This document shows, piece by piece, positions 1-64,000 of a stretch of DNA of 64,000 nucleotides (position 1 is the first letter of the stretch; each line of letters begins with the position of its first letter). The translations under genes and the position numbers were made by a program. Source of the DNA: a virus; the IMG/VR virus record IMGVR_UViG_3300008339_000021, positions 26,206 through 90,205 of that record; one strand, written 5' to 3'. The notes beneath the pieces are model-generated. The model was not told the origin of the DNA and did no database searches. It saw only the letters and a list, made by a program, of their open reading frames with translations.

Positions 1-1285
1 CTGGCATGTCCATTTTTTGCAAATAAATTTGACTATTAACAGCAACACCAGCACTGAATTTGTTTACCATGAAAAAACTATAACCCTCTTTTACACCAGA
101 GTCATAAGTATAGATCATAGACAAATCATCAGCAAAATTTGTATTAGATATTAATTCAGATTTACGTTCTACAATACCAAAGCTTCCACCTGTAATAGGT
201 AATAAGACAGGTTCAGTACTTGTACTAAGTCTATCATTTAGCCTTAGTAGATCATTCATTTTTTGTTTTTGTGTATTCTTTATTTTATTTAGGATATCTT
301 GTCTCTCTTGTTCACCATACAAGTTACCTTCTGCAATACCTTCTTTAATTTCTCTTGCAGCTAATGTCTCAGCAGGTATTAATGTATATAAGAAACCAGA
401 TCTATTTCCTAAATATAATTTGCCACCTTGATTAACAACTGGTCTAATGTACTGGTATACAATTCTACCACCTGTTTCTACAATATTACTATTCTCATCA
501 AATCTAATTGGATTACCTTTTGCATCAGAGATGATGGCAATATTAATATCATAAGTTCTATTCTTACTTAAGAAAGTCTTATCATAGTTAGTTAAATCAT
601 CAGGATTCAAATCTCTAATGTTCTGAGCTCTAAGCATGATTGCTTTGTCCCCTAACATTACATTATCATTTATATCCTTTTTCTTAGCTTGTACTACTGC
701 AGTTTTAACTACTTCAAAAAATAATTTTTTATCCTGGTCTTCTTGATTTCTTTCCTCCTCCGTCATCTTATCAGGATTTTTTGCAATAGCAACATTATCA
801 GATGTTTTATCTGGATAATCTACTTTTGCTTTTTCCTGCACAGCTGACCAATTTGGTTGTGCATTATTATCATTATTTTGTACTACATTCTTAGAAGTCT
901 TATTGCTCTCTTTAATTTTTTTATCAACGTCTTTCTTTGTTTTTGTAGTAGTTTTTGGAGTAACAAACTTTAATACATTTTTAGGATCTTCAAATTCCAA
1001 TGATAAGTCTTGTAAATAGTCAAAACTTAAACCAGCATCTTGTCTTAAATACTTTTTAATTTCAAGATCATTCTTAACTAAATCTAATATATCAGGAACA
1101 GCTTGTGCATAAAGAAGACCATTTGGTTCATCTTTAAATTCTTCATAGATCTCTCTAATGAATTTATCTAATGCTTTATTATCAAATTTACCTAGTTTAG
1201 GATCATTCATCCTATCAAGTATTTCTCCACGGACTATTGTATATAAAGCACTTATATCATTTTCAGTATAGAGTTGACAAGCCAT
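1..1285 (-). CDS. Hypothetical large protein, 5'-part only (runs off the window)
   Basis: An open frame starts at the ATG at 1285-1283, two bases after the TAG of the 2285-residue gene, and stays open to the window edge, giving about 428 residues of a longer protein. It begins MACQLYTENDISALYTIVRG. It is largely hydrophilic, with a Lys/Asn/Gln-rich linker around residues 105-160, followed by a more structured region containing NQGGKLYLGNRSGFLYTLIP. I see no catalytic motif in the visible part. Its place at the end of the giant-protein run, with a 2-base gap, suggests the same transcript and a virion-cargo role, which is inference. The C-terminus and full length are unknown. The frame is well supported; the function is not recognised. 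Confidence 0.8.
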   Translation of the reverse strand, partial: MACQLYTENDISALYTIVRGEILDRMNDPKLGKFDNKALDKFIREIYEEFKDEPNGLLYAQAVPDILDLVKNDLEIKKYLRQDAGLSFDYLQDLSLEFEDPKNVLKFVTPKTTTKTKKDVDKKIKESNKTSKNVVQNNDNNAQPNWSAVQEKAKVDYPDKTSDNVAIAKNPDKMTEEERNQEDQDKKLFFEVVKTAVVQAKKKDINDNVMLGDKAIMLRAQNIRDLNPDDLTNYDKTFLSKNRTYDINIAIISDAKGNPIRFDENSNIVETGGRIVYQYIRPVVNQGGKLYLGNRSGFLYTLIPAETLAAREIKEGIAEGNLYGEQERQDILNKIKNTQKQKMNDLLRLNDRLSTSTEPVLLPITGGSFGIVERKSELISNTNFADDLSMIYTYDSGVKEGYSFFMVNKFSAGVAVNSQIYLQKMDMP

Positions 1286-1287
1286 TT

Positions 1288-4200
1288 CTATTTTGGTTTA
1301 CAATTATTAATATTATCATCTTTACTCTTATTCTTCAATGCGGCAAGTCTATCTTTTTTAGACATGCTGGCTGCATTTTGTTTTGCCTTTTCAATTAGTT
1401 CAGGATTGTCAGCAAAATCTTTAAGACTGCTTTTTGAAATTTCAGAGTTTTCTTTTTCTTCTGGTGTAGGTTCCATAATTTCTTCTTCTACTTTTAATGC
1501 TTCTTCAGTAGTTTTAGTAAACCCTGCTTTTATCTGAGTTTCAGTAAATGTTTTTTTCTTAGGTTTTCCATTTTTTACATTTTCAACCTGATTGATTACA
1601 ATCTTACCGTCACCTTTAGATTTAACAACAACTACCTCATTTTCTGTAATTCCAAAGATAGGTTTTTTGCTAATAAGATAGTCACCTTCAGCAATGTTTT
1701 CCTCAGATGTGCTTAGCTTTAATGAATTCTTTCTAATCTGGTATACATTTTCTACAAGGTCTGCAAACTGTATATCTGTTTCTGCTGTAATAGCAACTAT
1801 GGCATCAGTATAAGCTGTTTCTAAATCTTCAAGTTTCTCAGCAGATTTGATTCTGTCAAGTATATTTTTGAATTCTTCAGAAGTTAATGATACAAGTTCT
1901 GGGAATACATTATCTACAAAGTTTCTTTTTAATGCATCAAGTTCATCTTCAATTGGATCTTTTGTTGGTGTTGATGCCTTTTTTAAAGCAGCTAGTTGTC
2001 TATCAAATTCAGCATTGATTTTATCAAAATCATCTTTAGATTTTCTGTATACATTTTTTAAATCTTTTATTTTTAACTCAAGTTTTTCTAAATCCTTAAA
2101 AGGTTTGATATCTCGAACAGGGACAGCTCCTAAAAAATCTAATTTATCATATACCCTACTTTTAGCTTTATTAAAAAACCAATCATCACTTTCTGTTTTT
2201 CCTTTTTCAAAATTTTCTGTTAATTCTGGACTTTGATATAACCTACTATTTCTTTCAGAATCTGCAATTTGTTTAAACCTATTATTATACTCTTTTTCTA
2301 ATTCTTCAATTTTATCAAATCCTTCTTTAATTTCATTTTTTATTTCTTCTATTGAAAATGGTGTAGTATCAAATATTGTTTTAAATCTTTTTTCTAATTC
2401 TTTTAGTCTTCTTTTTTCTATATCAGCTTCCTCAGCTTTTATATCTTTAGGTGCTTTTTCAAGTTTTGCCAACTCAGTTTCTAACTGTTTTTTCTTAGCA
2501 AGTAGTTGTTCATATTGAGGAGAAGTAGCTACCATATCACCAACAGAGATCATACCTCCATTAGGAATATCAGCTAACTTTTTATTTACTTCAGCTATTT
2601 TCTTTTTTAGTTTTTTAACTTCAGTTGACTTTTGTTCTTCTGTAAGTTGTGGCTCCTTTGTTTCTTGTCCAACATTTTCTGGTTTAAGATTGTCAGGAAG
2701 ATTAGGAAGCTTCATTACCACACCATACTCAGCTAGTTTTGCATCATCAATTGGTTCTAAAGGAACTGTTTTTGCACGTTCTAATTCTTCTACTTTATTT
2801 TCTAATTCTTTTATTTTATTAGCATCTGGCTTGCTTGATTTTTCTATTGATAGTATAGTATTTTTTAAATCTCTAATAACTGGACCATTAACAACTTTAG
2901 CTGCTGACTCTGCAGAAAGAATATTACCATCCATATCTGTAGTAATTGATATAGGAAGAATAGAAATACTTTTTGCTAACTCACCTGTCATATTATATAA
3001 GAGAGCTCTATAGATAGACTGTTGTATTCTATATGTAAGTTTTTTATTGAACTTACTGTCATCATTAAAGTTGGTCCAGTTTTCTGGTTTACCAGTTTTA
3101 ATATCAATAATTTTAAGATCTCCCGTCTCAGTATCAAATGCTACTAAGTCCATTGCACCTACTAAACCTGAGTCAAGTAAAGTAGGATCATATATTATTA
3201 CATCATCAGATAAGATTTTATATTTACCATCTATTACTGAGTCTTGTAATTCAGTTATAATACCATACTCCCCAAACAAATTGTCATAAGCTTGTTGTGA
3301 CATCTTAGCTGGCTTTTCTGGTTTTATAAATCCTCCATCTTTATCAGTTCTAAATGCAACTCTAGTCATGTTGTCTATTGTGTTTCCAGCAATAGTTGAT
3401 TCATCATTAGCAACATCTTTTACAACTGCAATTAATGTAGCTTCAGTAAAATTATTAGTTAAAGCATTTCTAATAATGTCAAGCTTTCTTTGACTTTTTA
3501 ACTGAGCAAGTTTACCATCTTTTACAGTATATTCAAGAAATGACATGAATCTATTAAGTCTTTCAGCATCTGATTCTATGTCAGTATCATTTACAAGATC
3601 TCTAAATGGTATTAGCAATTGACCACCTTTTTGGACTTTGCCTTCCATATAAGGTTCCTTAATTGCTTCATACAAATAAGGATCTTTATTGGTCATTTTA
3701 TTTTCTATCTCTTCAGTAAGTTTAGTAACCCTCATAGGTTTACCATCTACACCTGGAAACTCATAACCAACTGTATTGCCTTCAGCATCTAGAATTCTTG
3801 AGACACCGTTTTGTTTATTTTTTACCATCTCTTCAAAAATTCTGAAGACACGGTTTGTATTATCTTTTGGTTTATATATTGATCTTAGATAAGTTAAATA
3901 TTTTTGTAATTCAGAAATATCATTTTTAATAGCATTTCTATCATTATTAGTAAGAGTATCACCATTATCATACTTGTTTCTATCATACATGCTCTGCAGC
4001 TTATCTCTCATAACTCTTAATTGAGTAAGCCCATATTCTGTAATTGATTTAGTAAGTGGTAGATACTTTATTTTAGGTAAAGCTGATTCTTCATCAATTG
4101 GTCTTTCATTGTATGCCTTAATAATATCTTTTTGTTCTGGTCTTTCAAGCCAGTTGTTTCTTATTAATTCATATCTAGTTGGGTCAATTCTTCTGAAGTC

Positions 4201-7200
4201 TGCAGGTTTTCCTAAACCTTCTGGAGCAGGAGCTACAAGATAAGCATCAAATGCAACTTCAAGTTCATTTCTTAAATCATCTGGTAAATCATTCCAAGTT
4301 GCATTTAAGTCAACCTCTTGTCTAGATTCTTTTTTAGGAGCTTGTGTTGTAACAGGTTTTGTTTGTGCCGGAGCTTCTGTTAATTGACCTTTTAATTTAT
4401 TAATGAAAGCATTATATCTTTCATTTGTCTTTTTTACTTGCTCTTGATAATCTTTCCATGCATCAGTTGTTTCAATAGGTGGAACAGCTTCTTGTTGTAA
4501 GTCTTCAGTTTCCTGTTCTATTTTAGCTTGTGCAATTTTATCTAATAATATTTGTTGCAAACCAAACTTAACTAAGGTTGCTCTTTGTCTATCTTCTACA
4601 GATGCACCAGATTTTTTAGTTGATTTAAAGAATTTACTACTTTCTTCTGGATTATTTTGTATTGCAAGCTCAGCTAATTCTGTAAAATTCTCAGGCACAA
4701 TATTTTGTTGTGCCATTGTTTCATATAAGTCAAATAATGATGATACATCATTTGCATCTTCAACTAATTTTAAAACAGAATTAAGATCTTTAATACCATC
4801 TTCAATTTCTTTTTTACTTCTAGGTGCAGGTGGTATTTCTTTTTGCATCCAGGCTTCTTTATTTTCACCTGTTGTTGCTAATAAGTTTTCTTCAAACTGT
4901 ACTTCAAGTTTTTCAAGTTGTCTATCTTTTCTTTCTTGTAGTTGTGAAATTCTAAGTTGTAGCTCTGCATTTTTTGCAGTCTCAGTTACAACTCCTTCTA
5001 TTTCTTTTAGTGTTTGGTATCTCTCCAGTGTTTCCATATATCTGTCATATGCCAAACTACCTTCAGGAACTACTAAACCTTTTCTTTCATCATAGAATTC
5101 TTTTGGTGGAATACCTTGATCTCTCCATAGAAGGAAGTCATTTCCCTCCATAAATATTCCTCGGTTTGCTAAAAAATTTAACAAACCATTATCTTCAATT
5201 TGTGATAACTCTTGTGTAGCTATCTCTCTATAGTAATCTCCTTTTTTAAGCCAGAGATCTGTCATCCATTTTTCATTACGGTAGTAAACATCTAAGAAAC
5301 CTTTTGGGTCATTCATTAGATTAATTATATCTACCATTTCTCTAGACTCATCATTAAGTTTATAAAAGTCTAGAACTAACTCAAATGAGTCATCTATATT
5401 TTCTGTAAAGAGATAATCATCTGGTTTTCCAGAAATTGTTTTTAATAAATTCTTATACTGGTCTTCTAGATTTTCAAGTATTTTAGTTTCTATCTCTTCA
5501 TTTTTTGGTCCAAATCTATCTTCTAAGTATTGTTCTACTTCTTGATCTGTAACTTCTTCTCCTTCTTCTTTATCTTGTTGTAAGATTGATTTAGCTCTAT
5601 TAAAATATCTATCTCTATGATAGTACTCACTAAACTCTTGGTATGCTTCAGAATATTTTTCTAGAGCTTCTGCTTCTTTTAATTTGTCCTTAGCCATTTG
5701 TTTTGACTCAGGATCACCCACAGCAATAAGATTATTAGCTTCATTTTTTAATAGTCCAATCTCATTTCTCATTTCTTCTGGGCGAAGAATAATATCAGAT
5801 TGTCTTTTAGTCATAGATTGTAATGGTCTTTTCTCATAAAACTTGTTCATGATTCCAACCATTCTTTTTCTTACATCATCAAAAACTTCATTATAGAAAA
5901 CAGCAGATTTAATACCATAATTCCAAGTATGATGCATTATATATGCTTGTTCATAGTCTTCACTATCTTTAGGTATTTTGTTGAGATCAATTGGATTAGG
6001 ATATACTTTATTATAGAAGTCCATTCTTTTTTGTATATCTCTTGCTTGAGTTACTAAATCACTAATTCTTGCTTTGTATTTATTAATATCTTCTCCAGCT
6101 AATTTTGGAAAAGCTTCTTTAAACTCATCATTAGTCATGTCCTTATAGCTTTCTACAGCATCTAAGTACATATCTAAAACTCCATAGTCATTAAGCATCA
6201 TAAAATGTTGAATCAAAGATTCTGATTCAGCATCCATTACTTCTTTTTTATTTCCTGAATTTTGAACTTTTGCTAATATGTCTTGAGTACCTCCATTAAA
6301 GAGTCGGCTGTTAAGCATTTCTTCAACACCAAACCCATTCATTTGATTAACAAGCTCATCTACTATTTTTGACTTTTCTGTTTTATATTCCTCAAATGTT
6401 TTAGGGTCAAATATTTGATTTGCTTTTTCATACAAATAAGTCATGGATTTATTTAATCCACCTGCTAATGCACCCATAGCAAATCCAGAAGCAAATGTTG
6501 AAAATCCACCAGCTCCTAGTTCTTGAGAATAATATGAAAGAGGTGTTGTACCTTTTCCAAATACAGCTTTACTTATAAGATTTTTTCTAACTGGGTTACT
6601 ATAAAATGTGTCTTTATAATATTTTTCATTTGCTGAAGCAATTGTTTCTTGCAAAGATTCTTGAATACCCTCAGTTAAATTTGTTTTAAGATAACCAACT
6701 GTACCCCATACTGATTTATGTAAAGGTTCTGTTTTCCATTTATTCCACCAAGTTTTAAATCCTCTTTCAGCAAATTTCCATTCATTCTTAGCAACATCAA
6801 AACCTATAGTACCTAACTCTCCAAATCTACCACCACCAACAGTTTTCCAGTCAAGCATTTTTTGTCTTAATACTCCTTGAGCACCTACTCTAGGATTAAG
6901 TATATTATCAAATGCTAGTTTATTTGAGAAGTAAATAATACCAGCATTCATTGCAGAAGTTTCATATGCAGCCTGTTTTGCTTGAGCTACAATATCTTGC
7001 ATCTCTTCATTATTAGGATTTCTGCCAAATTTAATTTGGTAATCTTTATAGATATCTCCAATTAAATTATTATAGACCATACCAGATTCAAGTCTGGCTT
7101 CTGCTAATGCTAAGTTTATATTTCTAAAATCTCTATAGGCAGCTCCTGCAGTTTTTAAATACAGACCTGCAGATTTCATATAGCCAGTAAAGTCATCTGT

Positions 7201-8145
7201 AGAATTTAATATAGAATAGTAATTATCAGTCAAGTTACTTAATGGATTAAGAACTCTACCAACACCTGACTGCAAACCTCTTTGTATTCTACCTATACCA
7301 TTAGCTTTATTCCAAGCTTCTCTAACTTTATTTATATCTTTTAATTCATCAAGTTTTTGAGCATAGGTAGCTATTCCATCAAATGATTTTCCAGCTTGGT
7401 ATTCTTTCCATAGTAAGTTAGCTGCTTTAGGTGCAATAGCTCTAGCTCCAATTAATCCTCCAACAGCTGCTCCTACAAAGTTTTCACCCATAGCAGTTGC
7501 CATAATACCAATTGTATAACCAAGATTGTTTGTTAGATTATTAACAAATGAACCTAAGTTATTTTTAGATGAGTATGTTAAAGCTGATAGTTTAGCATGC
7601 TCTTGAGCTATTCTTGCATCTTCTCCAAAAAAATCTCCTTCATTAATTAACTTTCCTGTACTTGCATATACACTTTTTATTCCTGTTCCAATCATAGGAA
7701 AAAAAGTTTGAGATAATGTTCTATACATATCTCCAAAGAAATTAGTATTTCTATTGAGTATAGCTTCATTATCTCTTAATGGATGGAACTCTATTTTACC
7801 AGCTTCTTGAATCCCAGAGTATCTATCATAAAAAGTTCCAGTAGGACCTGAATTATAAGAATATATTTTTGCCCATTCATTTTTGTCTTCTTGATCTCTA
7901 ACAGTTGCATCATGCCATTCTTGCATAGCAGCAATGTTAGCCTTTGGATCAAAATTTTTAGGACTACCTTTAGGAACTTGAGACGGTAATGGTCCAGGAG
8001 AGATTCCAATAAATCTCTCTTTTACTTGTATAGGATTAGGTGAAGAACCAGCCATACCCATATCTGTTTGAGGTGGCATAGGAACTGAACCTGCATATTC
8101 TGCATTTACTCCAGACTGAAAGCTATTTACATTAGTATCCTCCAT
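1288..8145 (-). CDS. Giant virion-associated protein with embedded PD-(D/E)XK nuclease domain
   Basis: This 2285-residue protein is probably packaged with the other giants and delivered into the host (inference from context). Two glycine/alanine-rich hydrophobic stretches near residues 205-245 and 535-565 look like the membrane-active segments of phage ejection proteins. Long charged helical regions likely to form coiled coils fill about 570-1300 and 1800-2150. Residues about 1620-1760 contain a PD-(D/E)XK nuclease core of the RecB/Cas4 type: GAMDLVAFD with D1666, then IIDIKTGK with D1681 and K1683, then a RIQQSIYRALLY helix in the position of the family's Q/Y motif. The start overlaps the end of the preceding gene by 14 bases, so translation is probably coupled. 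The nuclease domain is clear by motif. Its target (host DNA degradation or phage DNA processing) is not known. Confidence 0.85.
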   Translation of the reverse strand: MEDTNVNSFQSGVNAEYAGSVPMPPQTDMGMAGSSPNPIQVKERFIGISPGPLPSQVPKGSPKNFDPKANIAAMQEWHDATVRDQEDKNEWAKIYSYNSGPTGTFYDRYSGIQEAGKIEFHPLRDNEAILNRNTNFFGDMYRTLSQTFFPMIGTGIKSVYASTGKLINEGDFFGEDARIAQEHAKLSALTYSSKNNLGSFVNNLTNNLGYTIGIMATAMGENFVGAAVGGLIGARAIAPKAANLLWKEYQAGKSFDGIATYAQKLDELKDINKVREAWNKANGIGRIQRGLQSGVGRVLNPLSNLTDNYYSILNSTDDFTGYMKSAGLYLKTAGAAYRDFRNINLALAEARLESGMVYNNLIGDIYKDYQIKFGRNPNNEEMQDIVAQAKQAAYETSAMNAGIIYFSNKLAFDNILNPRVGAQGVLRQKMLDWKTVGGGRFGELGTIGFDVAKNEWKFAERGFKTWWNKWKTEPLHKSVWGTVGYLKTNLTEGIQESLQETIASANEKYYKDTFYSNPVRKNLISKAVFGKGTTPLSYYSQELGAGGFSTFASGFAMGALAGGLNKSMTYLYEKANQIFDPKTFEEYKTEKSKIVDELVNQMNGFGVEEMLNSRLFNGGTQDILAKVQNSGNKKEVMDAESESLIQHFMMLNDYGVLDMYLDAVESYKDMTNDEFKEAFPKLAGEDINKYKARISDLVTQARDIQKRMDFYNKVYPNPIDLNKIPKDSEDYEQAYIMHHTWNYGIKSAVFYNEVFDDVRKRMVGIMNKFYEKRPLQSMTKRQSDIILRPEEMRNEIGLLKNEANNLIAVGDPESKQMAKDKLKEAEALEKYSEAYQEFSEYYHRDRYFNRAKSILQQDKEEGEEVTDQEVEQYLEDRFGPKNEEIETKILENLEDQYKNLLKTISGKPDDYLFTENIDDSFELVLDFYKLNDESREMVDIINLMNDPKGFLDVYYRNEKWMTDLWLKKGDYYREIATQELSQIEDNGLLNFLANRGIFMEGNDFLLWRDQGIPPKEFYDERKGLVVPEGSLAYDRYMETLERYQTLKEIEGVVTETAKNAELQLRISQLQERKDRQLEKLEVQFEENLLATTGENKEAWMQKEIPPAPRSKKEIEDGIKDLNSVLKLVEDANDVSSLFDLYETMAQQNIVPENFTELAELAIQNNPEESSKFFKSTKKSGASVEDRQRATLVKFGLQQILLDKIAQAKIEQETEDLQQEAVPPIETTDAWKDYQEQVKKTNERYNAFINKLKGQLTEAPAQTKPVTTQAPKKESRQEVDLNATWNDLPDDLRNELEVAFDAYLVAPAPEGLGKPADFRRIDPTRYELIRNNWLERPEQKDIIKAYNERPIDEESALPKIKYLPLTKSITEYGLTQLRVMRDKLQSMYDRNKYDNGDTLTNNDRNAIKNDISELQKYLTYLRSIYKPKDNTNRVFRIFEEMVKNKQNGVSRILDAEGNTVGYEFPGVDGKPMRVTKLTEEIENKMTNKDPYLYEAIKEPYMEGKVQKGGQLLIPFRDLVNDTDIESDAERLNRFMSFLEYTVKDGKLAQLKSQRKLDIIRNALTNNFTEATLIAVVKDVANDESTIAGNTIDNMTRVAFRTDKDGGFIKPEKPAKMSQQAYDNLFGEYGIITELQDSVIDGKYKILSDDVIIYDPTLLDSGLVGAMDLVAFDTETGDLKIIDIKTGKPENWTNFNDDSKFNKKLTYRIQQSIYRALLYNMTGELAKSISILPISITTDMDGNILSAESAAKVVNGPVIRDLKNTILSIEKSSKPDANKIKELENKVEELERAKTVPLEPIDDAKLAEYGVVMKLPNLPDNLKPENVGQETKEPQLTEEQKSTEVKKLKKKIAEVNKKLADIPNGGMISVGDMVATSPQYEQLLAKKKQLETELAKLEKAPKDIKAEEADIEKRRLKELEKRFKTIFDTTPFSIEEIKNEIKEGFDKIEELEKEYNNRFKQIADSERNSRLYQSPELTENFEKGKTESDDWFFNKAKSRVYDKLDFLGAVPVRDIKPFKDLEKLELKIKDLKNVYRKSKDDFDKINAEFDRQLAALKKASTPTKDPIEDELDALKRNFVDNVFPELVSLTSEEFKNILDRIKSAEKLEDLETAYTDAIVAITAETDIQFADLVENVYQIRKNSLKLSTSEENIAEGDYLISKKPIFGITENEVVVVKSKGDGKIVINQVENVKNGKPKKKTFTETQIKAGFTKTTEEALKVEEEIMEPTPEEKENSEISKSSLKDFADNPELIEKAKQNAASMSKKDRLAALKNKSKDDNINNCKPK

Positions 8146-11100
8146 ACTCTCTTCTTTGCTGATTCATTAATTGTTGAATTTTTGGACCATCAAGATCACT
8201 TGAACTTGCATCACCTGTAAAGAATCTTTCTCTATTATATCTTAAGTTAGCACCTTGATTTGATAATGGGGCAACAAGAGTAACTGTTTTAGAATCTTGA
8301 CCAGGACCCATATATTGTTGATAGCTTGTAGTTACAACTATCTTAGATGGATCTACTGGATCTATTTTATAGTTAAGTGATATACCAGGTAATGTAGGAT
8401 CAGTATATGTAACACCTTTAGATCCTGCTTTTTCAATTCTAATTTGTTCTGCTGACTTAAATGAATTTTTATACATACTAACATTTGCCAAATTTTTAGC
8501 ATCTGTTATAATGCTTATACCATTTTTAAGTATGTCATTATATTGGTCTTCACTCATAATACCATTACCATCTGAGTCTGGTTTAAATTTCTTCAAATAG
8601 TCTTCAGGTAATTTAAAATTAATTGCTGCTTTAGTTACATCTTCTCCACCAAATGGAGATACAGCAACTTGAAATCTTTTTAAATCCATTCCTTTTGAGC
8701 CAGTTCTTGGATTAAAATCAGCCCATATTGCAGACCATATTTCATTATTTTTTGCTGGGTCATCAATGTTTTCAAATTTATCAGCTACTCCACCAAATGA
8801 TACATAGTTTGATCCATCACTTGTTTGTAAATCTAAATTTCTAACTACCCCTCTAAGTTGTAAATAATGATCATATGTAGGTGAACGTACTCCAGGTTCA
8901 ACAGTAATACCTGCTCCACCAGTAGTATATAATCCAGTACCAAATTCAGTAAGTGATACTGGTTGATCTAATCCTAATATATCACTTGTTAACATACTAT
9001 TTTCAGCTAACAAATCATATGCTGCTAACATCTCATCATATTCTTCTGATGTAGAATAGTTATGTCCTGTCCAATGAGAATTACCTTGTGCTAATCTAGT
9101 TCCATCTTCTTCATCAGTTCCCCATATACTATTATAAATCCAATCCCATGCACCACCACCAAGATACCCTACACCTGTTGCAAGAGCTCCTGTAAGATAT
9201 GCAGCAGGTACAGTTACTACTTCTTCAGGTAAAGCAACTTGTGGACCAAGTTGTCCAGCTACTGCTACTGCTGTTGATGTAGCTAGACCACCTGTATTCA
9301 TAGCATTAATAAAACCTGCCATTGACATTCCATTATTTAGAATTATATCTTCTGGAAAATCTCTATGAACATTTGCAATAAATGTCTTTTTGTCAACCAT
9401 ATTAAGTTGGTCATCAAATAATTGATTGGCATACATGAAACCTTGAGCTCTAAGCTTATTAGCAGTTTCATTTGCAATGTCTTCTTTATTTTTGATTGCT
9501 GCTAGTTTGTATGCAGCATAATCATCTAAACTGTGACTTAATGTAATTAAGTTTTTTACTTTACTACTGTTTCTTATATAATAATCATCTTTCTTCCTAT
9601 CAATTACATTTAACATTTTTTTAGTCATGTCTGTAATCATGTTTGGAGAAAAGTCAGTCTTTAGACTTGCTTTTGCTAATCCTGCAAGTTTTAATTTAGA
9701 AGCATCACCTTGTGCAACAAGATCATCTCCCATTTCTGCTGCTGCTTCTCTTTCTAACTCTGTAACATATGTACCTTCCTGAATCATTATATTTAATATA
9801 TCAGTTGGTATATCTTTTGTTGTTACATATCTTTTACCTGTTTTTGGATTAATTTCACCTGTACCTTCTTTAAATTTATCTCCATTTTCTTTTATCCACC
9901 TTAATACAGGTTCTATATTAAAACTATTTAAGTTTTTATTATCTATAATTTCTAATATTTCTGCATTAGAAATTATTCCCTCTTCTTGCATTTCTGCAAG
10001 TACACTTACCATTGTTTGTTTAGCAGCTTCAGCATCACCAGTATATAAACCATCTATTGTATTAGACAAAGCCATTGGATCATTTGATGGTGTTTTAGTC
10101 ATCATTTCAGCAACTCTTTCAATGTTTGCTAACTCTGGCTTTATTTTTAATTCATTAGTTTCTGGATCAATATCATAAAGTCCTGATTCAGCTTTTGCTT
10201 TATATGTTGCTTTATCCATATCAAGCTGATGCTTAAAGAGTGCAACATCTTTTTGTGCAGCAGCTCTTTGTTGAATAAGTGAAGAGTCATACTCATATTT
10301 CTGTCTTTGTACTGAGAATGGATTTGCTTCATATGATACCTCTCCATGAAGATCTGCCCAATTCATAGCTGCTTGATTGAGATCTGCTAATAGTAAATTA
10401 GAAGCTGTAACTGCATCAACTCTCATTCTTAACAAATCCATGTCATCCATATTAAGAGCACTACCTCCTTGAGTTGTCATAGTCCGGTTAAGATCTCCAT
10501 CTAACATTACTAAGTCATTCTCAGCTTGTTTAAGCATTTCAGAAATTTGAGCATTAGCTTCTTTATATTGTTCTAATGAAGTTTGTGTAGTTTCAATATC
10601 TGTTCCATCTGCAATAGACTTCTCCATTCTAGTGATCATCTTATCATTAGCCATCTTACGGCTTAATAAATCATTCTTAGTAATGAGGGTTTGATTCCTC
10701 ATTACTTTTAGTGTTCTATTTAGATAATCTTTCTCAGCTAACTCAGCATTACCTCCATATTCAGGCCTATCTTTATTTGATGCTACTGTATCTTTTCTAT
10801 CAAGATAAGCTTGTGTTACATACATTTCTTTTACTTTAGGATCTTTACCTAAGACAGAATAAAATGTACTTTGTAAAGGGGCAATGGCTTGCTGTCCATT
10901 TTTTTCAGTAACAATCCAATCACCTTGTGGAGTAACTCTTTTAATATCAATCTTCATTTCTGCAGCTAACTCCAATGCTTTCTTCTCTACATTAACATAT
11001 GGAGTATATTTTACATCACCGAAAGATGGTAGTTGCTCATATGGCAAAGCTTTAAATTCTTGTACTTTGTAATCAATTGCTCTTAAACCACCATCCCAAT

Positions 11101-11509
11101 ATTCAGAGTTTATTTTTTCATCAGTATTATATCTCTTACCTTCACCTAATGATCTTTCAAAACCTACATTTTTTGTGAAGGCCATATCTTTCATTAAACT
11201 GGCATCTTCATAAAAAGGTCTGAATAACTGTGTAGCTTGTTGAACATTTTGCTCAAGTGATAGATCTAAACCAGTAATTCTTTTTAAATCAAAGTCAATT
11301 CTTTTGAAAGTATTATCTCTTTTATTTATACTTTCATCATGAGTTAGCGGAGCATTTAATATCTGACCATATATATTATTTAATCTACTCCAGTTTTGAT
11401 CATACTGTGTTTGTTTTAGTTGTAAAACATTTGCAGTAAAATTAAAATCAGGTTGATAAGCCTGGTATTCTGGGATAAATGTTGTGACTCCTGATGGATA
11501 TGTTGCCAT
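8132..11509 (-). CDS. Large virion protein, probable internal/ejected protein
   Basis: An 1125-residue protein of unrecognised function. The N-terminus (MATYPSGVTTFIPEYQAYQP) is followed by a long, mostly helical, Gln/Asn-rich region. A hydrophobic Gly/Ala-rich segment lies near residues 760-790 (ALATGVGYLGGGAWDWIY), suitable for membrane insertion. A calcium-loop-like sequence DSDGNGIMSEDQ occurs near residue 975 and resembles an EF-hand, though position 12 is Gln instead of Glu. The protein ends in REYGGY, echoing the GGY motifs of its neighbours. It lies between the 810- and 2285-residue genes on the same strand and overlaps the latter by 14 bases. Length, the hydrophobic stretch and position next to other giant virion proteins suggest an internal or ejected protein; this is inference. 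Confidence 0.75.
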   Translation of the reverse strand: MATYPSGVTTFIPEYQAYQPDFNFTANVLQLKQTQYDQNWSRLNNIYGQILNAPLTHDESINKRDNTFKRIDFDLKRITGLDLSLEQNVQQATQLFRPFYEDASLMKDMAFTKNVGFERSLGEGKRYNTDEKINSEYWDGGLRAIDYKVQEFKALPYEQLPSFGDVKYTPYVNVEKKALELAAEMKIDIKRVTPQGDWIVTEKNGQQAIAPLQSTFYSVLGKDPKVKEMYVTQAYLDRKDTVASNKDRPEYGGNAELAEKDYLNRTLKVMRNQTLITKNDLLSRKMANDKMITRMEKSIADGTDIETTQTSLEQYKEANAQISEMLKQAENDLVMLDGDLNRTMTTQGGSALNMDDMDLLRMRVDAVTASNLLLADLNQAAMNWADLHGEVSYEANPFSVQRQKYEYDSSLIQQRAAAQKDVALFKHQLDMDKATYKAKAESGLYDIDPETNELKIKPELANIERVAEMMTKTPSNDPMALSNTIDGLYTGDAEAAKQTMVSVLAEMQEEGIISNAEILEIIDNKNLNSFNIEPVLRWIKENGDKFKEGTGEINPKTGKRYVTTKDIPTDILNIMIQEGTYVTELEREAAAEMGDDLVAQGDASKLKLAGLAKASLKTDFSPNMITDMTKKMLNVIDRKKDDYYIRNSSKVKNLITLSHSLDDYAAYKLAAIKNKEDIANETANKLRAQGFMYANQLFDDQLNMVDKKTFIANVHRDFPEDIILNNGMSMAGFINAMNTGGLATSTAVAVAGQLGPQVALPEEVVTVPAAYLTGALATGVGYLGGGAWDWIYNSIWGTDEEDGTRLAQGNSHWTGHNYSTSEEYDEMLAAYDLLAENSMLTSDILGLDQPVSLTEFGTGLYTTGGAGITVEPGVRSPTYDHYLQLRGVVRNLDLQTSDGSNYVSFGGVADKFENIDDPAKNNEIWSAIWADFNPRTGSKGMDLKRFQVAVSPFGGEDVTKAAINFKLPEDYLKKFKPDSDGNGIMSEDQYNDILKNGISIITDAKNLANVSMYKNSFKSAEQIRIEKAGSKGVTYTDPTLPGISLNYKIDPVDPSKIVVTTSYQQYMGPGQDSKTVTLVAPLSNQGANLRYNRERFFTGDASSSDLDGPKIQQLMNQQRREYGGY

Positions 11510-11570
11510 AGTATTTTTTATATTATAAAACTATCAAAATTTTTTAAGTTTATTAAATCTATAAAGTTTA

Positions 11571-14003
11571 TCAGATTATAAATGGATAGGCATTAGTAGC
11601 AAAAACATAACCTCCATTTGCCATTCTTTGTCCTCCATACATACTCTTATTCAATCTAGATTCTTTATAAGCCATGTCAAATGCTTGTTGATAATCTCCA
11701 GTTTTACCTAAGTAATATTGTATTCTATCTTCAAGTGTAGCACTTGTTGCACCAGTAAGTGGTTTCTCAACTCCTGTAGGAGCAATAAATCCATACTCAT
11801 ACTCAGATGCATATTGTGGAGTAAGTATATTCATATTCTGTCTAGCAGCCATTTCTTTATCTGCATCCATCATAGCACCCATTGTATTGTATCTTCTTAG
11901 ATTTTTATTAGCTGTTTCTTGATCTCTGTTAAGCTTTTGTGTATCTAAGGCTCCTTGCATTGCTTGTGCTCTAGCTAACATGTTTGCATTATCAATAGTA
12001 GCTGTTTGAACATTGGTTTCTCTTTGTCTATCAACATTTCTAGATTGTACATCAGCTACAGCATCCATAGAAGCTCTTAGAGATTTACCAAGAAGGTCTT
12101 TCATTTGAGCTTGCTTAGAACTACTTGATCCAGCCATACCTGTCATTACTGCATTTTGTAATGAATTAATTGCTGCTTGAGCTGTGTCAACTTTAGTTTG
12201 ATATTCTTCATAAGCTCCTTTAACTTGTGATCTACCTGGAAGAACAACATTAGATGGTGCAGGTTTAGTTGCTACTAATGCATTACGCATCACATTAGTT
12301 CTAGCTGCTCTACTCCAATGTGGTGTAGCTGCAGTTGCCATACCTTGAGATAGCTGACCTTGGCTACCATCTTGACATATACAATCTGCTTCATTTTCAA
12401 TTGCATACTCTGTTACTTGTCCGGTTACAGGGTCAGTACATCTACATAGAAGACTTTCAGTTTCAGTTATTGTTCCACAAGATGCATCATTAACTAGGCA
12501 TTCTCCAGTCTCTGGATCTTTAGGAGCAATTTTAGTATTACCATTTGAATCTTTATATACAGTTCCATCAGGATTTTTACATAGACAGTCTTCAGTTGGA
12601 GTTGCCTCAGTAAAGATTGCTTCTTCTTCTACAGTTTCTCCTTTAACTTCACATCCTTTTAAAAAACCTAATGCACTTGGTGCAGCTATACCAGCAGCAA
12701 TTATTTCTTCAGCTGTCCAGCCATAATAATTACCACCAACTTTTTTCATCCATGAACATACATCTTCTTTGGTATAACCACCACCACCTCTGACACCTCT
12801 ACCTGAAGCTTCTCTTTGAGATTTAGTTTGAACATCAGCTTTACCAATTACTTCACCTGTTCTTCTGTTATACTTATATTCACCTTGATCATCTCGTCTT
12901 GTTTCCCAAGTACTGCTTGCATATTCTTCTGGAGATACTTTTCTTGTTGTACCTGGTCTTGTATCTCCACCATTATCAAATCTTGGTACACCACCATAAG
13001 CCATTTCATTTGGGTAGTAAGGAAAATCATAACCACCCATTTCCATTCCATATGCAGCATAAGGCATTCCACCATAAGCCATCATACCTGGTTGAGGTGA
13101 CATTGCTTGTTGTGCCATCATATCTGGAGGAGGCATAGAACCTTGCATCTGAGCCATCATATCTGGTGAAGCTACAGGAGCTCCACTAGGCATTTGTTGT
13201 GGATAAGATGGTTGTGGTTGACCTTGAGCCATCATTGCTTGCTGAGCTTGCATAGCTTGTTCAGGAGCCATCTGTTGCATCTCTTGAGCCATCATTGGAT
13301 TTTGCTCTTGAGGCATTCCTGTTTGTTCTCCAGATCCCATAGCTTGAGCTAAAGCATCAGCTTGTTCTTTTAATTCAGGCATTAAATCTTCTTCAGAGAT
13401 TCCATTAGCTTCCATATATGGTTTAGCCATTTCTGGAACACCTTGAGGAAATCCTTTCATAGATTCTTGTACAAGAGCTAGAGCTCCCAGTTTCATGATA
13501 TAATTTTTAATCATGATTGTAGCAGTATCCCTTTCAAGTTTACCACTTTCAGGATCTAAAAGAATTGCTTTGTATTTATTAATGTTATAAGGTTTAGCTA
13601 TCTCTGCAGGAGTATAACCTCCTTTTTTAGGAACCTTGTTAAACATTGCTAATACACTAGGATCATTAATTCTTAATGAAGCTGTATCACTAAAGATAAA
13701 TGTGTCATCTGGAAGATTTAAAGGTACACCTCCTTCATGGTGTCTTTTACCTCTTATCTTAAGATGATCTGGAATTGATTGACCAGAGATTGGACCAAAA
13801 GCAGTTTCACCTCCTTCTGCTTCTAGGTTAGCTTCTTCTCTAGAAACTTCATCTACAGTTTGTTTAACACCCTTATAGTTAGCTTTATCTGATGCTTTAT
13901 AATCTCCTCCACCAAATGCTCCTGGTTGTAATGATAATGAACCATCTACTTGTTTACCGTAAGCAGCTTTACCTAATGGCATTTTTGTTATTTGAACTCT
14001 CAT
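11571..14003 (-). CDS. Virion protein with Met/Gln-rich low-complexity region and GGY motifs
   Basis: An 810-residue protein. Residues 1-200 look folded and are the conserved-looking part (EEANLEAEGGETAFGP, KRHHEGGVPLNLPDDTFIFSD, KKGGYTPAEIAKPYNINKYK). Residues about 200-350 are a Met/Gln/Pro/Gly-rich low-complexity tract with repeated MAQ, MPP and GG units. A Cys-rich stretch follows (about 420-550, with CRCTD and CICQDG pieces), then a helical C-terminal third. GGY occurs four times, including KKGGYTP and near the C-terminus ANGGYVF. The gene sits 7 bases after the 1541-residue gene. I believe the N-terminal style recurs in phages of marine Bacteroidota, but I cannot verify that here. A virion role is inferred; no enzyme motif is visible. 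Confidence 0.75.
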   Translation of the reverse strand: MRVQITKMPLGKAAYGKQVDGSLSLQPGAFGGGDYKASDKANYKGVKQTVDEVSREEANLEAEGGETAFGPISGQSIPDHLKIRGKRHHEGGVPLNLPDDTFIFSDTASLRINDPSVLAMFNKVPKKGGYTPAEIAKPYNINKYKAILLDPESGKLERDTATIMIKNYIMKLGALALVQESMKGFPQGVPEMAKPYMEANGISEEDLMPELKEQADALAQAMGSGEQTGMPQEQNPMMAQEMQQMAPEQAMQAQQAMMAQGQPQPSYPQQMPSGAPVASPDMMAQMQGSMPPPDMMAQQAMSPQPGMMAYGGMPYAAYGMEMGGYDFPYYPNEMAYGGVPRFDNGGDTRPGTTRKVSPEEYASSTWETRRDDQGEYKYNRRTGEVIGKADVQTKSQREASGRGVRGGGGYTKEDVCSWMKKVGGNYYGWTAEEIIAAGIAAPSALGFLKGCEVKGETVEEEAIFTEATPTEDCLCKNPDGTVYKDSNGNTKIAPKDPETGECLVNDASCGTITETESLLCRCTDPVTGQVTEYAIENEADCICQDGSQGQLSQGMATAATPHWSRAARTNVMRNALVATKPAPSNVVLPGRSQVKGAYEEYQTKVDTAQAAINSLQNAVMTGMAGSSSSKQAQMKDLLGKSLRASMDAVADVQSRNVDRQRETNVQTATIDNANMLARAQAMQGALDTQKLNRDQETANKNLRRYNTMGAMMDADKEMAARQNMNILTPQYASEYEYGFIAPTGVEKPLTGATSATLEDRIQYYLGKTGDYQQAFDMAYKESRLNKSMYGGQRMANGGYVFATNAYPFII

Positions 14004-14010
14004 GTCTTTA

Positions 14011-17000
14011 TTATATAAATTTTATTTGACCACCTGCAGCAAGAATCTGACCTATCTCTTCTTGAGTTAAATCATATACACCACCTTGACGGAATTTAAG
14101 TTCCCCACCTTTCTTTACAAAGGCAGCTTCACCTACTACATAGTTAAATCCTGTAGATCCTGCTCCTTGTCCTTTTGACATATTTCTTTGACTTAAACCA
14201 CTATAACCACCTCTATAATCTAGTTGATTAACTGGTTCTCTACTATCAGAAGGACTTCTTGATGCTAAATAATTTGTATTGTAACTATCATTTAGACCAG
14301 CAGAAATTCCTCTGATACCCGCACCTAAGAACTGTCCAGCATTTGCTATCTTATTTGTATCTAGTGTACGTGCCTTATTTATATCATAAGTAACTGAGAA
14401 ATCTTCTGGTGTTGTATTTTGTAATGCAGAAGGTTTATAGTTAGGATCATAACAAGGACTATTTGGATTTTGTACTTCAAATTCTGTACATGGTCCTGTG
14501 ATAGCTTGATTAGGATTTGTTTCTAAATTACTACTATTAGGATTAAAAGGACCTGTTCCACTAAACTGTCCACCAGGATTAAACTCAGGAACATATCCTC
14601 CAAATTCCATATAGTTTGAAGCTCCTCCGTAAATTCTTTTAGGAACCCATTTTTTTAATATATAACTATATTTAGCAGGTGTACCATCAGGGAATGTATT
14701 ATTATTCATTCCATCATTAATAATACCTTGTTCAGTAAAAGCTTTTCTTGCATTAGCCTCTTGTTTATCTGCTTCCCAAGTACCTGTCTTATCATTGTAG
14801 TCTACCGGTGTCCCGTCTGCAAACTGATAACCAGAAGCACCAGTAGTATTGAATATTACACCTTGATTTTTTTGTGCTTGTTCTTTACGTTGAGCTCCTG
14901 ATGTAGTTTCTCTATTCCATTCTTCATTCCAGTCTGGATTACCAGTTTGATTAGTTGTATTAGTAGTCTGAGTTGTGCCTGTATTAGTAGCCCCTGTTGT
15001 GCCTGTATTAGTAGTTTGTGTAGTACCTGTATTATTTACTTGAGTATCAGTGGCTGCAGGTTGAGTTGTAGTTCCAGTTGCTGGTGTTGAAGTAGTTGAT
15101 TGTTCAGGTTCAGTTACTGTTTCTTTACTAGATCTTCTTTGTATTCTTTTTTGTTGTCTACGTTCTCTTGGACTCATTTCTTCTTCAACTGTATTAGTTG
15201 ATGTTGAAGTACCAGTTTGAGTTTCACGAGGATTTGGAGTTTGTAAATAATCAGGTAAACCATTACCATCAGTATCAGCGTTATATCCAGAATAACCAGG
15301 TCCAACTGCTTCAGGATTATATCCTTCTGCAATATTATCTGCAGTTGTATTAGCAGAAGCACCACCAGCTGTTGTACCTGCATTAGGATTATTTGGATCA
15401 ACCCATCTACCTGTAAGTGTCATTGTTTTTTTACCTGACCACCAAGGACCTTTCTCAAACTTATAATCATACATATAACCAGCTTGTGGCTGTGTTGCTG
15501 TACCATCAGCATTTGTACCAGCTACAGGAACCATACCTTGTAATTGACCTTGTGGTTGGAATATAGCACCACTTGCTGTTCTTGCAGGACCTTGTTGTGA
15601 CATCCAAGTAAAATCATAATTACCTCCAGTAGCAGGATTATATTTAAATGGTGAAAACATATTTCTTATCTGTTGACCAATTGTTGGTGCAGTAGGATAA
15701 CTATAACCACCAGTCATTGGATAACCTGCTCCATAACCATAATTATAATTTCGAGTTGTGGTAGTTTCTGTTGATGCAGGTTGTGATGTAGTACCTAATT
15801 TTCTTTGAAGAATTTGTTGATATACTGCATCATTAGGATTAGCTTCATACTTCATAAATGTAGATGCATCTGTCTTAGTCCTATTCATGTAGTCATTATA
15901 CTCAGCAAGAGCTTCTTGTTCAGCTTTTTGTTTAAGCCATGCATCATAATCATTTGTAGTTACTTGACTATTATTAATACCATCATATTTATATAGACCA
16001 CCCATTCTATACATAAAAGGATCATCTACATTTTTAGACTGTATATCATTATTATCATATGCTACTATTGGAGAAATTGGTAACTCATCTCCACCATATA
16101 CAAATTTAGTTAATGTATTAGGATCCATTTGAGATGTATTTACCATTCCACCTTGTTGATAACCTAAATAGTCAGCTACTTTAGGAGCTATTTGAGTTGC
16201 AAGTCCATATGCAGGAAATGTCATACCCAATGTAAAATCGGAAACATTATTGGCTACATCTTGTGCAGCTCGTTTTCCAGCATACTGTGCACCAAGTATT
16301 TTTGCTCTATCATATCCATATTTCTTCTTTATTTCTTCCCACCATTGGGTGTACGTCGTACTAAGAATAGGGTTTTTCATTAAATCTGGGACACTACCCA
16401 ATTTATTCAACATGTCAAACTGTTGTTCCTCATCCGCTGTTAAAAACTCTAGATTTTTGTCATATATTAATTGTTCAAGTTCAGGATTAACCTCAAAAGA
16501 CTTATTTGCATCTGAAGAATTTTTTGAGTTTTGTTCTTGTAGGTAATTGTCACCAAAATAATTATCATAAGAATAAAAATCATATTCAAGTTCATCTTTA
16601 AGAGCTTTAACATATTTGTTTTCTGGTGTACCATATGTTTCTTCATATAGCTTATTCAGATTAGATATTATTGCTTCTTTTCCAGCTGTATCTGAACTAT
16701 TATATTTTTGTTTTATTCTATTCATTTCAGCTTGATAGTCAGCTTCAGAATAAGTTGGCGATGCAACTCCAGTAGCAGGAGCACTGGCAAAACTTTTAGG
16801 TGTAGTTGTAGTTGTAGTTTTAGCTTTAGGTGTGCTTGCTGCAAACATTTTATTTATCTCAGCTTGTACTTGTGCATAGTTTTCACCTAATGCTGCTTTT
16901 CTTGCAGCACCACTACCATACTCTCCCCTAAGTGTTTTCTGAACTTCTTCACTTAAGTTAAATGGTATAGTTTCAGTATTAGCTCCTACAGTTTCAGTAG

Positions 17001-18636
17001 CAGCAGGTATTATTTCTGTTCCTGTAATAGGTGCTGTTTCAGTAATAGTTTCTGGCATAGGACCAGTACCTACAGATTCAGTTCCAACTACTGGTGCTGT
17101 CTCAGTAGGAATAAAATCAATTAGCTGTGTTCCAGAAGGATTTGTTTGAGTTGGCATGAAATTTTTATTTCCTGCTCCGAACATCCATGGAGCTTGAGCA
17201 GCAGCAGCTCTTCTTCTTGCTGCTTCTTCTGCTGAAATTGCTTCAACTTCATTTCCTTGTTCATCATATACCATTTCAGTTCCTTCAGGAGCAGGATTTA
17301 ATTCCATATAACCTGCATAGGGTTTAATACCACTATTTTTAAGAATTGTTGCTTCATCATTTTTAGCAGGATCTGCTGCAGCATTTAGTACTTGAGATTT
17401 TGTTCTTATAACTTCACCAGGAAATGTTCTAGTTGTATTCCAAGAAGAACCATAACCCATACCCATTGGCATATATCCATAACCAGGATTCATACCAGCT
17501 AACATAGCTGCAGGTATACCTTTAGCAGACCATTCTCTTGTGCCTTTCCACCATGGTCCTTTTTTATACTCTAAATCAATAAGTGGTCCTGTTTGACCTG
17601 ACATAGCTCCAGCAGTCATTTGAGGATTAACTATTTGAGGAGATACCACTTGAAGATAGTTTGGTAATCCCGGTACTCCAGCATATCCAGCTGCCATATC
17701 CCCAAACATGTTTTGCCAATCTCTTGCTACTCTACGAGTTTGTCTATCAGCTTGTCTTTGTTCACGTCCTCTTCTTGCTTCTGGCAAGTTTTCATAACCT
17801 GCACCATGTACTTGATTCATAGGTTGTTTAAAAATATTTGATACTGATCCTGAATAAGCTTGAAGATGATGCATTGGATTTTCTATATCTTGCTGTTCCA
17901 TCTGCATTCCCTCTTGTGCCATAGGCATCATTTGGTTATTCATTGGAGGTAAGGCACTTGTTTCTTGTTGTAACTGTTTAGTTTTATCATAAATTTCTTT
18001 TGCATAATACTCATTACCAAGATCTTTTATACCTCTTCTAAAATTATTAATGTGTGCTTGTCTTCCATTTGGAGAATCTAATATTGTAGAATTACTAGAT
18101 TCATCTTGCTGCATTCCTTCTGCAGCTTTTTTTAATCCTCTTACTATATTTTTGACAAACTTTTTCTTACCAATAGTTCCTCCTTTTCTTTCTACTGATA
18201 ATGCTTGTTCATCTTCTGCAGCTAGATCATCTTCACTTTCTTCACCAAAGTCATCCCAGCCTGTATCATCATCAGATATCCATGGTAAATCAGTATCATA
18301 GAGTGGTTTTTTAATAGGAACAATATCTTCAACTTCTGCATCTTGAGAAAGCATTTCATTCTTTGTATCATTAACATCTTGTCTATACAAAAATTCAACT
18401 ACTTTTTCTACTCTATCTAGAGCATCAAAATAACCAAGACCATATTTATCTTTTAAGGTATCAGCAATCATCTCTACATCTGTAGTCATTGTTAATTGAT
18501 CTAGTATATCTTGTTCTAAAGCTAAATCATTAACTTGCATACCGGCCTGAGCCTTTTGTAAAAACTGGGCTGTCTTATTAATATATTGTCCATTTCCTCC
18601 TGGATCTTTATATATTCTTACTTTTCTTTTGTTCAT
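14011..18636 (-). CDS. Giant repetitive virion protein (cargo/structural candidate)
   Basis: A 1541-residue, low-complexity-rich protein. It starts MNKRKVRIYKDPGGNGQYINK, similar in style to the short beta-like N-termini of its neighbours. Two distant blocks share the motifs KGPWW(K/S)G (about residues 362 and 1067) and GLP(N/D)YLQ (about 325 and 1129), but in opposite order. The second GLP motif is preceded by DTDGNG, a calcium-loop-like sequence. Between them lie Thr/Gln/Asn-rich linkers, including three 8-residue NTGTT-type repeats. Several GG-hydrophobic motifs occur (QGGMVN, MGGLYK, FGGYVPEF). The C-terminus, DLTQEEIGQILAAGGQIKFI, resembles the ends of the 542- and 2542-residue proteins. 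No catalytic motif is evident. A virion or cargo role is inferred from neighbours. The start at 18636 follows a GTATATTA promoter-like motif. Confidence 0.75.
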   Translation of the reverse strand: MNKRKVRIYKDPGGNGQYINKTAQFLQKAQAGMQVNDLALEQDILDQLTMTTDVEMIADTLKDKYGLGYFDALDRVEKVVEFLYRQDVNDTKNEMLSQDAEVEDIVPIKKPLYDTDLPWISDDDTGWDDFGEESEDDLAAEDEQALSVERKGGTIGKKKFVKNIVRGLKKAAEGMQQDESSNSTILDSPNGRQAHINNFRRGIKDLGNEYYAKEIYDKTKQLQQETSALPPMNNQMMPMAQEGMQMEQQDIENPMHHLQAYSGSVSNIFKQPMNQVHGAGYENLPEARRGREQRQADRQTRRVARDWQNMFGDMAAGYAGVPGLPNYLQVVSPQIVNPQMTAGAMSGQTGPLIDLEYKKGPWWKGTREWSAKGIPAAMLAGMNPGYGYMPMGMGYGSSWNTTRTFPGEVIRTKSQVLNAAADPAKNDEATILKNSGIKPYAGYMELNPAPEGTEMVYDEQGNEVEAISAEEAARRRAAAAQAPWMFGAGNKNFMPTQTNPSGTQLIDFIPTETAPVVGTESVGTGPMPETITETAPITGTEIIPAATETVGANTETIPFNLSEEVQKTLRGEYGSGAARKAALGENYAQVQAEINKMFAASTPKAKTTTTTTPKSFASAPATGVASPTYSEADYQAEMNRIKQKYNSSDTAGKEAIISNLNKLYEETYGTPENKYVKALKDELEYDFYSYDNYFGDNYLQEQNSKNSSDANKSFEVNPELEQLIYDKNLEFLTADEEQQFDMLNKLGSVPDLMKNPILSTTYTQWWEEIKKKYGYDRAKILGAQYAGKRAAQDVANNVSDFTLGMTFPAYGLATQIAPKVADYLGYQQGGMVNTSQMDPNTLTKFVYGGDELPISPIVAYDNNDIQSKNVDDPFMYRMGGLYKYDGINNSQVTTNDYDAWLKQKAEQEALAEYNDYMNRTKTDASTFMKYEANPNDAVYQQILQRKLGTTSQPASTETTTTRNYNYGYGAGYPMTGGYSYPTAPTIGQQIRNMFSPFKYNPATGGNYDFTWMSQQGPARTASGAIFQPQGQLQGMVPVAGTNADGTATQPQAGYMYDYKFEKGPWWSGKKTMTLTGRWVDPNNPNAGTTAGGASANTTADNIAEGYNPEAVGPGYSGYNADTDGNGLPDYLQTPNPRETQTGTSTSTNTVEEEMSPRERRQQKRIQRRSSKETVTEPEQSTTSTPATGTTTQPAATDTQVNNTGTTQTTNTGTTGATNTGTTQTTNTTNQTGNPDWNEEWNRETTSGAQRKEQAQKNQGVIFNTTGASGYQFADGTPVDYNDKTGTWEADKQEANARKAFTEQGIINDGMNNNTFPDGTPAKYSYILKKWVPKRIYGGASNYMEFGGYVPEFNPGGQFSGTGPFNPNSSNLETNPNQAITGPCTEFEVQNPNSPCYDPNYKPSALQNTTPEDFSVTYDINKARTLDTNKIANAGQFLGAGIRGISAGLNDSYNTNYLASRSPSDSREPVNQLDYRGGYSGLSQRNMSKGQGAGSTGFNYVVGEAAFVKKGGELKFRQGGVYDLTQEEIGQILAAGGQIKFI
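14962..15033 (-). repeat. Three tandem 24-base units encoding NTGTTxxT
   Basis: Three consecutive 24-base units (14962-14985, 14986-15009, 15010-15033) encode 8-residue Thr/Asn/Gly-rich repeats inside the 1541-residue protein. They form a flexible linker between its WW/GLP block and the region with YQFADGTPVDYN. The unit number could vary between related phages by slippage or recombination. Confidence 0.8.
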
Positions 18637-18655
18637 ATAACCGGTTCTATATATT

Positions 18656-18663
18656 TAATATAC
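18656..18663 (-). promoter_or_regulatory. GTATATTA promoter-like motif upstream of 1541-residue gene
   Basis: GTATATTA on the minus strand, with its end 19 bases before the ATG at 18636. The same 8-mer sits in several other intergenic gaps of this window. It resembles the -7 box TAnnTTTG of Bacteroidota promoters. No -33 TTTG is obvious. Confidence 0.4.
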
Positions 18664-18696
18664 TAATTTTTAGTTTAATGAATAAACCTATTAAGT

Positions 18697-21600
18697 TTAT
18701 TCTTCAATTACTGTATAACCTTTTCTGATGTAATCTTCTATTTCTTTATCAGTTAATTCCATTTCTAAAAAGTTGGAATCCCCACCAAATTGTTTTTTAT
18801 TTGTAGTACCTTGATTCATTTGATAATTTGGATCAAATACAATTTCATCATTTATTACAGTTAAACTTACAGGTGGCATCACCCGCCCATTTTTTATTAT
18901 AATCCTTTCTCCAGAAGGCCATACTTGAGCTTTAGGATTATTATATATATACCTTCTAGCAGTTGGATAAAGATCTTTATCATCTGTAAACAGCTCATAA
19001 TCAATACCTCTATCAATTAATTGTTGTTCTGTTTCTGTAGGTATTTGACCTGCATAGTATATTCCTACAAGAGCTCCAGTTGCACCAACTGCAAGTCCAA
19101 CATTTTGAAGTTTGCTTTTAAATTTGTTTTTTTTAACTTCTAAAATTTGTCTTTCATTATATATTTCAGATGCTCTAGTTTGTAATTCTTGTATTCTTTT
19201 TTCTACTGCATTATATTCAGTTTGTGCTCCCTTTGTAAATTTATTTATAAGAGCCTCTTGTTGAGCAATTAAAGCATTATATTCATTTCTTATTAAACTT
19301 AATCTAGTATTTGCGTTTATTATTCCATTATCTATTATTGAATTAATTTTATTAAAATCATCAATAGTTGATATTTGTGAAGAAGTACTAGCTTTATTTG
19401 CTATTAAACTTTCTAATTTTTCTTTTCTTTGGAAACCTGATTTTGGAGCGGTATGATATTTCTTATATGAATATAGCATAGAGTCTACTAACTCATCAAA
19501 GTTTCCAAACAAAGATGCATATTGAGATCTTGATGCACCATATGTTGGTGTTGCTATATCTGCATCTTTTGCAATAGCTCTTATCCCCATTGTTTCAGCC
19601 ATTTCATCTAATGCAAGTTTACCTTGAGTATAGTCAGAATCAGCAATTATTAAATTTAATATATCTCGTGATTCTTTAATATTGTCAAGTTGATATTTAT
19701 ACTGTGGCAAATATTTAAGAAAAATTTCTTGTACCTGTTTAGCTTCTTCTGGAGTATATACATATGTACCACTAGTTGCCCTATTAATAGATTTAACATA
19801 TGCTTCAGGATTAGATATATCAGTTTTAATACCAATTTGTCTATGACCTATAATAGCATTTTCTGTGTCATATACATGTATAGGATTTCCTTTTCTTACT
19901 GTATTTAATCCCATTCCATTTAGTGAGCCTCCTCCAGCGGCAGGATACCATTCAGTTAATGCATTTTCTATAGTTTTAACTTTGTCAGTTGTTAGTGGTA
20001 AATTGTGCGGACTAATTTCTCTTGTGAAAGTAGTCATGTTGATATAATAGTCATTCAATGCTAATTGCATTCTAGCAGGATCATTTGCTACTCTAACTAC
20101 ATCATCACCTTTAAAACCCATTGCTATTAAAGCATCCATGTTCTTTGCAGGATCAGAAAGGTCCTCTACTTTAAATTGATGCCCTAATGTTGCTTTGTGA
20201 CCTGCTATAGATTTAATATATGCTTCTTGACCTTTAGCTACTACTGCAGGATCACCATATTCTATTAATACATCTGGTCTTACTATATGTTTTTCTTTTG
20301 ATGATTTATAACTACCCCATTTTGTTAATGGTGTTGCCTCATATGAATCTATTACTGTTTTTACTTTAGAATCAATACCATTCATAAATTCTTCAGTAGA
20401 CATATTAATTTCAATAGGCTTTCCTGTTTTAATTGATTCAATTGAAGCTTTTTGAAATTGTTCAGGATAAAATTGTCTAAACAATTCAACCTCTAAAGAA
20501 GTTTCTTCTTGTGTATTTACATCTTTTCTCCATACTGGTTTTACTGTTCCATTAGGATTTTCATGTACTATATTAAAATCTAATGTTCCTTCTTGTCCAT
20601 ATTGTGGATACACAGAATGTTGTTTGGCTGGACCATAATCTTGAACAAAAGAAAATTTATCTTTTACATTTTTATTATAAGCACTTTCACTTATAAGAAC
20701 ATCTATGTCACCAGTAATATGTGGCATACCAGCTTCAGTTACAAGAACACTTGAACCAAATACTTTTGCTCCTGGTATATCAGTTTCAACTTTTTGTTTT
20801 GAATTACTTAATGAATTAACATATTCTTGAGATATAACAGGTTCATTAGTTGAAGCATCTTTTACAACTAATTCACCATCTTGTATACTATATTTTACAT
20901 CTACTTTTGGTAACTCAACTTGAGCTTTTATTTTTTCCCCAGTGCTAAAATCTGTAACCACTTGCTCACCAGTAGTTACAGCACCTTTATATATTGAAGG
21001 TTGAGTTTGTTCTAAACCTTCTCCTGTTTTTACAAAGTCTTGTTTTATCTTACTATATTTATTTATATCTTGTTGCCTTTCATACATTTTTCTTGACTTA
21101 GGTATGAGTCGGTTTTTATCTTCAAAATAGTTTTCAAACTTTCTTTTCTTAGTATTTAATAATTTACCAAGTTCCTCCTCTCTTGCAAGTAATCCTTTTT
21201 TACTAGGATCTACAGCCCAGTCATCCGGCCAGACACTTCCAAGTTCCTTTACTAATTCATCATGTTCTTTAGCTAAAGCTTTAATCTGATTATTAAAATA
21301 ATTTACTTTATTTACTGTGTTTAATGCTTTTAATCCTTTCTTACCATAATCAGACATTAATGTTCTTAATTGATTAGGTATTTTTATTTTTGGATTTCTA
21401 GATAGAAAAGCTGCTAGGATCATAATTGGTGCTCCAGCTTGTGTAACATTTCCATCTGTCTGTTCTTCATTAGCTAGACTCAATGTTGTTGCAACTCCTC
21501 CTGCTATAATTGGCAGAGCATTAATTACATTTTTTAGTATGCTAAAGTTCTTTGGATTATTTTCCATTATATCATATAGTCTTAAAGGATATTTTTCTCC

Positions 21601-24600
21601 TTTTAGATTTTTATAAGTTTTATAATGTTCTCTTAGCATATCTATGGTGATAGGGTCATACTCATTTTTTAGTATTCCTTTATCCAACATGTCTTGTCTT
21701 ATCTCTGCAACGAATGGAACTTTTTCTGTACCCTTAGAACCTGTATTAAAATACTCTAATGTCTTTTCTAGATAGTTTGGATTTGCAGTACCAAATAATG
21801 AATGTGCTTTTGATTCTTCTGAAACAACTTCCATTCCTGGAATCTCTAATTGTTTTCCTGCTGATTTTCCACTAACTAATTGTAGTTCTTTTAATTGCTC
21901 ATCTAAGTATGTTATATTAGCTTCTTTATTTGCAAATGATCCTAGATAATGACCAAGTTCATGTGCAGTAACTTTTTTAAGATCTCCTGCTGCAAACTTA
22001 TCTCCACTTACAAATAATTGATTGTCTTTCATTCCATAGAAACCAGCCTTATCTCCAAATATTTTTTCTGTTTCTGATATAGCAGTATTAACAGAATTTA
22101 ATTCTGCTTCTAAAGGGTCAACTAAATTTTTATAATCTTGTGTTGACATCTTACCTTCATCATAAAAAATAGTAAAATAATCTATTTGATCTTCTAAACT
22201 TTTTCTTTTATTTAATTGGTTGCCATAAACTTTATTTAAATTATTCATTGTAGACATACCCTCTATCAAGGTTTCTGGTGTTTGTCCAGCTAATGATGGA
22301 GTATTGTCAATCATTAACTGTAATCTTCTTTTGCCTTCTTCAGTTTGCCATAACTCAATTTTGTTATTTCTCATGTCATCAATGACATTGGCAGCAATTT
22401 CATTATCTGATTTATTTACTATTTGTTTTGCTTGAGTTGAAATTGATTCTTGAGATACTCCTGTGGATTGTGAAGCTTTCCATTCTTTAAACATTTCTGC
22501 ATCTTTTGCAGTACCTAATGGAAGAACTTGTTCTGGCTCAAATGCTACATATGTATTACCACCTTCTCCCTGAAACATGTCTCTACCTATTACACCATCT
22601 GCTCCTTCTAATCTAGCTTCTGTAGGTGTAATAAGATTTGATCCTAAACCACTTCCTCTAAACTCTTTAGCTTTATCAGTAAACTCATATGATTGATCAA
22701 GGACTGTAGGATTTTCTAAATTTAACAAGACAGGTTTTCTTGTCCCTTTCATTTCCTCTAATTCATATAACCATCCTTTATCTTGTGTTGCATAGAATGG
22801 TCTTCCACTTTCAGCAAGAACTTCATCTCCTCTATTAACATGATAAAGAATATCCTGTGCTGAACTATTAGGAAATGTTTGTCTTAAATACTCAGCATAT
22901 TCATCTGCCGTACCAATTTTACTTAACTCAGGATAACTATTATATATGGATTCAATTTCTGGAGTAACACCTGAAACTCCTGCAATGCCTAGTTGATCAT
23001 CTGCTGTAGTTAATGCTTGTTCTTCTGCAAGAGCTTGATCAATATTCAATGGTTGTCTAGTTGTGTTAAGTCCTTCAACTGTTCCAGAAACTTCTTTTAT
23101 AGTTGCCTTCTCTGTATTTAATAAAACATATTCAGGTTGACCAAAAAGATTTGTACCTTCTATATAATCATAACCTTGTTTTTGGAGATCTTTAAGTACT
23201 GATTGTTTTATTCTTTCCATAGAACCCTCATACTTATATCCTTTAGCATTTGAGGGAAGTCTAATTTCATGTAGACCACCATTTGGATTTTCTCTAGCAT
23301 ATTTTAAAGCCCAAGATCCTTCTTCAAGATCTGGTGACATATAAAAGCCTGCATAACTTCTACCTTTTTTATTTTGTCTTTGAGCTAATCTTAATGGGTC
23401 TATATCAGCTACTGTTGCATTTTTATCAAGACCTCCGTGATAGAAAACTATATCATCAGTATTTTGTGTTATTGTATTCTGATTAAGAGGATCATATGAT
23501 TTAGCAACTTCTTTATATTCATCTGGTAATATAAATTCTTTTTCAGGCTGTCCTGCAAATGATAATGCTGCTGGATCATTTTTAACATTATATTCTTCTA
23601 ATTTTGAAAATGGTACTTTAGTTTCTAAATATACCATCTCATTTGCTTTATCAATATACTGACCAGTTACTGGATCAAACACATATGTATTAACAGCATG
23701 TGGTGCACCCCTTTCTCCTACTTTTTGTGTACTCCACCATTTACCAGCTGTATTCTGAGGAAAAAATGAACCTATGCGTTCTACACCATTTTCATCTACA
23801 TATCTTATTGCAGCTGGATCTTGCATAGCCTCTGCTATTTCTGATTCAGACATTTCAGCTACTGGTCCATAATCCCAATTATTATACTCATTAGCAGTTT
23901 TACTTTCTGAAGGTAAATATCCTGGAATTTCACTTCTATATAAAGAAACTTCAGTATCTAATGTTTTTGGAATATTTTCATATACTTGAGCAGCTGTTTT
24001 GCCTTCATTCAAAAGAGTGTTAATGTTTGCACCTATATATCTGCTATTATTTGTTAAGCTTCCAATATTACTTCTCATTATTTTAAATTCACCAAGATTT
24101 GCATACTTAGTAAATCTATTTAATGGGTTTGTTAAATTAGTAAATGCTTCAGTTGCATTTCCAATATTTGGATTACCCACAACTAAACCACTCTGTAAGG
24201 GTGAATTATATAAAAATGAATAATTACCTGATGTAGGTAATACACCGAGACTACCCGGCTTTCTAAGTTCATTAATTGCTTTAAATGTATTTGCCGCAGG
24301 TTTAATAAGTGGTAAAACACCTAGACCTCCCCATAGTAAATTTTCAAATCCTTTAGCATGATCTCCTTCTGAAAACCCTTCATAGGCTTGTTGAATATGT
24401 CCTTGTGGTTTTAATGCTTCATATGCAAAATATGCATTAAGAGCATTACCTCCTGTTAACCATGGTAGAGATTTAATTGGTGCATAAGCTAAAGCTCTTG
24501 ATGCTCCTATAAGACCTAAACCTCCCATAGCAATTGTTCCTGGTAGATTATAAAGAAATGAACTTTGAAAATCCTGCATGTTGTCAGCAAGCATTGCTTT

Positions 24601-26325
24601 CTCATATTTATCAGCTTCTTCTTGAGTCATGTAAACTGTTTGCCCAGCCATCTCATCTGGGGTAACAAATTTTGTCAATTGTTCTCCTGTTATAGGATCT
24701 TTACCAGCAGGAACCTCAAATTGATATTGATAGTATTGACCACCCCAACCATCTTCATCACCTCCAACATACATTTTATTAGGTCTCCATTCATCTGTTT
24801 CACTAATTTGAACAGCTACTTTACCTTTTTTCCAATCTTCTTCATCTTGTTCTATTGTTGGAAAATATTTTTTCTTATATGCTTGTGGTTCTAAGTTTTG
24901 GTAATCTTTTAAATTATTTATTAATGCTTTATCTAAGTCTGTTGGTTCTACTACTAGATTTTTATATGTATCATCAGCAGCAAGTTTTACAAGTTCATTT
25001 GATTTTGGTTTCCACCCCCATTTACCTGAACGTAGTGCTTGAAGTATTTGTGCACCCCATTCTTGTCTACCAGTAGCATTAGGAGAAACAATATCTATAT
25101 TAGCACCATGACTATCAATAAATTCTCTATCTCTTGCTAGAGTAATAATATCATTATCTGTCCACCTATCTATTAGATCTGTTGTTTGATCTTTCTCATA
25201 TGGTTTTTCATAATCATCACTATATGCTATATAAGCTTTTGCATAGTTTTCTATTTCTTTAAAATCTTTTCCATATGATTTATAAAGATCTTCTTTTGTT
25301 CCTAGTTTTTTTACATTAGCTAAATAACTTACTGCATTATCTAAACTATATCCTTTCTTCTCCATTAAATCAAGGACAGCTTTCTTAGTTTGATATTCAT
25401 GGTATTCATCTGCTTGACCCATGAAATCTCCAAAGTAATTTTCTATAGTTTCTTTAGTACCTACACCAAGTTTATTTATTATATCATCTGTTCTAAGACC
25501 ACTATCCCATATTCTTGTATAAATTTCATTTGATGGAAATAATTCTACATTTCCAGTAGTTTCATTTTTATTTATAAAGTAACCTTGAGCCTTAAGTTGA
25601 TTTTCATATTCAGGATCTGTACTTAATCTTGATTCATATTCAGTTAATGGAATTGTTTCAAGTGGATCTAGTTTGTCAAACTTATTTTTCTTTTTAAAGT
25701 CTGCTTCTCTTTGAGCTAATTTTTCTTGCCATAATCTTTCTTCTTCTTCTTCTCTCTTTTTTTGTTCTTCAGCCAGTCTTAATTTTTCTTCTTCTTCTAT
25801 TTGAAGTCCTACAGCTTCTCTTTCTGCTTCAAGTTTTGCTATTGCTTCTGGAGTAAGACACTGTCCCATATAAGGACTTGTACCTGGTTGACATACTAAT
25901 GGATTACCATTTATATCTACTGGTGCATATGGATTACTTTCTACAGAGGTTACTGTGTTACCTGAGATACCTTTATAGAAAGCCGGGGTTCCTATGGGTG
26001 CTGTTACCATATTTCCTGTATACAAATCTGTTTTGTATCCATAAGGAAATACTGTTGGTAAAGTATTTATTATTTCTTCTTCAGTTTTTTGATCAGTTGG
26101 TAATGTATTTACTAGTTGTTCATTAGTTATTTGAACAGGTTGAATTAATGAAGGATCTACTGGTGTTGATCCTAACAAAGGATCAGTAGGAAAAAATCCT
26201 TCTACTGGACTATTCCAATTTGATGTTACAACTGGTTGAGTTTCTTTATTTTTTTTTCTTCTTAAAAATTTAGGAGGCCAAGCTGTTTGTTCTTGTGGTA
26301 TTCCTGTTATTTTATACTTTGCCAT
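18697..26325 (-). CDS. Giant polyvalent protein: three ADP-ribosyltransferase-like domains, HELGH metallopeptidase motif, nucleotidyltransferase
   Basis: A 2542-residue multidomain protein, likely virion cargo delivered into the host. In order: an unrecognised N-terminal region with a charged coiled coil (about 170-220) and a hydrophobic stretch (about 590-640). A first ADP-ribosyltransferase-like domain (about 790-935) has LYRS (R797), WWST (S865-T866) and EKEFILP (E928-x-E930), the R-S-ExE triad of this superfamily. A second (about 955-1080) has FYHGG (H963), FYMSPD and PEYVLLNTEKA. A third (about 1155-1275) has LYHVNRG (H1162), FYATQD and YVAFEPEQV, like ART domains of phage polyvalent proteins. 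A zinc metallopeptidase motif HELGH lies at 1455-1459. A minimal nucleotidyltransferase has GSS at 1857-1859 and DID at 1873-1875. Short hydrophobic stretches lie near 1608 and 2411. The C-terminus is ELTDKEIEDYIRKGYTVIEE. The ATG shares one base with the upstream TAA. Confidence 0.85.
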   Translation of the reverse strand: MAKYKITGIPQEQTAWPPKFLRRKKNKETQPVVTSNWNSPVEGFFPTDPLLGSTPVDPSLIQPVQITNEQLVNTLPTDQKTEEEIINTLPTVFPYGYKTDLYTGNMVTAPIGTPAFYKGISGNTVTSVESNPYAPVDINGNPLVCQPGTSPYMGQCLTPEAIAKLEAEREAVGLQIEEEEKLRLAEEQKKREEEEERLWQEKLAQREADFKKKNKFDKLDPLETIPLTEYESRLSTDPEYENQLKAQGYFINKNETTGNVELFPSNEIYTRIWDSGLRTDDIINKLGVGTKETIENYFGDFMGQADEYHEYQTKKAVLDLMEKKGYSLDNAVSYLANVKKLGTKEDLYKSYGKDFKEIENYAKAYIAYSDDYEKPYEKDQTTDLIDRWTDNDIITLARDREFIDSHGANIDIVSPNATGRQEWGAQILQALRSGKWGWKPKSNELVKLAADDTYKNLVVEPTDLDKALINNLKDYQNLEPQAYKKKYFPTIEQDEEDWKKGKVAVQISETDEWRPNKMYVGGDEDGWGGQYYQYQFEVPAGKDPITGEQLTKFVTPDEMAGQTVYMTQEEADKYEKAMLADNMQDFQSSFLYNLPGTIAMGGLGLIGASRALAYAPIKSLPWLTGGNALNAYFAYEALKPQGHIQQAYEGFSEGDHAKGFENLLWGGLGVLPLIKPAANTFKAINELRKPGSLGVLPTSGNYSFLYNSPLQSGLVVGNPNIGNATEAFTNLTNPLNRFTKYANLGEFKIMRSNIGSLTNNSRYIGANINTLLNEGKTAAQVYENIPKTLDTEVSLYRSEIPGYLPSESKTANEYNNWDYGPVAEMSESEIAEAMQDPAAIRYVDENGVERIGSFFPQNTAGKWWSTQKVGERGAPHAVNTYVFDPVTGQYIDKANEMVYLETKVPFSKLEEYNVKNDPAALSFAGQPEKEFILPDEYKEVAKSYDPLNQNTITQNTDDIVFYHGGLDKNATVADIDPLRLAQRQNKKGRSYAGFYMSPDLEEGSWALKYARENPNGGLHEIRLPSNAKGYKYEGSMERIKQSVLKDLQKQGYDYIEGTNLFGQPEYVLLNTEKATIKEVSGTVEGLNTTRQPLNIDQALAEEQALTTADDQLGIAGVSGVTPEIESIYNSYPELSKIGTADEYAEYLRQTFPNSSAQDILYHVNRGDEVLAESGRPFYATQDKGWLYELEEMKGTRKPVLLNLENPTVLDQSYEFTDKAKEFRGSGLGSNLITPTEARLEGADGVIGRDMFQGEGGNTYVAFEPEQVLPLGTAKDAEMFKEWKASQSTGVSQESISTQAKQIVNKSDNEIAANVIDDMRNNKIELWQTEEGKRRLQLMIDNTPSLAGQTPETLIEGMSTMNNLNKVYGNQLNKRKSLEDQIDYFTIFYDEGKMSTQDYKNLVDPLEAELNSVNTAISETEKIFGDKAGFYGMKDNQLFVSGDKFAAGDLKKVTAHELGHYLGSFANKEANITYLDEQLKELQLVSGKSAGKQLEIPGMEVVSEESKAHSLFGTANPNYLEKTLEYFNTGSKGTEKVPFVAEIRQDMLDKGILKNEYDPITIDMLREHYKTYKNLKGEKYPLRLYDIMENNPKNFSILKNVINALPIIAGGVATTLSLANEEQTDGNVTQAGAPIMILAAFLSRNPKIKIPNQLRTLMSDYGKKGLKALNTVNKVNYFNNQIKALAKEHDELVKELGSVWPDDWAVDPSKKGLLAREEELGKLLNTKKRKFENYFEDKNRLIPKSRKMYERQQDINKYSKIKQDFVKTGEGLEQTQPSIYKGAVTTGEQVVTDFSTGEKIKAQVELPKVDVKYSIQDGELVVKDASTNEPVISQEYVNSLSNSKQKVETDIPGAKVFGSSVLVTEAGMPHITGDIDVLISESAYNKNVKDKFSFVQDYGPAKQHSVYPQYGQEGTLDFNIVHENPNGTVKPVWRKDVNTQEETSLEVELFRQFYPEQFQKASIESIKTGKPIEINMSTEEFMNGIDSKVKTVIDSYEATPLTKWGSYKSSKEKHIVRPDVLIEYGDPAVVAKGQEAYIKSIAGHKATLGHQFKVEDLSDPAKNMDALIAMGFKGDDVVRVANDPARMQLALNDYYINMTTFTREISPHNLPLTTDKVKTIENALTEWYPAAGGGSLNGMGLNTVRKGNPIHVYDTENAIIGHRQIGIKTDISNPEAYVKSINRATSGTYVYTPEEAKQVQEIFLKYLPQYKYQLDNIKESRDILNLIIADSDYTQGKLALDEMAETMGIRAIAKDADIATPTYGASRSQYASLFGNFDELVDSMLYSYKKYHTAPKSGFQRKEKLESLIANKASTSSQISTIDDFNKINSIIDNGIINANTRLSLIRNEYNALIAQQEALINKFTKGAQTEYNAVEKRIQELQTRASEIYNERQILEVKKNKFKSKLQNVGLAVGATGALVGIYYAGQIPTETEQQLIDRGIDYELFTDDKDLYPTARRYIYNNPKAQVWPSGERIIIKNGRVMPPVSLTVINDEIVFDPNYQMNQGTTNKKQFGGDSNFLEMELTDKEIEDYIRKGYTVIEE

Positions 26326-27953
26326 TATTTTACGATTTCAAATGTATAACCTAGTTTTTCTAATTCTAATTTAGTAGCTTCATCTACTTCATCTCCTATA
26401 TCATATTCTCCTCCTGATTGCCATTTAGTTAGTCTTGGAATAGAAATATCTTCTACTACATAACCACCCTTTACATATTGATCAATTTCATTTTGAGTAA
26501 GTTCAGTTTCAATAGGTGTTGGATTGGTTCTAGCTTTTTCTTCTAGCTCTTTAATTTTTGCTCCATATTCCATCTCTGGAGAAAATCTAGATACATAAGC
26601 AGTTCTTCCATTACCTGGTTTCATTCCAGACCACATACCTACATTAAAATCAAAGTCTGATGCCCTACCATTGCTATCTACATAGATAGGTTTTCCATCT
26701 TCTCTATAATGGGAAAATGTCATAGCATGGGAAGTACCCGGTCCCTTAATATTTATTATATCTCCAGTCTGTAGTAATCCTTTTTCTTGTGCATCAAAAT
26801 CTGGGTCAGTTGTTTTAGTTACTCTTTCAAAAGGTACAGTACCTTTATTTACAGCATTAATAAATTTATCATTTGACTCAAATGCAGTTTTAGAAACATC
26901 ACTAAACTCAGGCTCACACATCCAACCTGATCCTGCAGCCCACATACAGTTTGCAGGATTAGGCATTCCCAATCTACTTTCTAAAGTTGGTACACCTCTG
27001 TTTTTCCAAGCAGTTGCTGCACTCATGCCTTTACCTTCTTCTGGATAAACATCATATATAACATCCCATGCTGTATCTACAACTTCTTGTGGAAGGTATC
27101 TTCCTCTATCCAACATTTCTTGGATCTGATCTGTTTCTAAACAACGTCCTTCATCAACACATAATGTTTCAGTACCTGTTACTACATCTGATATCTCTGC
27201 TTCTTTTTTAACTGGAATCTCTGGAAATTCTTTTTGCTCAACAATACCTCTCAAATGATATGGTATAGGAACCATATAATTTGACATTGCATTATTAGTT
27301 TTATCTGCAGGTGCAGCATCTGGATTTTGTTGTCTCCATATATAATAGTCCTGAAGCATATTCTGCATGTAATTATAATCTTCAGGCAACCATTGTGTAG
27401 GTTCTCCTATTTGAGTTTCTGCAGCTTTAATTTGCTGATCCCATTCTTCTGGGGATTCTGGAAAAACACCGGGAATATATGTAGGTACTATTTGAACAGG
27501 TGATACATCTCCACCACCTTGAAAGTACATTGCTTGTGGATCATAGATCTTTTTCTTATAGTTCTTCTTTTTGAATAAAGGATTCTTTTTAAATAAAGAG
27601 TTCTTTTTACTTTTTGCAAATATTCTATTAGTGGCTAATAAACTTTTAGAATACTTTTTACTACCACCTTTCTTTGCTTCTTCTAATGGAACTTCAGTAA
27701 CTACATTTGTATCAAACTGATGCATACCGGAATATGGAGAAAGAACTTTTCCATTTGCCATAATAGGCACTCCTGTATTAGACATATCAATTGTACCATC
27801 CTCAGTATAGATATCCATTGACTGTTTGTTTCTAAATGGAGAATCATCTCTGTATCCCATTTTAGAATTATAATCAATGTCTCTTTTCTTAGCCGGCTTT
27901 TTTGCTTTGTCTAAGTTTTTTAAAGTTTCTAAAAGTAACTTCTTGTTATACAT
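26325..27953 (-). CDS. Papain-like (CHAP/NlpC-type) cysteine peptidase candidate, virion-associated
   Basis: A 542-residue protein. The N-terminal third is basic and rich in Lys/Tyr, with HQFDTNVVTEVPL and a QGGGDV motif. A possible papain-fold peptidase occupies about residues 325-440: NCMWAAGSG (C336 as nucleophile), GDIIN, SHAMTFSHY (H409) and YVDSNG (D426/N428 as third residue). This order and style fit CHAP or NlpC/P60 enzymes that cut peptidoglycan cross-links, or a protein-processing protease. The C-terminus carries ELTQNEIDQYVKGGYVVED, nearly the same motif as the end of the next gene's product. Both flanking junctions are TAATG one-base overlaps, so it is coupled to the muzzle-like gene and to the giant ART protein. 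Cell-wall opening during DNA entry is the simplest role; processing of GG-containing virion proteins is an alternative. Confidence 0.65.
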   Translation of the reverse strand: MYNKKLLLETLKNLDKAKKPAKKRDIDYNSKMGYRDDSPFRNKQSMDIYTEDGTIDMSNTGVPIMANGKVLSPYSGMHQFDTNVVTEVPLEEAKKGGSKKYSKSLLATNRIFAKSKKNSLFKKNPLFKKKNYKKKIYDPQAMYFQGGGDVSPVQIVPTYIPGVFPESPEEWDQQIKAAETQIGEPTQWLPEDYNYMQNMLQDYYIWRQQNPDAAPADKTNNAMSNYMVPIPYHLRGIVEQKEFPEIPVKKEAEISDVVTGTETLCVDEGRCLETDQIQEMLDRGRYLPQEVVDTAWDVIYDVYPEEGKGMSAATAWKNRGVPTLESRLGMPNPANCMWAAGSGWMCEPEFSDVSKTAFESNDKFINAVNKGTVPFERVTKTTDPDFDAQEKGLLQTGDIINIKGPGTSHAMTFSHYREDGKPIYVDSNGRASDFDFNVGMWSGMKPGNGRTAYVSRFSPEMEYGAKIKELEEKARTNPTPIETELTQNEIDQYVKGGYVVEDISIPRLTKWQSGGEYDIGDEVDEATKLELEKLGYTFEIVK

Positions 27954-30900
27954 TATCTTGGAGAATATTGTGTTTTTGTATTTACTATTTTTAAGATCAT
28001 GTTTGTATCCCTTGAGTTACTCTTAGATAGTTTTAGAAAATTAATATAATGCCTAAACTTTTTCCTTTGTAATTCAGGTTTAGCATAATCTAAATTTAGT
28101 AAATTTAATACTTTATCATATCCATTAGGTGCAGTAACCCAAATGTTTCTATCTTCATAATTTCCTAAAAGTACAGTAGAATCTGGACTTGGAAAATATG
28201 GTCCAGGTGCTGGAGGATATGATGACCCAATTGGAAATTCTCCTCTATCTTTAGTTATATCCCAAAATTGATTTATTCTATACTTGTTTTCTTCCTTAGA
28301 GTAAAGTATATCATAACTAGCTTGATTAGATCCAAGCTTTGGAAATTGAAGAGATAATGGTATATCATTCTTTGGATAAAGATTTAAATTCAAATATCCT
28401 GATACTTGTTCTGTATTATGTATTACAGCCTGATCAAAATTATAATCAAGAATATGGAACTGATCTATACATAAGTTTCTATCTCTTCTGTAGCACTCTA
28501 AATAGTATTCAATACTTTTTATAGTATTAATCATCTGAGCAGTAACAACTGGTAATTCAATTTCAAATGGATATTGTACACCATAGAAATTACAATAGTC
28601 ATTACAATATGCACTGTGTTTCCATATACCATCTACCTTAGTTGTTAAGAATGTTCCTTTACTTGGTATATAGAAATTAGGATGCCAGTCATGAAAACTA
28701 ATCCAAAATTGTAATTTAGGGTCATAACTTATTGTCCATGATGCATCAGTAAAGTATTGTGGATTTCCTAATTTAAATTTATTGTATCTAGTTGGTTTAC
28801 CATCTGGACCAAATGTAACTGGTATCATAAAGTTATCATAGAAAGAATCATAGATAACTTGATTTTTATATTCATCTTTTAATCTAAAATCTCTTTTAGA
28901 AAAATATAATACACTATTGTCATTATCATAACTTGCCATGCAAGATATACCAGCAACTGGATTATCTGTGTGTGGATAATTAGGGAAATCCTCAAGTAGT
29001 TTGAATGGTAAGAATTCACTGAACCACCATTTCATTCCATCTTGTGATATCTCTGTTAAGCCTTCTCTGTAGGAAAATACTTTACCCTGATTTTGTGAAA
29101 TATAATAAAGTCCGGCTGGAGTTGATACTACACCATATTTATTTTGAGATGATCCATATTCATATGGTTTTTCAGCTACTACTACATTTTGAGGAGCTTG
29201 TTCAAATAAACCTCCATCTCCAACAGTAACTTTAGTTCCACTATCATCCAATTGTATAGAATCAACACCTTGATAAATTAAAGGACTGTCATTTTCAAAT
29301 GTGATAAATAAACCTGTCTTAGCAAAACTTTTTACTGAACTAAGTTTACTTTTAAAGTCTACTTTATTTAAAGGCAAAAATGTTCTCCATGCATCTATAT
29401 TACTTGCATCTTGTTGTTGTAAAGAATAGGTTACTCTATTAGGATAAGTTACATAACATAACTCAGCAATATTTGGATCATATGAAACACCCTGAAGATA
29501 TCCTGCTGTAAAATACTGATTAAATAAAAATCTAGATGCACTTAAACTAAAGTCATATGCATAGAAATTTCCTTTTGTAAGAATTTGTGGATTTGAATCA
29601 AACAAAGATGGAAGATCAGTATAGTTATATTTACTATATGGTCTTTCATAATCAAATGTTCCAACATCTCTAAAATCAACTAGTACTTCTGACTCAACAA
29701 AGAAATCTCTAATTCCATTTGCAGATGTATAAAAATAAGAATCTTTTACTCCAAATATGCCTGGATAAATTAACCATGAATTATTTGAAATACTATAGTA
29801 TACATTATCTAAATCATAATAACTTCTAGGCAATAATCCATCTCCATAATCAGGAGTACTCTGAAACATATCAAGAATATTTTGTAGATTAAAATCACTA
29901 ATATCCCATGGTTGACTATTAACTTGAAACTTTGGTTCAGGAATCATTTGATTTAAGAAATAATTCCATTCAATATTATCTGGAACATCATACAACCATT
30001 CATAAAAGAAGTGCATGATGTTTTTTTCTGTAAACCTATTTATATAGGTATCTCCACCAAAAAATACTGGAGTATATAATTTTTTTTGTGTAAAGTTCTC
30101 AATACTACATGTATTACCAAAACTTGTAGAGCTTAATGTATTTGCTCCACTTGTAGCTTGAAAATTAATTTTTTGTTCACATGGTGTTGCTACTACTTGT
30201 TGTATAGTATCAACTTGTCCATATTGATTTTCAATTCTGTATTTTAGACCAACATAGTGACTAGCAATATTATTTATAAAATTATTTGATTTACCAGTAT
30301 CTCTCCAATTTATTTTATTTGGTGTAAAAGCACTTCCACCTGGAATACTAGCAAGGGGGTTAAATGTTCTAATTGCATAATTTAAAGTCATAAGAGATTG
30401 ATCTATACTATCTCCATTTCCTTGTAATAAATAATGAGGACCCATACTAGTTCCTGTAGCATTTCCTCTTTTAGTTCTTACTACTGCTAACTTAGGTCTT
30501 TTAATATTATTGATTGTATATTTTTTAAGATTTCCAGAACTATCAATAAATTCAGGCATAGCTTGTAATTGATCATATACATATATACCTTCTTCCATTA
30601 CAAATCTTTTATCAAAGGAGTCATTAGGTTTTACAAATCTCCAGTAATCTCCATGACTTACCATCTCTAATGCATATTGTCTTTTTCTTACAATAGCATA
30701 AATTGTTTCTGTTGCTAGTTGTGCACCTTCAACAAAATAAAATAATAACTGACCACCATTGCTTATACCACCTAAGAAGTTATTAATTGTAGGTCCAAGC
30801 ATTTCATAACCAGTATATGTTTTATCATATGTTGGTGTTGTAATATATTTACCATCTTGAGCAACTTGCTCATATGTAGTTTTAAATAAATTTTCAAGTG

Positions 30901-33502
30901 AAGTACCACCAAAAAATGTTTCAGTAAAAGCACCACCTGATGACAAGTATGTATCTAATTCAGATTGGAAATTACCTGGTGCATTAAATAATGTATTATA
31001 AGTATCATCATAATATGTTTGACCACCAACATTATTTAAGAATGTAGGATCACCTTGACCTTGTTGATCATAGTTATCTCCTGTAATACTTGTATTAATA
31101 TTACTTGGTGTAGTTGTGATTGAACCACCAGCTGTAGTCCATACACCATTGGGACCATTGATTGTGTTGGTTGCAGCACCACCATCAATTTTTAATTTAG
31201 CTTCAAACTGTGGATCAAAGTTACCAGCAGGGTAATTAATTTTTAATTCTCCTAATCCTTTTAAGATAGCGTTTATAATACCAGTTGCTAAAGCAAATGG
31301 TATAATTTTATTTGATAAAAGTTTAAACTTAGGATGCTTGCTTGGCTCAATAAAATACTGCAATGCTTCACCTTGTACACTACCATATATTTTTAATTCA
31401 GTAGCTGACAAATAAGGATTAATAAAACTTGTATCAGGTGAGTGGAATGAAACTATATCTGTCGGTATTGTTTGATTAACCTTATCATTTTCATTATCTC
31501 TTACTGTAATATAAGGATCATTATATAAGTAATTATAATCATTTGGATTTGTAGTATTAAGAGCTGGAACAATACAGTTAAATGGATAGTTAGCATATAA
31601 ACCAGTAACACCAGCTTCAGTAGCACTTCCTCTTGGATTATAATCCCGGAAGTTATTGATCATCCCTTTAGCTAGAATGCTTTTATTACCATGTCTTGAT
31701 CCTCTTAGTATTTCATATCCAACTATACCTGGTATATCATTACCATCATTATCTTTAGGGAATATAATATTCTTAAAGTCTACTCCCATCAGTCTAATAA
31801 AATATTCACCATTTGCTTTTTTTACAAAGTGATGAGTACTATTTCCTGTAGCATTATCAGGAAACCTATGATGTCTTATTGGTTTTCCACACAAATCATA
31901 ATTTGGATCTGTTGTTTGTGTCCAACATTGTGAACTTGAATTCCATACATTAGGTTGATAGTCTGGATAAACTTCAGTAGATTGCCAGTATCCCATTTTA
32001 CCTCGGGATATTACAGTGCCTCCATCAGGCAATACACTTGTTGTTGTTGAAGTTATAGTAGCTGTATTAACACTTTGGAAAAACATTGTGTCTCCAGGAA
32101 GAGTTACTCCAGTTTGATTTGCAAATGGTGCTAATTCAAAAATTGAATTTCCATTATATAAATAATTTTGTGGGGGTCTTCCCGGAATATGATAAGATGC
32201 TGACTTATCTCCTGTATTATATACCCAACGGATGAAAAAAGAATATACCTCATCTCTTAAATAAGATGTGTGTTTTCCCCCATCTATATAGTATCTTTCA
32301 GGATACTCAACACATACCCATTCTGTTTGAATTAGATTTGCTAATGGTTGATAATTAAAATCAAATTTAGAAGTTGGTCCTATTCTTAATAGATAATTAT
32401 TTACATCTGTCATTTGAGCAGATTTCTCAAATACAGGATTCTGTAAAATTAATTCTTCTACAGGAACCGTTACAGTGGTTTCAGGAATTTGATCAAGTAC
32501 AATATTTGTTGTTCTTGTAGAATAGTATCCAATTCTTTTTGCACTTAAGTTTTGATCTATAAATCTTACAACTACTAGTTCAAATTCTTTAAAGTGCTCC
32601 GTATCTGCATCTACAGATATCTCAAAGGAACCCCTCTCATTTACTGAGTTAAATACAGGTTGTATATAACCAATAGAAAAATAATTTGTAACTCTTTGTC
32701 TATCTATTACATAAGCTGCTAATACTCCATATGATCCATTTTCTAATACTCCCTGTTGTTCAGATAACCTTAAATCAAAACAAGGTGTCTTAACTAAAGA
32801 TGCTAGTCTTATTTCTTCACAGTTTAGTTCATTATATGGTTTACATATTACACAAGGTGTAGGTTCATTGGAATTTTCTGTTTGACATTTTTCTTTCCAT
32901 GCTACACCAGGCCAAAGTAACTTATTTGCTGTACCGTTACCATAATAGTTTATTGTTGTAGAACCAGGAGCTCCTCCTAACCAAACATAATCATCTGGTG
33001 GCCAAGTTTTGGGATCTCCAATATTTAAGTATCTATCTGGATTTAAATTATCAGCCCAGTACACTTGCCATGTACAATCATCTTTTAATTTACTAGCTCC
33101 AGTAATTAAATGTAACTTACTAAAGTTTAAACAATGATCTTGTACAATAGGTCTATACTTACATAAGTCTGATTCAAATAAACCTATCTCAGAATTATTT
33201 GCTTTTGTATCAAGTGCATCATAACCTACTGAATATATTACCCACTTATCACTAAATAAATGTATTGCACCAATTATATAAACAAAAGGTGAACCCATTG
33301 TTTGTCCAGCTCTAGCACATAAAGCATTTGATTCCTCATTAGATAAAGTGCCAAGATCCCCCTCTGCAGTATTATTCACAGCATTGCGGGCATGTGTCCA
33401 CATTCCCTCCTGTACAAATAATGGATCTGCATCTCTGTTTAACCCTTTTATAAATGAGTTAGTCTGAAGGGATGATGTTTCTTGTTGAGCTTTCTTTGCC
33501 AT
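27953..33502 (-). CDS. Tail stabilisation / muzzle-like virion protein
   Basis: An 1849-residue, mostly beta-rich protein without long charged helices. Its N-terminus (TNSFIKGLNRDADPLFVQEGMWTHARNAV ... GDLGTLSNEESNALC, cited in parts) matches the pattern of phage tail stabilisation proteins, in which a short leader is followed by a propeller-like repeat domain. Strand-rich blocks with aromatic and Asn/Gly turns run throughout. In crAss-like podoviruses a very long protein at this place, directly after the ring proteins, forms the muzzle at the tail tip. That assignment is inferred from position, size and N-terminal style. It follows the 339-residue ring-like gene by one base and is coupled by TAATG to the peptidase gene downstream. 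Confidence 0.65.
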   Translation of the reverse strand: MAKKAQQETSSLQTNSFIKGLNRDADPLFVQEGMWTHARNAVNNTAEGDLGTLSNEESNALCARAGQTMGSPFVYIIGAIHLFSDKWVIYSVGYDALDTKANNSEIGLFESDLCKYRPIVQDHCLNFSKLHLITGASKLKDDCTWQVYWADNLNPDRYLNIGDPKTWPPDDYVWLGGAPGSTTINYYGNGTANKLLWPGVAWKEKCQTENSNEPTPCVICKPYNELNCEEIRLASLVKTPCFDLRLSEQQGVLENGSYGVLAAYVIDRQRVTNYFSIGYIQPVFNSVNERGSFEISVDADTEHFKEFELVVVRFIDQNLSAKRIGYYSTRTTNIVLDQIPETTVTVPVEELILQNPVFEKSAQMTDVNNYLLRIGPTSKFDFNYQPLANLIQTEWVCVEYPERYYIDGGKHTSYLRDEVYSFFIRWVYNTGDKSASYHIPGRPPQNYLYNGNSIFELAPFANQTGVTLPGDTMFFQSVNTATITSTTTSVLPDGGTVISRGKMGYWQSTEVYPDYQPNVWNSSSQCWTQTTDPNYDLCGKPIRHHRFPDNATGNSTHHFVKKANGEYFIRLMGVDFKNIIFPKDNDGNDIPGIVGYEILRGSRHGNKSILAKGMINNFRDYNPRGSATEAGVTGLYANYPFNCIVPALNTTNPNDYNYLYNDPYITVRDNENDKVNQTIPTDIVSFHSPDTSFINPYLSATELKIYGSVQGEALQYFIEPSKHPKFKLLSNKIIPFALATGIINAILKGLGELKINYPAGNFDPQFEAKLKIDGGAATNTINGPNGVWTTAGGSITTTPSNINTSITGDNYDQQGQGDPTFLNNVGGQTYYDDTYNTLFNAPGNFQSELDTYLSSGGAFTETFFGGTSLENLFKTTYEQVAQDGKYITTPTYDKTYTGYEMLGPTINNFLGGISNGGQLLFYFVEGAQLATETIYAIVRKRQYALEMVSHGDYWRFVKPNDSFDKRFVMEEGIYVYDQLQAMPEFIDSSGNLKKYTINNIKRPKLAVVRTKRGNATGTSMGPHYLLQGNGDSIDQSLMTLNYAIRTFNPLASIPGGSAFTPNKINWRDTGKSNNFINNIASHYVGLKYRIENQYGQVDTIQQVVATPCEQKINFQATSGANTLSSTSFGNTCSIENFTQKKLYTPVFFGGDTYINRFTEKNIMHFFYEWLYDVPDNIEWNYFLNQMIPEPKFQVNSQPWDISDFNLQNILDMFQSTPDYGDGLLPRSYYDLDNVYYSISNNSWLIYPGIFGVKDSYFYTSANGIRDFFVESEVLVDFRDVGTFDYERPYSKYNYTDLPSLFDSNPQILTKGNFYAYDFSLSASRFLFNQYFTAGYLQGVSYDPNIAELCYVTYPNRVTYSLQQQDASNIDAWRTFLPLNKVDFKSKLSSVKSFAKTGLFITFENDSPLIYQGVDSIQLDDSGTKVTVGDGGLFEQAPQNVVVAEKPYEYGSSQNKYGVVSTPAGLYYISQNQGKVFSYREGLTEISQDGMKWWFSEFLPFKLLEDFPNYPHTDNPVAGISCMASYDNDNSVLYFSKRDFRLKDEYKNQVIYDSFYDNFMIPVTFGPDGKPTRYNKFKLGNPQYFTDASWTISYDPKLQFWISFHDWHPNFYIPSKGTFLTTKVDGIWKHSAYCNDYCNFYGVQYPFEIELPVVTAQMINTIKSIEYYLECYRRDRNLCIDQFHILDYNFDQAVIHNTEQVSGYLNLNLYPKNDIPLSLQFPKLGSNQASYDILYSKEENKYRINQFWDITKDRGEFPIGSSYPPAPGPYFPSPDSTVLLGNYEDRNIWVTAPNGYDKVLNLLNLDYAKPELQRKKFRHYINFLKLSKSNSRDTNMILKIVNTKTQYSPR

Positions 33503-33503
33503 A

Positions 33504-34523
33504 TTATACTACTCTTATCTTATTATAGTTTCTATAGTATACATTGTTAGGTGAGTAGCTTTTGAACATGTCATAATACTTACCGTACATTGCTTTTCTA
33601 TTAGCCATCCATAATTTTTCCATCTCTTTAAAGTTAGGAGTGTTAACTAAACTAAGTGCTTGATTTCTTGCTGCTTTTAATTTAGCTGATACTAACTGAA
33701 GTTTTGTTACCACATCTTCACCATTCATGAATAAGTTTTCTAGAATTCTTTCTTTTACTGCATACTCATAGTATTCATTAAGAAGTTCATGATCAGGAAC
33801 AAGAAGATTCCCGTCATCATCTTCAAGGTGTGCTTGATAATTAAGATATACTTTACCTTCTTTAAATGTGGTATTTAAGAATCCATATTTTATCCAACCT
33901 TCATTTGCTGTATTGTAATATAAGTTTGGACAGTCACATTCAATTTCTTGACTAGGTTTCATTCTTAAAGGTTGAGTATAACTAAATACTCTAACCTCAC
34001 CTGGCTTTACTACTTGTACAAGTTCATAAGCTTCATTCTTGCAATTAACAAATACTCTTGGTTGAACTACTCTTGGAGGAGTACAAGTATCTCCATATGG
34101 AGCTTCAGGATTATGTGTTACACATACACCTTCTTTACCTTCAAAACAACATGGTTGATCTACTGGAGCCTCACAACAATTAAGAATTGTTTTTGCAGGA
34201 AACTCACGGTATGGTATTTCTTCAATGTGAGTACCACCTACACCCATAGAATATCCTGTCTGATACACATAATTTCCACAGACTAATCCAAAATTGAATG
34301 TATAAAAATTATCAGGTAACTTTACTTTATGATGTGTAACATCTAGAATTATCTCCTTCTGTTGGTTTATTCTTAAACCAAGATCATAATTAATTTTCCT
34401 AACCAACTTGATTAGTTGTTGAGGTTCAATCATGTTCTCTAATGCAAAAGTATGTAAGTCAATACTTACATCTTCTAGAAGCTGATCAAAAGTTCTATAT
34501 TTAAGAGTGTAGTTAAAGTCCAT
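33504..34523 (-). CDS. Ring/connector-like tail protein
   Basis: A 339-residue protein. Residues 1-60 are helical (FDQLLEDVSIDLHTFALENMI), followed by VTHHKVKLPDNFYTFNFGLVCG, the helix-then-strand pattern of head-tail connector and tail-tubular proteins. A central insertion (about 110-150) contains several Cys pairs, for example CCEAPVDQPCC, that might bind metal or form disulfides. The C-terminal part is helical and aromatic-rich. It sits between the 220-residue connector-like gene (TAATG overlap) and the muzzle-like gene. In crAss-like phages stacked ring proteins join portal and muzzle, and this gene fits that place. The assignment is by context and fold pattern. Confidence 0.6.
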   Translation of the reverse strand: MDFNYTLKYRTFDQLLEDVSIDLHTFALENMIEPQQLIKLVRKINYDLGLRINQQKEIILDVTHHKVKLPDNFYTFNFGLVCGNYVYQTGYSMGVGGTHIEEIPYREFPAKTILNCCEAPVDQPCCFEGKEGVCVTHNPEAPYGDTCTPPRVVQPRVFVNCKNEAYELVQVVKPGEVRVFSYTQPLRMKPSQEIECDCPNLYYNTANEGWIKYGFLNTTFKEGKVYLNYQAHLEDDDGNLLVPDHELLNEYYEYAVKERILENLFMNGEDVVTKLQLVSAKLKAARNQALSLVNTPNFKEMEKLWMANRKAMYGKYYDMFKSYSPNNVYYRNYNKIRVV

Positions 34524-35185
34524 TATCTTAGTATATTTTGACTGTCATCTGTTGGATCTACAGGGATCTGAGCAATCAGGGTTAATTCTTTTAATGCAAA
34601 CTGTTCAACTTCAGAAAATAAATATTCAGGAATATTAAGTGGCTGATCTTGTATTAACTGACATGCATCAGAGTCACATGTTGGAACATCATTTTCAAAT
34701 ATGGCTTCTATTCTCATAGCATCCCAATCAACATTAGGAACATATATATAACCATTAAGATACCAAAAGTAAGGTCTCTTATTATATTTAAAAGTTGTAG
34801 ATTTAGTTATAGAAACCCAAGTACCAGGATCTGTTCTAAACATTTCAATGCCTCCGTCTATTGATGAAGCTGTTCTAATTAGTGGTCCAAACATACCATC
34901 TAAAATACTTGGTAGTTTTTCTTTTGATCTTTTAAAGTAACACCCAGAATATACACCAATACAACCTGCCTCTACTTTATCTACATCTATCAATTCAATG
35001 TAAGGTAATACTTTGAAGATTGAACTAATCTTCATTAGTCTAAACTGATTGTCTTCTCTTTTAATTAGAGTTTTTGCATACTTAGTAAGTACAAAGTATA
35101 TTTGACGGTCAGTAAGAAATGGATCTTCTTTTACAGCTTTTAGTGCATTTCTCACTCTAGATATTGCTTCTCCAATTGTTGTCAT
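34523..35185 (-). CDS. Ring/connector-like structural protein
   Basis: A 220-residue protein. It starts with a helix (MTTIGEAISRVRNALKAVKEDPFLTDRQIYFVLTK, in parts) typical of adaptor proteins that dock below the portal, then alternates short strands with YFKRSKEKLPSI and PYFWYLNGYIYVPN. The acidic, Cys-containing C-terminus (DVPTCDSDACQLI) is followed by a final helix, PEYLFSEVEQFALKELTLIAQ. It overlaps the upstream 193-residue gene by four bases (ATGA) and the downstream ring gene by one. The place between a fibre gene block and the muzzle-like gene supports a ring/adaptor role in the short tail. No direct motif proves it. Confidence 0.6.
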   Translation of the reverse strand: MTTIGEAISRVRNALKAVKEDPFLTDRQIYFVLTKYAKTLIKREDNQFRLMKISSIFKVLPYIELIDVDKVEAGCIGVYSGCYFKRSKEKLPSILDGMFGPLIRTASSIDGGIEMFRTDPGTWVSITKSTTFKYNKRPYFWYLNGYIYVPNVDWDAMRIEAIFENDVPTCDSDACQLIQDQPLNIPEYLFSEVEQFALKELTLIAQIPVDPTDDSQNILR

Positions 35186-35763
35186 AAGTCAAACTCATTA
35201 TAGCTTTTTAAAGCTTTATTTTCTTTCATAAGGACAATATTTTTAACTACTGTCTTCTGATATATTTTTCTAAGTTTAGTAGTTGCATCAACTACAACAT
35301 ACATATTCCAGTTTTCTGGATAATTTTTAGAAACAGCTCTTTTAAAATCTCTACATGCAACAAAACTCCAATACTCTCTATTCTTCATTTTATGCTTTGG
35401 TGCATGACTTGTAAAAAAGATTTTAGCTAATTTACCATCTGTGTCAAAGTTTCTATTTGTAACTGTTACACCATACTTGTTTGATTTAGCATAGTCTACA
35501 TTTGCCTTTTTACTTTTCTGGCAAGTACCTATAAATAACCAACCAATTGTTTCTGGTAATTGTACACCATCTCTTTTTTCAATTACAGTATTATAAACTA
35601 ACTTGTTAAATGATTTGATTATCTTTCTTAACTTGTCATTTGTATAGTCTTTATACTTACTGTGCTTTTTTCTAAAATCATCAAAGAACTTCTTATCTAA
35701 TATGTTGTGCACTTCTGGTCTAAACCGTGGTGCTTTTAAATCTGGTTTTTTAAATTCCTTCAT
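35182..35763 (-). CDS. Conserved small basic protein of the tail-connector block
   Basis: A 193-residue protein with about one in five residues Lys or Arg. After a basic N-terminus (MKEFKKPDLKAPRFRPEVHN), a helical segment DKLRKIIKSFNKLVYNTVIEKRDGVQLPETIGWLFIG leads into strand-rich basic sequence (GVTVTNRNFDTDGKLAKIFFTSHAPKHK, quoted in parts). The helices-then-beta-arm arrangement is loosely like IHF/HU-type proteins but lacks their GxGxF signature, so I do not assign it there. It begins a transcription unit after a terminator at 35815-35832 and precedes the ring proteins with an ATGA overlap. Nucleic-acid binding is plausible from charge; structural role in the tail is the alternative. Confidence 0.6.
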   Translation of the reverse strand: MKEFKKPDLKAPRFRPEVHNILDKKFFDDFRKKHSKYKDYTNDKLRKIIKSFNKLVYNTVIEKRDGVQLPETIGWLFIGTCQKSKKANVDYAKSNKYGVTVTNRNFDTDGKLAKIFFTSHAPKHKMKNREYWSFVACRDFKRAVSKNYPENWNMYVVVDATTKLRKIYQKTVVKNIVLMKENKALKSYNEFDL

Positions 35764-35765
35764 AT

Positions 35766-35773
35766 TAATATAC
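35766..35773 (-). promoter_or_regulatory. GTATATTA motif abutting the ATG at 35763
   Basis: The recurring 8-mer GTATATTA ends two bases before the start codon of the 193-residue gene. A -10/-7 element here would place transcription start inside the gene, so for this copy the nearby TATATTTG box at 35793-35800 is the more likely promoter element. Confidence 0.2.
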
Positions 35774-35792
35774 TAAAAATTAATGACATTAA

Positions 35793-35800
35793 CAAATATA
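35793..35800 (-). promoter_or_regulatory. TATATTTG box, matches Bacteroidota -7 consensus TAnnTTTG
   Basis: TATATTTG on the minus strand lies between the terminator hairpin (35815-35832) and the ATG at 35763, leaving a leader of about 20 bases. It matches the Bacteroidota -7 box exactly. The upstream TTTG is too close for a proper -33 element, so strength is uncertain. Confidence 0.4.
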
Positions 35801-35806
35801 GGTATA

Positions 35807-35832
35807 AAACAAAACCCCCACAAGTGTGGGGG
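35807..35832 (-). terminator. Rho-independent terminator after the 434-residue fibre gene
   Basis: A perfect GC-rich hairpin (CCCCCAC/GTGGGGG, 35815-35832) is followed on the minus strand by TTTTGTTTT. It lies 42 bases past the stop of the 434-residue gene. It is one of the few GC-rich spots in this AT-rich region and is a convincing terminator. A weaker T-rich flank on the plus strand is present, but no plus-strand gene needs it. Confidence 0.85.
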
Positions 35833-35874
35833 CTTTGCTTGTTTGTCACAGAAACCAACAAACCTGTAACAATT

Positions 35875-37179
35875 TTATCCCATTACAGTGATAGTAGCTG
35901 GAGCCCAGTCACCACCTGTTATGTTAGTAATTTCAATTGTATTGTTATTTACAATTCTATATGTATAATCTGTACCATGAACATATGCTGGTAAAGTTGG
36001 TAAACTTCCATCATACTCTAAAACTGATACTAACAAACTTGGTGTATTTAAGTTGTGAGTAACAGTAACAGATGCTCCAGAAAGAACAGCTGAACTTTGT
36101 ACCCATTTGTTAAAAGTTATTCCAACAGTAACTGCAGTAGCAGAACCTGTTAATGTAATACCTTCACCAATACTATTTGTACTTGCTGTTAGACCTTTAG
36201 TTGCAAGTGTTGGACCAGTACCATCATTTACTAATGTTTCAGTTCCTCCAGCAGATGCTAATGTAACTGTAGCAGGAATTGCAGTATTTGTAATAGTGAT
36301 ATCAGTTCCACTAGCAGTTAAAGAAATCCCTGCACCTGCAGTTAATCCTTTAGTTGCTAAAGCAGGTCCTGTACCATCATTAACTAGAGTTTCAGTACCA
36401 CCTGCTGATGCCAATGTTACAGCAGAACCCGGATCAGAGTTAGTAATTCTAATTGCATCTGTACTAGGTACAGTACTTGCATTAAGAACAATACCTGTTC
36501 CAGCTACAAAGTTTAATGTATCACCAGGAGCTTCAGCAATTTGAATATTTGTAGGATCATTATCAGGTCCCCAAGTAAATCCTGTATCAGGATTAATAGT
36601 AGCTCTATCATAATCATTTGGTGGAACTACAGTTCCTGGTACAACTGATGCACCAGTTACGTGACCAAATGTATCAAATGTAAAGAAGATATCTTGGATA
36701 AATGTATTACCAGAATTATCACTAGTTAAGTTACTTACAGTTGATGTATCTTGATGTGATATAGTAACTGCATTTGTAACAGGGTTTACAGAAACATCAA
36801 TACCAGGACCTTCAAAAATTGATGATGCAATAGTTTGGGCAATGATTAAATCAAAGTAAGCTTGTAATGCTGGTACATCTACATAGACAGTATAAGTAGT
36901 TATGTTACCTACTGTGTTAGATACTACATCAATATATTCTGATCCTACTACTGTTGAAATTGGAGCTTCAACACTACATAGGTAATTAACAAGTTTAGTA
37001 ATAACTGTATCAAGATAATCATATCTTCTGATTACTACATCTTGATTACACATAATATCTGTTCCTGTATATACAATACATTGTGCATTGAATACTTCAG
37101 GACAAGATGGTGGACATGGTGCAGTTACAGTATAGGTATTGCTGCATCCACAATTTTTGGTACAGGTGTGATTTGCCAT
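35875..37179 (-). CDS. Fibre/decoration protein with internal 28-residue repeat
   Basis: A 434-residue protein. The N-terminus is Cys-rich (CTKNCGCSN, CPPSCPE), followed by an attachment-like domain QCIVYTGTDIMC ... DYLDTVITKLVNYLC that resembles the N-terminal domain of the next gene upstream (565 residues). Residues 100-400 are Thr/Gly/Asn-rich beta sequence typical of phage fibres, with INPDTGFTWGPD and two near-identical 28-residue repeats (VTLASAGG ... TKGLTA). The C-terminus resembles a small beta domain (VTHNLNTPSLLVSVLEYDG). It ends just before a strong terminator. A head or tail fibre bound to the capsid through the Cys-rich N-terminus is my inference. Confidence 0.7.
   Translation of the reverse strand: MANHTCTKNCGCSNTYTVTAPCPPSCPEVFNAQCIVYTGTDIMCNQDVVIRRYDYLDTVITKLVNYLCSVEAPISTVVGSEYIDVVSNTVGNITTYTVYVDVPALQAYFDLIIAQTIASSIFEGPGIDVSVNPVTNAVTISHQDTSTVSNLTSDNSGNTFIQDIFFTFDTFGHVTGASVVPGTVVPPNDYDRATINPDTGFTWGPDNDPTNIQIAEAPGDTLNFVAGTGIVLNASTVPSTDAIRITNSDPGSAVTLASAGGTETLVNDGTGPALATKGLTAGAGISLTASGTDITITNTAIPATVTLASAGGTETLVNDGTGPTLATKGLTASTNSIGEGITLTGSATAVTVGITFNKWVQSSAVLSGASVTVTHNLNTPSLLVSVLEYDGSLPTLPAYVHGTDYTYRIVNNNTIEITNITGGDWAPATITVMG
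36184..36267 (-). repeat. 28-codon internal repeat, copy 2
   Basis: The C-terminal copy of a 28-codon repeat in the 434-residue fibre protein. Against copy 1 it has one amino-acid change (Ala to Thr) but 16 synonymous codon changes by my codon-by-codon comparison, so the protein repeat is old and strongly constrained. Confidence 0.9.
36337..36420 (-). repeat. 28-codon internal repeat, copy 1
   Basis: The N-terminal copy of the repeat in the fibre protein. It encodes VTLASAGGTETL followed by VNDGTGPALATKGLTA, with 27 of 28 residues identical to copy 2 despite many synonymous differences. Confidence 0.9.
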
Positions 37180-37224
37180 TTTTTTTATTTTAATTAAACA
37201 TATATATACTTTTTCTTTTTATAC

Positions 37225-38922
37225 CTAACAGCTTATAAAAGTTGGTGTATTACCTGAACAATCCTGCACAAATGCTTTAAGATCAGATAAATTAATTTGT
37301 AGACCTCCTAATTGTTCTGCTCTTGACATATCTTGATCAAATGCAAATGTCAGAGATGAACCAACTAAATTAGGTTGATAAGAACCTGCTGCTGATGCAT
37401 TAAATTGACTTGGTGCTGTACCAAAATATTCTGGTATATTTTCTCCTGCTACAGCTACTGTACAAAGTTGTCTTGTCAAAGATGTTTTACCTACTACATT
37501 AGGTGATCTATACCAATCATTAAAGTTGGCACTAGTAATAGTTAATTGTCCTATATCACTTATTGATAAACCAATAACAGATGTCATTGAATAATCATCA
37601 TCCTCATCTCCACCAGTTCTTGCAACTCTTTCACAAATAATTCTACCTGTTACTGAAGCACCACCATCTATAGTTTCACCTACACCCAAAATACCTGGAG
37701 GTATAACACTATTTCCTCTATGGAAGCGAAGTCTTAAAGCTTCTTCTGGAGGAGTACTAACACCCCATGCTGCATAAAAGGGGCCACTCAATAAACATGC
37801 ATTGGGATCACTACCTGAACTAGCCTGTAATGTATTAAATGTAAATCCTGAATATACTCCATTATAGTCATCAGGATCTACAACAGTTATTGCACTACCA
37901 CCTCCTCCATTAAGTGTTGAACCTATAGGAACAAAAGCAGTACCTTTAAAATATATTACATTTCCAATTCTTCTACACTGTGGTTTAAAAGCTGCTCCAC
38001 TCATAAAGTTAAATCCTAGTAAAGGAATCCAACCAGTGTCCTGCATATCTGCTCTTAGTATACCACCTGTATATGTTAAATTAACTGTATTAGTATCTGT
38101 TACTGTAATTGTAGTAAATGCATTATACATATCACATACTGCAATCCATAAATTATTAATGGCATCTGCTACAGTATTATAAGAACCAGATTGTATCCAA
38201 TTTGGATTTGTAGAAAATGGAGTTCCTGTTGTAAGTTGTAAATCAGCATCTGTAATGCAGATTGCATCTACAGCATTTATTAAATCACCTGTAGTACCTG
38301 TAGCTGCATAAAATGGACACCATACATCATTTATAAATTCTTCTAATACAACATTTATAAATTGAGTTGACCCATTAAGTAATGCACCTATATCACATCC
38401 TAAAGTAAAGGACGGGATTGTAAATACTGGTGGTGGAGCATTTTCTAATTCTTCTAATCTAATTATAATGTCAGTTATCTGTGCATTTATATTTCCAATT
38501 TCATCAATAAGTGCACAAATTTTTTCTCCAATCATTTGAACATAGTCAAGTAATTGCATTGTGGTAACATTACCAACTCGAAAACAAGGTGCAACAGATA
38601 CTACACAATCAGGACATCCCGGATTTGTTTTTATATCTTCTGGAGTGATACCTTGAATCTCACAAATTTTATCAATAAGAAGTTGTATTAATGCCTGAAA
38701 ATCTTTTGGCTTACATGCTGTAATTCCTAAGCAAGCTAAGTCATAGTTATTTACATTAGTTTGATCTAATATAGTACACAACTCAGTTGCAAGTTTAAAT
38801 ACTACATCAGATATAGTATCTCCAGTACAAAGATCTATACAAGCAATATCTGGTCCTTGCCATATTATGCAATTACTAGAAGTTGGACTACAAGGTTTAT
38901 TATCTAAATTTAAAGGCTTCAT
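37225..38922 (-). CDS. Fibre/head-decoration protein with Cys-rich N-terminal attachment domain
   Basis: A 565-residue protein. The N-terminus SNCIIWQGPDIACIDLC ... TISDVVFKLATELC matches in pattern the start of the 434-residue fibre (C-I-x-W/Y-x-G-x-D-I-x-C ... KL..LC), so both probably dock to the same virion site. A short coiled coil (about 130-165, INAQITDIIIRLEELENAP) follows and would give trimerisation. The C-terminal two thirds are beta-rich, with GWIPLLGFNFMSGAAFKP and RRIGNVIYFKGTAFVP, a style common in phage fibre tip or knob domains. It starts 16 bases after a GTATATTA motif and precedes the 434-residue fibre gene. Receptor binding is likely but inferred. Confidence 0.7.
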   Translation of the reverse strand: MKPLNLDNKPCSPTSSNCIIWQGPDIACIDLCTGDTISDVVFKLATELCTILDQTNVNNYDLACLGITACKPKDFQALIQLLIDKICEIQGITPEDIKTNPGCPDCVVSVAPCFRVGNVTTMQLLDYVQMIGEKICALIDEIGNINAQITDIIIRLEELENAPPPVFTIPSFTLGCDIGALLNGSTQFINVVLEEFINDVWCPFYAATGTTGDLINAVDAICITDADLQLTTGTPFSTNPNWIQSGSYNTVADAINNLWIAVCDMYNAFTTITVTDTNTVNLTYTGGILRADMQDTGWIPLLGFNFMSGAAFKPQCRRIGNVIYFKGTAFVPIGSTLNGGGGSAITVVDPDDYNGVYSGFTFNTLQASSGSDPNACLLSGPFYAAWGVSTPPEEALRLRFHRGNSVIPPGILGVGETIDGGASVTGRIICERVARTGGDEDDDYSMTSVIGLSISDIGQLTITSANFNDWYRSPNVVGKTSLTRQLCTVAVAGENIPEYFGTAPSQFNASAAGSYQPNLVGSSLTFAFDQDMSRAEQLGGLQINLSDLKAFVQDCSGNTPTFISC

Positions 38923-38937
38923 ACTTTTATCTATTTA

Positions 38938-38945
38938 TAATATAC
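38938..38945 (-). promoter_or_regulatory. GTATATTA promoter-like motif upstream of 565-residue fibre gene
   Basis: TTTGTATATTATA on the minus strand, with the 8-mer at 38945-38938, 15 bases before the ATG at 38922. It is a member of the recurring intergenic motif set. Confidence 0.45.
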
Positions 38946-38948
38946 AAA

Positions 38949-41726
38949 TTAATTTCCACAATTGCAAGAAGAATATGTTTTTCCTGAGTTACATGCACAT
39001 GGACAATCTGGGCATTTATAGTTAGGATCTTTCAAAGATTGTAAATCTATCAGTTCTTTTTTAAATAACCATTTATCATCCTCATCAGGACAACAGTTTG
39101 TTATACCATATCTTTTTTCAAGAACTAACTTATACATAACATCTGCAGCTCTACATGTTATTTTATCATACTCATCAGGATCACAATTAGGTGTATTATA
39201 CCCCGGTCTAATTGTTCTATTATTTTTAAACTGAGGTTGTGGACATACTCCTTGTAAACATTCTCCAAAATATTGAATTATAGAAAGTGGATCATCAAAT
39301 GGAATAGGATTTTGTGCACAATATTCAGTATCAACACTAACATAATAATCTACTAAAATTGTCCAAGTACCTACTGGGCAGTTAGGATAATTTGCATTAT
39401 ATAATATATTTGCTACAATGACATCATTGTCAACATCAAATAATGTCCAAACATTTCCAGGTAGTTCAAATGAAATTACTACTTGATATCCATTAAAATA
39501 AGCTACATATTCTGGTTTTCCATTTACTATGTTTCCATTAGGAACTGCAACTAAATTATAATAACCAGTATACTCAGCACTTAAATATAATCCAATTAGG
39601 ATGTTTAAACAATTACATTCTTCTTGACATGACTTAGTAGATAACCTTGGGACTACTAAACCAAAATCACACTCATCATTCATTTCAAATGTTAAGTCAG
39701 ATGATATTGAAATCCATGCATCATCTCCTTGTGTTTGAACAGGACACTCTCCTTTGTAATTTGAATATGCAACAAATTGAGCTAAAGTAACTATTGTAAG
39801 TTCCCATCTATTTGTTAATGCATTAAATGTAATTTGAACTAACTCACCGTTATAATATCCAGTATAGTAGAAATAACCATTGATTTGACCAGCAGCTCTA
39901 AATGTAACTATTGTTGTTATACATTCTTCAGGAGTTATACAGTAAGTAAATGTTCCTGTAAAACAACCACATGGAAAATATTCCCAATTACCAATAGGGC
40001 ATGCTAGATTAGGACAAAGTTTATAACTTGGCCATGATGTAATACCTAGTGCAAGAGGATTAACCTCCGTATACAAAGCATACCAACAACCGTCATAAAA
40101 TGCAATTGTATAACATATGTTTAATATTTCTTGATCATCAATATAATTAATGCAAGCTTTATAGGTAGGATAACCATTAACTATTTCATCTGTTATTTCA
40201 AATTGAAAGTTTGTTTCTTGAAATACTTCACCTACAAGATATCTAATATTAGCTTGAAGACAAGAACATGCATCATCTGTAACCCATTCTGTAAGACATT
40301 CTCTACTGCTTGTTTCTCCTGGATTTAAAGCTATTACTTGTAAATTTCTATCACAGTCATAGTATGAGTATACTTTTCTTACATCATTATAATTTGTAAC
40401 TGTACTGCATTGACATATTATATCTACTCCACATGTTCCACAATCTTGATAAGTAGCTGTAACTACTACAGTGGTTGCATTTAAATATTCAGTTGTTTCA
40501 GATACTATCCAACATCCTGGACAATTTTGTATATTTATTACCCCTCCAACATATCCTGATAAGGCACTGTATGTTATAATTGGATCTGCTACTCCTGCAC
40601 AATCTGTTAATTTATAATAAGTTCTAGTACATGAAATACAATCAGGAAATATATCTTCAAGTTTAATATTTTGTGGATTTGGAGGAATTATATTAATCTG
40701 TTCAACTATATAACATCCACAATCTAATTTTACAACTTGACCAATATATGCTTCAAGATTTAAGATTGTATATATAACATCATTGTTATCACATGAAGTT
40801 AATTTATATGCTATAGGACCAATACATAATTCACATGTTGCATAACTAGATGTTACTACAACATCAATAGGACAATCACATATATCTAATCTGTCTAATA
40901 TTGAAGCAATCCAACAACCGTCTCTACCAACAATTTTTACAATGTTATCTGTACCATATACATATTGAAGTATTGTATCCGAATTTGTATAAATTATTTC
41001 ACCTGTAGTACAGTGTGTTAATTTATGACATACTACTGGACATCCATCTGGACCACAAGGACCAAAGCTAGCAAGTATGTAGTCTGTATCAGTTTCTTGA
41101 AATATTGGTGGTATTTTAGAACATACCTTTACATATGGATTAGCATTAAGAGCAGTTACATTTATCAAGGTATCTGTATCATCTACATAGAAAAACCCAT
41201 TACTATTTGCTATATAATAGCACTGAAGAGAGCAGTCACATGGAATATCTGGATCAGGATATATCTCTACTGCATCTTCACAACTAGTATCTTCAAGAGT
41301 AATAACATAAGCACATCCTGTAAAAGGTTCTGATATAACAGTTACAAAAGTTCCAATATAATCCTCAAAAGCAATGTTATTAGAAATTATAGGTTCTTCT
41401 CCATTACATGGAATTATTAAATAACAGTTTTGAATCAGTATTGGACAATCAGGACATACTGGAGCATCACAGTTAAGATCTTGATCAACTAAAGATAATT
41501 GAACTAATGGCGGTGGACTAGGATATGGTGTTATTCCCCCTGTATATTCTGGAGTAACTGTATAACAAGTACCAGGTGTTAAACCCTCATATGCTGATAG
41601 TCCTATAAATTGATAAACTTGTCCACCTACTATAGGCAATGAACCTTTAAAAAATATTTCTGTACCAGTACAACATTCTACAAATTTTAGAAAGTTAGTA
41701 ATAGCCGGTATAGGTGTCTTTGTCAT
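38949..41726 (-). CDS. Cys-rich tandem-repeat virion protein
   Basis: A 925-residue protein containing an unusual number of cysteines. Residues about 95-430 hold degenerate repeats of about 55-75 residues with the pattern Y.L..C....I.Y ... Y(I/V)G..V.(I/L)..C.GCW.V, for example CHKLTHCTTGEIIY, AYKLTSCDNNDVIY and YYKLTDCAG. The region about 430-830 has longer beta repeats with YKGECPV and ANYPNCPVGTW. The C-terminal 100 residues (NNRTIRPGYNTPNCDPDEYDKITC, in parts) end in a CPDCPCACNSGKTYSSCNC cluster. No enzyme motif is visible. The beta-repeat plan suggests a long fibre or surface protein. It overlaps the upstream 66-residue zinc-finger gene by four bases (ATGA), and their C-x2-C motifs may be related functionally. 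Confidence 0.7.
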   Translation of the reverse strand: MTKTPIPAITNFLKFVECCTGTEIFFKGSLPIVGGQVYQFIGLSAYEGLTPGTCYTVTPEYTGGITPYPSPPPLVQLSLVDQDLNCDAPVCPDCPILIQNCYLIIPCNGEEPIISNNIAFEDYIGTFVTVISEPFTGCAYVITLEDTSCEDAVEIYPDPDIPCDCSLQCYYIANSNGFFYVDDTDTLINVTALNANPYVKVCSKIPPIFQETDTDYILASFGPCGPDGCPVVCHKLTHCTTGEIIYTNSDTILQYVYGTDNIVKIVGRDGCWIASILDRLDICDCPIDVVVTSSYATCELCIGPIAYKLTSCDNNDVIYTILNLEAYIGQVVKLDCGCYIVEQINIIPPNPQNIKLEDIFPDCISCTRTYYKLTDCAGVADPIITYSALSGYVGGVINIQNCPGCWIVSETTEYLNATTVVVTATYQDCGTCGVDIICQCSTVTNYNDVRKVYSYYDCDRNLQVIALNPGETSSRECLTEWVTDDACSCLQANIRYLVGEVFQETNFQFEITDEIVNGYPTYKACINYIDDQEILNICYTIAFYDGCWYALYTEVNPLALGITSWPSYKLCPNLACPIGNWEYFPCGCFTGTFTYCITPEECITTIVTFRAAGQINGYFYYTGYYNGELVQITFNALTNRWELTIVTLAQFVAYSNYKGECPVQTQGDDAWISISSDLTFEMNDECDFGLVVPRLSTKSCQEECNCLNILIGLYLSAEYTGYYNLVAVPNGNIVNGKPEYVAYFNGYQVVISFELPGNVWTLFDVDNDVIVANILYNANYPNCPVGTWTILVDYYVSVDTEYCAQNPIPFDDPLSIIQYFGECLQGVCPQPQFKNNRTIRPGYNTPNCDPDEYDKITCRAADVMYKLVLEKRYGITNCCPDEDDKWLFKKELIDLQSLKDPNYKCPDCPCACNSGKTYSSCNCGN

Positions 41727-41923
41727 CTTTTAATAAACTTATATAAATTACTATACACAGCATTTCCTGATGTATTTGTCTGTTGTCTTGCAGCATTTTT
41801 TTCAGTTCTTAAAGTATCTTCATATGAACCTATACATCCATTACAAACAGATCTACCATTAGAAGCTGTTTTTCTTTGACATCCACAGGAAAGTGCTTTT
41901 CCACAATTTGAACATGTTGCCAT
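41723..41923 (-). CDS. Small zinc-ribbon-like protein
   Basis: A 66-residue protein with CSNCGKALSCGCQ near the N-terminus and CNGCIGSYEDTLR further on, giving paired C-x2-C knuckles typical of a single zinc site. The remainder is a polar tail ending NLYKFIKR. It overlaps the 925-residue gene by four bases, implying coupling. Small Cys-pair proteins among virion genes may be assembly factors or minor structural parts. Function not known. Confidence 0.65.
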   Translation of the reverse strand: MATCSNCGKALSCGCQRKTASNGRSVCNGCIGSYEDTLRTEKNAARQQTNTSGNAVYSNLYKFIKR

Positions 41924-41944
41924 AATTTGTTGGTTTTTTAATGG

Positions 41945-42487
41945 TTAACAATTTCTACAATCAAATTTATTTAAAAGTCTTACTGCATAATTAAATAATG
42001 TCATGCCTTCTTGACTTCTATGACATACTTCAACTTTTGCTTTAGCAGTTTCTAAATACATTCTGATCAATCTAAGTTCCTTCAACTTTTCTTTTATTTT
42101 AGCTGGAGGATCACAATCTGCAACATCTATATCACAAAGAATTTTTTCATAGTGATTTAGTGCACAAGTTATTCTTAAGTGATTATATTCTACATATACC
42201 TTACATTCTGGATCAATTGCATATTTTACAATATAAATTCCATCAGGTAAGGATAAAAAAGAACTATCACAATTTTCAGTTTGTAATCCAAAATCACATG
42301 CTGTATAAGTTGGTGTTGATTCTGGTACAAACCTTATTTCATTAGGACAATTGAATCCAGGTACTGTAACAAATAGTGTTGGTCTAAATACTCCAACTAA
42401 AGGAGAATAAACACTTGTATCAAATATCTTAAAAACACAAGAATTTGTAACAGTTGGAATTTCTAAACTTAATACATGATTTGCCAT
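41945..42487 (-). CDS. Hypothetical virion-region protein
   Basis: A 180-residue protein. Residues 1-110 are beta-rich (MANHVLSLEIPTVTNSCVFKIFD, FRPTLFVTVPGFNC, LPDGIYIVKYAI), the sort of small barrel found in decoration proteins. Residues 120-175 are a helical hairpin (KIKEKLKELRLIRMYLETAKAKVEVCHR). Eight or more cysteines are scattered, in keeping with the Cys-rich neighbours. The gene follows a terminator (42502-42535) and precedes the zinc-ribbon gene. A small head or tail accessory protein is likely; I do not recognise the family. Confidence 0.65.
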   Translation of the reverse strand: MANHVLSLEIPTVTNSCVFKIFDTSVYSPLVGVFRPTLFVTVPGFNCPNEIRFVPESTPTYTACDFGLQTENCDSSFLSLPDGIYIVKYAIDPECKVYVEYNHLRITCALNHYEKILCDIDVADCDPPAKIKEKLKELRLIRMYLETAKAKVEVCHRSQEGMTLFNYAVRLLNKFDCRNC

Positions 42488-42498
42488 AATACTATAAT

Positions 42499-42535
42499 AA
42501 AAAAGGAGAGGAGAGATTAACCCTCACTCTCCTTT
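42499..42535 (-). terminator. Rho-independent terminator after the 447-residue gene
   Basis: A nine-base-pair stem (AAAGGAGAG/CTCTCCTTT, 42502-42510 with 42527-42535) is followed on the minus strand by a run of six T. It lies 20 bases downstream of the stop of the 447-residue virion gene. Confidence 0.75.
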
Positions 42536-42555
42536 ATATGAGTTATCAAAAAATA

Positions 42556-43899
42556 TTAATCTATAACTGCTTCATCACCTGGAAGTGGAACCACTTGACT
42601 TGCGCAAGGAATTCCTTTACCAATATCTTGAATATTACACTCAGAACAGTTTTCTAACCATGCAAGAAGTCTTTTCCAAACAGAATTTAATGCTACATTA
42701 TCACCTTGTGGAACAACAAGTTCAACAACATATTGGTCATTATCAAATGTTCCAGTTGGGTTGTACAATCTTGGTACATTGTGTTGTAAATAGATTCTGT
42801 CATAAAGACCAGTTCTAGATATACCAGCTGCATTAAGAATGTCATACCCTTGAGTAATCTCTCTAATTCTGAAGTCAGTAGCAAAATGGTTTTGTCTGTA
42901 AGATTCAGAAAGAATTACATCTCTTACTACAGTTTCACCAATACCATTTACTTGTCTTCCGTAACATTCTACACCAACACAAAGTGCTTCAAATTCACAT
43001 GGAGATCCTGTGTAGTCTACTTCAGAAGCATAAACTCTTACTGGCTCTATTTCATAGAAGTCAGTTACTTGGAAAGTACAGTTTTCAAACTTAGTTTCAT
43101 AGTATGCACCTGTTAATACAATACCTGCACACATAGTATTTACATATGCTGCTTCAGTCCAATCACTATAATGCTTATATGTTACTCCTACAATTACAGG
43201 TAATGCAGTAAGATCTACATCATTTGGATAGTAATAAGTCCATGCTGCACCTGCATTGTTTGTAAATGTTACAACTGGGTATATAAATGGATTGATCAAC
43301 GGTGAATTCAATATTTGTTGTGCCCAAGCAATATATACTTTTCTAGGATCTACTGGTGTAGGAGCAATAGTGTCATCTGCACAACATCCTGTGTATCCTT
43401 CAAGTGTTAAGTATGCATTGTGATTTAATAATCTTAATGCAGGAGAACCTTTAACATCTAAACGTAGATAATAAGTTTCACCACACAAGAATGGTTTACA
43501 ACAATCTCCAGCAGTTTCTCCTGGGTTAGAACTTGATGGTGGATTAACATAAGTCCAAGGAGTGTATCCTACGTGAGTTACATATCTTTCAGGTTCATTA
43601 GCAGGAGAGTAATAAAGTTTGCTTACATATTTAGGTCTAATTGTTTTAGTTTTGTTAGACTCCAAATAACCTCCAGCAAATGGACCAATTTTGTCATTTT
43701 TCATTAATGAGCCTGTAGCAATAATTACATCACAACAACCTGATGGTTGTGGTGCTACTGTAAATGTTTTAGGATCAATAAATGTAATTTCTCCTGGTTT
43801 CAACATATTTGTTGTCGATGTTCCCAATTGTACCCCACTTAGGCCTGACACTTTTTGTGCCACCATAGTTTTTTTAAAGGCATGATTAAAATAAGACAT
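42556..43899 (-). CDS. Probable abundant virion protein (head/auxiliary candidate)
   Basis: A 447-residue protein starting MSYFNHAFKKTMVAQKVSGL. The body is strand-rich with many aromatic and Gly/Pro turns, for example GCCDVIIATGSLMKND, RYVTHVGYTPWTYVNPP and GETYYLRLDVKGSPALRLLNH. The C-terminal third contains RDVILSESYRQNHFATDFRIREI and RLLAWLENCSECN. It forms its own transcription unit, with a promoter-like motif upstream (43924-43931) and a terminator downstream, the same isolation that MCP has. This suggests high expression and hence a major virion component. No family is recognised. A capsid auxiliary or tail protein is inferred. Confidence 0.65.
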   Translation of the reverse strand: MSYFNHAFKKTMVAQKVSGLSGVQLGTSTTNMLKPGEITFIDPKTFTVAPQPSGCCDVIIATGSLMKNDKIGPFAGGYLESNKTKTIRPKYVSKLYYSPANEPERYVTHVGYTPWTYVNPPSSSNPGETAGDCCKPFLCGETYYLRLDVKGSPALRLLNHNAYLTLEGYTGCCADDTIAPTPVDPRKVYIAWAQQILNSPLINPFIYPVVTFTNNAGAAWTYYYPNDVDLTALPVIVGVTYKHYSDWTEAAYVNTMCAGIVLTGAYYETKFENCTFQVTDFYEIEPVRVYASEVDYTGSPCEFEALCVGVECYGRQVNGIGETVVRDVILSESYRQNHFATDFRIREITQGYDILNAAGISRTGLYDRIYLQHNVPRLYNPTGTFDNDQYVVELVVPQGDNVALNSVWKRLLAWLENCSECNIQDIGKGIPCASQVVPLPGDEAVID

Positions 43900-43923
43900 T
43901 GTTTTTGTTTTTAGTTAATAAAT

Positions 43924-43931
43924 AAATATAC
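43924..43931 (-). promoter_or_regulatory. GTATATTT promoter-like motif with adjacent dyad
   Basis: GTATATTT on the minus strand, 24 bases upstream of the ATG at 43899. Just upstream lies a short dyad, ACTATA-TATAGT (43930-43942), which could be an operator or chance AT symmetry. Confidence 0.4.
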
Positions 43932-43964
43932 TATAATATAGTAAAAAGTTTTTTAATCTCCAAA

Positions 43965-44483
43965 TTATTTCAAGAAAAGTAATTTATACTTAGTAGAGTT
44001 AATAGAATCTTTAACCAAGTCTAGATTATTTACAATTTCAGAATAGGGTAATTGTCCTTGAAGTTTATTTATCATTGCATAAAGATCTCTAAGATAACCT
44101 ACACCATCAGCAACTGTATCCAATGTTCTAGGAGCTACATCTTTTAATGTAAGTATCTTTTCTGCAGTACCTTGATATCCTTCAACTAATGTATCAGCAT
44201 GTCCAGGTAATCCATCATAAAAATCTCCTATTGCAACATGTGCTGCATAGGAGCCTTCACCGGTTACTTTAAGATGAAGTTTATGAAAACTGTTTCTAGC
44301 ATTCATAAGTTCTACTGCACAAGATGCAACCATATTATCTAATGAGCTACCTCCTACACCTGCATCTGGTGTTGGTTGTGGTTTAGCAGGTTCTGATTTT
44401 GGTTGGTTAACAATAGGTTCTGGTCTACTTACAGTTCTTGTAGGTTCAACATTTCTTTTTAGAAGTCTTGATTTAGTTTCCAT
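43965..44483 (-). CDS. Dps/ferritin-like protein
   Basis: A 172-residue protein. A Pro-rich, probably disordered N-terminus (1-45) precedes a helical domain. The segment FHKLHLKVTGEGSYAAH ... GHADTLVEG matches the Dps ferroxidase region in spacing: H70, H82 (+12), D97 (+27) and E101 (+31), the same offsets as E. coli Dps H51, H63, D78 and E82. His at +25 and Gly at +5 also match. The Dps residue D67 is replaced by Gly, with an Asp next to it (D87). Dps proteins oxidise iron, detoxify peroxide and bind DNA. The phage form is shorter at the C-terminus and carries its own N-terminal tail. Its place between a connector and a major virion gene suggests it is a virion component or is made late. Confidence 0.75.
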   Translation of the reverse strand: METKSRLLKRNVEPTRTVSRPEPIVNQPKSEPAKPQPTPDAGVGGSSLDNMVASCAVELMNARNSFHKLHLKVTGEGSYAAHVAIGDFYDGLPGHADTLVEGYQGTAEKILTLKDVAPRTLDTVADGVGYLRDLYAMINKLQGQLPYSEIVNNLDLVKDSINSTKYKLLFLK

Positions 44484-44485
44484 AT

Positions 44486-45184
44486 TTAGTTGTTTCTTTC
44501 TGCAGTTTCTGTACCTCTAGAGAATTGATTTCCTGATTCAATATCTCCAGCAAGTATACTAGCTGCTTCATCAATTATTAATTCTATTATATCATCCTTA
44601 AATTCACATTGTACTTCAGCTGTAGATGCTAAATTAGTATATGGATCTACACAACCATTAATTTGTATTTTAATTGGCTGTCTATAGTAAATAAGGTCTG
44701 CCTCATCTATATCAAATTCATTATTTGTATAAATGTTTACACTACCTCCTTTTAATGTTGCAAAAGTTTCCCCCCACTCAAAACTTGGTTGTTTTGATTT
44801 ATCTCTAAGTAGTTCTCTTAAGTTAGCTTCTTCTGCTAAATAAACCATCATAGATCTTTTATCACAGCAGTCCTTTCTAGTAAGGGCATCTACTCTTTTC
44901 CATTGAAGATAATCTTCTGGTAAAGTACCTCTGTAATAATACTGTTTATCTGCAATGGCTAAGGGAAAAGTTTCAAGAAGTATTTGTAAATCATCTTTTC
45001 TTCTTGTTGAACCTTCATCACCTTCTTTAGTAAGATTTATACCATGAAGCTGTCTACGAGCCCATTCAACCTGAGCTTTATTAAAAGATTCAACAATTTG
45101 CCAGCAAGTTATATTATCATAATCTTGACTGTCAAGCTTATTGAGTCTTTGTTTAATCTTTATGGTAAGTGTACTATTAAGCAT
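44486..45184 (-). CDS. Head-tail connector/ring-like protein
   Basis: A 232-residue protein. The helical N-terminus (LTIKIKQRLNKLDSQDYDNITCWQIVESFNKAQVEWARRQL, in parts) leads to LPEDYLQWKRVDALTRKDCC, then a strand region with GGSVNIYTNNEFDIDEADLIYYRQP, and a last helix IIELIIDEAASILAGDIES. This helix-beta-helix order is that of gp4-like or gp6-like adaptor proteins that bind below the portal. It lies two bases before the Dps-like gene and one after the small basic gene cluster. It probably forms the first ring below the portal. This is inferred from pattern and position. Confidence 0.65.
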   Translation of the reverse strand: MLNSTLTIKIKQRLNKLDSQDYDNITCWQIVESFNKAQVEWARRQLHGINLTKEGDEGSTRRKDDLQILLETFPLAIADKQYYYRGTLPEDYLQWKRVDALTRKDCCDKRSMMVYLAEEANLRELLRDKSKQPSFEWGETFATLKGGSVNIYTNNEFDIDEADLIYYRQPIKIQINGCVDPYTNLASTAEVQCEFKDDIIELIIDEAASILAGDIESGNQFSRGTETAERNN

Positions 45185-45187
45185 AGC

Positions 45188-45634
45188 TTATTTTCTTTTC
45201 TTATTTTTTACAGCACCTCCTCTTCTTTGTTTATAAGGACTTGAAGTTGGAACACTCATATTCAATGTATTAGCTCTTTGTCTTGGTGCTGGTGTTGATT
45301 GCATTGACTGTGTACCAATCACACCTTCTGGCTTACTCATAGACATTATTTTTTGCATAGCAGTAGAAGGATTAACACTACTATAAACAGATGGAGTTCC
45401 TGCTGGTGGTGTAAGATTAGGTTTTGCTGGTGGAGATGCTGGATACTGATTTAACATGTTTTCAAATGCAGCATCATCCGCAGCCATTCTTCCCATACCA
45501 GATCCTCCTCCACCTTGGAGTTTCTTTAAATACTTATTATAAGCTTTCATTTGTCCACCAGCTTTCATATGAGCCATAGCTACATTATCATTAAATGTTT
45601 TAAGTGGATTATTAGGTTTAAGTGGTTTTTTCAT
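45188..45634 (-). CDS. Small basic virion-region protein with RRGG C-terminus
   Basis: A 148-residue protein. The N-terminal half is helical and basic (HMKAGGQMKAYNKYLKKLQGGGG). The middle is Pro/Ser/Thr-rich and probably disordered (PASPPAKPNLTPPAGTP). The C-terminus is KQRRGGAVKNKKRK, one of several K/R-GG-[SA]-V-x-K endings in this cluster. It overlaps nothing but sits two bases from the 48-residue gene upstream. The charge suggests DNA or RNA binding inside the capsid; a linker role to the connector is an alternative. Confidence 0.6.
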   Translation of the reverse strand: MKKPLKPNNPLKTFNDNVAMAHMKAGGQMKAYNKYLKKLQGGGGSGMGRMAADDAAFENMLNQYPASPPAKPNLTPPAGTPSVYSSVNPSTAMQKIMSMSKPEGVIGTQSMQSTPAPRQRANTLNMSVPTSSPYKQRRGGAVKNKKRK

Positions 45635-45636
45635 AG

Positions 45637-45783
45637 TTATCTATTTTTAGCCATTTTTTTTAATGTTCTAGCTAGAGCTTTTCTTTTAGGTGTACAAGTA
45701 GGTTTTGACATAGGAGTACAATAACCCTTATGTTTAGGATTGATTGCTTTTTGTATCCATTTTTTATCCTTCTTAGTAGCCAT
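45637..45783 (-). CDS. Small basic protein, 48 residues
   Basis: An open frame from the ATG at 45783 to the TAA at 45637-45639. It encodes MATKKDKKWIQKAINPKHKG, then a YCTPMSKPTCTPKRKALART middle and LKKMAKNR at the end, with about one third of residues Lys or Arg. It fills exactly the gap between the 78- and 148-residue genes and shares their composition and A-rich leader, so I consider it real. Probably a minor DNA-binding virion protein. Confidence 0.65.
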   Translation of the reverse strand: MATKKDKKWIQKAINPKHKGYCTPMSKPTCTPKRKALARTLKKMAKNR

Positions 45784-45785
45784 GA

Positions 45786-46022
45786 CTATTTTTTCTTTTT
45801 ACTAGCTCTTTTCTTAGCACCTGCAATTCTATCAGCTGCTGTTGCTTTAGGATTATTATCTATACCAGCTTTTACTGAAAGCATACCAAATTTAGTAGCA
45901 CCACCTTTCTTCATTTGCATAGGTCTAGTAGTAGCATTATAGCCAGGCATACCAACAATTTTTTGTGAACCACCTTTTTGCATTTTCTTTGTGGCACCGC
46001 CACATTGCATACATTTTTTCAT
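45786..46022 (-). CDS. Small basic Cys/GG-motif protein
   Basis: A 78-residue protein beginning MKKCMQCGGATKKMQKGGS, with a C-x2-C pair and three GG motifs (QCGGAT, QKGGSQ, KKGGAT). It ends AGAKKRASKKKK. The N-terminus is very similar in style to the 118-residue gene just upstream (MKKMGCAKCGGTMKKMAKGG), pointing to a duplication. The high positive charge suggests interaction with packaged DNA. The KGG motif could be a processing or interaction site. Confidence 0.65.
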   Translation of the reverse strand: MKKCMQCGGATKKMQKGGSQKIVGMPGYNATTRPMQMKKGGATKFGMLSVKAGIDNNPKATAADRIAGAKKRASKKKK

Positions 46023-46024
46023 GA

Positions 46025-46381
46025 CTATTTTTTTCTTTTTAATTTAACACTACCACCTCTCCTTTCTACAGGCAAAGATGTTTCTTTTTTAAGTTGTTTT
46101 CTAATGTCAGATCTTTTAACATCTTTACCTTCTTTTTCTGCTTTTCTTTTAAGTTCATTAACTGCTTTTATTCTTTGAACTCCTTTTAATGAACCTACAG
46201 CAGAAGCAATTGCTGCACCAGCACCAAATACACCAGCAGCAATTTTTTGACTAGTACATGGTACACAGTCAGGATATACTCCACATCTATTTTTAGAGTT
46301 GTTTTTACAATCTCCTGCAGCACCTCCTTTTGCCATTTTTTTCATTGTGCCACCACATTTAGCACATCCCATTTTTTTCAT
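46025..46381 (-). CDS. Small basic protein with Cys motif and Gly/Ala hydrophobic stretch
   Basis: A 118-residue protein. The N-terminus CAKCGGTMKKMAKGGAAG is shared in pattern with the next gene. Further Cys residues follow (CKNNSKNRCGVYPDCVPC), possibly a second metal site. A short Gly/Ala hydrophobic stretch, IAAGVFGAGAAIASAVGSL, comes next, then a very basic helical tail ending RRGGSVKLKRKK. The mix of a possible membrane-active stretch with a basic tail is unusual for such a short protein. Gap to the next gene is two bases. Confidence 0.65.
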   Translation of the reverse strand: MKKMGCAKCGGTMKKMAKGGAAGDCKNNSKNRCGVYPDCVPCTSQKIAAGVFGAGAAIASAVGSLKGVQRIKAVNELKRKAEKEGKDVKRSDIRKQLKKETSLPVERRGGSVKLKRKK

Positions 46382-46400
46382 ATTGATATAAATATATAAA

Positions 46401-46682
46401 TTAACAATTCCATTTCCTCAAAGATTTATTAATCCTTGAATCTGGGTCATTAGCTTTTTTCTTACCAGTTAGTTTTTTCTTCATACCTTCCATTCTGGCA
46501 CAAAAAGATTTTCTCCTTTTAGCAGACTTACTATCTGGATCAAGTTTAGAAGGTTTGGTAGTTACAGCTGTCTTAAGTTTACTTCCTGGATTCTCTCTTC
46601 TATAGGAAGCAACACCTTTAGCATTCAAACCACCTGATGGGTTTTTACCTTCTTTTCTTTGCCAAGCTGCTGACTTTGCCAT
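46401..46682 (-). CDS. Small basic protein resembling a phage DUF family (RKSFCARM motif)
   Basis: A 93-residue protein. It contains AWQRKEGKNPSGGLNAKGVASYRRENPGSKLKTAVT, quoted in parts, then KSAKRRKSFCARMEGMKKKLT and NDPDSRINKSLRKWNC. I recognise this pattern from small proteins of unknown function in cyanophages and other marine phages (I recall DUF6321, unverified). The conserved Cys, Arg and aromatic residues suggest a small folded basic unit. It lies two bases from the 81-residue gene upstream. Occurrence in distant marine viruses would support an aquatic origin of this genome. Confidence 0.7.
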   Translation of the reverse strand: MAKSAAWQRKEGKNPSGGLNAKGVASYRRENPGSKLKTAVTTKPSKLDPDSKSAKRRKSFCARMEGMKKKLTGKKKANDPDSRINKSLRKWNC

Positions 46683-46684
46683 TA

Positions 46685-46930
46685 CTATTTCATTTTACCA
46701 TTAGCAAGATTAGTAAACATCTTAGCTTGCTCTTGTGCCATCTTCTTTACATCTGTCATAAGCTTAGCATCTTTCTGAATCTCAGCTGCCCTTTTTAATG
46801 TAGACATAGCAGATTCAACTTCCCACTTTCTCATCTCAGCCTTGTTGCCTCCCATAATAGAGATACCAAGTGAAGAAGATGACTTCTTAGCAGGAGCTTT
46901 CTTAGTAGTTGTTGTTTTCTTAATTGCCAT
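46685..46930 (-). CDS. Small helical basic protein
   Basis: An 81-residue protein. The Lys/Thr-rich N-terminus (MAIKKTTTTKKAPAKKSSSS) resembles histone-like tails. It is followed by a helix, KAEMRKWEVESAMSTLKRAAEIQKDAKLMTDVKKMAQEQAKMF (in parts). Two bases separate it from the 108-residue gene. A tail-plus-helix plan would suit binding of nucleic acid and oligomerisation, but function is not known. Confidence 0.6.
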   Translation of the reverse strand: MAIKKTTTTKKAPAKKSSSSLGISIMGGNKAEMRKWEVESAMSTLKRAAEIQKDAKLMTDVKKMAQEQAKMFTNLANGKMK

Positions 46931-46932
46931 AA

Positions 46933-47259
46933 CTATTTATGTTTTTTTGATGTTCTTAATCCACTAGAAGAAGATTGTCTTCTTAAAACTGAACCTTTAA
47001 TAACTGATCCACCCCTTTTAGCAAATGAACTACTAGAATCAAAAGGATCATTTTCTTCTTTAAGAAAAGCATCTCTTGCTTTCATTCTATCTACTTTATT
47101 TTCAAGCTTATCTTTGTCTACATATTTAGTTACTTTTTTAAGCTTGTCACCATCTTTATTTCTTACAGTTTTAGTAATTGTACCTTTAAAAATATCATAA
47201 TCTTTAGTTCTATCTCTAAAGATACCTTTACTTTGTTTTCTGTAATCTGGATCTGCCAT
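46933..47259 (-). CDS. Small highly charged protein with KRGGSV motif
   Basis: A 108-residue protein rich in Lys, Asp and Arg. After an N-terminal DYRKQSKGIFRDRTKDYDIFKG, a charged helix (KDKLENKVDRMKARDAFLKE) leads to SFAKRGGSVIKGSVLRRQS and the basic end RTSKKHK. It carries one of the K/R-x-GG-S-V motifs shared by this cluster. Gap to the 112-residue gene is 17 bases. Likely a minor virion or DNA-condensing protein by context. Confidence 0.6.
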   Translation of the reverse strand: MADPDYRKQSKGIFRDRTKDYDIFKGTITKTVRNKDGDKLKKVTKYVDKDKLENKVDRMKARDAFLKEENDPFDSSSSFAKRGGSVIKGSVLRRQSSSSGLRTSKKHK

Positions 47260-47276
47260 GACTATATATTTTTAAA

Positions 47277-47615
47277 TTAAACATTTTTAACTCTTCTTCC
47301 CATACCTACTCTAGACTTCTCAGCTTTTTTAGCTTTTAGTTTAGAAGGAGATAATTCACTTTTTGTTTTAGGAGTATCCTTAGATACTCTTCTTGTAGGC
47401 CGGCAGTATTCATTTTTACCACCGGCACCACAAGCTTTTCCTGTTTTAGTATCTTGCCATTTTTCTTTTTCCCATCTTTTAAGTTCAGATCCTTCCTTAG
47501 TTTTTCTAACTTTGCCGGATTTTTTTCTGCACTTTGCTATAGCCTGAGAAGCCCTAGCAGAAGGGAATACAGCATATCTTGCTTTTACACTATGATAACA
47601 TGCATCTTTTGGCAT
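47277..47615 (-). CDS. Small basic protein resembling viral DUF family (CYHSVKARY...CRPTRRVSK)
   Basis: A 112-residue protein with KDACYHSVKARYAVFPSARAS, then CRKKSGKVRK, then RWEKEKWQDTKTGKACG and YCRPTRRVSKDTPKT. This set of motifs recalls small proteins of unknown function found in marine phages and large eukaryotic viruses (I recall DUF5872-like, unverified). Conserved Cys/His pairs may bind zinc. It has the same strong positive charge as the cluster. A role in packing or protecting DNA is a reasonable guess. Confidence 0.7.
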   Translation of the reverse strand: MPKDACYHSVKARYAVFPSARASQAIAKCRKKSGKVRKTKEGSELKRWEKEKWQDTKTGKACGAGGKNEYCRPTRRVSKDTPKTKSELSPSKLKAKKAEKSRVGMGRRVKNV

Positions 47616-47624
47616 TACTATTTT

Positions 47625-47777
47625 TTATTTTTTTGGTTTAGCAACTTTTTTGTTGAGACCAACTTTAGTTCCTTTAGATCCAGCAGTTTTGTCTGCAAAA
47701 ACTTTTGCATTAGAATTGACCATACCTCCTGTTTTCATCATTGTTTTGCCATACATAGCTTTAGATACTTTTTTCAT
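47625..47777 (-). CDS. Small basic protein, 50 residues
   Basis: An open frame from the ATG at 47777 to the TAA at 47625-47627. The protein starts MKKVSKAMYGKTMMKTGGMV and ends KVGLNKKVAKPKK. It contains a KTGGMV motif like the GG motifs of its neighbours. It fits precisely between the 337- and 112-residue genes with short A-rich spacers, so I consider it real despite its size. Probably part of the basic virion protein set. Confidence 0.65.
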   Translation of the reverse strand: MKKVSKAMYGKTMMKTGGMVNSNAKVFADKTAGSKGTKVGLNKKVAKPKK

Positions 47778-47789
47778 TTTATTTAACTT

Positions 47790-48803
47790 TTAAGAGTTCC
47801 AAACTTTTTCAACAGATGAGCTAAGATCATTTAAAATATCCTCATGTAAAGGGTTTTTTAAATGCTCAATAACATCAGATACATTTCTACCAAGAAGACT
47901 TCCTGTCTTAGCATGGTATATATATCCATCTGCCTTACTTATAATATACTTAAAAAAACTGGAATCACGTACAATTGATTTAATTTTTAATGTTTCCATG
48001 TCTAAATTAACTGCATCTATAAAGGATTTTGCTGCCCTTTCTTTGTTCCCCTCAGATCCTATTCCATTAATATGGTTATCCATATTTTCATAAATAATAT
48101 CTAGTGGAGTAGATTTTCTATATTGTGTACTATCACCATCTACAATTTTTGCAATATAGAATAACTTAGTACTGTTTTTATCAAATAATTTTTGAAGTTC
48201 TGCCAATGCTTTGTTACGGAGTTTTTTGTACTCTGTTCTGATCATTGAAGTTTCTTGTTCTTTATCTAAGTAGAACTTAGGTGGCACCGGTCTTGATCTT
48301 GCATCTTCATAACTTTTAGCTACAATAGAAAAACCTCCTGCTTCAATAGCATAATATTTTATTTTGTCAAAAGGATTATTAAGATCTAAGAACACTGGTT
48401 CATTACCACATTTAATTTCTATTTTATTCCAGAACTCTGCATTATCAGGCTTTAATAATTTTACCTGATTCCAGAAGTCTTTACTTTCAGGATCAAGAAT
48501 ATTTGCTGCTAACTCCTTTTCTAAATCAGCAATGCACTCTCTTATTTGTCTTACTCTAGATTGCTTCTCTTCTTCTGGTAATAATTTTATTTCTGGAGCA
48601 AATTCATTAAGTCCTGTTACATATCTAATTACTCCATTACTTTCAAGACATGCAAGTTGTTCTTGGTGTCTTACACCATCATAAAGAGCTAGACCATATT
48701 CTTCAAGACCCATGTTAGTACTTTGGCTATCAACAAAAGGTCTGATAGCTAGTTTTGTTTTTTTTGTGCTGGTAGTTTCTACCATTGTAAATTGTGTTTC
48801 CAT
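47790..48803 (-). CDS. Capsid-region protein of unknown function
   Basis: A 337-residue protein directly after the major capsid gene and its terminator. The first 90 residues are strand-like with GLALYDGVRHQEQLACLESNG. The middle has LDPESKDFWNQVKLLKPDNAEFWNKIEIKCGNEPVFLDL, quoted in parts, and YAIEAGGFSIVAKSYEDARSR. The C-terminal half is helical and charged. No catalytic motif is evident. Position suggests a capsid accessory or decoration protein or an assembly factor. It is followed by the cluster of small basic proteins, probably on the same transcript. Confidence 0.65.
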   Translation of the reverse strand: METQFTMVETTSTKKTKLAIRPFVDSQSTNMGLEEYGLALYDGVRHQEQLACLESNGVIRYVTGLNEFAPEIKLLPEEEKQSRVRQIRECIADLEKELAANILDPESKDFWNQVKLLKPDNAEFWNKIEIKCGNEPVFLDLNNPFDKIKYYAIEAGGFSIVAKSYEDARSRPVPPKFYLDKEQETSMIRTEYKKLRNKALAELQKLFDKNSTKLFYIAKIVDGDSTQYRKSTPLDIIYENMDNHINGIGSEGNKERAAKSFIDAVNLDMETLKIKSIVRDSSFFKYIISKADGYIYHAKTGSLLGRNVSDVIEHLKNPLHEDILNDLSSSVEKVWNS

Positions 48804-48836
48804 GTTGGTTTTTATTTGTTGATTTTTAGTTTAAAA

Positions 48837-48865
48837 TATAAAAAGGGAGGAGTTTCCCCCTCCCT
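48837..48865 (-). terminator. Rho-independent terminator after the major capsid gene
   Basis: A seven-base-pair GC-rich stem (AGGGAGG/CCTCCCT, 48844-48850 with 48859-48865, loop of 8) is followed on the minus strand by TTTTATATTTT. It begins 19 bases after the stop of the capsid gene. Placement fits a need for a separate, abundant capsid transcript. Confidence 0.8.
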
Positions 48866-48883
48866 CTTTTGATATATGATGGA

Positions 48884-50500
48884 TTAGAAAGAGCCACCTG
48901 TTACTGGGTTTCTCATAACAATCTTAAGGACTTTAGTTGGATCCTTAACCCAAATAGCTGGGAATGTTTGAGTCATCATTACTCGGTATCCATTGAATTG
49001 ACCAGAAGACTGGAATCCTTGTGTACGGCCCATATAGTCCATAGTACCATTTTGATACCACCACTTCAATTGATTATCCCAAGACAACTTCAATAAGAAG
49101 ATATTGTCATTAGTATTATCAGTGATGTCAAAGATAATGAATGAGTAAGAAGATAATGGGAAACCATCAATGATTGGGTTCTCAATATCATTTGTATGGA
49201 TGTTGTCAAATGCTGGGTTCAACACAAACTTAACATTAGCCAAGAATGGAATAACATAAGAAGTGTAAGCAAATCCAAAGTTCAAGTCCATACCTTTACC
49301 AGTGATTGCACCAATATCAGCAGCTTGAATTACAAGACCTGAAGCAACTGCTTCTCTCTTGATAGCTTCATTTACCATTCTCATACCTCCCATACCGGTT
49401 TGTACAATCAATGATCTGTTTGGATCTGGACCTTGGAACTCAACCTTACCATTGAAGAAGTTGTAGATTTCTCCACGGAACAAATCCAATGTAAAGTTAT
49501 TTTTGTTGTATACTCTCTTGAATGAGTTATCCAACTGCTTCCAAAGACCCACAGACATTCTTAGATCATCTGGACCATCTTGACGTACTCTACCACCATG
49601 ACCCCACATTAAGTAAGTTTCAATGTCAATAGCAATTTTAGACAAGTGAGCAGCTTCCATTTGAGTTAAGAAAGTTCTAGAAAGATCTCCATTGTCAAAT
49701 GCTTTTTTTACTTTGTCTTTACCCATAACTTTGATCATATCTTCTAATGAAGAAATAGATGGATCATTGTTAGATGTAAAGTTTCTCCAGATCTCAGTTA
49801 CAGGAACTGTACCATCTGCATTCATACCTCCTTTGATCATCAAGTCAGCTCTAGAAGATACTGAATAGTGAACATGAGCCTCAGCACCACCAACAAAGTT
49901 ATAGAACTCACGGAATGAAGTTCTTGTTGTGATGTCAGAGAATCTTTCACCATACTCTCCTCTAGCAGAACCTTTACGGAAGATTTTAGTTCCCTCAGTA
50001 AGGTATTTGTGATCTAGGAATTTATAGTTGTCATTGTTTACCAACTGTACTGTATAGATGAAAGCATCTCCTACTTGTAGAATATCTTCATCAGTAATGT
50101 ACATTTCAACTCCATTGTATTTGTCATAAGTGATGATATCACCATGTCCAAACTCACGTCTGTTGATTTTAATTTTAAAGGTTGAACCATCAGTACCTAA
50201 AACTCTGTTTGGGTCTTCAATGTCTTCAACAATATAAGGAAGATCAATAGATACAGGAGTCTGCCATCTATATTCCCCTCTATGGTTGTCAACCATAATT
50301 ACATTTTTACCACCAAAGCTAGACATTTGGTAAAGAGGCATTTCCACCTTCTGAGCCATTGCCCAAAGGTCTACTGGACCTAAGTCCATTGGTTCTGCAT
50401 CCTTCAACATGTTAACCAAGTGGTAAGAATCTACGTGTGAACTTGCTTGGTAAGCTGTATCCCGTAGAAAGATACCATTGTTTAAAACTGGAGTTGCCAT
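48884..50500 (-). CDS. Major capsid protein (crAss-like, HK97 fold)
   Basis: A 538-residue protein in the position of the capsid gene, after terminase, portal and scaffold. Composition is balanced, without the low complexity of the neighbours. Segments such as RSLIVQTGMGGMRMVNEAI, DLNFGFAYTSYVIPFLANVKFVLNPAFD (in parts), NDIENPIIDGFPLSSYSFIIFD and WYQNGTMDYMGRTQGF look like crAss-like major capsid proteins as I know them. The usual length of 490-540 residues fits. It assembles the icosahedral shell. The start has an A-rich leader without a Shine-Dalgarno sequence. A strong terminator follows. There is no sign of a cleaved N-terminal scaffold domain; scaffold is a separate gene. Confidence 0.85.
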   Translation of the reverse strand: MATPVLNNGIFLRDTAYQASSHVDSYHLVNMLKDAEPMDLGPVDLWAMAQKVEMPLYQMSSFGGKNVIMVDNHRGEYRWQTPVSIDLPYIVEDIEDPNRVLGTDGSTFKIKINRREFGHGDIITYDKYNGVEMYITDEDILQVGDAFIYTVQLVNNDNYKFLDHKYLTEGTKIFRKGSARGEYGERFSDITTRTSFREFYNFVGGAEAHVHYSVSSRADLMIKGGMNADGTVPVTEIWRNFTSNNDPSISSLEDMIKVMGKDKVKKAFDNGDLSRTFLTQMEAAHLSKIAIDIETYLMWGHGGRVRQDGPDDLRMSVGLWKQLDNSFKRVYNKNNFTLDLFRGEIYNFFNGKVEFQGPDPNRSLIVQTGMGGMRMVNEAIKREAVASGLVIQAADIGAITGKGMDLNFGFAYTSYVIPFLANVKFVLNPAFDNIHTNDIENPIIDGFPLSSYSFIIFDITDNTNDNIFLLKLSWDNQLKWWYQNGTMDYMGRTQGFQSSGQFNGYRVMMTQTFPAIWVKDPTKVLKIVMRNPVTGGSF

Positions 50501-50528
50501 TTTTATTTGTTATTTAAATTGTTACTAA

Positions 50529-51794
50529 TTAAAACCGTTTGAACATATTATTAGTTCCACGGTTGATTGTTCTTGTTGGTTTAGAAGTTCCTCTTTGTTG
50601 CATTTGATCATCTAATCCATTTGAAGAAGTATTTTTTCTTGATTCTTCTGTTTTAAGTTGTCTTACTACTTTTTCTGTAGCTGCTTTACTTCCTTGTTCT
50701 CTTACTCTGTTTCTATAAGAATCAGGATCAGAAAGTAACCAAAGAGCTTCAGCAATAAGATCATGTCTTGGTTCTACAAACTGATACTTCTCTAATAAGT
50801 GTCCAAGTAAGTTTGTAGGTTTACCAGAAATTGAAGGATAGTTTGGTTGAACTAATCCTGAGTAAAGATGACTCTGTACTTTTCTATCCAACTTAATTCC
50901 ACCAAGTTCACCTACTGAAAGTGTATTGTATACATTATCTTGGTAGGCCTTTGCTTGTGTAGCTTGTTGTTGTCTTTTGTACTCTTGTTCTGCCAATTGT
51001 TTATTTACAATTGCTTCTTGCATCTTATCTAACTTTGGCTTAAACTGTTGAGCTTTTTGTCCTAGTCTTCCAAGTTCTGCCCAGTCTTCAATTTCAGATT
51101 CAATTTCTTCTGGAGTTCCAAACTGTGTAGCATAAAGATACTGTCTTGCAATTTCTGCTTGATCATTTTCATTATTAGGATTTAAATCTCTAATTTCTTC
51201 CACATGAGCAAGTGTTCTAAATAAGCTTTTAAGATCAGTACCACCATCTGCTACATACTTAGCAGCATATTGGAGTTCTTGTGGCAAAGACTGAAAAAAT
51301 TCTTTTGGAGTATTTTCTCTAATTGCTGCTTCTCTCTCTTGGAAGTTAGCTTCAAATAACTCTCTGAAATCTTTAGTAGTGTATTCTTCTAAAGGTTTGT
51401 CATCATCAAAAGCCATTAAAGTACCTTCCTCAATCATTTTTGTAGCTAACTCATAAAGACCTGACTTATCTACTTTAGGTCTTCCTTTATTACCAGCTTC
51501 TTCTTCTTGAGAAATTAAACCATCAAGCTCAGCAATAGTCTCTTCAACTTCTGCTTTCTTTTCTGCAGCTTCAAGTTTCTCTTGTGGAGATTGTGCTGCA
51601 GGATTATCAAAGAACGACATGTCTGTTTTTTCTGCTGTAAAAACAGATTTTTTTTCTGGTTCTTTTTGATCATCTGGCAGCATTATATTTTCTGCACCAG
51701 GAACACCAAAAAGAGCATCAATGTCTACATCAATTTGTCCTACCGTTGTAGAATCTTGTACCTGATCTTCAGGTCTGTTGTTGGTTGTTTCCAT
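50529..51794 (-). CDS. Scaffold-like capsid assembly protein
   Basis: A 421-residue, strongly acidic and helical protein located between portal and capsid genes, the classical place for a scaffold. The N-terminal 110 residues are acidic and disordered-looking (QEKLEAAEKKAEVEETIAEL). Residues 110-340 are helical with Gln-rich coiled coil (LAEQEYKRQQQATQAKAYQD). The C-terminus is basic and Asn/Arg-rich (TRTINRGTNNMFKRF), as expected for the capsid-binding end of scaffolds. No protease motif is visible. It shares a promoter-like motif (51818-51825) with the capsid gene. Confidence 0.7.
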   Translation of the reverse strand: METTNNRPEDQVQDSTTVGQIDVDIDALFGVPGAENIMLPDDQKEPEKKSVFTAEKTDMSFFDNPAAQSPQEKLEAAEKKAEVEETIAELDGLISQEEEAGNKGRPKVDKSGLYELATKMIEEGTLMAFDDDKPLEEYTTKDFRELFEANFQEREAAIRENTPKEFFQSLPQELQYAAKYVADGGTDLKSLFRTLAHVEEIRDLNPNNENDQAEIARQYLYATQFGTPEEIESEIEDWAELGRLGQKAQQFKPKLDKMQEAIVNKQLAEQEYKRQQQATQAKAYQDNVYNTLSVGELGGIKLDRKVQSHLYSGLVQPNYPSISGKPTNLLGHLLEKYQFVEPRHDLIAEALWLLSDPDSYRNRVREQGSKAATEKVVRQLKTEESRKNTSSNGLDDQMQQRGTSKPTRTINRGTNNMFKRF

Positions 51795-51817
51795 TCTGTT
51801 GGTTTTTGTTTACATAA

Positions 51818-51825
51818 TAATATAC
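51818..51825 (-). promoter_or_regulatory. GTATATTA promoter-like motif upstream of scaffold/capsid unit
   Basis: TTTTGTATATTATTATG on the minus strand contains the recurring 8-mer, 23 bases before the ATG at 51794. It sits in the 90-base gap between portal and scaffold, where a strong late promoter for capsid is expected. Confidence 0.5.
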
Positions 51826-51884
51826 AAAATAAACTTGGAAAATTTAAAAGTTAAAAATTCTTTTTTTGCACTATATAGCTAAGT

Positions 51885-54635
51885 CTATTTTTTCTTTTTG
51901 TTTGAGCTGCCAGCATCATACTTGTTTTTATTTACTCTAGCTATCTCTAATTGTTTATTGGCTATATCTTGTTGTACTTGTAACTTCTGTTGTTCCATAT
52001 TCATTTTCTGAGAATGCTTTACCATATCATCACTTTGTTTCTGTCTTTGTACATCCATTTGACCTTGATATTGTTCAGTTTCTCTGATTTCTTTCATAGC
52101 ATCTCTAAAGTCAGACTCTTGGTTTTGATTAATATCAGCCATTGAACCATATCCTGCAGCTCTAATCTCAGCAACAGTAATGTCTTTCTGAATCATCTTA
52201 TCATCTCTTTGAGCAGCAGCATCAATCTCCATTTGTTTTTGCTTCTCAGCTGAAGCAAGTTGTTCTTGTTGCATTTGCTGTTGTTGTTGCAGTTCAGCTT
52301 GTTTTTGATCTTGTATTCTTTTCTCAGACATTTTGAGAACAGTATTTATTTCAGAGATTGACTCAGACTGTATTACTTTACCTATGTCATATATAGAAGC
52401 TCCTGTAGTATTGTTTTGTATTGCCATTTGTTTTAACTGTTCTAAGACAGCTCTATGATTAGCATTAGTACTACAGAATATATTTAGATCTCTCATTAGA
52501 AGATCCGTACCGTCAACTTGAAAAGTAACTTTTTCATCTGCCTCTGTAATATATGTCAACCTTGTAGAAGGTTTTGTAGAATGATAGTACTGAGCTAAGT
52601 CAGTTCTCATCTGATGTACTCTTGGCATTAAGTAATCACAGTGTTGTATAAAGTAGGTTTCTGTTTGAGCATAAGATGCAGCAGCAGCTTGCTCTACACC
52701 AGTAGCTGTCATTTGAGATAACTGTTGTCCCATTCTTTGTGGGTTAACACCAATTACTTCATAAGCTTGTTGCTTAAAGTGATTTGCAAGTTGTATTCTA
52801 GAAAGTAATCTTTCTGTCTGTGACAGATCTAGCTTTTGGAAATGCTGGAAGTTTAATGCATTTTCAGTATTAGTAATTGAAGTATCTAATGGTAGCATCT
52901 GAAAATTCTTCATTGCTACATAAGCTTTAGCCAAGTTACCTTTACCCCAATCTTCTCCTAATGAGTGTCTTGGTAATGTATTCTGGTCTAGCATTATAAT
53001 AGTACCTAGTTCATCTACTAAGATGTCAGCTATCTGATTGTTTACTATGTTGTATCCAATCTGGTATGGCTTCATTAAATCAATAAGTGCAGTAGATCTT
53101 GTATTTCTATCTGAGAATATAGAACCTTCTACAGGAAGTTTACATCCATACAAACTATTATCACCTTTAAACTGGAATTTTAAAGGACCTATTTTAGGTT
53201 TATCTATTCCAAGATATATTGGAGTAAATCCTCCTGGATTATTCATACCCCAGAATGAAGGAATATTAGGACCAATTTTAACTCCTCCCCATACTTCATT
53301 AATCCAAATCCAATCAATGTGTTCTCCAAATACTAAATTATCTTTACTCTTGCCTTTAAAAAGTCTAGTATCATAAATTGGTTTATCTGATACTGAATAA
53401 TCTTCACTTACAATTTCTGTTAATACTTCTCCGGTTTCAGATATTTTTGTAAGATGTCCTACTTTCTTCTGTGATTTCCAATAAGCTGTAGTTACCCTTA
53501 GTAGATAAGCTGTACCTTGATCATAGTAGTCTTCTCCTTCAGCTAGTATTTGAGTTATAACATCTGATCCATCAAGTACATTACCACCCATAAAAGATGT
53601 ATACTGTCTGTAGGCAAGAGATGGCATGTTTGTATTCCAATCATGTGATTTAGTTCCATCATAGAAAGCTCCATCATTTTGAAGACCACCAATATTATAA
53701 GCTGCTGATCTAATTGGATAAATGGCTTCTAATGCTTCCATCTGACCTTCATTCATCAAATATCCAAATTTGTCAACTACATCTGATGGAGTAAACATGT
53801 CTGTTTTACCTACCCAGTTTGCTTGAGAGATGTATCTATTATCTGGAGATTTATGATAGAAACTAATTACTGGATTCCAAAGTTCTACTTCATAATCATC
53901 CTCCATCATGCGGAAATGCCAGAACTCTCTATCTGTAATAAGCATGTCTCTGAATGCTCTTTCTTCAAGTTCATCCATTCTAAATCTTTCAACATCTACT
54001 TTATGTTGATGAGTTGCCCACTGTTCAATTACAGATCTATAATCTTTTTGAAAAAACTTTTCAATTTCTGGAAGTGTCTTGAGTTTTTCTGGAGCAATTT
54101 GTTGTTGAGCTTCTGGAGAATTAGGATCAAGACCTTGCTCTATTAATGCAGAAATAATTTTGGTTTGAGCATCTGCTAATAGAGTTTCCTCTATCATCAT
54201 TCTTTTTTGCTCAAGCATTTCATTATATGAAATATCATCAACTGCTCTATAACTTAATTTACTTGATCTTTTTGCAAATTCAGATACTAGAACATTAATT
54301 ACATTTGGAATAATTGGATAGAATTTTAATTCAAAAGCTGAGGCATCTTCTTTAGTTAATAACTCAACTATGTCTCTGTATTCATTATCTTCCTCAACTA
54401 TATAATCTGTTCTATCTATAATACCTTTAGCAAGTTTATAATTTTTCATAAACCTGCGGGCATTTCTTCTAATTTGTCTTAGACCATTCCATTCTAACCA
54501 ATCTAAATTCCAAGCAGCCCATTGCTCATCTTTTTCTTTTTTAGTAAGAAATTGAAGAGGTTGAGTCACACTACCTAATCTGTTGTGTTGGACTTTAGCT
54601 CCATTCTTTAATTGCATTGCGTTATATACCTGCAT
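51885..54635 (-). CDS. Portal protein
   Basis: A 916-residue protein next to TerL, the normal place and length for the portal of crAss-like podoviruses. The N-terminal region (DLDWLEWNGLRQIRRNARRFMKNYKLAKGIID as parts) and central wing/stem sequence (YDQGTAYLLRVTTAYWKSQKKVGHLT; LIDLMKPYQIGYNIVNNQIADI; RMGQQLSQMTATGVEQAAAASYAQTE) fit a large portal. The last 150 residues are Gln-rich coiled coil (QKQAELQQQQQMQQEQLAS) that could form the barrel or an internal extension. It forms the dodecameric DNA gate. Only five bases separate it from TerL upstream. Confidence 0.85.
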   Translation of the reverse strand: MQVYNAMQLKNGAKVQHNRLGSVTQPLQFLTKKEKDEQWAAWNLDWLEWNGLRQIRRNARRFMKNYKLAKGIIDRTDYIVEEDNEYRDIVELLTKEDASAFELKFYPIIPNVINVLVSEFAKRSSKLSYRAVDDISYNEMLEQKRMMIEETLLADAQTKIISALIEQGLDPNSPEAQQQIAPEKLKTLPEIEKFFQKDYRSVIEQWATHQHKVDVERFRMDELEERAFRDMLITDREFWHFRMMEDDYEVELWNPVISFYHKSPDNRYISQANWVGKTDMFTPSDVVDKFGYLMNEGQMEALEAIYPIRSAAYNIGGLQNDGAFYDGTKSHDWNTNMPSLAYRQYTSFMGGNVLDGSDVITQILAEGEDYYDQGTAYLLRVTTAYWKSQKKVGHLTKISETGEVLTEIVSEDYSVSDKPIYDTRLFKGKSKDNLVFGEHIDWIWINEVWGGVKIGPNIPSFWGMNNPGGFTPIYLGIDKPKIGPLKFQFKGDNSLYGCKLPVEGSIFSDRNTRSTALIDLMKPYQIGYNIVNNQIADILVDELGTIIMLDQNTLPRHSLGEDWGKGNLAKAYVAMKNFQMLPLDTSITNTENALNFQHFQKLDLSQTERLLSRIQLANHFKQQAYEVIGVNPQRMGQQLSQMTATGVEQAAAASYAQTETYFIQHCDYLMPRVHQMRTDLAQYYHSTKPSTRLTYITEADEKVTFQVDGTDLLMRDLNIFCSTNANHRAVLEQLKQMAIQNNTTGASIYDIGKVIQSESISEINTVLKMSEKRIQDQKQAELQQQQQMQQEQLASAEKQKQMEIDAAAQRDDKMIQKDITVAEIRAAGYGSMADINQNQESDFRDAMKEIRETEQYQGQMDVQRQKQSDDMVKHSQKMNMEQQKLQVQQDIANKQLEIARVNKNKYDAGSSNKKKK

Positions 54636-54640
54636 AGCTC

Positions 54641-56851
54641 TTATTTAAAATTTTTGAAAGGTGATCTTTTAAAACTTTGTGAATTAAAAGATGAACCCTT
54701 TCCAACATTACGAAACGGGTTCTTATTTAATTTAAACAAATTTTCTGACTTTTGCAAGTTTTTAGCTGCATCATCCATAATTACAACTTTAGCAAAACCC
54801 CTGTTTGACTCTTGTATTTTTATAAATGAAACTAATGCAGCAAATGAAACCAATCTATCCACATTGACTCCATCAGAATATTCTTGCATTTCTTTTATTA
54901 GCATTGGATCCGGAATTCTTTCAATACCATATTTTGTTCTAACAATTGTACCATCTGGTTTAGTTTCTACATCTAATTCTTCTTTAGTATATTCTATGGC
55001 ATAACTAAGAAGATGTGCTTTAAATAAAGAACCTGTATTTTTCCATCCATATTCCTGATACACATTAGCATTAGCTCCTAAATCCTTCAAGAAAAGAATT
55101 TGACTTTTTGGTACTAAATATCTTTGTTTCTTTCTAGATATCATATACTGTATAAAAAGTGAAATGTTATTCTCTACAATAGTCCAGGCATTATACCATT
55201 CTATTATAAGTTCTAACATTTGATGTGTTCTATTTATATCATCATATCTTCCACACCATGCAGCTACTATCTTACCTTGCTCTATGTAGGTTTCTGTTTC
55301 TACAGCATTTACCTTTCTTACTTCAGTAGATGATTTCATTACATAAATAGAGCACAATGATTCTGATGTTGTTGTTTTACCTTCTGATACGGGGTCAATA
55401 GAAGCAAAATATGTTTTACCAAATTCTGGATTTTCCATTGGTCTTTCCCAAACTACTAAACATCCAGTCTTATCCTCTGTCTTTTTATTTACAGGAAATT
55501 CAGTAATTGGTCTTTTATTACTACTCTTTACTGCAGGCTTTCCATTTTCATCTGTAAATATATCTAAGAACTCAAATCCATATTCTTTATCTTCAATTCT
55601 TCTTTGTTGTGCAGCAAGTAAATGAGTAGGGAATACAGAAACTGTTCTATTTGCAAAAGCCTCATGAATATTTCTAGGATGCTGAGATATTCTTAATTGA
55701 TACTCTTCTGGGGCTAATTCATTCTTCCATTGTTTAAACTGCTCATTCAAAGCTTCTAATGCTTCTTCTACAAGTGAATTACCATAGTCATCAATATATG
55801 GAGGCATGGACCATTGTTCAGGAATAAATAAACCTGACAAACCTATAGTACCTTTATCATCAATAAGATCTGTTTCTACAGCATATATATCTTTTGATGT
55901 TGGATTTAAAATCATATCCTTTAATGGTAAACATTGACCTAAATCACCGACAGATCCTGCAGCTATAAACATACCTGTAGTAATTAAACCAGATCTCATT
56001 GCAGGTCTCATGTACTCATATGTCTGATCCATCTTAGGAGCAATTCCTGCCTCTTCATGAAAGAAGTATTTAACTGGTCCACCGACACCATTAGTAGGAT
56101 CTTTTTCAAAGGACATACCTTGTATAGTTCCTTTAAGACCAACTTCATTCTTTCTATCTCCTTTTCTTACTTCAATCTTTTGTTGCCACATCATAACCTT
56201 GTCTGGAGACATAGGTCTATACCATGCAGTATGCTCATTTAAGAAAGCTGCATATTCTTGTAAGAATTTCCAAGATCCTTTCTCATTAATATAATCTTTA
56301 AGACTGGCTCCTATTTTCAATGTAACCCCTGCCTCAAACCATTGTTGGTTAATGAGTTTACCCATGTGGTAATATGATGATGCTATCTGTCTTTTCTTTA
56401 AGATAGCTACATGTTTGTATGAAAGTTCTGCTAACATCTCATAAAGAGCCATATGATATTGGGCATCTCTGATTTTAGCAAAGTCAAACTTCTGTTGTTC
56501 TTTATCAAAGATAGGTAAGAAGTTTAACCACATATAATATTCTCTGCAGACATACCATGTTAGATTTCCATCTTTAACTAATAGGCCTTTTCTACATCTA
56601 ACTTTTTGTTCTTCCCAATAATTTATGTAGTCTTTGGATTTAAAAGGAGATGTGCAATATACTCCATCCTTTTTAAATTTGGTTGACTCTGAAATAAATA
56701 ATTCATTGGTAAGCTCGTTGAATTGGTATTTTCCTGGTTCCTTAAATATGTTATTAAGGATAAACTGCTTGAAGTCCTCTCTGGATTCAAAACTTGTGGT
56801 TGTCCACTTTCCGTTTTCATAAGTTGGTATATCTTGGTAAATCTCACTCAT
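54641..56851 (-). CDS. terL: Terminase large subunit
   Basis: A 736-residue packaging motor. The ATPase domain has a deviant Walker A at 152-162 (KKRQIASSYYH) and a Walker B ending in FFHEEAG (E266/E267). The RNase H-like nuclease domain has D486 in FASIDP, E560 in TIVENN and D665 in VNVDRLVSF, the three metal-binding acids. All key residues are present, so the enzyme should be active in ATP-driven DNA translocation and genome cutting. The C-terminal tail is basic (SFKRSPFKNFK). The gene starts one base into the stop of the small gene upstream and is followed by the portal gene, the classic order. Confidence 0.92.
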   Translation of the reverse strand: MSEIYQDIPTYENGKWTTTSFESREDFKQFILNNIFKEPGKYQFNELTNELFISESTKFKKDGVYCTSPFKSKDYINYWEEQKVRCRKGLLVKDGNLTWYVCREYYMWLNFLPIFDKEQQKFDFAKIRDAQYHMALYEMLAELSYKHVAILKKRQIASSYYHMGKLINQQWFEAGVTLKIGASLKDYINEKGSWKFLQEYAAFLNEHTAWYRPMSPDKVMMWQQKIEVRKGDRKNEVGLKGTIQGMSFEKDPTNGVGGPVKYFFHEEAGIAPKMDQTYEYMRPAMRSGLITTGMFIAAGSVGDLGQCLPLKDMILNPTSKDIYAVETDLIDDKGTIGLSGLFIPEQWSMPPYIDDYGNSLVEEALEALNEQFKQWKNELAPEEYQLRISQHPRNIHEAFANRTVSVFPTHLLAAQQRRIEDKEYGFEFLDIFTDENGKPAVKSSNKRPITEFPVNKKTEDKTGCLVVWERPMENPEFGKTYFASIDPVSEGKTTTSESLCSIYVMKSSTEVRKVNAVETETYIEQGKIVAAWCGRYDDINRTHQMLELIIEWYNAWTIVENNISLFIQYMISRKKQRYLVPKSQILFLKDLGANANVYQEYGWKNTGSLFKAHLLSYAIEYTKEELDVETKPDGTIVRTKYGIERIPDPMLIKEMQEYSDGVNVDRLVSFAALVSFIKIQESNRGFAKVVIMDDAAKNLQKSENLFKLNKNPFRNVGKGSSFNSQSFKRSPFKNFK

Positions 56852-57366
56852 TACATATCATAGGCTAATCCTTGCCCACCCCTTACTTTACTTGATTGTT
56901 CTTCTTGAAGATCTTTGTATGCTCCTTTAAAAGATTGTCTTATTGATTCATAATTTTTAGCAGCAGCTATTAATGAATTCATATTACCATCCCGCCCATG
57001 TGTAATAGGTGTTATTTCCATATATCTAGCTAATCTATCTAACATAGATGCAATACCTTTGTATGCTCTGGATGTAGGTGTTTCATACATCTTTTCACAA
57101 AACCTTAATGCTGCAAAGATTGTGTCATCCTCAGTAGAAAACTCTGCTTCTATTTCTTTTAGAATAATATACTCTTTATCTTGTTCTGGCACAAAGAAAA
57201 AAGGATTCATGTCTGGATTAGGACAGCACATGTAAAACAAATAGAGGTAAACTTTTAAATAATCATCTGGATACTCATCCATAACATCTTTAAGAGCCTT
57301 TAGTGTATAACAATGTTCAGTAGGTATTACTACACCGTTTTGAACATCAAATAGTTTTGCATACAT
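56851..57366 (-). CDS. Conserved small packaging-region protein (possible TerS)
   Basis: A 171-residue, acidic, mainly helical protein immediately upstream of TerL, sharing one base with it. Segments include LKALKDVMDEYPDDYLKVYLYLFYMCCPNPDMNPFFFVPEQDKEYIILKEI (in parts) and ITHGRDGNMNSLIAAAKNYESIRQSFKGAYKDL. The position just ahead of TerL is where the small terminase subunit is found in many phages, and a helical oligomer would fit. There is no clear helix-turn-helix, so TerS is only a positional guess. Confidence 0.55.
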   Translation of the reverse strand: MYAKLFDVQNGVVIPTEHCYTLKALKDVMDEYPDDYLKVYLYLFYMCCPNPDMNPFFFVPEQDKEYIILKEIEAEFSTEDDTIFAALRFCEKMYETPTSRAYKGIASMLDRLARYMEITPITHGRDGNMNSLIAAAKNYESIRQSFKGAYKDLQEEQSSKVRGGQGLAYDM

Positions 57367-57367
57367 C

Positions 57368-58204
57368 TTATTTCTTTTTAATAAAGGTAGGACTTTCTTT
57401 TATATGATTCATTACAGCAATTACCTCATCATATAAATAAGGTACTGGAATTGGAGTAACATCTTTTACAATTGGGTCCCCATTCATATCTTTCTTTGCT
57501 ACAGGATATCCCCAGTCATCTTTACCATCTGTCTCAAATTTAATATGATGAATATATATTGTACCTGGCAATAACTTAGGATTATGCTTAAGTATAATAT
57601 ACATATAAATACTCAATTGTAAAGCATAGTGGTTAAAGTTGCAATCATCTAAATGAGAAACTGGATGGAGCATCTTCTCTGAAATTCCCTCCCAGTCCTT
57701 AAATGACTCCATCTTAATTTCTTTATTAGTTTTATAGTCAATGATATTAACTCTTCCATTTACAACTTCAACTAAATCTGATTGACCACAAATACCAGCA
57801 GACTTTAAATAAACCATATGTTCTGGATAAACTCCTGGTTCAAGTTTTTGATTTGGTGCATATTTAATACCATCTTTTAACGGCAGTGGTTTAAATATTG
57901 GAACAGTTACACCTTCTCTTTCTATTGATGCTAAAGAACACAAATCATCTTCTCTTTGATTATGATACCATGTTCCTAAGTCTGTAGCTCTCTTAGCTTC
58001 ATTACTCCAAATATCTTGAATAATTTTTGGTTCAATTCCAAACCATTTGGATCCTTGTTTTTTAGAAACTTTTTCTGCTGTTTTTTTAGCATCAAAAGGT
58101 TTCTTTAATGAGGATATAACTGTAGTTACACTATACCAGACAATGTTATGTTCATTGTCTATACTCTTGTAACTATGATCTTGTGCATTAAAAAATATAC
58201 TCAT
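57368..58204 (-). CDS. PD-(D/E)XK nuclease (RecB/Cas4-like)
   Basis: A protein of 278 residues when started at the ATG at 58204, which makes an ATGA overlap with the stop of the zinc-ribbon gene. An upstream ATG at 58267 would overlap that gene by 67 bases and is less likely. The nuclease core is ICGQSDLVEVVNGRVNIIDYKTNKE, cited in parts, with D143 and D156-x-K158 (numbering from 58204), followed by a HYALQLSIYMYIIL helix with the Q/Y motif. The N-terminal SVTTVISSLKKPFD and TDLGTWYHNQREDD match the lead helix of RecB-type exonucleases. It may process DNA ends for recombination or packaging. Nearby TerL and IHF-like genes support DNA processing. Confidence 0.8.
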   Translation of the reverse strand: MSIFFNAQDHSYKSIDNEHNIVWYSVTTVISSLKKPFDAKKTAEKVSKKQGSKWFGIEPKIIQDIWSNEAKRATDLGTWYHNQREDDLCSLASIEREGVTVPIFKPLPLKDGIKYAPNQKLEPGVYPEHMVYLKSAGICGQSDLVEVVNGRVNIIDYKTNKEIKMESFKDWEGISEKMLHPVSHLDDCNFNHYALQLSIYMYIILKHNPKLLPGTIYIHHIKFETDGKDDWGYPVAKKDMNGDPIVKDVTPIPVPYLYDEVIAVMNHIKESPTFIKKK

Positions 58205-58503
58205 AAGCTGTCTAATTGATCTTCTTTCTTTTCTGATACTATGGATGCCCATTTTTTTGCAGGACATGAAGTTGATAGAGATCTTGTTTTAAATGATAAA
58301 GAACAACCACACAAAGAACAACATGGTTGAGTACCAGGCATAACACATTCTTTACCTTCTATGTCTTTATCAGGACACACATTACAGATTTCCATTCTTA
58401 ATTCTGAAACATGCTCTACAAATTCATCTTTAACAATTGAATTTGTTATACCTTCAATTATCTGTTTCCGGTTCTTCCAAATTTCTTTGAGACTTGTTTT
58501 CAT
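58201..58503 (-). CDS. Zinc-ribbon protein
   Basis: A 100-residue protein. The N-terminal helical part (MKTSLKEIWKNRKQIIEGITN) is followed by a double Cys region, CNVCPDKDIEGKECV, then CCSLCGCSLSFKTRSLSTSCP, that would hold two zinc ions. The PCC-x2-CGC-x-L-x2-K motif is common in small phage zinc-ribbon proteins of unknown role. It overlaps the IHF-like gene by 50 bases upstream and the nuclease by four bases downstream, so these genes are translated together. Confidence 0.75.
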   Translation of the reverse strand: MKTSLKEIWKNRKQIIEGITNSIVKDEFVEHVSELRMEICNVCPDKDIEGKECVMPGTQPCCSLCGCSLSFKTRSLSTSCPAKKWASIVSEKKEDQLDSL

Positions 58504-58858
58504 CTTTTTGTTTTTTAAACTCTTGTTTTTTTAGTTCTAATTCATCTATTTTCTTTTCTAGATTTTCAAGACACTCTACTTTATCTTCAAGCATTTTTTT
58601 ATTATAGTATGCTTTAAAAGTAGAAGTGTCATGAGAATCTAAAGCTTTTTTATACCGTTGAATTGATTTCTTTACTAAACTTGGCCTAGCAACAAATTGG
58701 CCCAATCCTTCAACATTAATTCTAGGATAAGTAAGATTTGTTAAATTATTTCTAATACTCTTATAGTATGTTTGTATTAAATCTTCTATAAGTTCTACAG
58801 GTTCATTTATTTCTTCTGCAAACTCTTTATATAACTGACTAGATTTTTTTGGAATCAT
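58454..58858 (-). CDS. IHF/HU-like DNA-binding protein with coiled-coil tail
   Basis: A 134-residue protein. Residues 1-70 follow the HU/IHF plan: helical dimerisation part (SQLYKEFAEEINEPVELIEDLIQTYYKSI), then NVEGLGQFVARP, which fits the family's strand motif G-x-G-x-F-x-x-R-x that starts the DNA-binding arm. The C-terminal half is a Lys/Glu coiled coil instead of the usual arm end. crAss-like phages commonly encode an IHF-like subunit, in support. It would bend DNA in packaging or replication. It overlaps the winged-helix gene by four bases. Confidence 0.7.
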   Translation of the reverse strand: MIPKKSSQLYKEFAEEINEPVELIEDLIQTYYKSIRNNLTNLTYPRINVEGLGQFVARPSLVKKSIQRYKKALDSHDTSTFKAYYNKKMLEDKVECLENLEKKIDELELKKQEFKKQKDENKSQRNLEEPETDN

Positions 58859-59214
58859 TTGCCAAGAAATTTATAATCTAACAATACACTGCCTTCTGTT
58901 TGAATTTTTAAATTAGGATTTATCATTACTATTTTTTTGTTTTTAGCATCTTTTGATATTAAGTTATTTTTTTCACATTTATTAATACAATTTCTTACTG
59001 TTTGCTCTGACTTGAATATGCTATATTCATCAGAAGCTTCAAAACAAAAACTAGACAATTCAATTGGTCCAACTGTACTAAGCAAAGTCAAGCACTCTAA
59101 GTCAGAATCACTCAATGTTATTCTATTTATATAACAATGAGTAAGTATCTGAAATTTAATAACATCTTTTTTAGACATTATTACTTTCTTTTGTACTTGA
59201 TTTACTATAGCCAT
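58855..59214 (-). CDS. Winged-helix-like DNA-binding protein
   Basis: A 119-residue protein. The middle (LSDSDLECLTLLSTVGPIELSSFC) and IFKSEQTVRNCINKCEKNNLISKD look like the helix-turn-helix of a winged domain, with KNKKIVMINPNLKIQ as the wing. The end is EGSVLLDYKFLGK. An upstream ATG gives a basic leader MAIVNQVQKKVIMSKK; an internal ATG at residue 13 is an alternative start. Placed at the head of the packaging operon and coupled (ATGA) to the IHF-like gene. A regulator of late genes or a packaging-site binder are both possible. Confidence 0.65.
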   Translation of the reverse strand: MAIVNQVQKKVIMSKKDVIKFQILTHCYINRITLSDSDLECLTLLSTVGPIELSSFCFEASDEYSIFKSEQTVRNCINKCEKNNLISKDAKNKKIVMINPNLKIQTEGSVLLDYKFLGK

Positions 59215-59216
59215 TT

Positions 59217-59525
59217 TTAGTTCTTTTTAAGTTTTCTAGAAATGGCTTCTGCATTAGATACTTCTTGTGGTGTTGGGAATGGATATTCTTCCTTGTCATC
59301 TTCTTCACCTTCAGGGCCATTTTCCATTTGATTCATCATCATTGCATATTGCATTTGAAGACTTGTTCTTTTAAATCTTACTTCATCAATCTTCATTAAT
59401 AACTCTTCATGTTCATACTGAGCTTTTAAATAGGGCATTGAATCCTTATAAAATTTAAGCATTTCTTTTCTTTTTGCTTCTAATTCTTCTGGAGTAAATA
59501 CTCTTTCTTTTTCTGTGTTTTCCAT
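59217..59525 (-). CDS. Small helical protein, first gene of packaging operon
   Basis: A 102-residue acidic protein. It starts MENTEKERVFTPEELEAKRK and is helical through QYEHEELLMKIDEVRFKRTSLQMQYAMMMNQM, quoted in parts, with an acidic linker EGEEDDKEEYPFPTPQE. No known motif. It follows the lysis-cassette terminator and a promoter-like box, so it opens a new transcription unit ending with TerL or beyond. Function not known. Confidence 0.6.
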   Translation of the reverse strand: MENTEKERVFTPEELEAKRKEMLKFYKDSMPYLKAQYEHEELLMKIDEVRFKRTSLQMQYAMMMNQMENGPEGEEDDKEEYPFPTPQEVSNAEAISRKLKKN

Positions 59526-59548
59526 TTTTTATATATTTTAAGTTTACA

Positions 59549-59557
59549 CAAATATAC
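59549..59557 (-). promoter_or_regulatory. GTATATTTG promoter-like motif of packaging operon
   Basis: GTATATTTG on the minus strand includes TATATTTG, an exact match to the Bacteroidota -7 box TAnnTTTG. It lies 23 bases before the ATG at 59525 and just after the lysis terminator. Confidence 0.5.
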
Positions 59558-59582
59558 AAGAAAAGTTTAAACCAGAAATATT

Positions 59583-59617
59583 TAAACAAAAAATCCAGGC
59601 ATAGAACATACCTGGAT
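59583..59617 (-). terminator. Rho-independent terminator closing the lysis cassette
   Basis: A seven-base-pair stem ATCCAGG/CCTGGAT (59593-59599 with 59611-59617), extended by two more pairs after one mismatch, is followed on the minus strand by TTTTTGTTT. It is 20 bases after the stop of the 52-residue gene. Confidence 0.8.
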
Positions 59618-59636
59618 CACTATATGTAGTATAGGT

Positions 59637-59795
59637 CTATCTATTCTTAATTGTAAGATTTAAAATTGTTATTGAATAAAAGTTTCTTGCAGGATCAAGT
59701 TCAATTGAAAAAAAATCTACCATAGAAATTCTACATCTTATAGTTAATGCTTTCCAACTAGGTTTATGATTTTTCCAATTATTTCTAAACTTCAT
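59637..59795 (-). CDS. Small gene coupled to the amidase, 52 residues
   Basis: The ATG at 59795-59793 shares one base with the amidase TGA (TGATG), and the frame stays open to the TAG at 59637-59639. The protein starts MKFRNNWKNHKPSWKALTIR, continues through VDFFSIELDPARN and ends ITILNLTIKNR. It is basic in the first half and strand-like in the second. A terminator follows 20 bases later, so the gene exactly fills the space. The coupling suggests a role linked to lysis, but nothing in the sequence proves this. Confidence 0.7.
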   Translation of the reverse strand: MKFRNNWKNHKPSWKALTIRCRISMVDFFSIELDPARNFYSITILNLTIKNR

Positions 59796-60478
59796 CACAC
59801 TAAACTTTTAAGCATTGCAATTAACTTAGGTTGAGGAGAGACATCTGATTTATCTCTTCTATAAGAATTATGAGTATACAAACCTGGTTCTGCAGAAAGA
59901 GCATTCTTAGATACTTCCCACATGTCTTTCTCATTATACTTAATCGGAATTCCCCAGATTTTGTTCCAATATAATAGCAATTGTTTTACTGACTCAATTT
60001 GAGCATCTGTATAAGCATGGTAGTATTTATGACCTTTGTATGGTACAGAAAGTTCACATACTTGACTTCCTGGTACTTCTCTACCTACATAGTTATAATA
60101 CTTACCATTTCTATTTTCTAGTGGACCCCAGTTGCATATTTCAATACCAATTGCAAGTGGATCCAATGATCTATATGGTAAAGCATTTGCTCTAAATACA
60201 TCTGGCTTAATACCTAAATGGTAAGCCCAGTATTTAGAAGAGAATGCTTGACAGATTTCTCCATCAATTGTATCTTTAGATAAACCTTTACCAGATATAG
60301 TGATACAGGTAGCTATTCTACCTCTATCATCATTATCCCACATCTTAATTGTTCCAGGACCTGAAGAGTTTCCTGCTGTGTGGTGAAGTACAATCTGAAG
60401 TTTTTTAGTCTCTTCCTTGACATATTGTTTTTCAGAAAGTGGTACTTGTTTAATCTTATTTAAATCTAATACACTCAT
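59795..60478 (-). CDS. N-acetylmuramoyl-L-alanine amidase (endolysin)
   Basis: A 227-residue Amidase_2/PGRP-type enzyme that cuts the bond between muramic acid and L-alanine in peptidoglycan. Zinc and catalytic motifs: LHHTAG (H32/H33), WAYHLG (H87), LAIGIEICNWGPL (E113) and THNSYRRDKSDVSP (H203, K210, D212 as likely ligand and catalytic lysine). There is no signal peptide, so export depends on the holin upstream. The sequence is a single catalytic domain with no separate wall-binding domain. It overlaps the 100-residue gene upstream by one base and the 52-residue gene downstream by one base. Confidence 0.9.
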   Translation of the reverse strand: MSVLDLNKIKQVPLSEKQYVKEETKKLQIVLHHTAGNSSGPGTIKMWDNDDRGRIATCITISGKGLSKDTIDGEICQAFSSKYWAYHLGIKPDVFRANALPYRSLDPLAIGIEICNWGPLENRNGKYYNYVGREVPGSQVCELSVPYKGHKYYHAYTDAQIESVKQLLLYWNKIWGIPIKYNEKDMWEVSKNALSAEPGLYTHNSYRRDKSDVSPQPKLIAMLKSLV

Positions 60479-60780
60479 TACTTCTTATTAAACTTATTTA
60501 CAAAAAATTTTGAAAGCCATTCTCCCGCTTTTTTAAGAAAATTGTTTTCTGCTTCTATTGTAACATTTGTACCTTCTTCTGTTTTTGTTACATTCACATC
60601 AAGTTTTTTACTGTCTAGTGTAAATTCTTTCTTTACTTCATCTGTGTGAACTTCAACATCTACTTTAGGAGTATCAACTACTACATCTACTTTCTTGCCT
60701 TCCTTCTTTACTTTAGCTTTGACTTTTTTGGTTTTTACTTCCACCTCAATGTCTTCTATTTTTTTTGCTTTTTTAGTCAT
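60478..60780 (-). CDS. Charged lysis-cassette protein
   Basis: A 100-residue protein composed mostly of Lys, Glu, Val, Asp and Thr, with alternating V/K repeats (EVEVKTKKVKAKVKKEG; VDVVVDTPKVDVEVHTD). Such alternation suggests beta strands or an extended structure. The C-terminal 20 residues (KAGEWLSKFFVNKFNKK) form an amphipathic basic helix that could bind a membrane. It lies between the small membrane protein and the amidase. A spanin-like or regulatory role in lysis is possible. There is no lipobox. Confidence 0.6.
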   Translation of the reverse strand: MTKKAKKIEDIEVEVKTKKVKAKVKKEGKKVDVVVDTPKVDVEVHTDEVKKEFTLDSKKLDVNVTKTEEGTNVTIEAENNFLKKAGEWLSKFFVNKFNKK

Positions 60781-60790
60781 TATTTATAAT

Positions 60791-61027
60791 TTATGGATTT
60801 GTAATTTCTTTCTCTTTACTATCTTCTACTGTTAACTGAGATAATGTAGCTGCTACTGTACCAGCAGTTACTACATATGTTGCTGCAGTTACTATGGTAG
60901 CTGGTAATGCAATTGGTGCAGCAATAATAAGTCCTGCAACTGTACCTGCTATAATTGCAATTTTCTGAACTTTCTTCCAAAACTTAGGTGTTTTAGCTTT
61001 CCATCTTTGTCTCAGATTTTTCTCCAT
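60791..61027 (-). CDS. Small membrane protein of the lysis cassette
   Basis: A 78-residue protein with a basic start (MEKNLRQRWKAKTPKFWKKV), two closely spaced hydrophobic segments (IAIIAGTVAGLIIAAPIAL and ATIVTAATYVVTAGTVAATL) and an acidic tail. This plan fits a small holin, antiholin or pinholin. Its start lies 35 bases inside the end of the preceding holin gene, so the two are coupled. Which of the two forms the lethal pore cannot be told from sequence. Confidence 0.65.
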   Translation of the reverse strand: MEKNLRQRWKAKTPKFWKKVQKIAIIAGTVAGLIIAAPIALPATIVTAATYVVTAGTVAATLSQLTVEDSKEKEITNP

Positions 61028-61511
61028 TTTCTTTCTCTATTAATTTTTTTAATCCAAATCTAGACTTTAATACTCTTACTAAAGATTTAGGAAGTAAATT
61101 TATATCTCCTAGATTTTCCAACAAAGATACAAAATATACTGAATAAAATCCTCCTATTACAACTGCAGGCAAGTAGTAGTATATTCCATTACTCTTTGCC
61201 ATGTACCAGGATATATGTAAAATATAAGATGTAGCTACAAAATATAAAGGCATTCTCCATATTTTAAAACTTACAAATCTCTTGTTAATTATCCCTTTTG
61301 CAATTCCTGAAATCCAATCTGCAAACATTAATGACCACAGTGTAAATACAGCTGTTGGGTCATCCCATATGTAGTTTGTAATAAATGATGTAATTCCTGC
61401 AATAAATGCAGCACAACAGTTGACAGACCAATTTTTAGCACCAACAAGTGAGTAAAAAAAATCAAGTGGACTTGTGAATCCTATAAAACCTGAAGTTGCC
61501 TCTTCTTTCAT
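60993..61511 (-). CDS. Phage holin (multi-TM)
   Basis: A 172-residue membrane protein with about four hydrophobic segments: near 30-50 (NCCAAFIAGITSFITNYIW), 55-75 (AVFTLWSLMFADWISGIAKG), 85-105 (MPLYFVATSYILHISWYMA) and 113-135 (YYYLPAVVIGGFYSVYFVSLL). The ADWISGIAKG motif followed by RF-x-S is the signature of the phage holin family often found in Bacteroidota and Firmicutes phages. The C-terminus is basic and cytoplasmic. It opens the lysis cassette and has a GTATATTA motif 18 bases before the ATG. Confidence 0.75.
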   Translation of the reverse strand: MKEEATSGFIGFTSPLDFFYSLVGAKNWSVNCCAAFIAGITSFITNYIWDDPTAVFTLWSLMFADWISGIAKGIINKRFVSFKIWRMPLYFVATSYILHISWYMAKSNGIYYYLPAVVIGGFYSVYFVSLLENLGDINLLPKSLVRVLKSRFGLKKLIEKENGEKSETKMES

Positions 61512-61529
61512 TTTCTAAATATATACTAA

Positions 61530-61537
61530 TAATATAC
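61530..61537 (-). promoter_or_regulatory. GTATATTA promoter-like motif of the lysis cassette
   Basis: TTTTTTGTATATTATTAG on the minus strand contains the recurring 8-mer, 18 bases before the ATG at 61511. It is the clearest example of the motif with its T-run and trailing ATTAG. Confidence 0.5.
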
Positions 61538-61578
61538 AAAAAATTTTTGATATTACGTATAAATACTTAGTTTATTAA

Positions 61579-62043
61579 CTAAGCTCCAAAAGTTTCTATC
61601 TTATAGTAGATTTTAATCCTTAATGAGCCATCACCTGTTGTAGGATTATCACCATTTGGAGTACCCATTACAAGATTAGCATTTAGTACATCTTTGTTAG
61701 TTTTAACTTGTACAGATCCTGAACCACTACCAACTGTTAATGTATTTCTAAGATTACCAGATATAACACAAACTGAATCTGTTGCACTTGTTAATAATGT
61801 TTTATCTACATAAGAATCAAAACATCCATCTAAATAAAATGTAGGGGAAGATGGAAATACATATGCTGTACCATTAAATTTATACTCTATTTGTATCCTA
61901 TCTATAACATAATACTGGGCTGCTCCCGGTGCTGGTAATAATTCAAATGGTGTTCCAAGTGTAAGAATTTCTACTGAACTTAACTCTATTAATTGTTCAA
62001 TAAACTCTGAACTTGTTCCAGATATTTGTACTAATGTACTCAT
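61579..62043 (-). CDS. Small beta-rich virion/decoration protein
   Basis: A 154-residue protein, mostly strands with Gly/Ser/Thr turns: TPFELLPAPGAAQYYVIDRIQIEYKFNGTAYVFP (in parts) and GSGSVQVKTNKDVLNANLVMG. The end DGSLRIKIYYKIETFGA is a typical last strand of a small jelly-roll. It lies with four other small beta proteins at the window's right end. A decoration or fibre-tip protein is likely, without a recognised family. Confidence 0.65.
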   Translation of the reverse strand: MSTLVQISGTSSEFIEQLIELSSVEILTLGTPFELLPAPGAAQYYVIDRIQIEYKFNGTAYVFPSSPTFYLDGCFDSYVDKTLLTSATDSVCVISGNLRNTLTVGSGSGSVQVKTNKDVLNANLVMGTPNGDNPTTGDGSLRIKIYYKIETFGA

Positions 62044-62112
62044 TGTTTTTAAGTTTATCTAATTATGTCTTTTCAATCTATTGATATGTACATTCCTAAT
62101 ATATCTTCTGAG

Positions 62113-62625
62113 TTACCTTACTCTATTTATGGTAGCAATTACAGAAGGAATTGCTGGTAATGGTGCAACTGTAGTATTTCTAAGTAATTCTATAGAAGAT
62201 GCACTAGCTTGCCACATGATTTGAACATTACTTCCTGCATTCATTTGTGTAAAAAAGTTCCAAGCTGCTACTAACAAATCACCATTATTTGCTAATGTAA
62301 GTGTTGTGTTACTATCCGGAACATCTACTCCATCTACTCTAAACCAAATATAAACCTGTGTTGCTCCTCCACCTGATGTTTTATGTAATTGAGCAGAAAA
62401 AGCAATGTTATAAACTCCTGTTTGAGTTACTGTAATTTCAGTAGGATCACCAAATAAATCATTTACTATAGACACACCATTAGTAGCTGCAGGATCTACA
62501 CTGTTTAATTTCATTGCTTTTGCAGTAGATATTCCAGTAGTTTGTGTAGTAGTATCATAGAAAGAACCACTAGCTAACTGATTTAATACAGCTTGAGCAT
62601 TATCAGTATGAATAGTAGTACTCAT
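62113..62625 (-). CDS. C1q/TNF-like jelly-roll protein, fibre or decoration candidate
   Basis: A 170-residue beta protein. The pattern SGSFYDTTTQT, TQTGVYNIAFSAQLHKTSGG, QVYIWFRVDGVDVPDSNTTL, LLVAAWNFFTQMNAGSNVQIMW and PSVIATINRVR follows a C1q-like jelly-roll common in phage fibre tips and virion decoration proteins. The family generally forms trimers and can bind receptors. It starts 4 bases after the 231-residue gene. Whether it sits on the capsid or the tail is not determined. Confidence 0.7.
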   Translation of the reverse strand: MSTTIHTDNAQAVLNQLASGSFYDTTTQTTGISTAKAMKLNSVDPAATNGVSIVNDLFGDPTEITVTQTGVYNIAFSAQLHKTSGGGATQVYIWFRVDGVDVPDSNTTLTLANNGDLLVAAWNFFTQMNAGSNVQIMWQASASSIELLRNTTVAPLPAIPSVIATINRVR

Positions 62626-62629
62626 AAAA

Positions 62630-63325
62630 TTATATAATCCAAGTTACTACAAAGGTTGTTCCTGTTGCATCAAAGAATATAGCATCTAGTGTATTATTTA
62701 AAGTTCCACCATCATAATTAATAGTAACTCCTGCTGGTAATACTTCACCATCTACAAGTCCTGATGCAGATCCTACATTAGCAATAGAAAAACTAAATGC
62801 TCCAGCAGGTGTTGAACCAGTAGTATTTACTACCGTAGCAATTCTTGGAGTTCTTAATACAGGTGATAGATTAGTATTAATATTAGTTACTAAAGTATTG
62901 ATACTAGAAGTTAAACTTTCTATAGACACTAAATTAGATGTATATGATACAATCTGTGCTAAGTAACTATTAGGATTAACATATGTAATAGGAGCAACAG
63001 GAGTTCCTGGAGTATTTGATCCAGCTAAAAAATATACAGGTGGATCAAAGGTAGTTCCATTCCAAATTCTTACCTCTAACCATGTTGCACCAGTACTATC
63101 TACTACAAGAGCTGCTTCATAGTCAGTACCATTTTGAATGGCAGTCAATATTTGTACTAGCAATGGCTCAACTTGATCAGTATTATCATCTATATCTTGA
63201 AGAATATCATTTGCTAGTTTTAGTTGATCACATATACACTCCTGTCCTATCAACATTTTAAGTTGCCAGGGGAAGTTATTCCCCTGTAAACCACTATTTT
63301 TTAAATTACCAATACTATTTGACAT
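62630..63325 (-). CDS. Virion protein with N-terminal attachment motif and beta C-terminus
   Basis: A 231-residue protein. The N-terminus GNNFPWQLKMLIGQECICDQL, shown in parts, resembles conserved attachment segments of Bacteroidota phage virion proteins. A helical stalk (LANDILQDIDDNTDQVEPLLVQIL) and a hydrophobic Ser/Asn/Thr heptad-like region (SIESLTSSINTLVTNINTNL) follow, then a small beta domain ending LDAIFFDATGTTFVVTWII. The plan attachment-stalk-head fits a fibre. A strong hairpin lies within codons for residues 14-20 (see separate entry). Confidence 0.65.
   Translation of the reverse strand: MSNSIGNLKNSGLQGNNFPWQLKMLIGQECICDQLKLANDILQDIDDNTDQVEPLLVQILTAIQNGTDYEAALVVDSTGATWLEVRIWNGTTFDPPVYFLAGSNTPGTPVAPITYVNPNSYLAQIVSYTSNLVSIESLTSSINTLVTNINTNLSPVLRTPRIATVVNTTGSTPAGAFSFSIANVGSASGLVDGEVLPAGVTINYDGGTLNNTLDAIFFDATGTTFVVTWII
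63267..63286 (-). other. Strong GC-rich hairpin in the 5' coding part of the 231-residue gene
   Basis: CAGGGGAA and TTCCCCTG form a perfect 8-base-pair stem with a 4-base loop, about 40 bases inside the gene. No T-run follows on the minus strand, so it is not a standard terminator. It might affect translation or mRNA stability, or reflect the amino-acid sequence GNNFP only. Confidence 0.4.
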
Positions 63326-63340
63326 GATAAATTATTTTAA

Positions 63341-63673
63341 TTAAATACGAGTTTCAGCATCAGCTATAAGATCACCATCATTTCTTCTGCCTGTAGATCT
63401 AACTACTTGAACTGAATAATCTGTTTCAGGAGTTTCTGGATCATCAATAACTACAAAAGTTCCTACAGGAACACCTTTTAGATAAGCCATATCTACACTT
63501 GGATATACTCCAAGAGAAAGTAATCCTTGTAGTATTTTTGTAAGTGCTGCAGCTTTTTCATCACCTGTTGTAGAGTATTGTAATAATACATATACTTGAG
63601 GTACAATTGTATCTACAGTAATAGTATCTATTATTTCTATAGCAAGTTGTCTGTCTACATTAATATCTGCCAT
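63341..63673 (-). CDS. Hypothetical small virion-region protein
   Basis: A 110-residue acidic protein. It contains INVDRQLAIEIIDTITVDTIVPQVYVLLQYS (in parts), then an amphipathic helix DEKAAALTKILQGLLSLG, then strands GTFVVIDDPETPETDYSVQVVRS. No known motif. Located between an 87- and a 231-residue gene with 14-15 base gaps. Probably a minor structural protein of the fibre module. Confidence 0.55.
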   Translation of the reverse strand: MADINVDRQLAIEIIDTITVDTIVPQVYVLLQYSTTGDEKAAALTKILQGLLSLGVYPSVDMAYLKGVPVGTFVVIDDPETPETDYSVQVVRSTGRRNDGDLIADAETRI

Positions 63674-63687
63674 GACTAATAGTTTAA

Positions 63688-63951
63688 TTATTGTACAATC
63701 TTAACTATTAAGTCACCTGCAGGTGCTGGTCCTGTTGAAGTAACATACCAATCTCCTTTTTTCAATCCTGCAGCTAAAGCAGCAGTATTATTGGCATATA
63801 CTCGTTGTGTAGCAAGTTTGTATCCCCAATCAAAGAAAAACTTATTTACCGACCTGTTTAGGTACTGGTACATCTGAGTAAGTTTTGATTTATACTCAGG
63901 CATCGTAGATCTAGCATTATCTACATTTTCAAATTCTGGTAAAGCTCCCAT
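63688..63951 (-). CDS. Hypothetical small protein, first of the right-end unit
   Basis: An 87-residue protein: ARSTMPEYKSKLTQMYQYLNRSVNKFFFDWG (in parts), a helical and aromatic segment, then KKGDWYVTSTGPAPAGDLIVKIVQ, a short beta hairpin. The GDWYVT-type ending is common in small domains at the tips of phage virion proteins. It starts 23 bases after a GTATATTA motif at the window's right edge. No specific function recognised. Confidence 0.55.
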   Translation of the reverse strand: MGALPEFENVDNARSTMPEYKSKLTQMYQYLNRSVNKFFFDWGYKLATQRVYANNTAALAAGLKKGDWYVTSTGPAPAGDLIVKIVQ

Positions 63952-63974
63952 GATATAAAATTTTAATTACACTA

Positions 63975-63982
63975 TAATATAC
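63975..63982 (-). promoter_or_regulatory. GTATATTA promoter-like motif at the right edge
   Basis: TTTTTTGTATATTATAGTG on the minus strand, with the 8-mer 23 bases before the ATG at 63951. It shares the T-run context with the copy at 61537. Confidence 0.45.
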
Positions 63983-64000
63983 AAAAAATATTTGAATAAA

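What the first reader, a model, noticed from the sequence alone, without database searches (positions are those of the whole stretch)
43965..44483. Phage Dps-like protein with near-intact ferroxidase spacing
Seen: H70, H82, D97 and E101 have exactly the offsets (0, +12, +27, +31) of E. coli Dps H51/H63/D78/E82, plus matching G at +5 and H at +25. D67 is replaced by Gly with Asp at the next position. Known: Dps binds DNA and oxidises iron to prevent Fenton damage. Inference: the phage makes or packages an oxidative protection or DNA-organising protein. The gene sits inside the virion gene block.
Basis: partly seen in the sequence, partly recalled or inferred. Interest (0 to 1): 0.65.

Follow-up and report, generated by a model that had tools for sequence, protein, structure and literature searches.

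The report
Dps-like iron protein of crAss-like phage
A freshwater relative of the crAss gut phages carries, in its virion gene block, a small protein built like the bacterial iron-oxidising, DNA-protecting protein Dps; it keeps four of the five iron-site residues unchanged in every relative examined, so it is probably a phage-made iron and oxidation shield, although nobody has tested it.

Summary
The 172-aa protein at 43965-44483 (minus strand) has H70, H82, D97 and E101 at exactly the spacing of E. coli Dps H51/H63/D78/E82, with Gly at the D67 site. It belongs to Pfam DUF5856 / PHROG 858. A profile of the family, containing no bacterial Dps, finds Dps proteins in the PDB (E about 1e-6). Two AlphaFold models show a four-helix bundle plus the short BC helix, and the 50 PDB matches listed for each are nearly all Dps-type chains. 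H67, H70, H82, Y89, D97 and E101 are invariant in all 128 distinct relatives; the D67 position is acidic in only 2 of 128, and D87 does not compensate. So this is a Dps-type miniferritin variant lacking one site-B ligand, a loss also seen in an active cyanobacterial Dps. In this crAss-like lineage the gene is fixed behind a virion structural gene (79 of 80 loci), near a cluster of small, very basic proteins. crAss001 (gp7, 'putative DpsA') and cr108_1 carry relatives with the full canonical site, so phage Dps proteins are not new. Packaging in the virion and DNA binding are possible but unproven; ferroxidase activity is likely but untested.

The parts
43965..44483 (-). Dps-like (DUF5856 / PHROG 858) gene, 172 aa
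   Evidence: ORF; Pfam DUF5856 8.8e-12; PHROG 858 6e-17; AF2 plus Foldseek to Dps
44349..44483 (-). N-terminal tail, residues 1-45, predicted disordered, Lys/Arg/Pro-rich (conserved [LM]LKR...RP...QPK motif), net charge about +3
   Evidence: low pLDDT; conserved in 59 close homologues; charge; dN/dS 0.26 against 0.13 for the core
44274..44276 (-). H70 codon, counterpart of Dps H51 (site A ligand)
   Evidence: invariant 128/128; register
44238..44240 (-). H82 codon, counterpart of Dps H63 (site B)
   Evidence: invariant 128/128
44226..44228 (-). G86 codon at the Dps D67 position (acid lost)
   Evidence: G 77, N 20, A 17, Q 9, R 3, D 2 of 128
44193..44195 (-). D97 codon, counterpart of Dps D78 (site A, from the partner subunit)
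   Evidence: invariant 128/128
44181..44183 (-). E101 codon, counterpart of Dps E82 (bridging ligand, from the partner subunit)
   Evidence: invariant 128/128
44486..45184 (-). Upstream neighbour: virion structural protein related to a Cellulophaga phi4:1 protein found by MS/MS; probably a tail-ring (R3/R4-type) gene
   Evidence: PHROG 29507 'virion structural protein' 3.9e-14; phi4:1 gp062 match 3e-8; directly upstream in 79/80 loci, median gap 3 nt; 'ring' is inferred from gene order
43900..43964 (-). 61-71 nt gap with conserved TATATTATA, candidate late promoter of the next gene
   Evidence: gap length in 79 loci; motif in an alignment of 54 distinct loci
42556..43899 (-). Downstream neighbour, 447 aa, unassigned protein, same strand in 79/79 loci where found
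   Evidence: no family match
45188..47615 (-). Cluster of eight small basic proteins (48-148 aa, net +11 to +24) incl. DUF5872 and DUF6321, upstream of the ring-type and Dps-like genes

Best explanation
The gene encodes a phage miniferritin of the Dps type, made late in infection with the virion proteins. The subunit is a four-helix bundle with a short BC helix (predicted). Subunits probably pair as in Dps, so that H70 and H82 of one subunit and D97 and E101 of the other form a metal site: site A (H70, D97, E101) is complete, and site B keeps H82 and the bridging E101 but lacks the acid at 67, which binds through water in canonical Dps. The protein probably oxidises and sequesters Fe2+ and so lowers Fenton damage to phage DNA during replication and assembly. 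Shown here: gene, family, register, conservation, synteny. Predicted: fold. Inferred: pairing and cage formation, iron oxidation, late expression, protective role. Not shown: DNA binding, presence in the virion.
For: Family profile without any bacterial Dps finds HP-NAP, MrgA, Bacillus and other Dps proteins at 1e-6 to 1e-3 with H/H/D/E in register. The first AF2 model gives helices 47-72, 78-102, 106-112 (BC), 124-144, 149-169 and the second nearly the same; the 50 listed PDB matches of each are nearly all Dps-type chains, Foldseek probability 0.98-1.00. H67, H70, H82, Y89, D97, E101, D155 invariant in 128 distinct relatives, 29 of them below 80% identity to each other. H82 and D97 are 15 residues (about 22 A, helix geometry) apart on one helix, too far for one site within a subunit, so their joint conservation favours an intersubunit site as in Dps. 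NpDps4 has Asn at 67 that is not a ligand and still oxidises Fe2+ with O2 (PMC6675082). Same-strand, 3-nt spacing to a virion structural gene in nearly all loci.
Against: No Pfam Ferritin (PF00210) match in the family members and no NCBIfam Dps match for P0001. Foldseek E-values are weak (best 5e-3 to 1e-2) and TM-scores about 0.4-0.6. The acid at 67 is missing in nearly all members. Oligomer state was not modelled. NpDps4 is an imperfect precedent: it has His at 78 and a third-monomer His that this family is not known to have.
Confidence: 0.6

Rival explanations
1. It is a virion component: the Dps-like protein is packaged in capsid or tail beside the basic proteins and the RNA polymerase cargo, and protects or organises the packaged genome.
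For: Fixed position next to a virion structural gene in 79/80 loci; an unrelated short-tailed lineage has its family member between connector and major head protein; cr108_1 gp063 also lies in the virion block near HU/IHF-like; BFVD shows Dps-like matches to proteins named prohead protease; highly basic gene cluster nearby.
Against: No proteomics for this lineage; crAss001 gp7 lies among tRNA genes and is not named among virion proteins in the passages read of PMC6235969 and PMC10172136; the T4-like relatives sit beside rI, away from head genes; a 12-mer of about 9 nm (general knowledge) could not leave through tail constrictions below 5 nm (PMC10172136), so it could not be delivered assembled.
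Confidence: 0.3
2. A DNA-binding or nucleoid-organising Dps homologue whose main job is compaction through its basic tail, the metal site serving mainly structure.
For: Conserved N-terminal K/R/P tail, net about +3, in front of a slightly acidic core (net -3), a layout like that of E. coli Dps; nearby cluster of very basic proteins.
Against: Tail charge is modest and its sequence is under weaker constraint than the core; tails differ completely between lineages while the metal residues never change.
Confidence: 0.2
3. A four-helix-bundle protein that kept Dps-like His/Asp/Glu for binding another metal (for example Zn or Mn) or for a different diiron reaction, without storage or protection.
For: Site B acid missing in nearly the whole family; extra invariant residues Y89 and D155.
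Against: Site A ligands plus H63 counterpart invariant; an active Dps without the D67 acid is known; relatives in crAss001 and cr108_1 keep all five residues.
Confidence: 0.15

Closest known systems
PHROG 858 / Pfam DUF5856 (includes Aeromonas Tulanevirus MobD.6 / rI.-1 proteins)
   Same: Statistically a member (6e-17; 8.8e-12); all invariant residues shared
   Different: Adds a 45-aa conserved N-terminal tail and sits in the virion block of a crAss-like phage; T4-like members sit beside rI
Bacterial Dps / miniferritin (E. coli Dps, HP-NAP, MrgA)
   Same: Four helices plus BC helix (predicted); H51, H63, D78, E82 counterparts at the same spacing; His three before H51 as in HP-NAP
   Different: D67 acid replaced by Gly/Asn; about 8-20% identity in the structural matches; oligomer and activity untested
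crAss001 gp7 'putative DpsA' (NC_049977) and cr108_1 gp063 'DNA-binding protein' (NC_055878)
   Same: Dps-like proteins of crAss-like phages that match the same profile (2e-5 and 1e-11 in a four-sequence search); cr108_1 gene also in the virion block
   Different: They keep all five canonical residues with a shorter A-B loop; gp7 lies in the tRNA cluster
Nostoc punctiforme Dps4 (His-type ferroxidase centre, PMC6675082)
   Same: No acid at position 67 (Asn there), yet ferroxidase-active
   Different: NpDps4 has His78 and His164 as ligands; the phage family keeps Asp at 78
DPS enzymes of Gratiaviridae and other gut phages (PMC8008677)
   Same: Phage-encoded Dps, proposed to protect against oxidative damage
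   Different: Different phages; membership of the same subfamily not tested

Membership tests
Dps / miniferritin | Detectable sequence homology to Dps | tested here: met
   hmmsearch of family profiles against PDB sequences: 1.1e-6, 3.1e-6
Dps / miniferritin | Four-helix bundle with BC helix in the B-C connection | tested here: met
   AF2 models only; the 50 listed PDB matches of each are nearly all Dps-type chains
Dps / miniferritin | Five canonical ferroxidase residues H51, H63, D67, D78, E82 | tested here: not met
   Four of five present and invariant; the D67 position is G/N/A/Q/R in 126 of 128. Hence filed as a Dps-like variant, not a canonical Dps
Dps / miniferritin | Match to the curated Pfam Ferritin or NCBIfam Dps model | tested here: not met
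   DUF5856 is the only family shared by the members in Pfam; no Dps model hit in NCBIfam for P0001
Dps / miniferritin | Intersubunit ferroxidase site and dodecameric cage | not testable with these tools
   No multimer modelling; only the spacing argument
Dps / miniferritin | Fe2+ oxidation and DNA protection | not testable with these tools
   Needs purified protein
DUF5856 / PHROG 858 | Score above the curated cut-off | tested here: met
   46.4 bits against a cut-off of 34.6; PHROG 6e-17
His-type ferroxidase Dps (NpDps4 class) | His in place of Asp at position 78 | tested here: not met
   D97 invariant in 128/128
crAss-like phage virion block (genomic setting) | crAss-type major capsid, portal and ring proteins around the gene | tested here: met
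   Crass_capsid 4.7e-30, portal PHROG 6547 8.7e-96, CrAss_Ring_2 1.4e-21 and CrAss_Ring_1 1.9e-9

The most novel reading that the evidence does not exclude
A miniferritin that is a fixed structural or cargo part of the virion in a lineage of crAss-like phages, packaged with a set of highly basic proteins to protect or condense the encapsidated genome, with a reduced ferroxidase centre that has lost the D67 acid.
Probability: 0.25. Interest if true: 0.7.

Novelty: new variant of a known kind. Interest (0 to 1): 0.4.

Why it matters
It turns a family filed as 'unknown function' in Pfam into a testable prediction: DUF5856 proteins of tailed phages are Dps-type miniferritins with a four-residue metal site. 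In one crAss-like lineage the gene is a stable part of the virion gene block, which raises the directly testable question whether some phages carry their own iron and oxidation protection in the particle. If only intracellular, it still adds an environmental crAss-like lineage to the phages known to encode oxidative-stress proteins.

Tried and rejected
D87 as a substitute for D67: rejected, because it varies (D, K, E, T, A, G). A host-chromosome origin: the genome-contig scan gave one candidate, a sulfatase-like protein matching mainly in the tail, rejected. Near DNA matches in named phages: none. Relatives in Leptolyngbya phage Lbo-JY46, Cellulophaga phi4:1 and cr272_1: none found with PHROG 858. 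Further close relatives of cr108_1 gp063 in viral contigs: none. RLLKR-type tail motif as a packaging signal shared with other window proteins: no shared motif found. Sigma-70 promoters and intrinsic terminators around the gene: no excess over shuffles. Phage 7-7-1 paper: 'DPs' there means decoration proteins, irrelevant.

Full report
What is there. The ORF at 43965-44483 on the minus strand encodes 172 aa. The window is part of a 90,205-base virus record from a crAss-like phage: the major capsid protein matches Pfam Crass_capsid, the portal PHROG 6547, and genes further along match CrAss_Ring_1 and CrAss_Ring_2. No named phage is close in DNA; the best capsid match is Leptolyngbya phage Lbo-JY46 at 28% identity.

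A shuffle test gives the four-residue pattern in about 2 per 10,000 shuffles, which alone would not be decisive after a search through many proteins and motifs.

Homology. P0001 is above the cut-off for DUF5856 and matches PHROG 858, 'starvation-inducible transcriptional regulator', a name that presumably refers to Dps. Phages with relatives include Aeromonas Tulaneviruses (MobD.6 / rI.-1), two uncultured phages of 0.63-0.64 Mb and several short-tailed spring-water phages. A profile of 13 such proteins, none of them bacterial Dps, finds Dps proteins in the PDB at up to 1.1e-6, aligned with His on His, Asp on Asp and Glu on Glu; a 37-sequence profile gives the same.

Fold. Two AlphaFold2 models, from a shallow and from a broader alignment, give a four-helix bundle with a short helix between B and C, and a largely disordered first 45 residues. 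The 50 PDB matches listed for each model are nearly all Dps-type proteins (some mutant or engineered, one unnamed Pyrococcus protein) at Foldseek probability 0.98-1.00, but with E-values of only 5e-3 to 8e-2 and TM-scores about 0.4-0.6. This supports the fold but not its details; no multimer was modelled.

Conservation. Over 128 distinct proteins (29 below 80% mutual identity), H67, H70, S78, H82, Y89, D97, E101, G105, D155 and L168 never change; the D67-equivalent is G, N, A, Q or R in 126 and D in 2. The Asp after it varies. H82 and D97 lie on one helix about four turns apart, so a single-subunit site cannot use both; their joint invariance is what a Dps-type intersubunit site would require (inference). 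The loss of the acid at 67 does not by itself abolish activity: NpDps4 has a non-ligand Asn there and oxidises Fe2+ with O2 (PMC6675082), although it has other His ligands.

Setting. In 79 of 80 crAss-like loci the gene follows, at a median of 3 nt, a gene for a virion structural protein (PHROG 29507; the Cellulophaga phi4:1 homologue gp062 was seen by MS/MS), and in all 79 loci where it is found the 42556-43899 gene follows after 61-71 nt. That gap carries a conserved TATATTATA, a possible late promoter. Upstream lies a run of small, very basic proteins; at least two such ORFs occur in all 80 loci, median six, against a mean of 0.25 downstream. In an unrelated short-tailed lineage the family member sits between connector and major head protein. 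In crAss001 the Dps-like gp7 sits among tRNA genes; in cr108_1 gp063 sits in the virion block. Both keep all five canonical residues.

Mechanism. I think it most likely that the protein is a miniferritin made with the late proteins, oxidising Fe2+ at the dimer interface and limiting Fenton damage to phage DNA. If cages of about 9 nm form (general knowledge of Dps), they could not pass the crAss tail constrictions (below 5 nm, PMC10172136), so delivery of assembled cages into the next host is unlikely; retention in the capsid remains possible. DNA binding through the tail is plausible but weak: net charge about +3, looser constraint (dN/dS 0.26 against 0.13 for the core).

Novelty. Phage Dps proteins are known (PMC8008677; crAss001 gp7), and the family exists in Pfam and PHROGs. 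What is added here: the assignment of DUF5856 to the Dps fold with an invariant four-residue site lacking the D67 acid, and its fixed place in the virion block of a crAss-like lineage. I call it a new variant of a known kind.

Noticed in passing
window 45188-47615, minus strand: Eight consecutive small ORFs (48-148 aa) with net charge +11 to +24, two matching DUF5872 and DUF6321; at least two such ORFs upstream of the ring-type gene in all 80 related loci (median six). They resemble protamine- or histone-like proteins and deserve a study of their own.
   Followed up: partly
window 43900-43964 and other intergenic gaps (near 11519, 38936, 51816, 61528): TATATTA-type motif in intergenic gaps; TATATTATA is conserved in 54 distinct homologous gaps after the Dps-like gene. 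Candidate late promoter; in the window the exact motif is only mildly enriched (7 against 3.6 expected).
   Followed up: partly
L180-L190 and L085, L086 N-termini: Family members of one group, including one from a 0.63 Mb phage, begin M[KR][KR]F[ST]xF or similar, followed by a basic stretch and acidic residues, reminiscent (from memory) of T4 capsid-targeting peptides; possible packaging signal.
   Followed up: no
BFVD matches A0A6J7WIS1, A0A6J7WPK9, A0A6J7XDU5: Uncultured phage proteins named 'Prohead protease' contain stretches that match the Dps-like model, suggesting head-associated Dps domains elsewhere.
   Followed up: no
window 48884-50500: The major capsid protein's best named match is Leptolyngbya phage Lbo-JY46 (a cyanobacterial phage), over 99% of its length at 28% identity; the crAss-like group may reach cyanobacterial hosts.
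   Followed up: no
window 35182-35763, minus strand: 193-aa protein with net charge +23 just upstream of ring protein 2; no family match.
   Followed up: no
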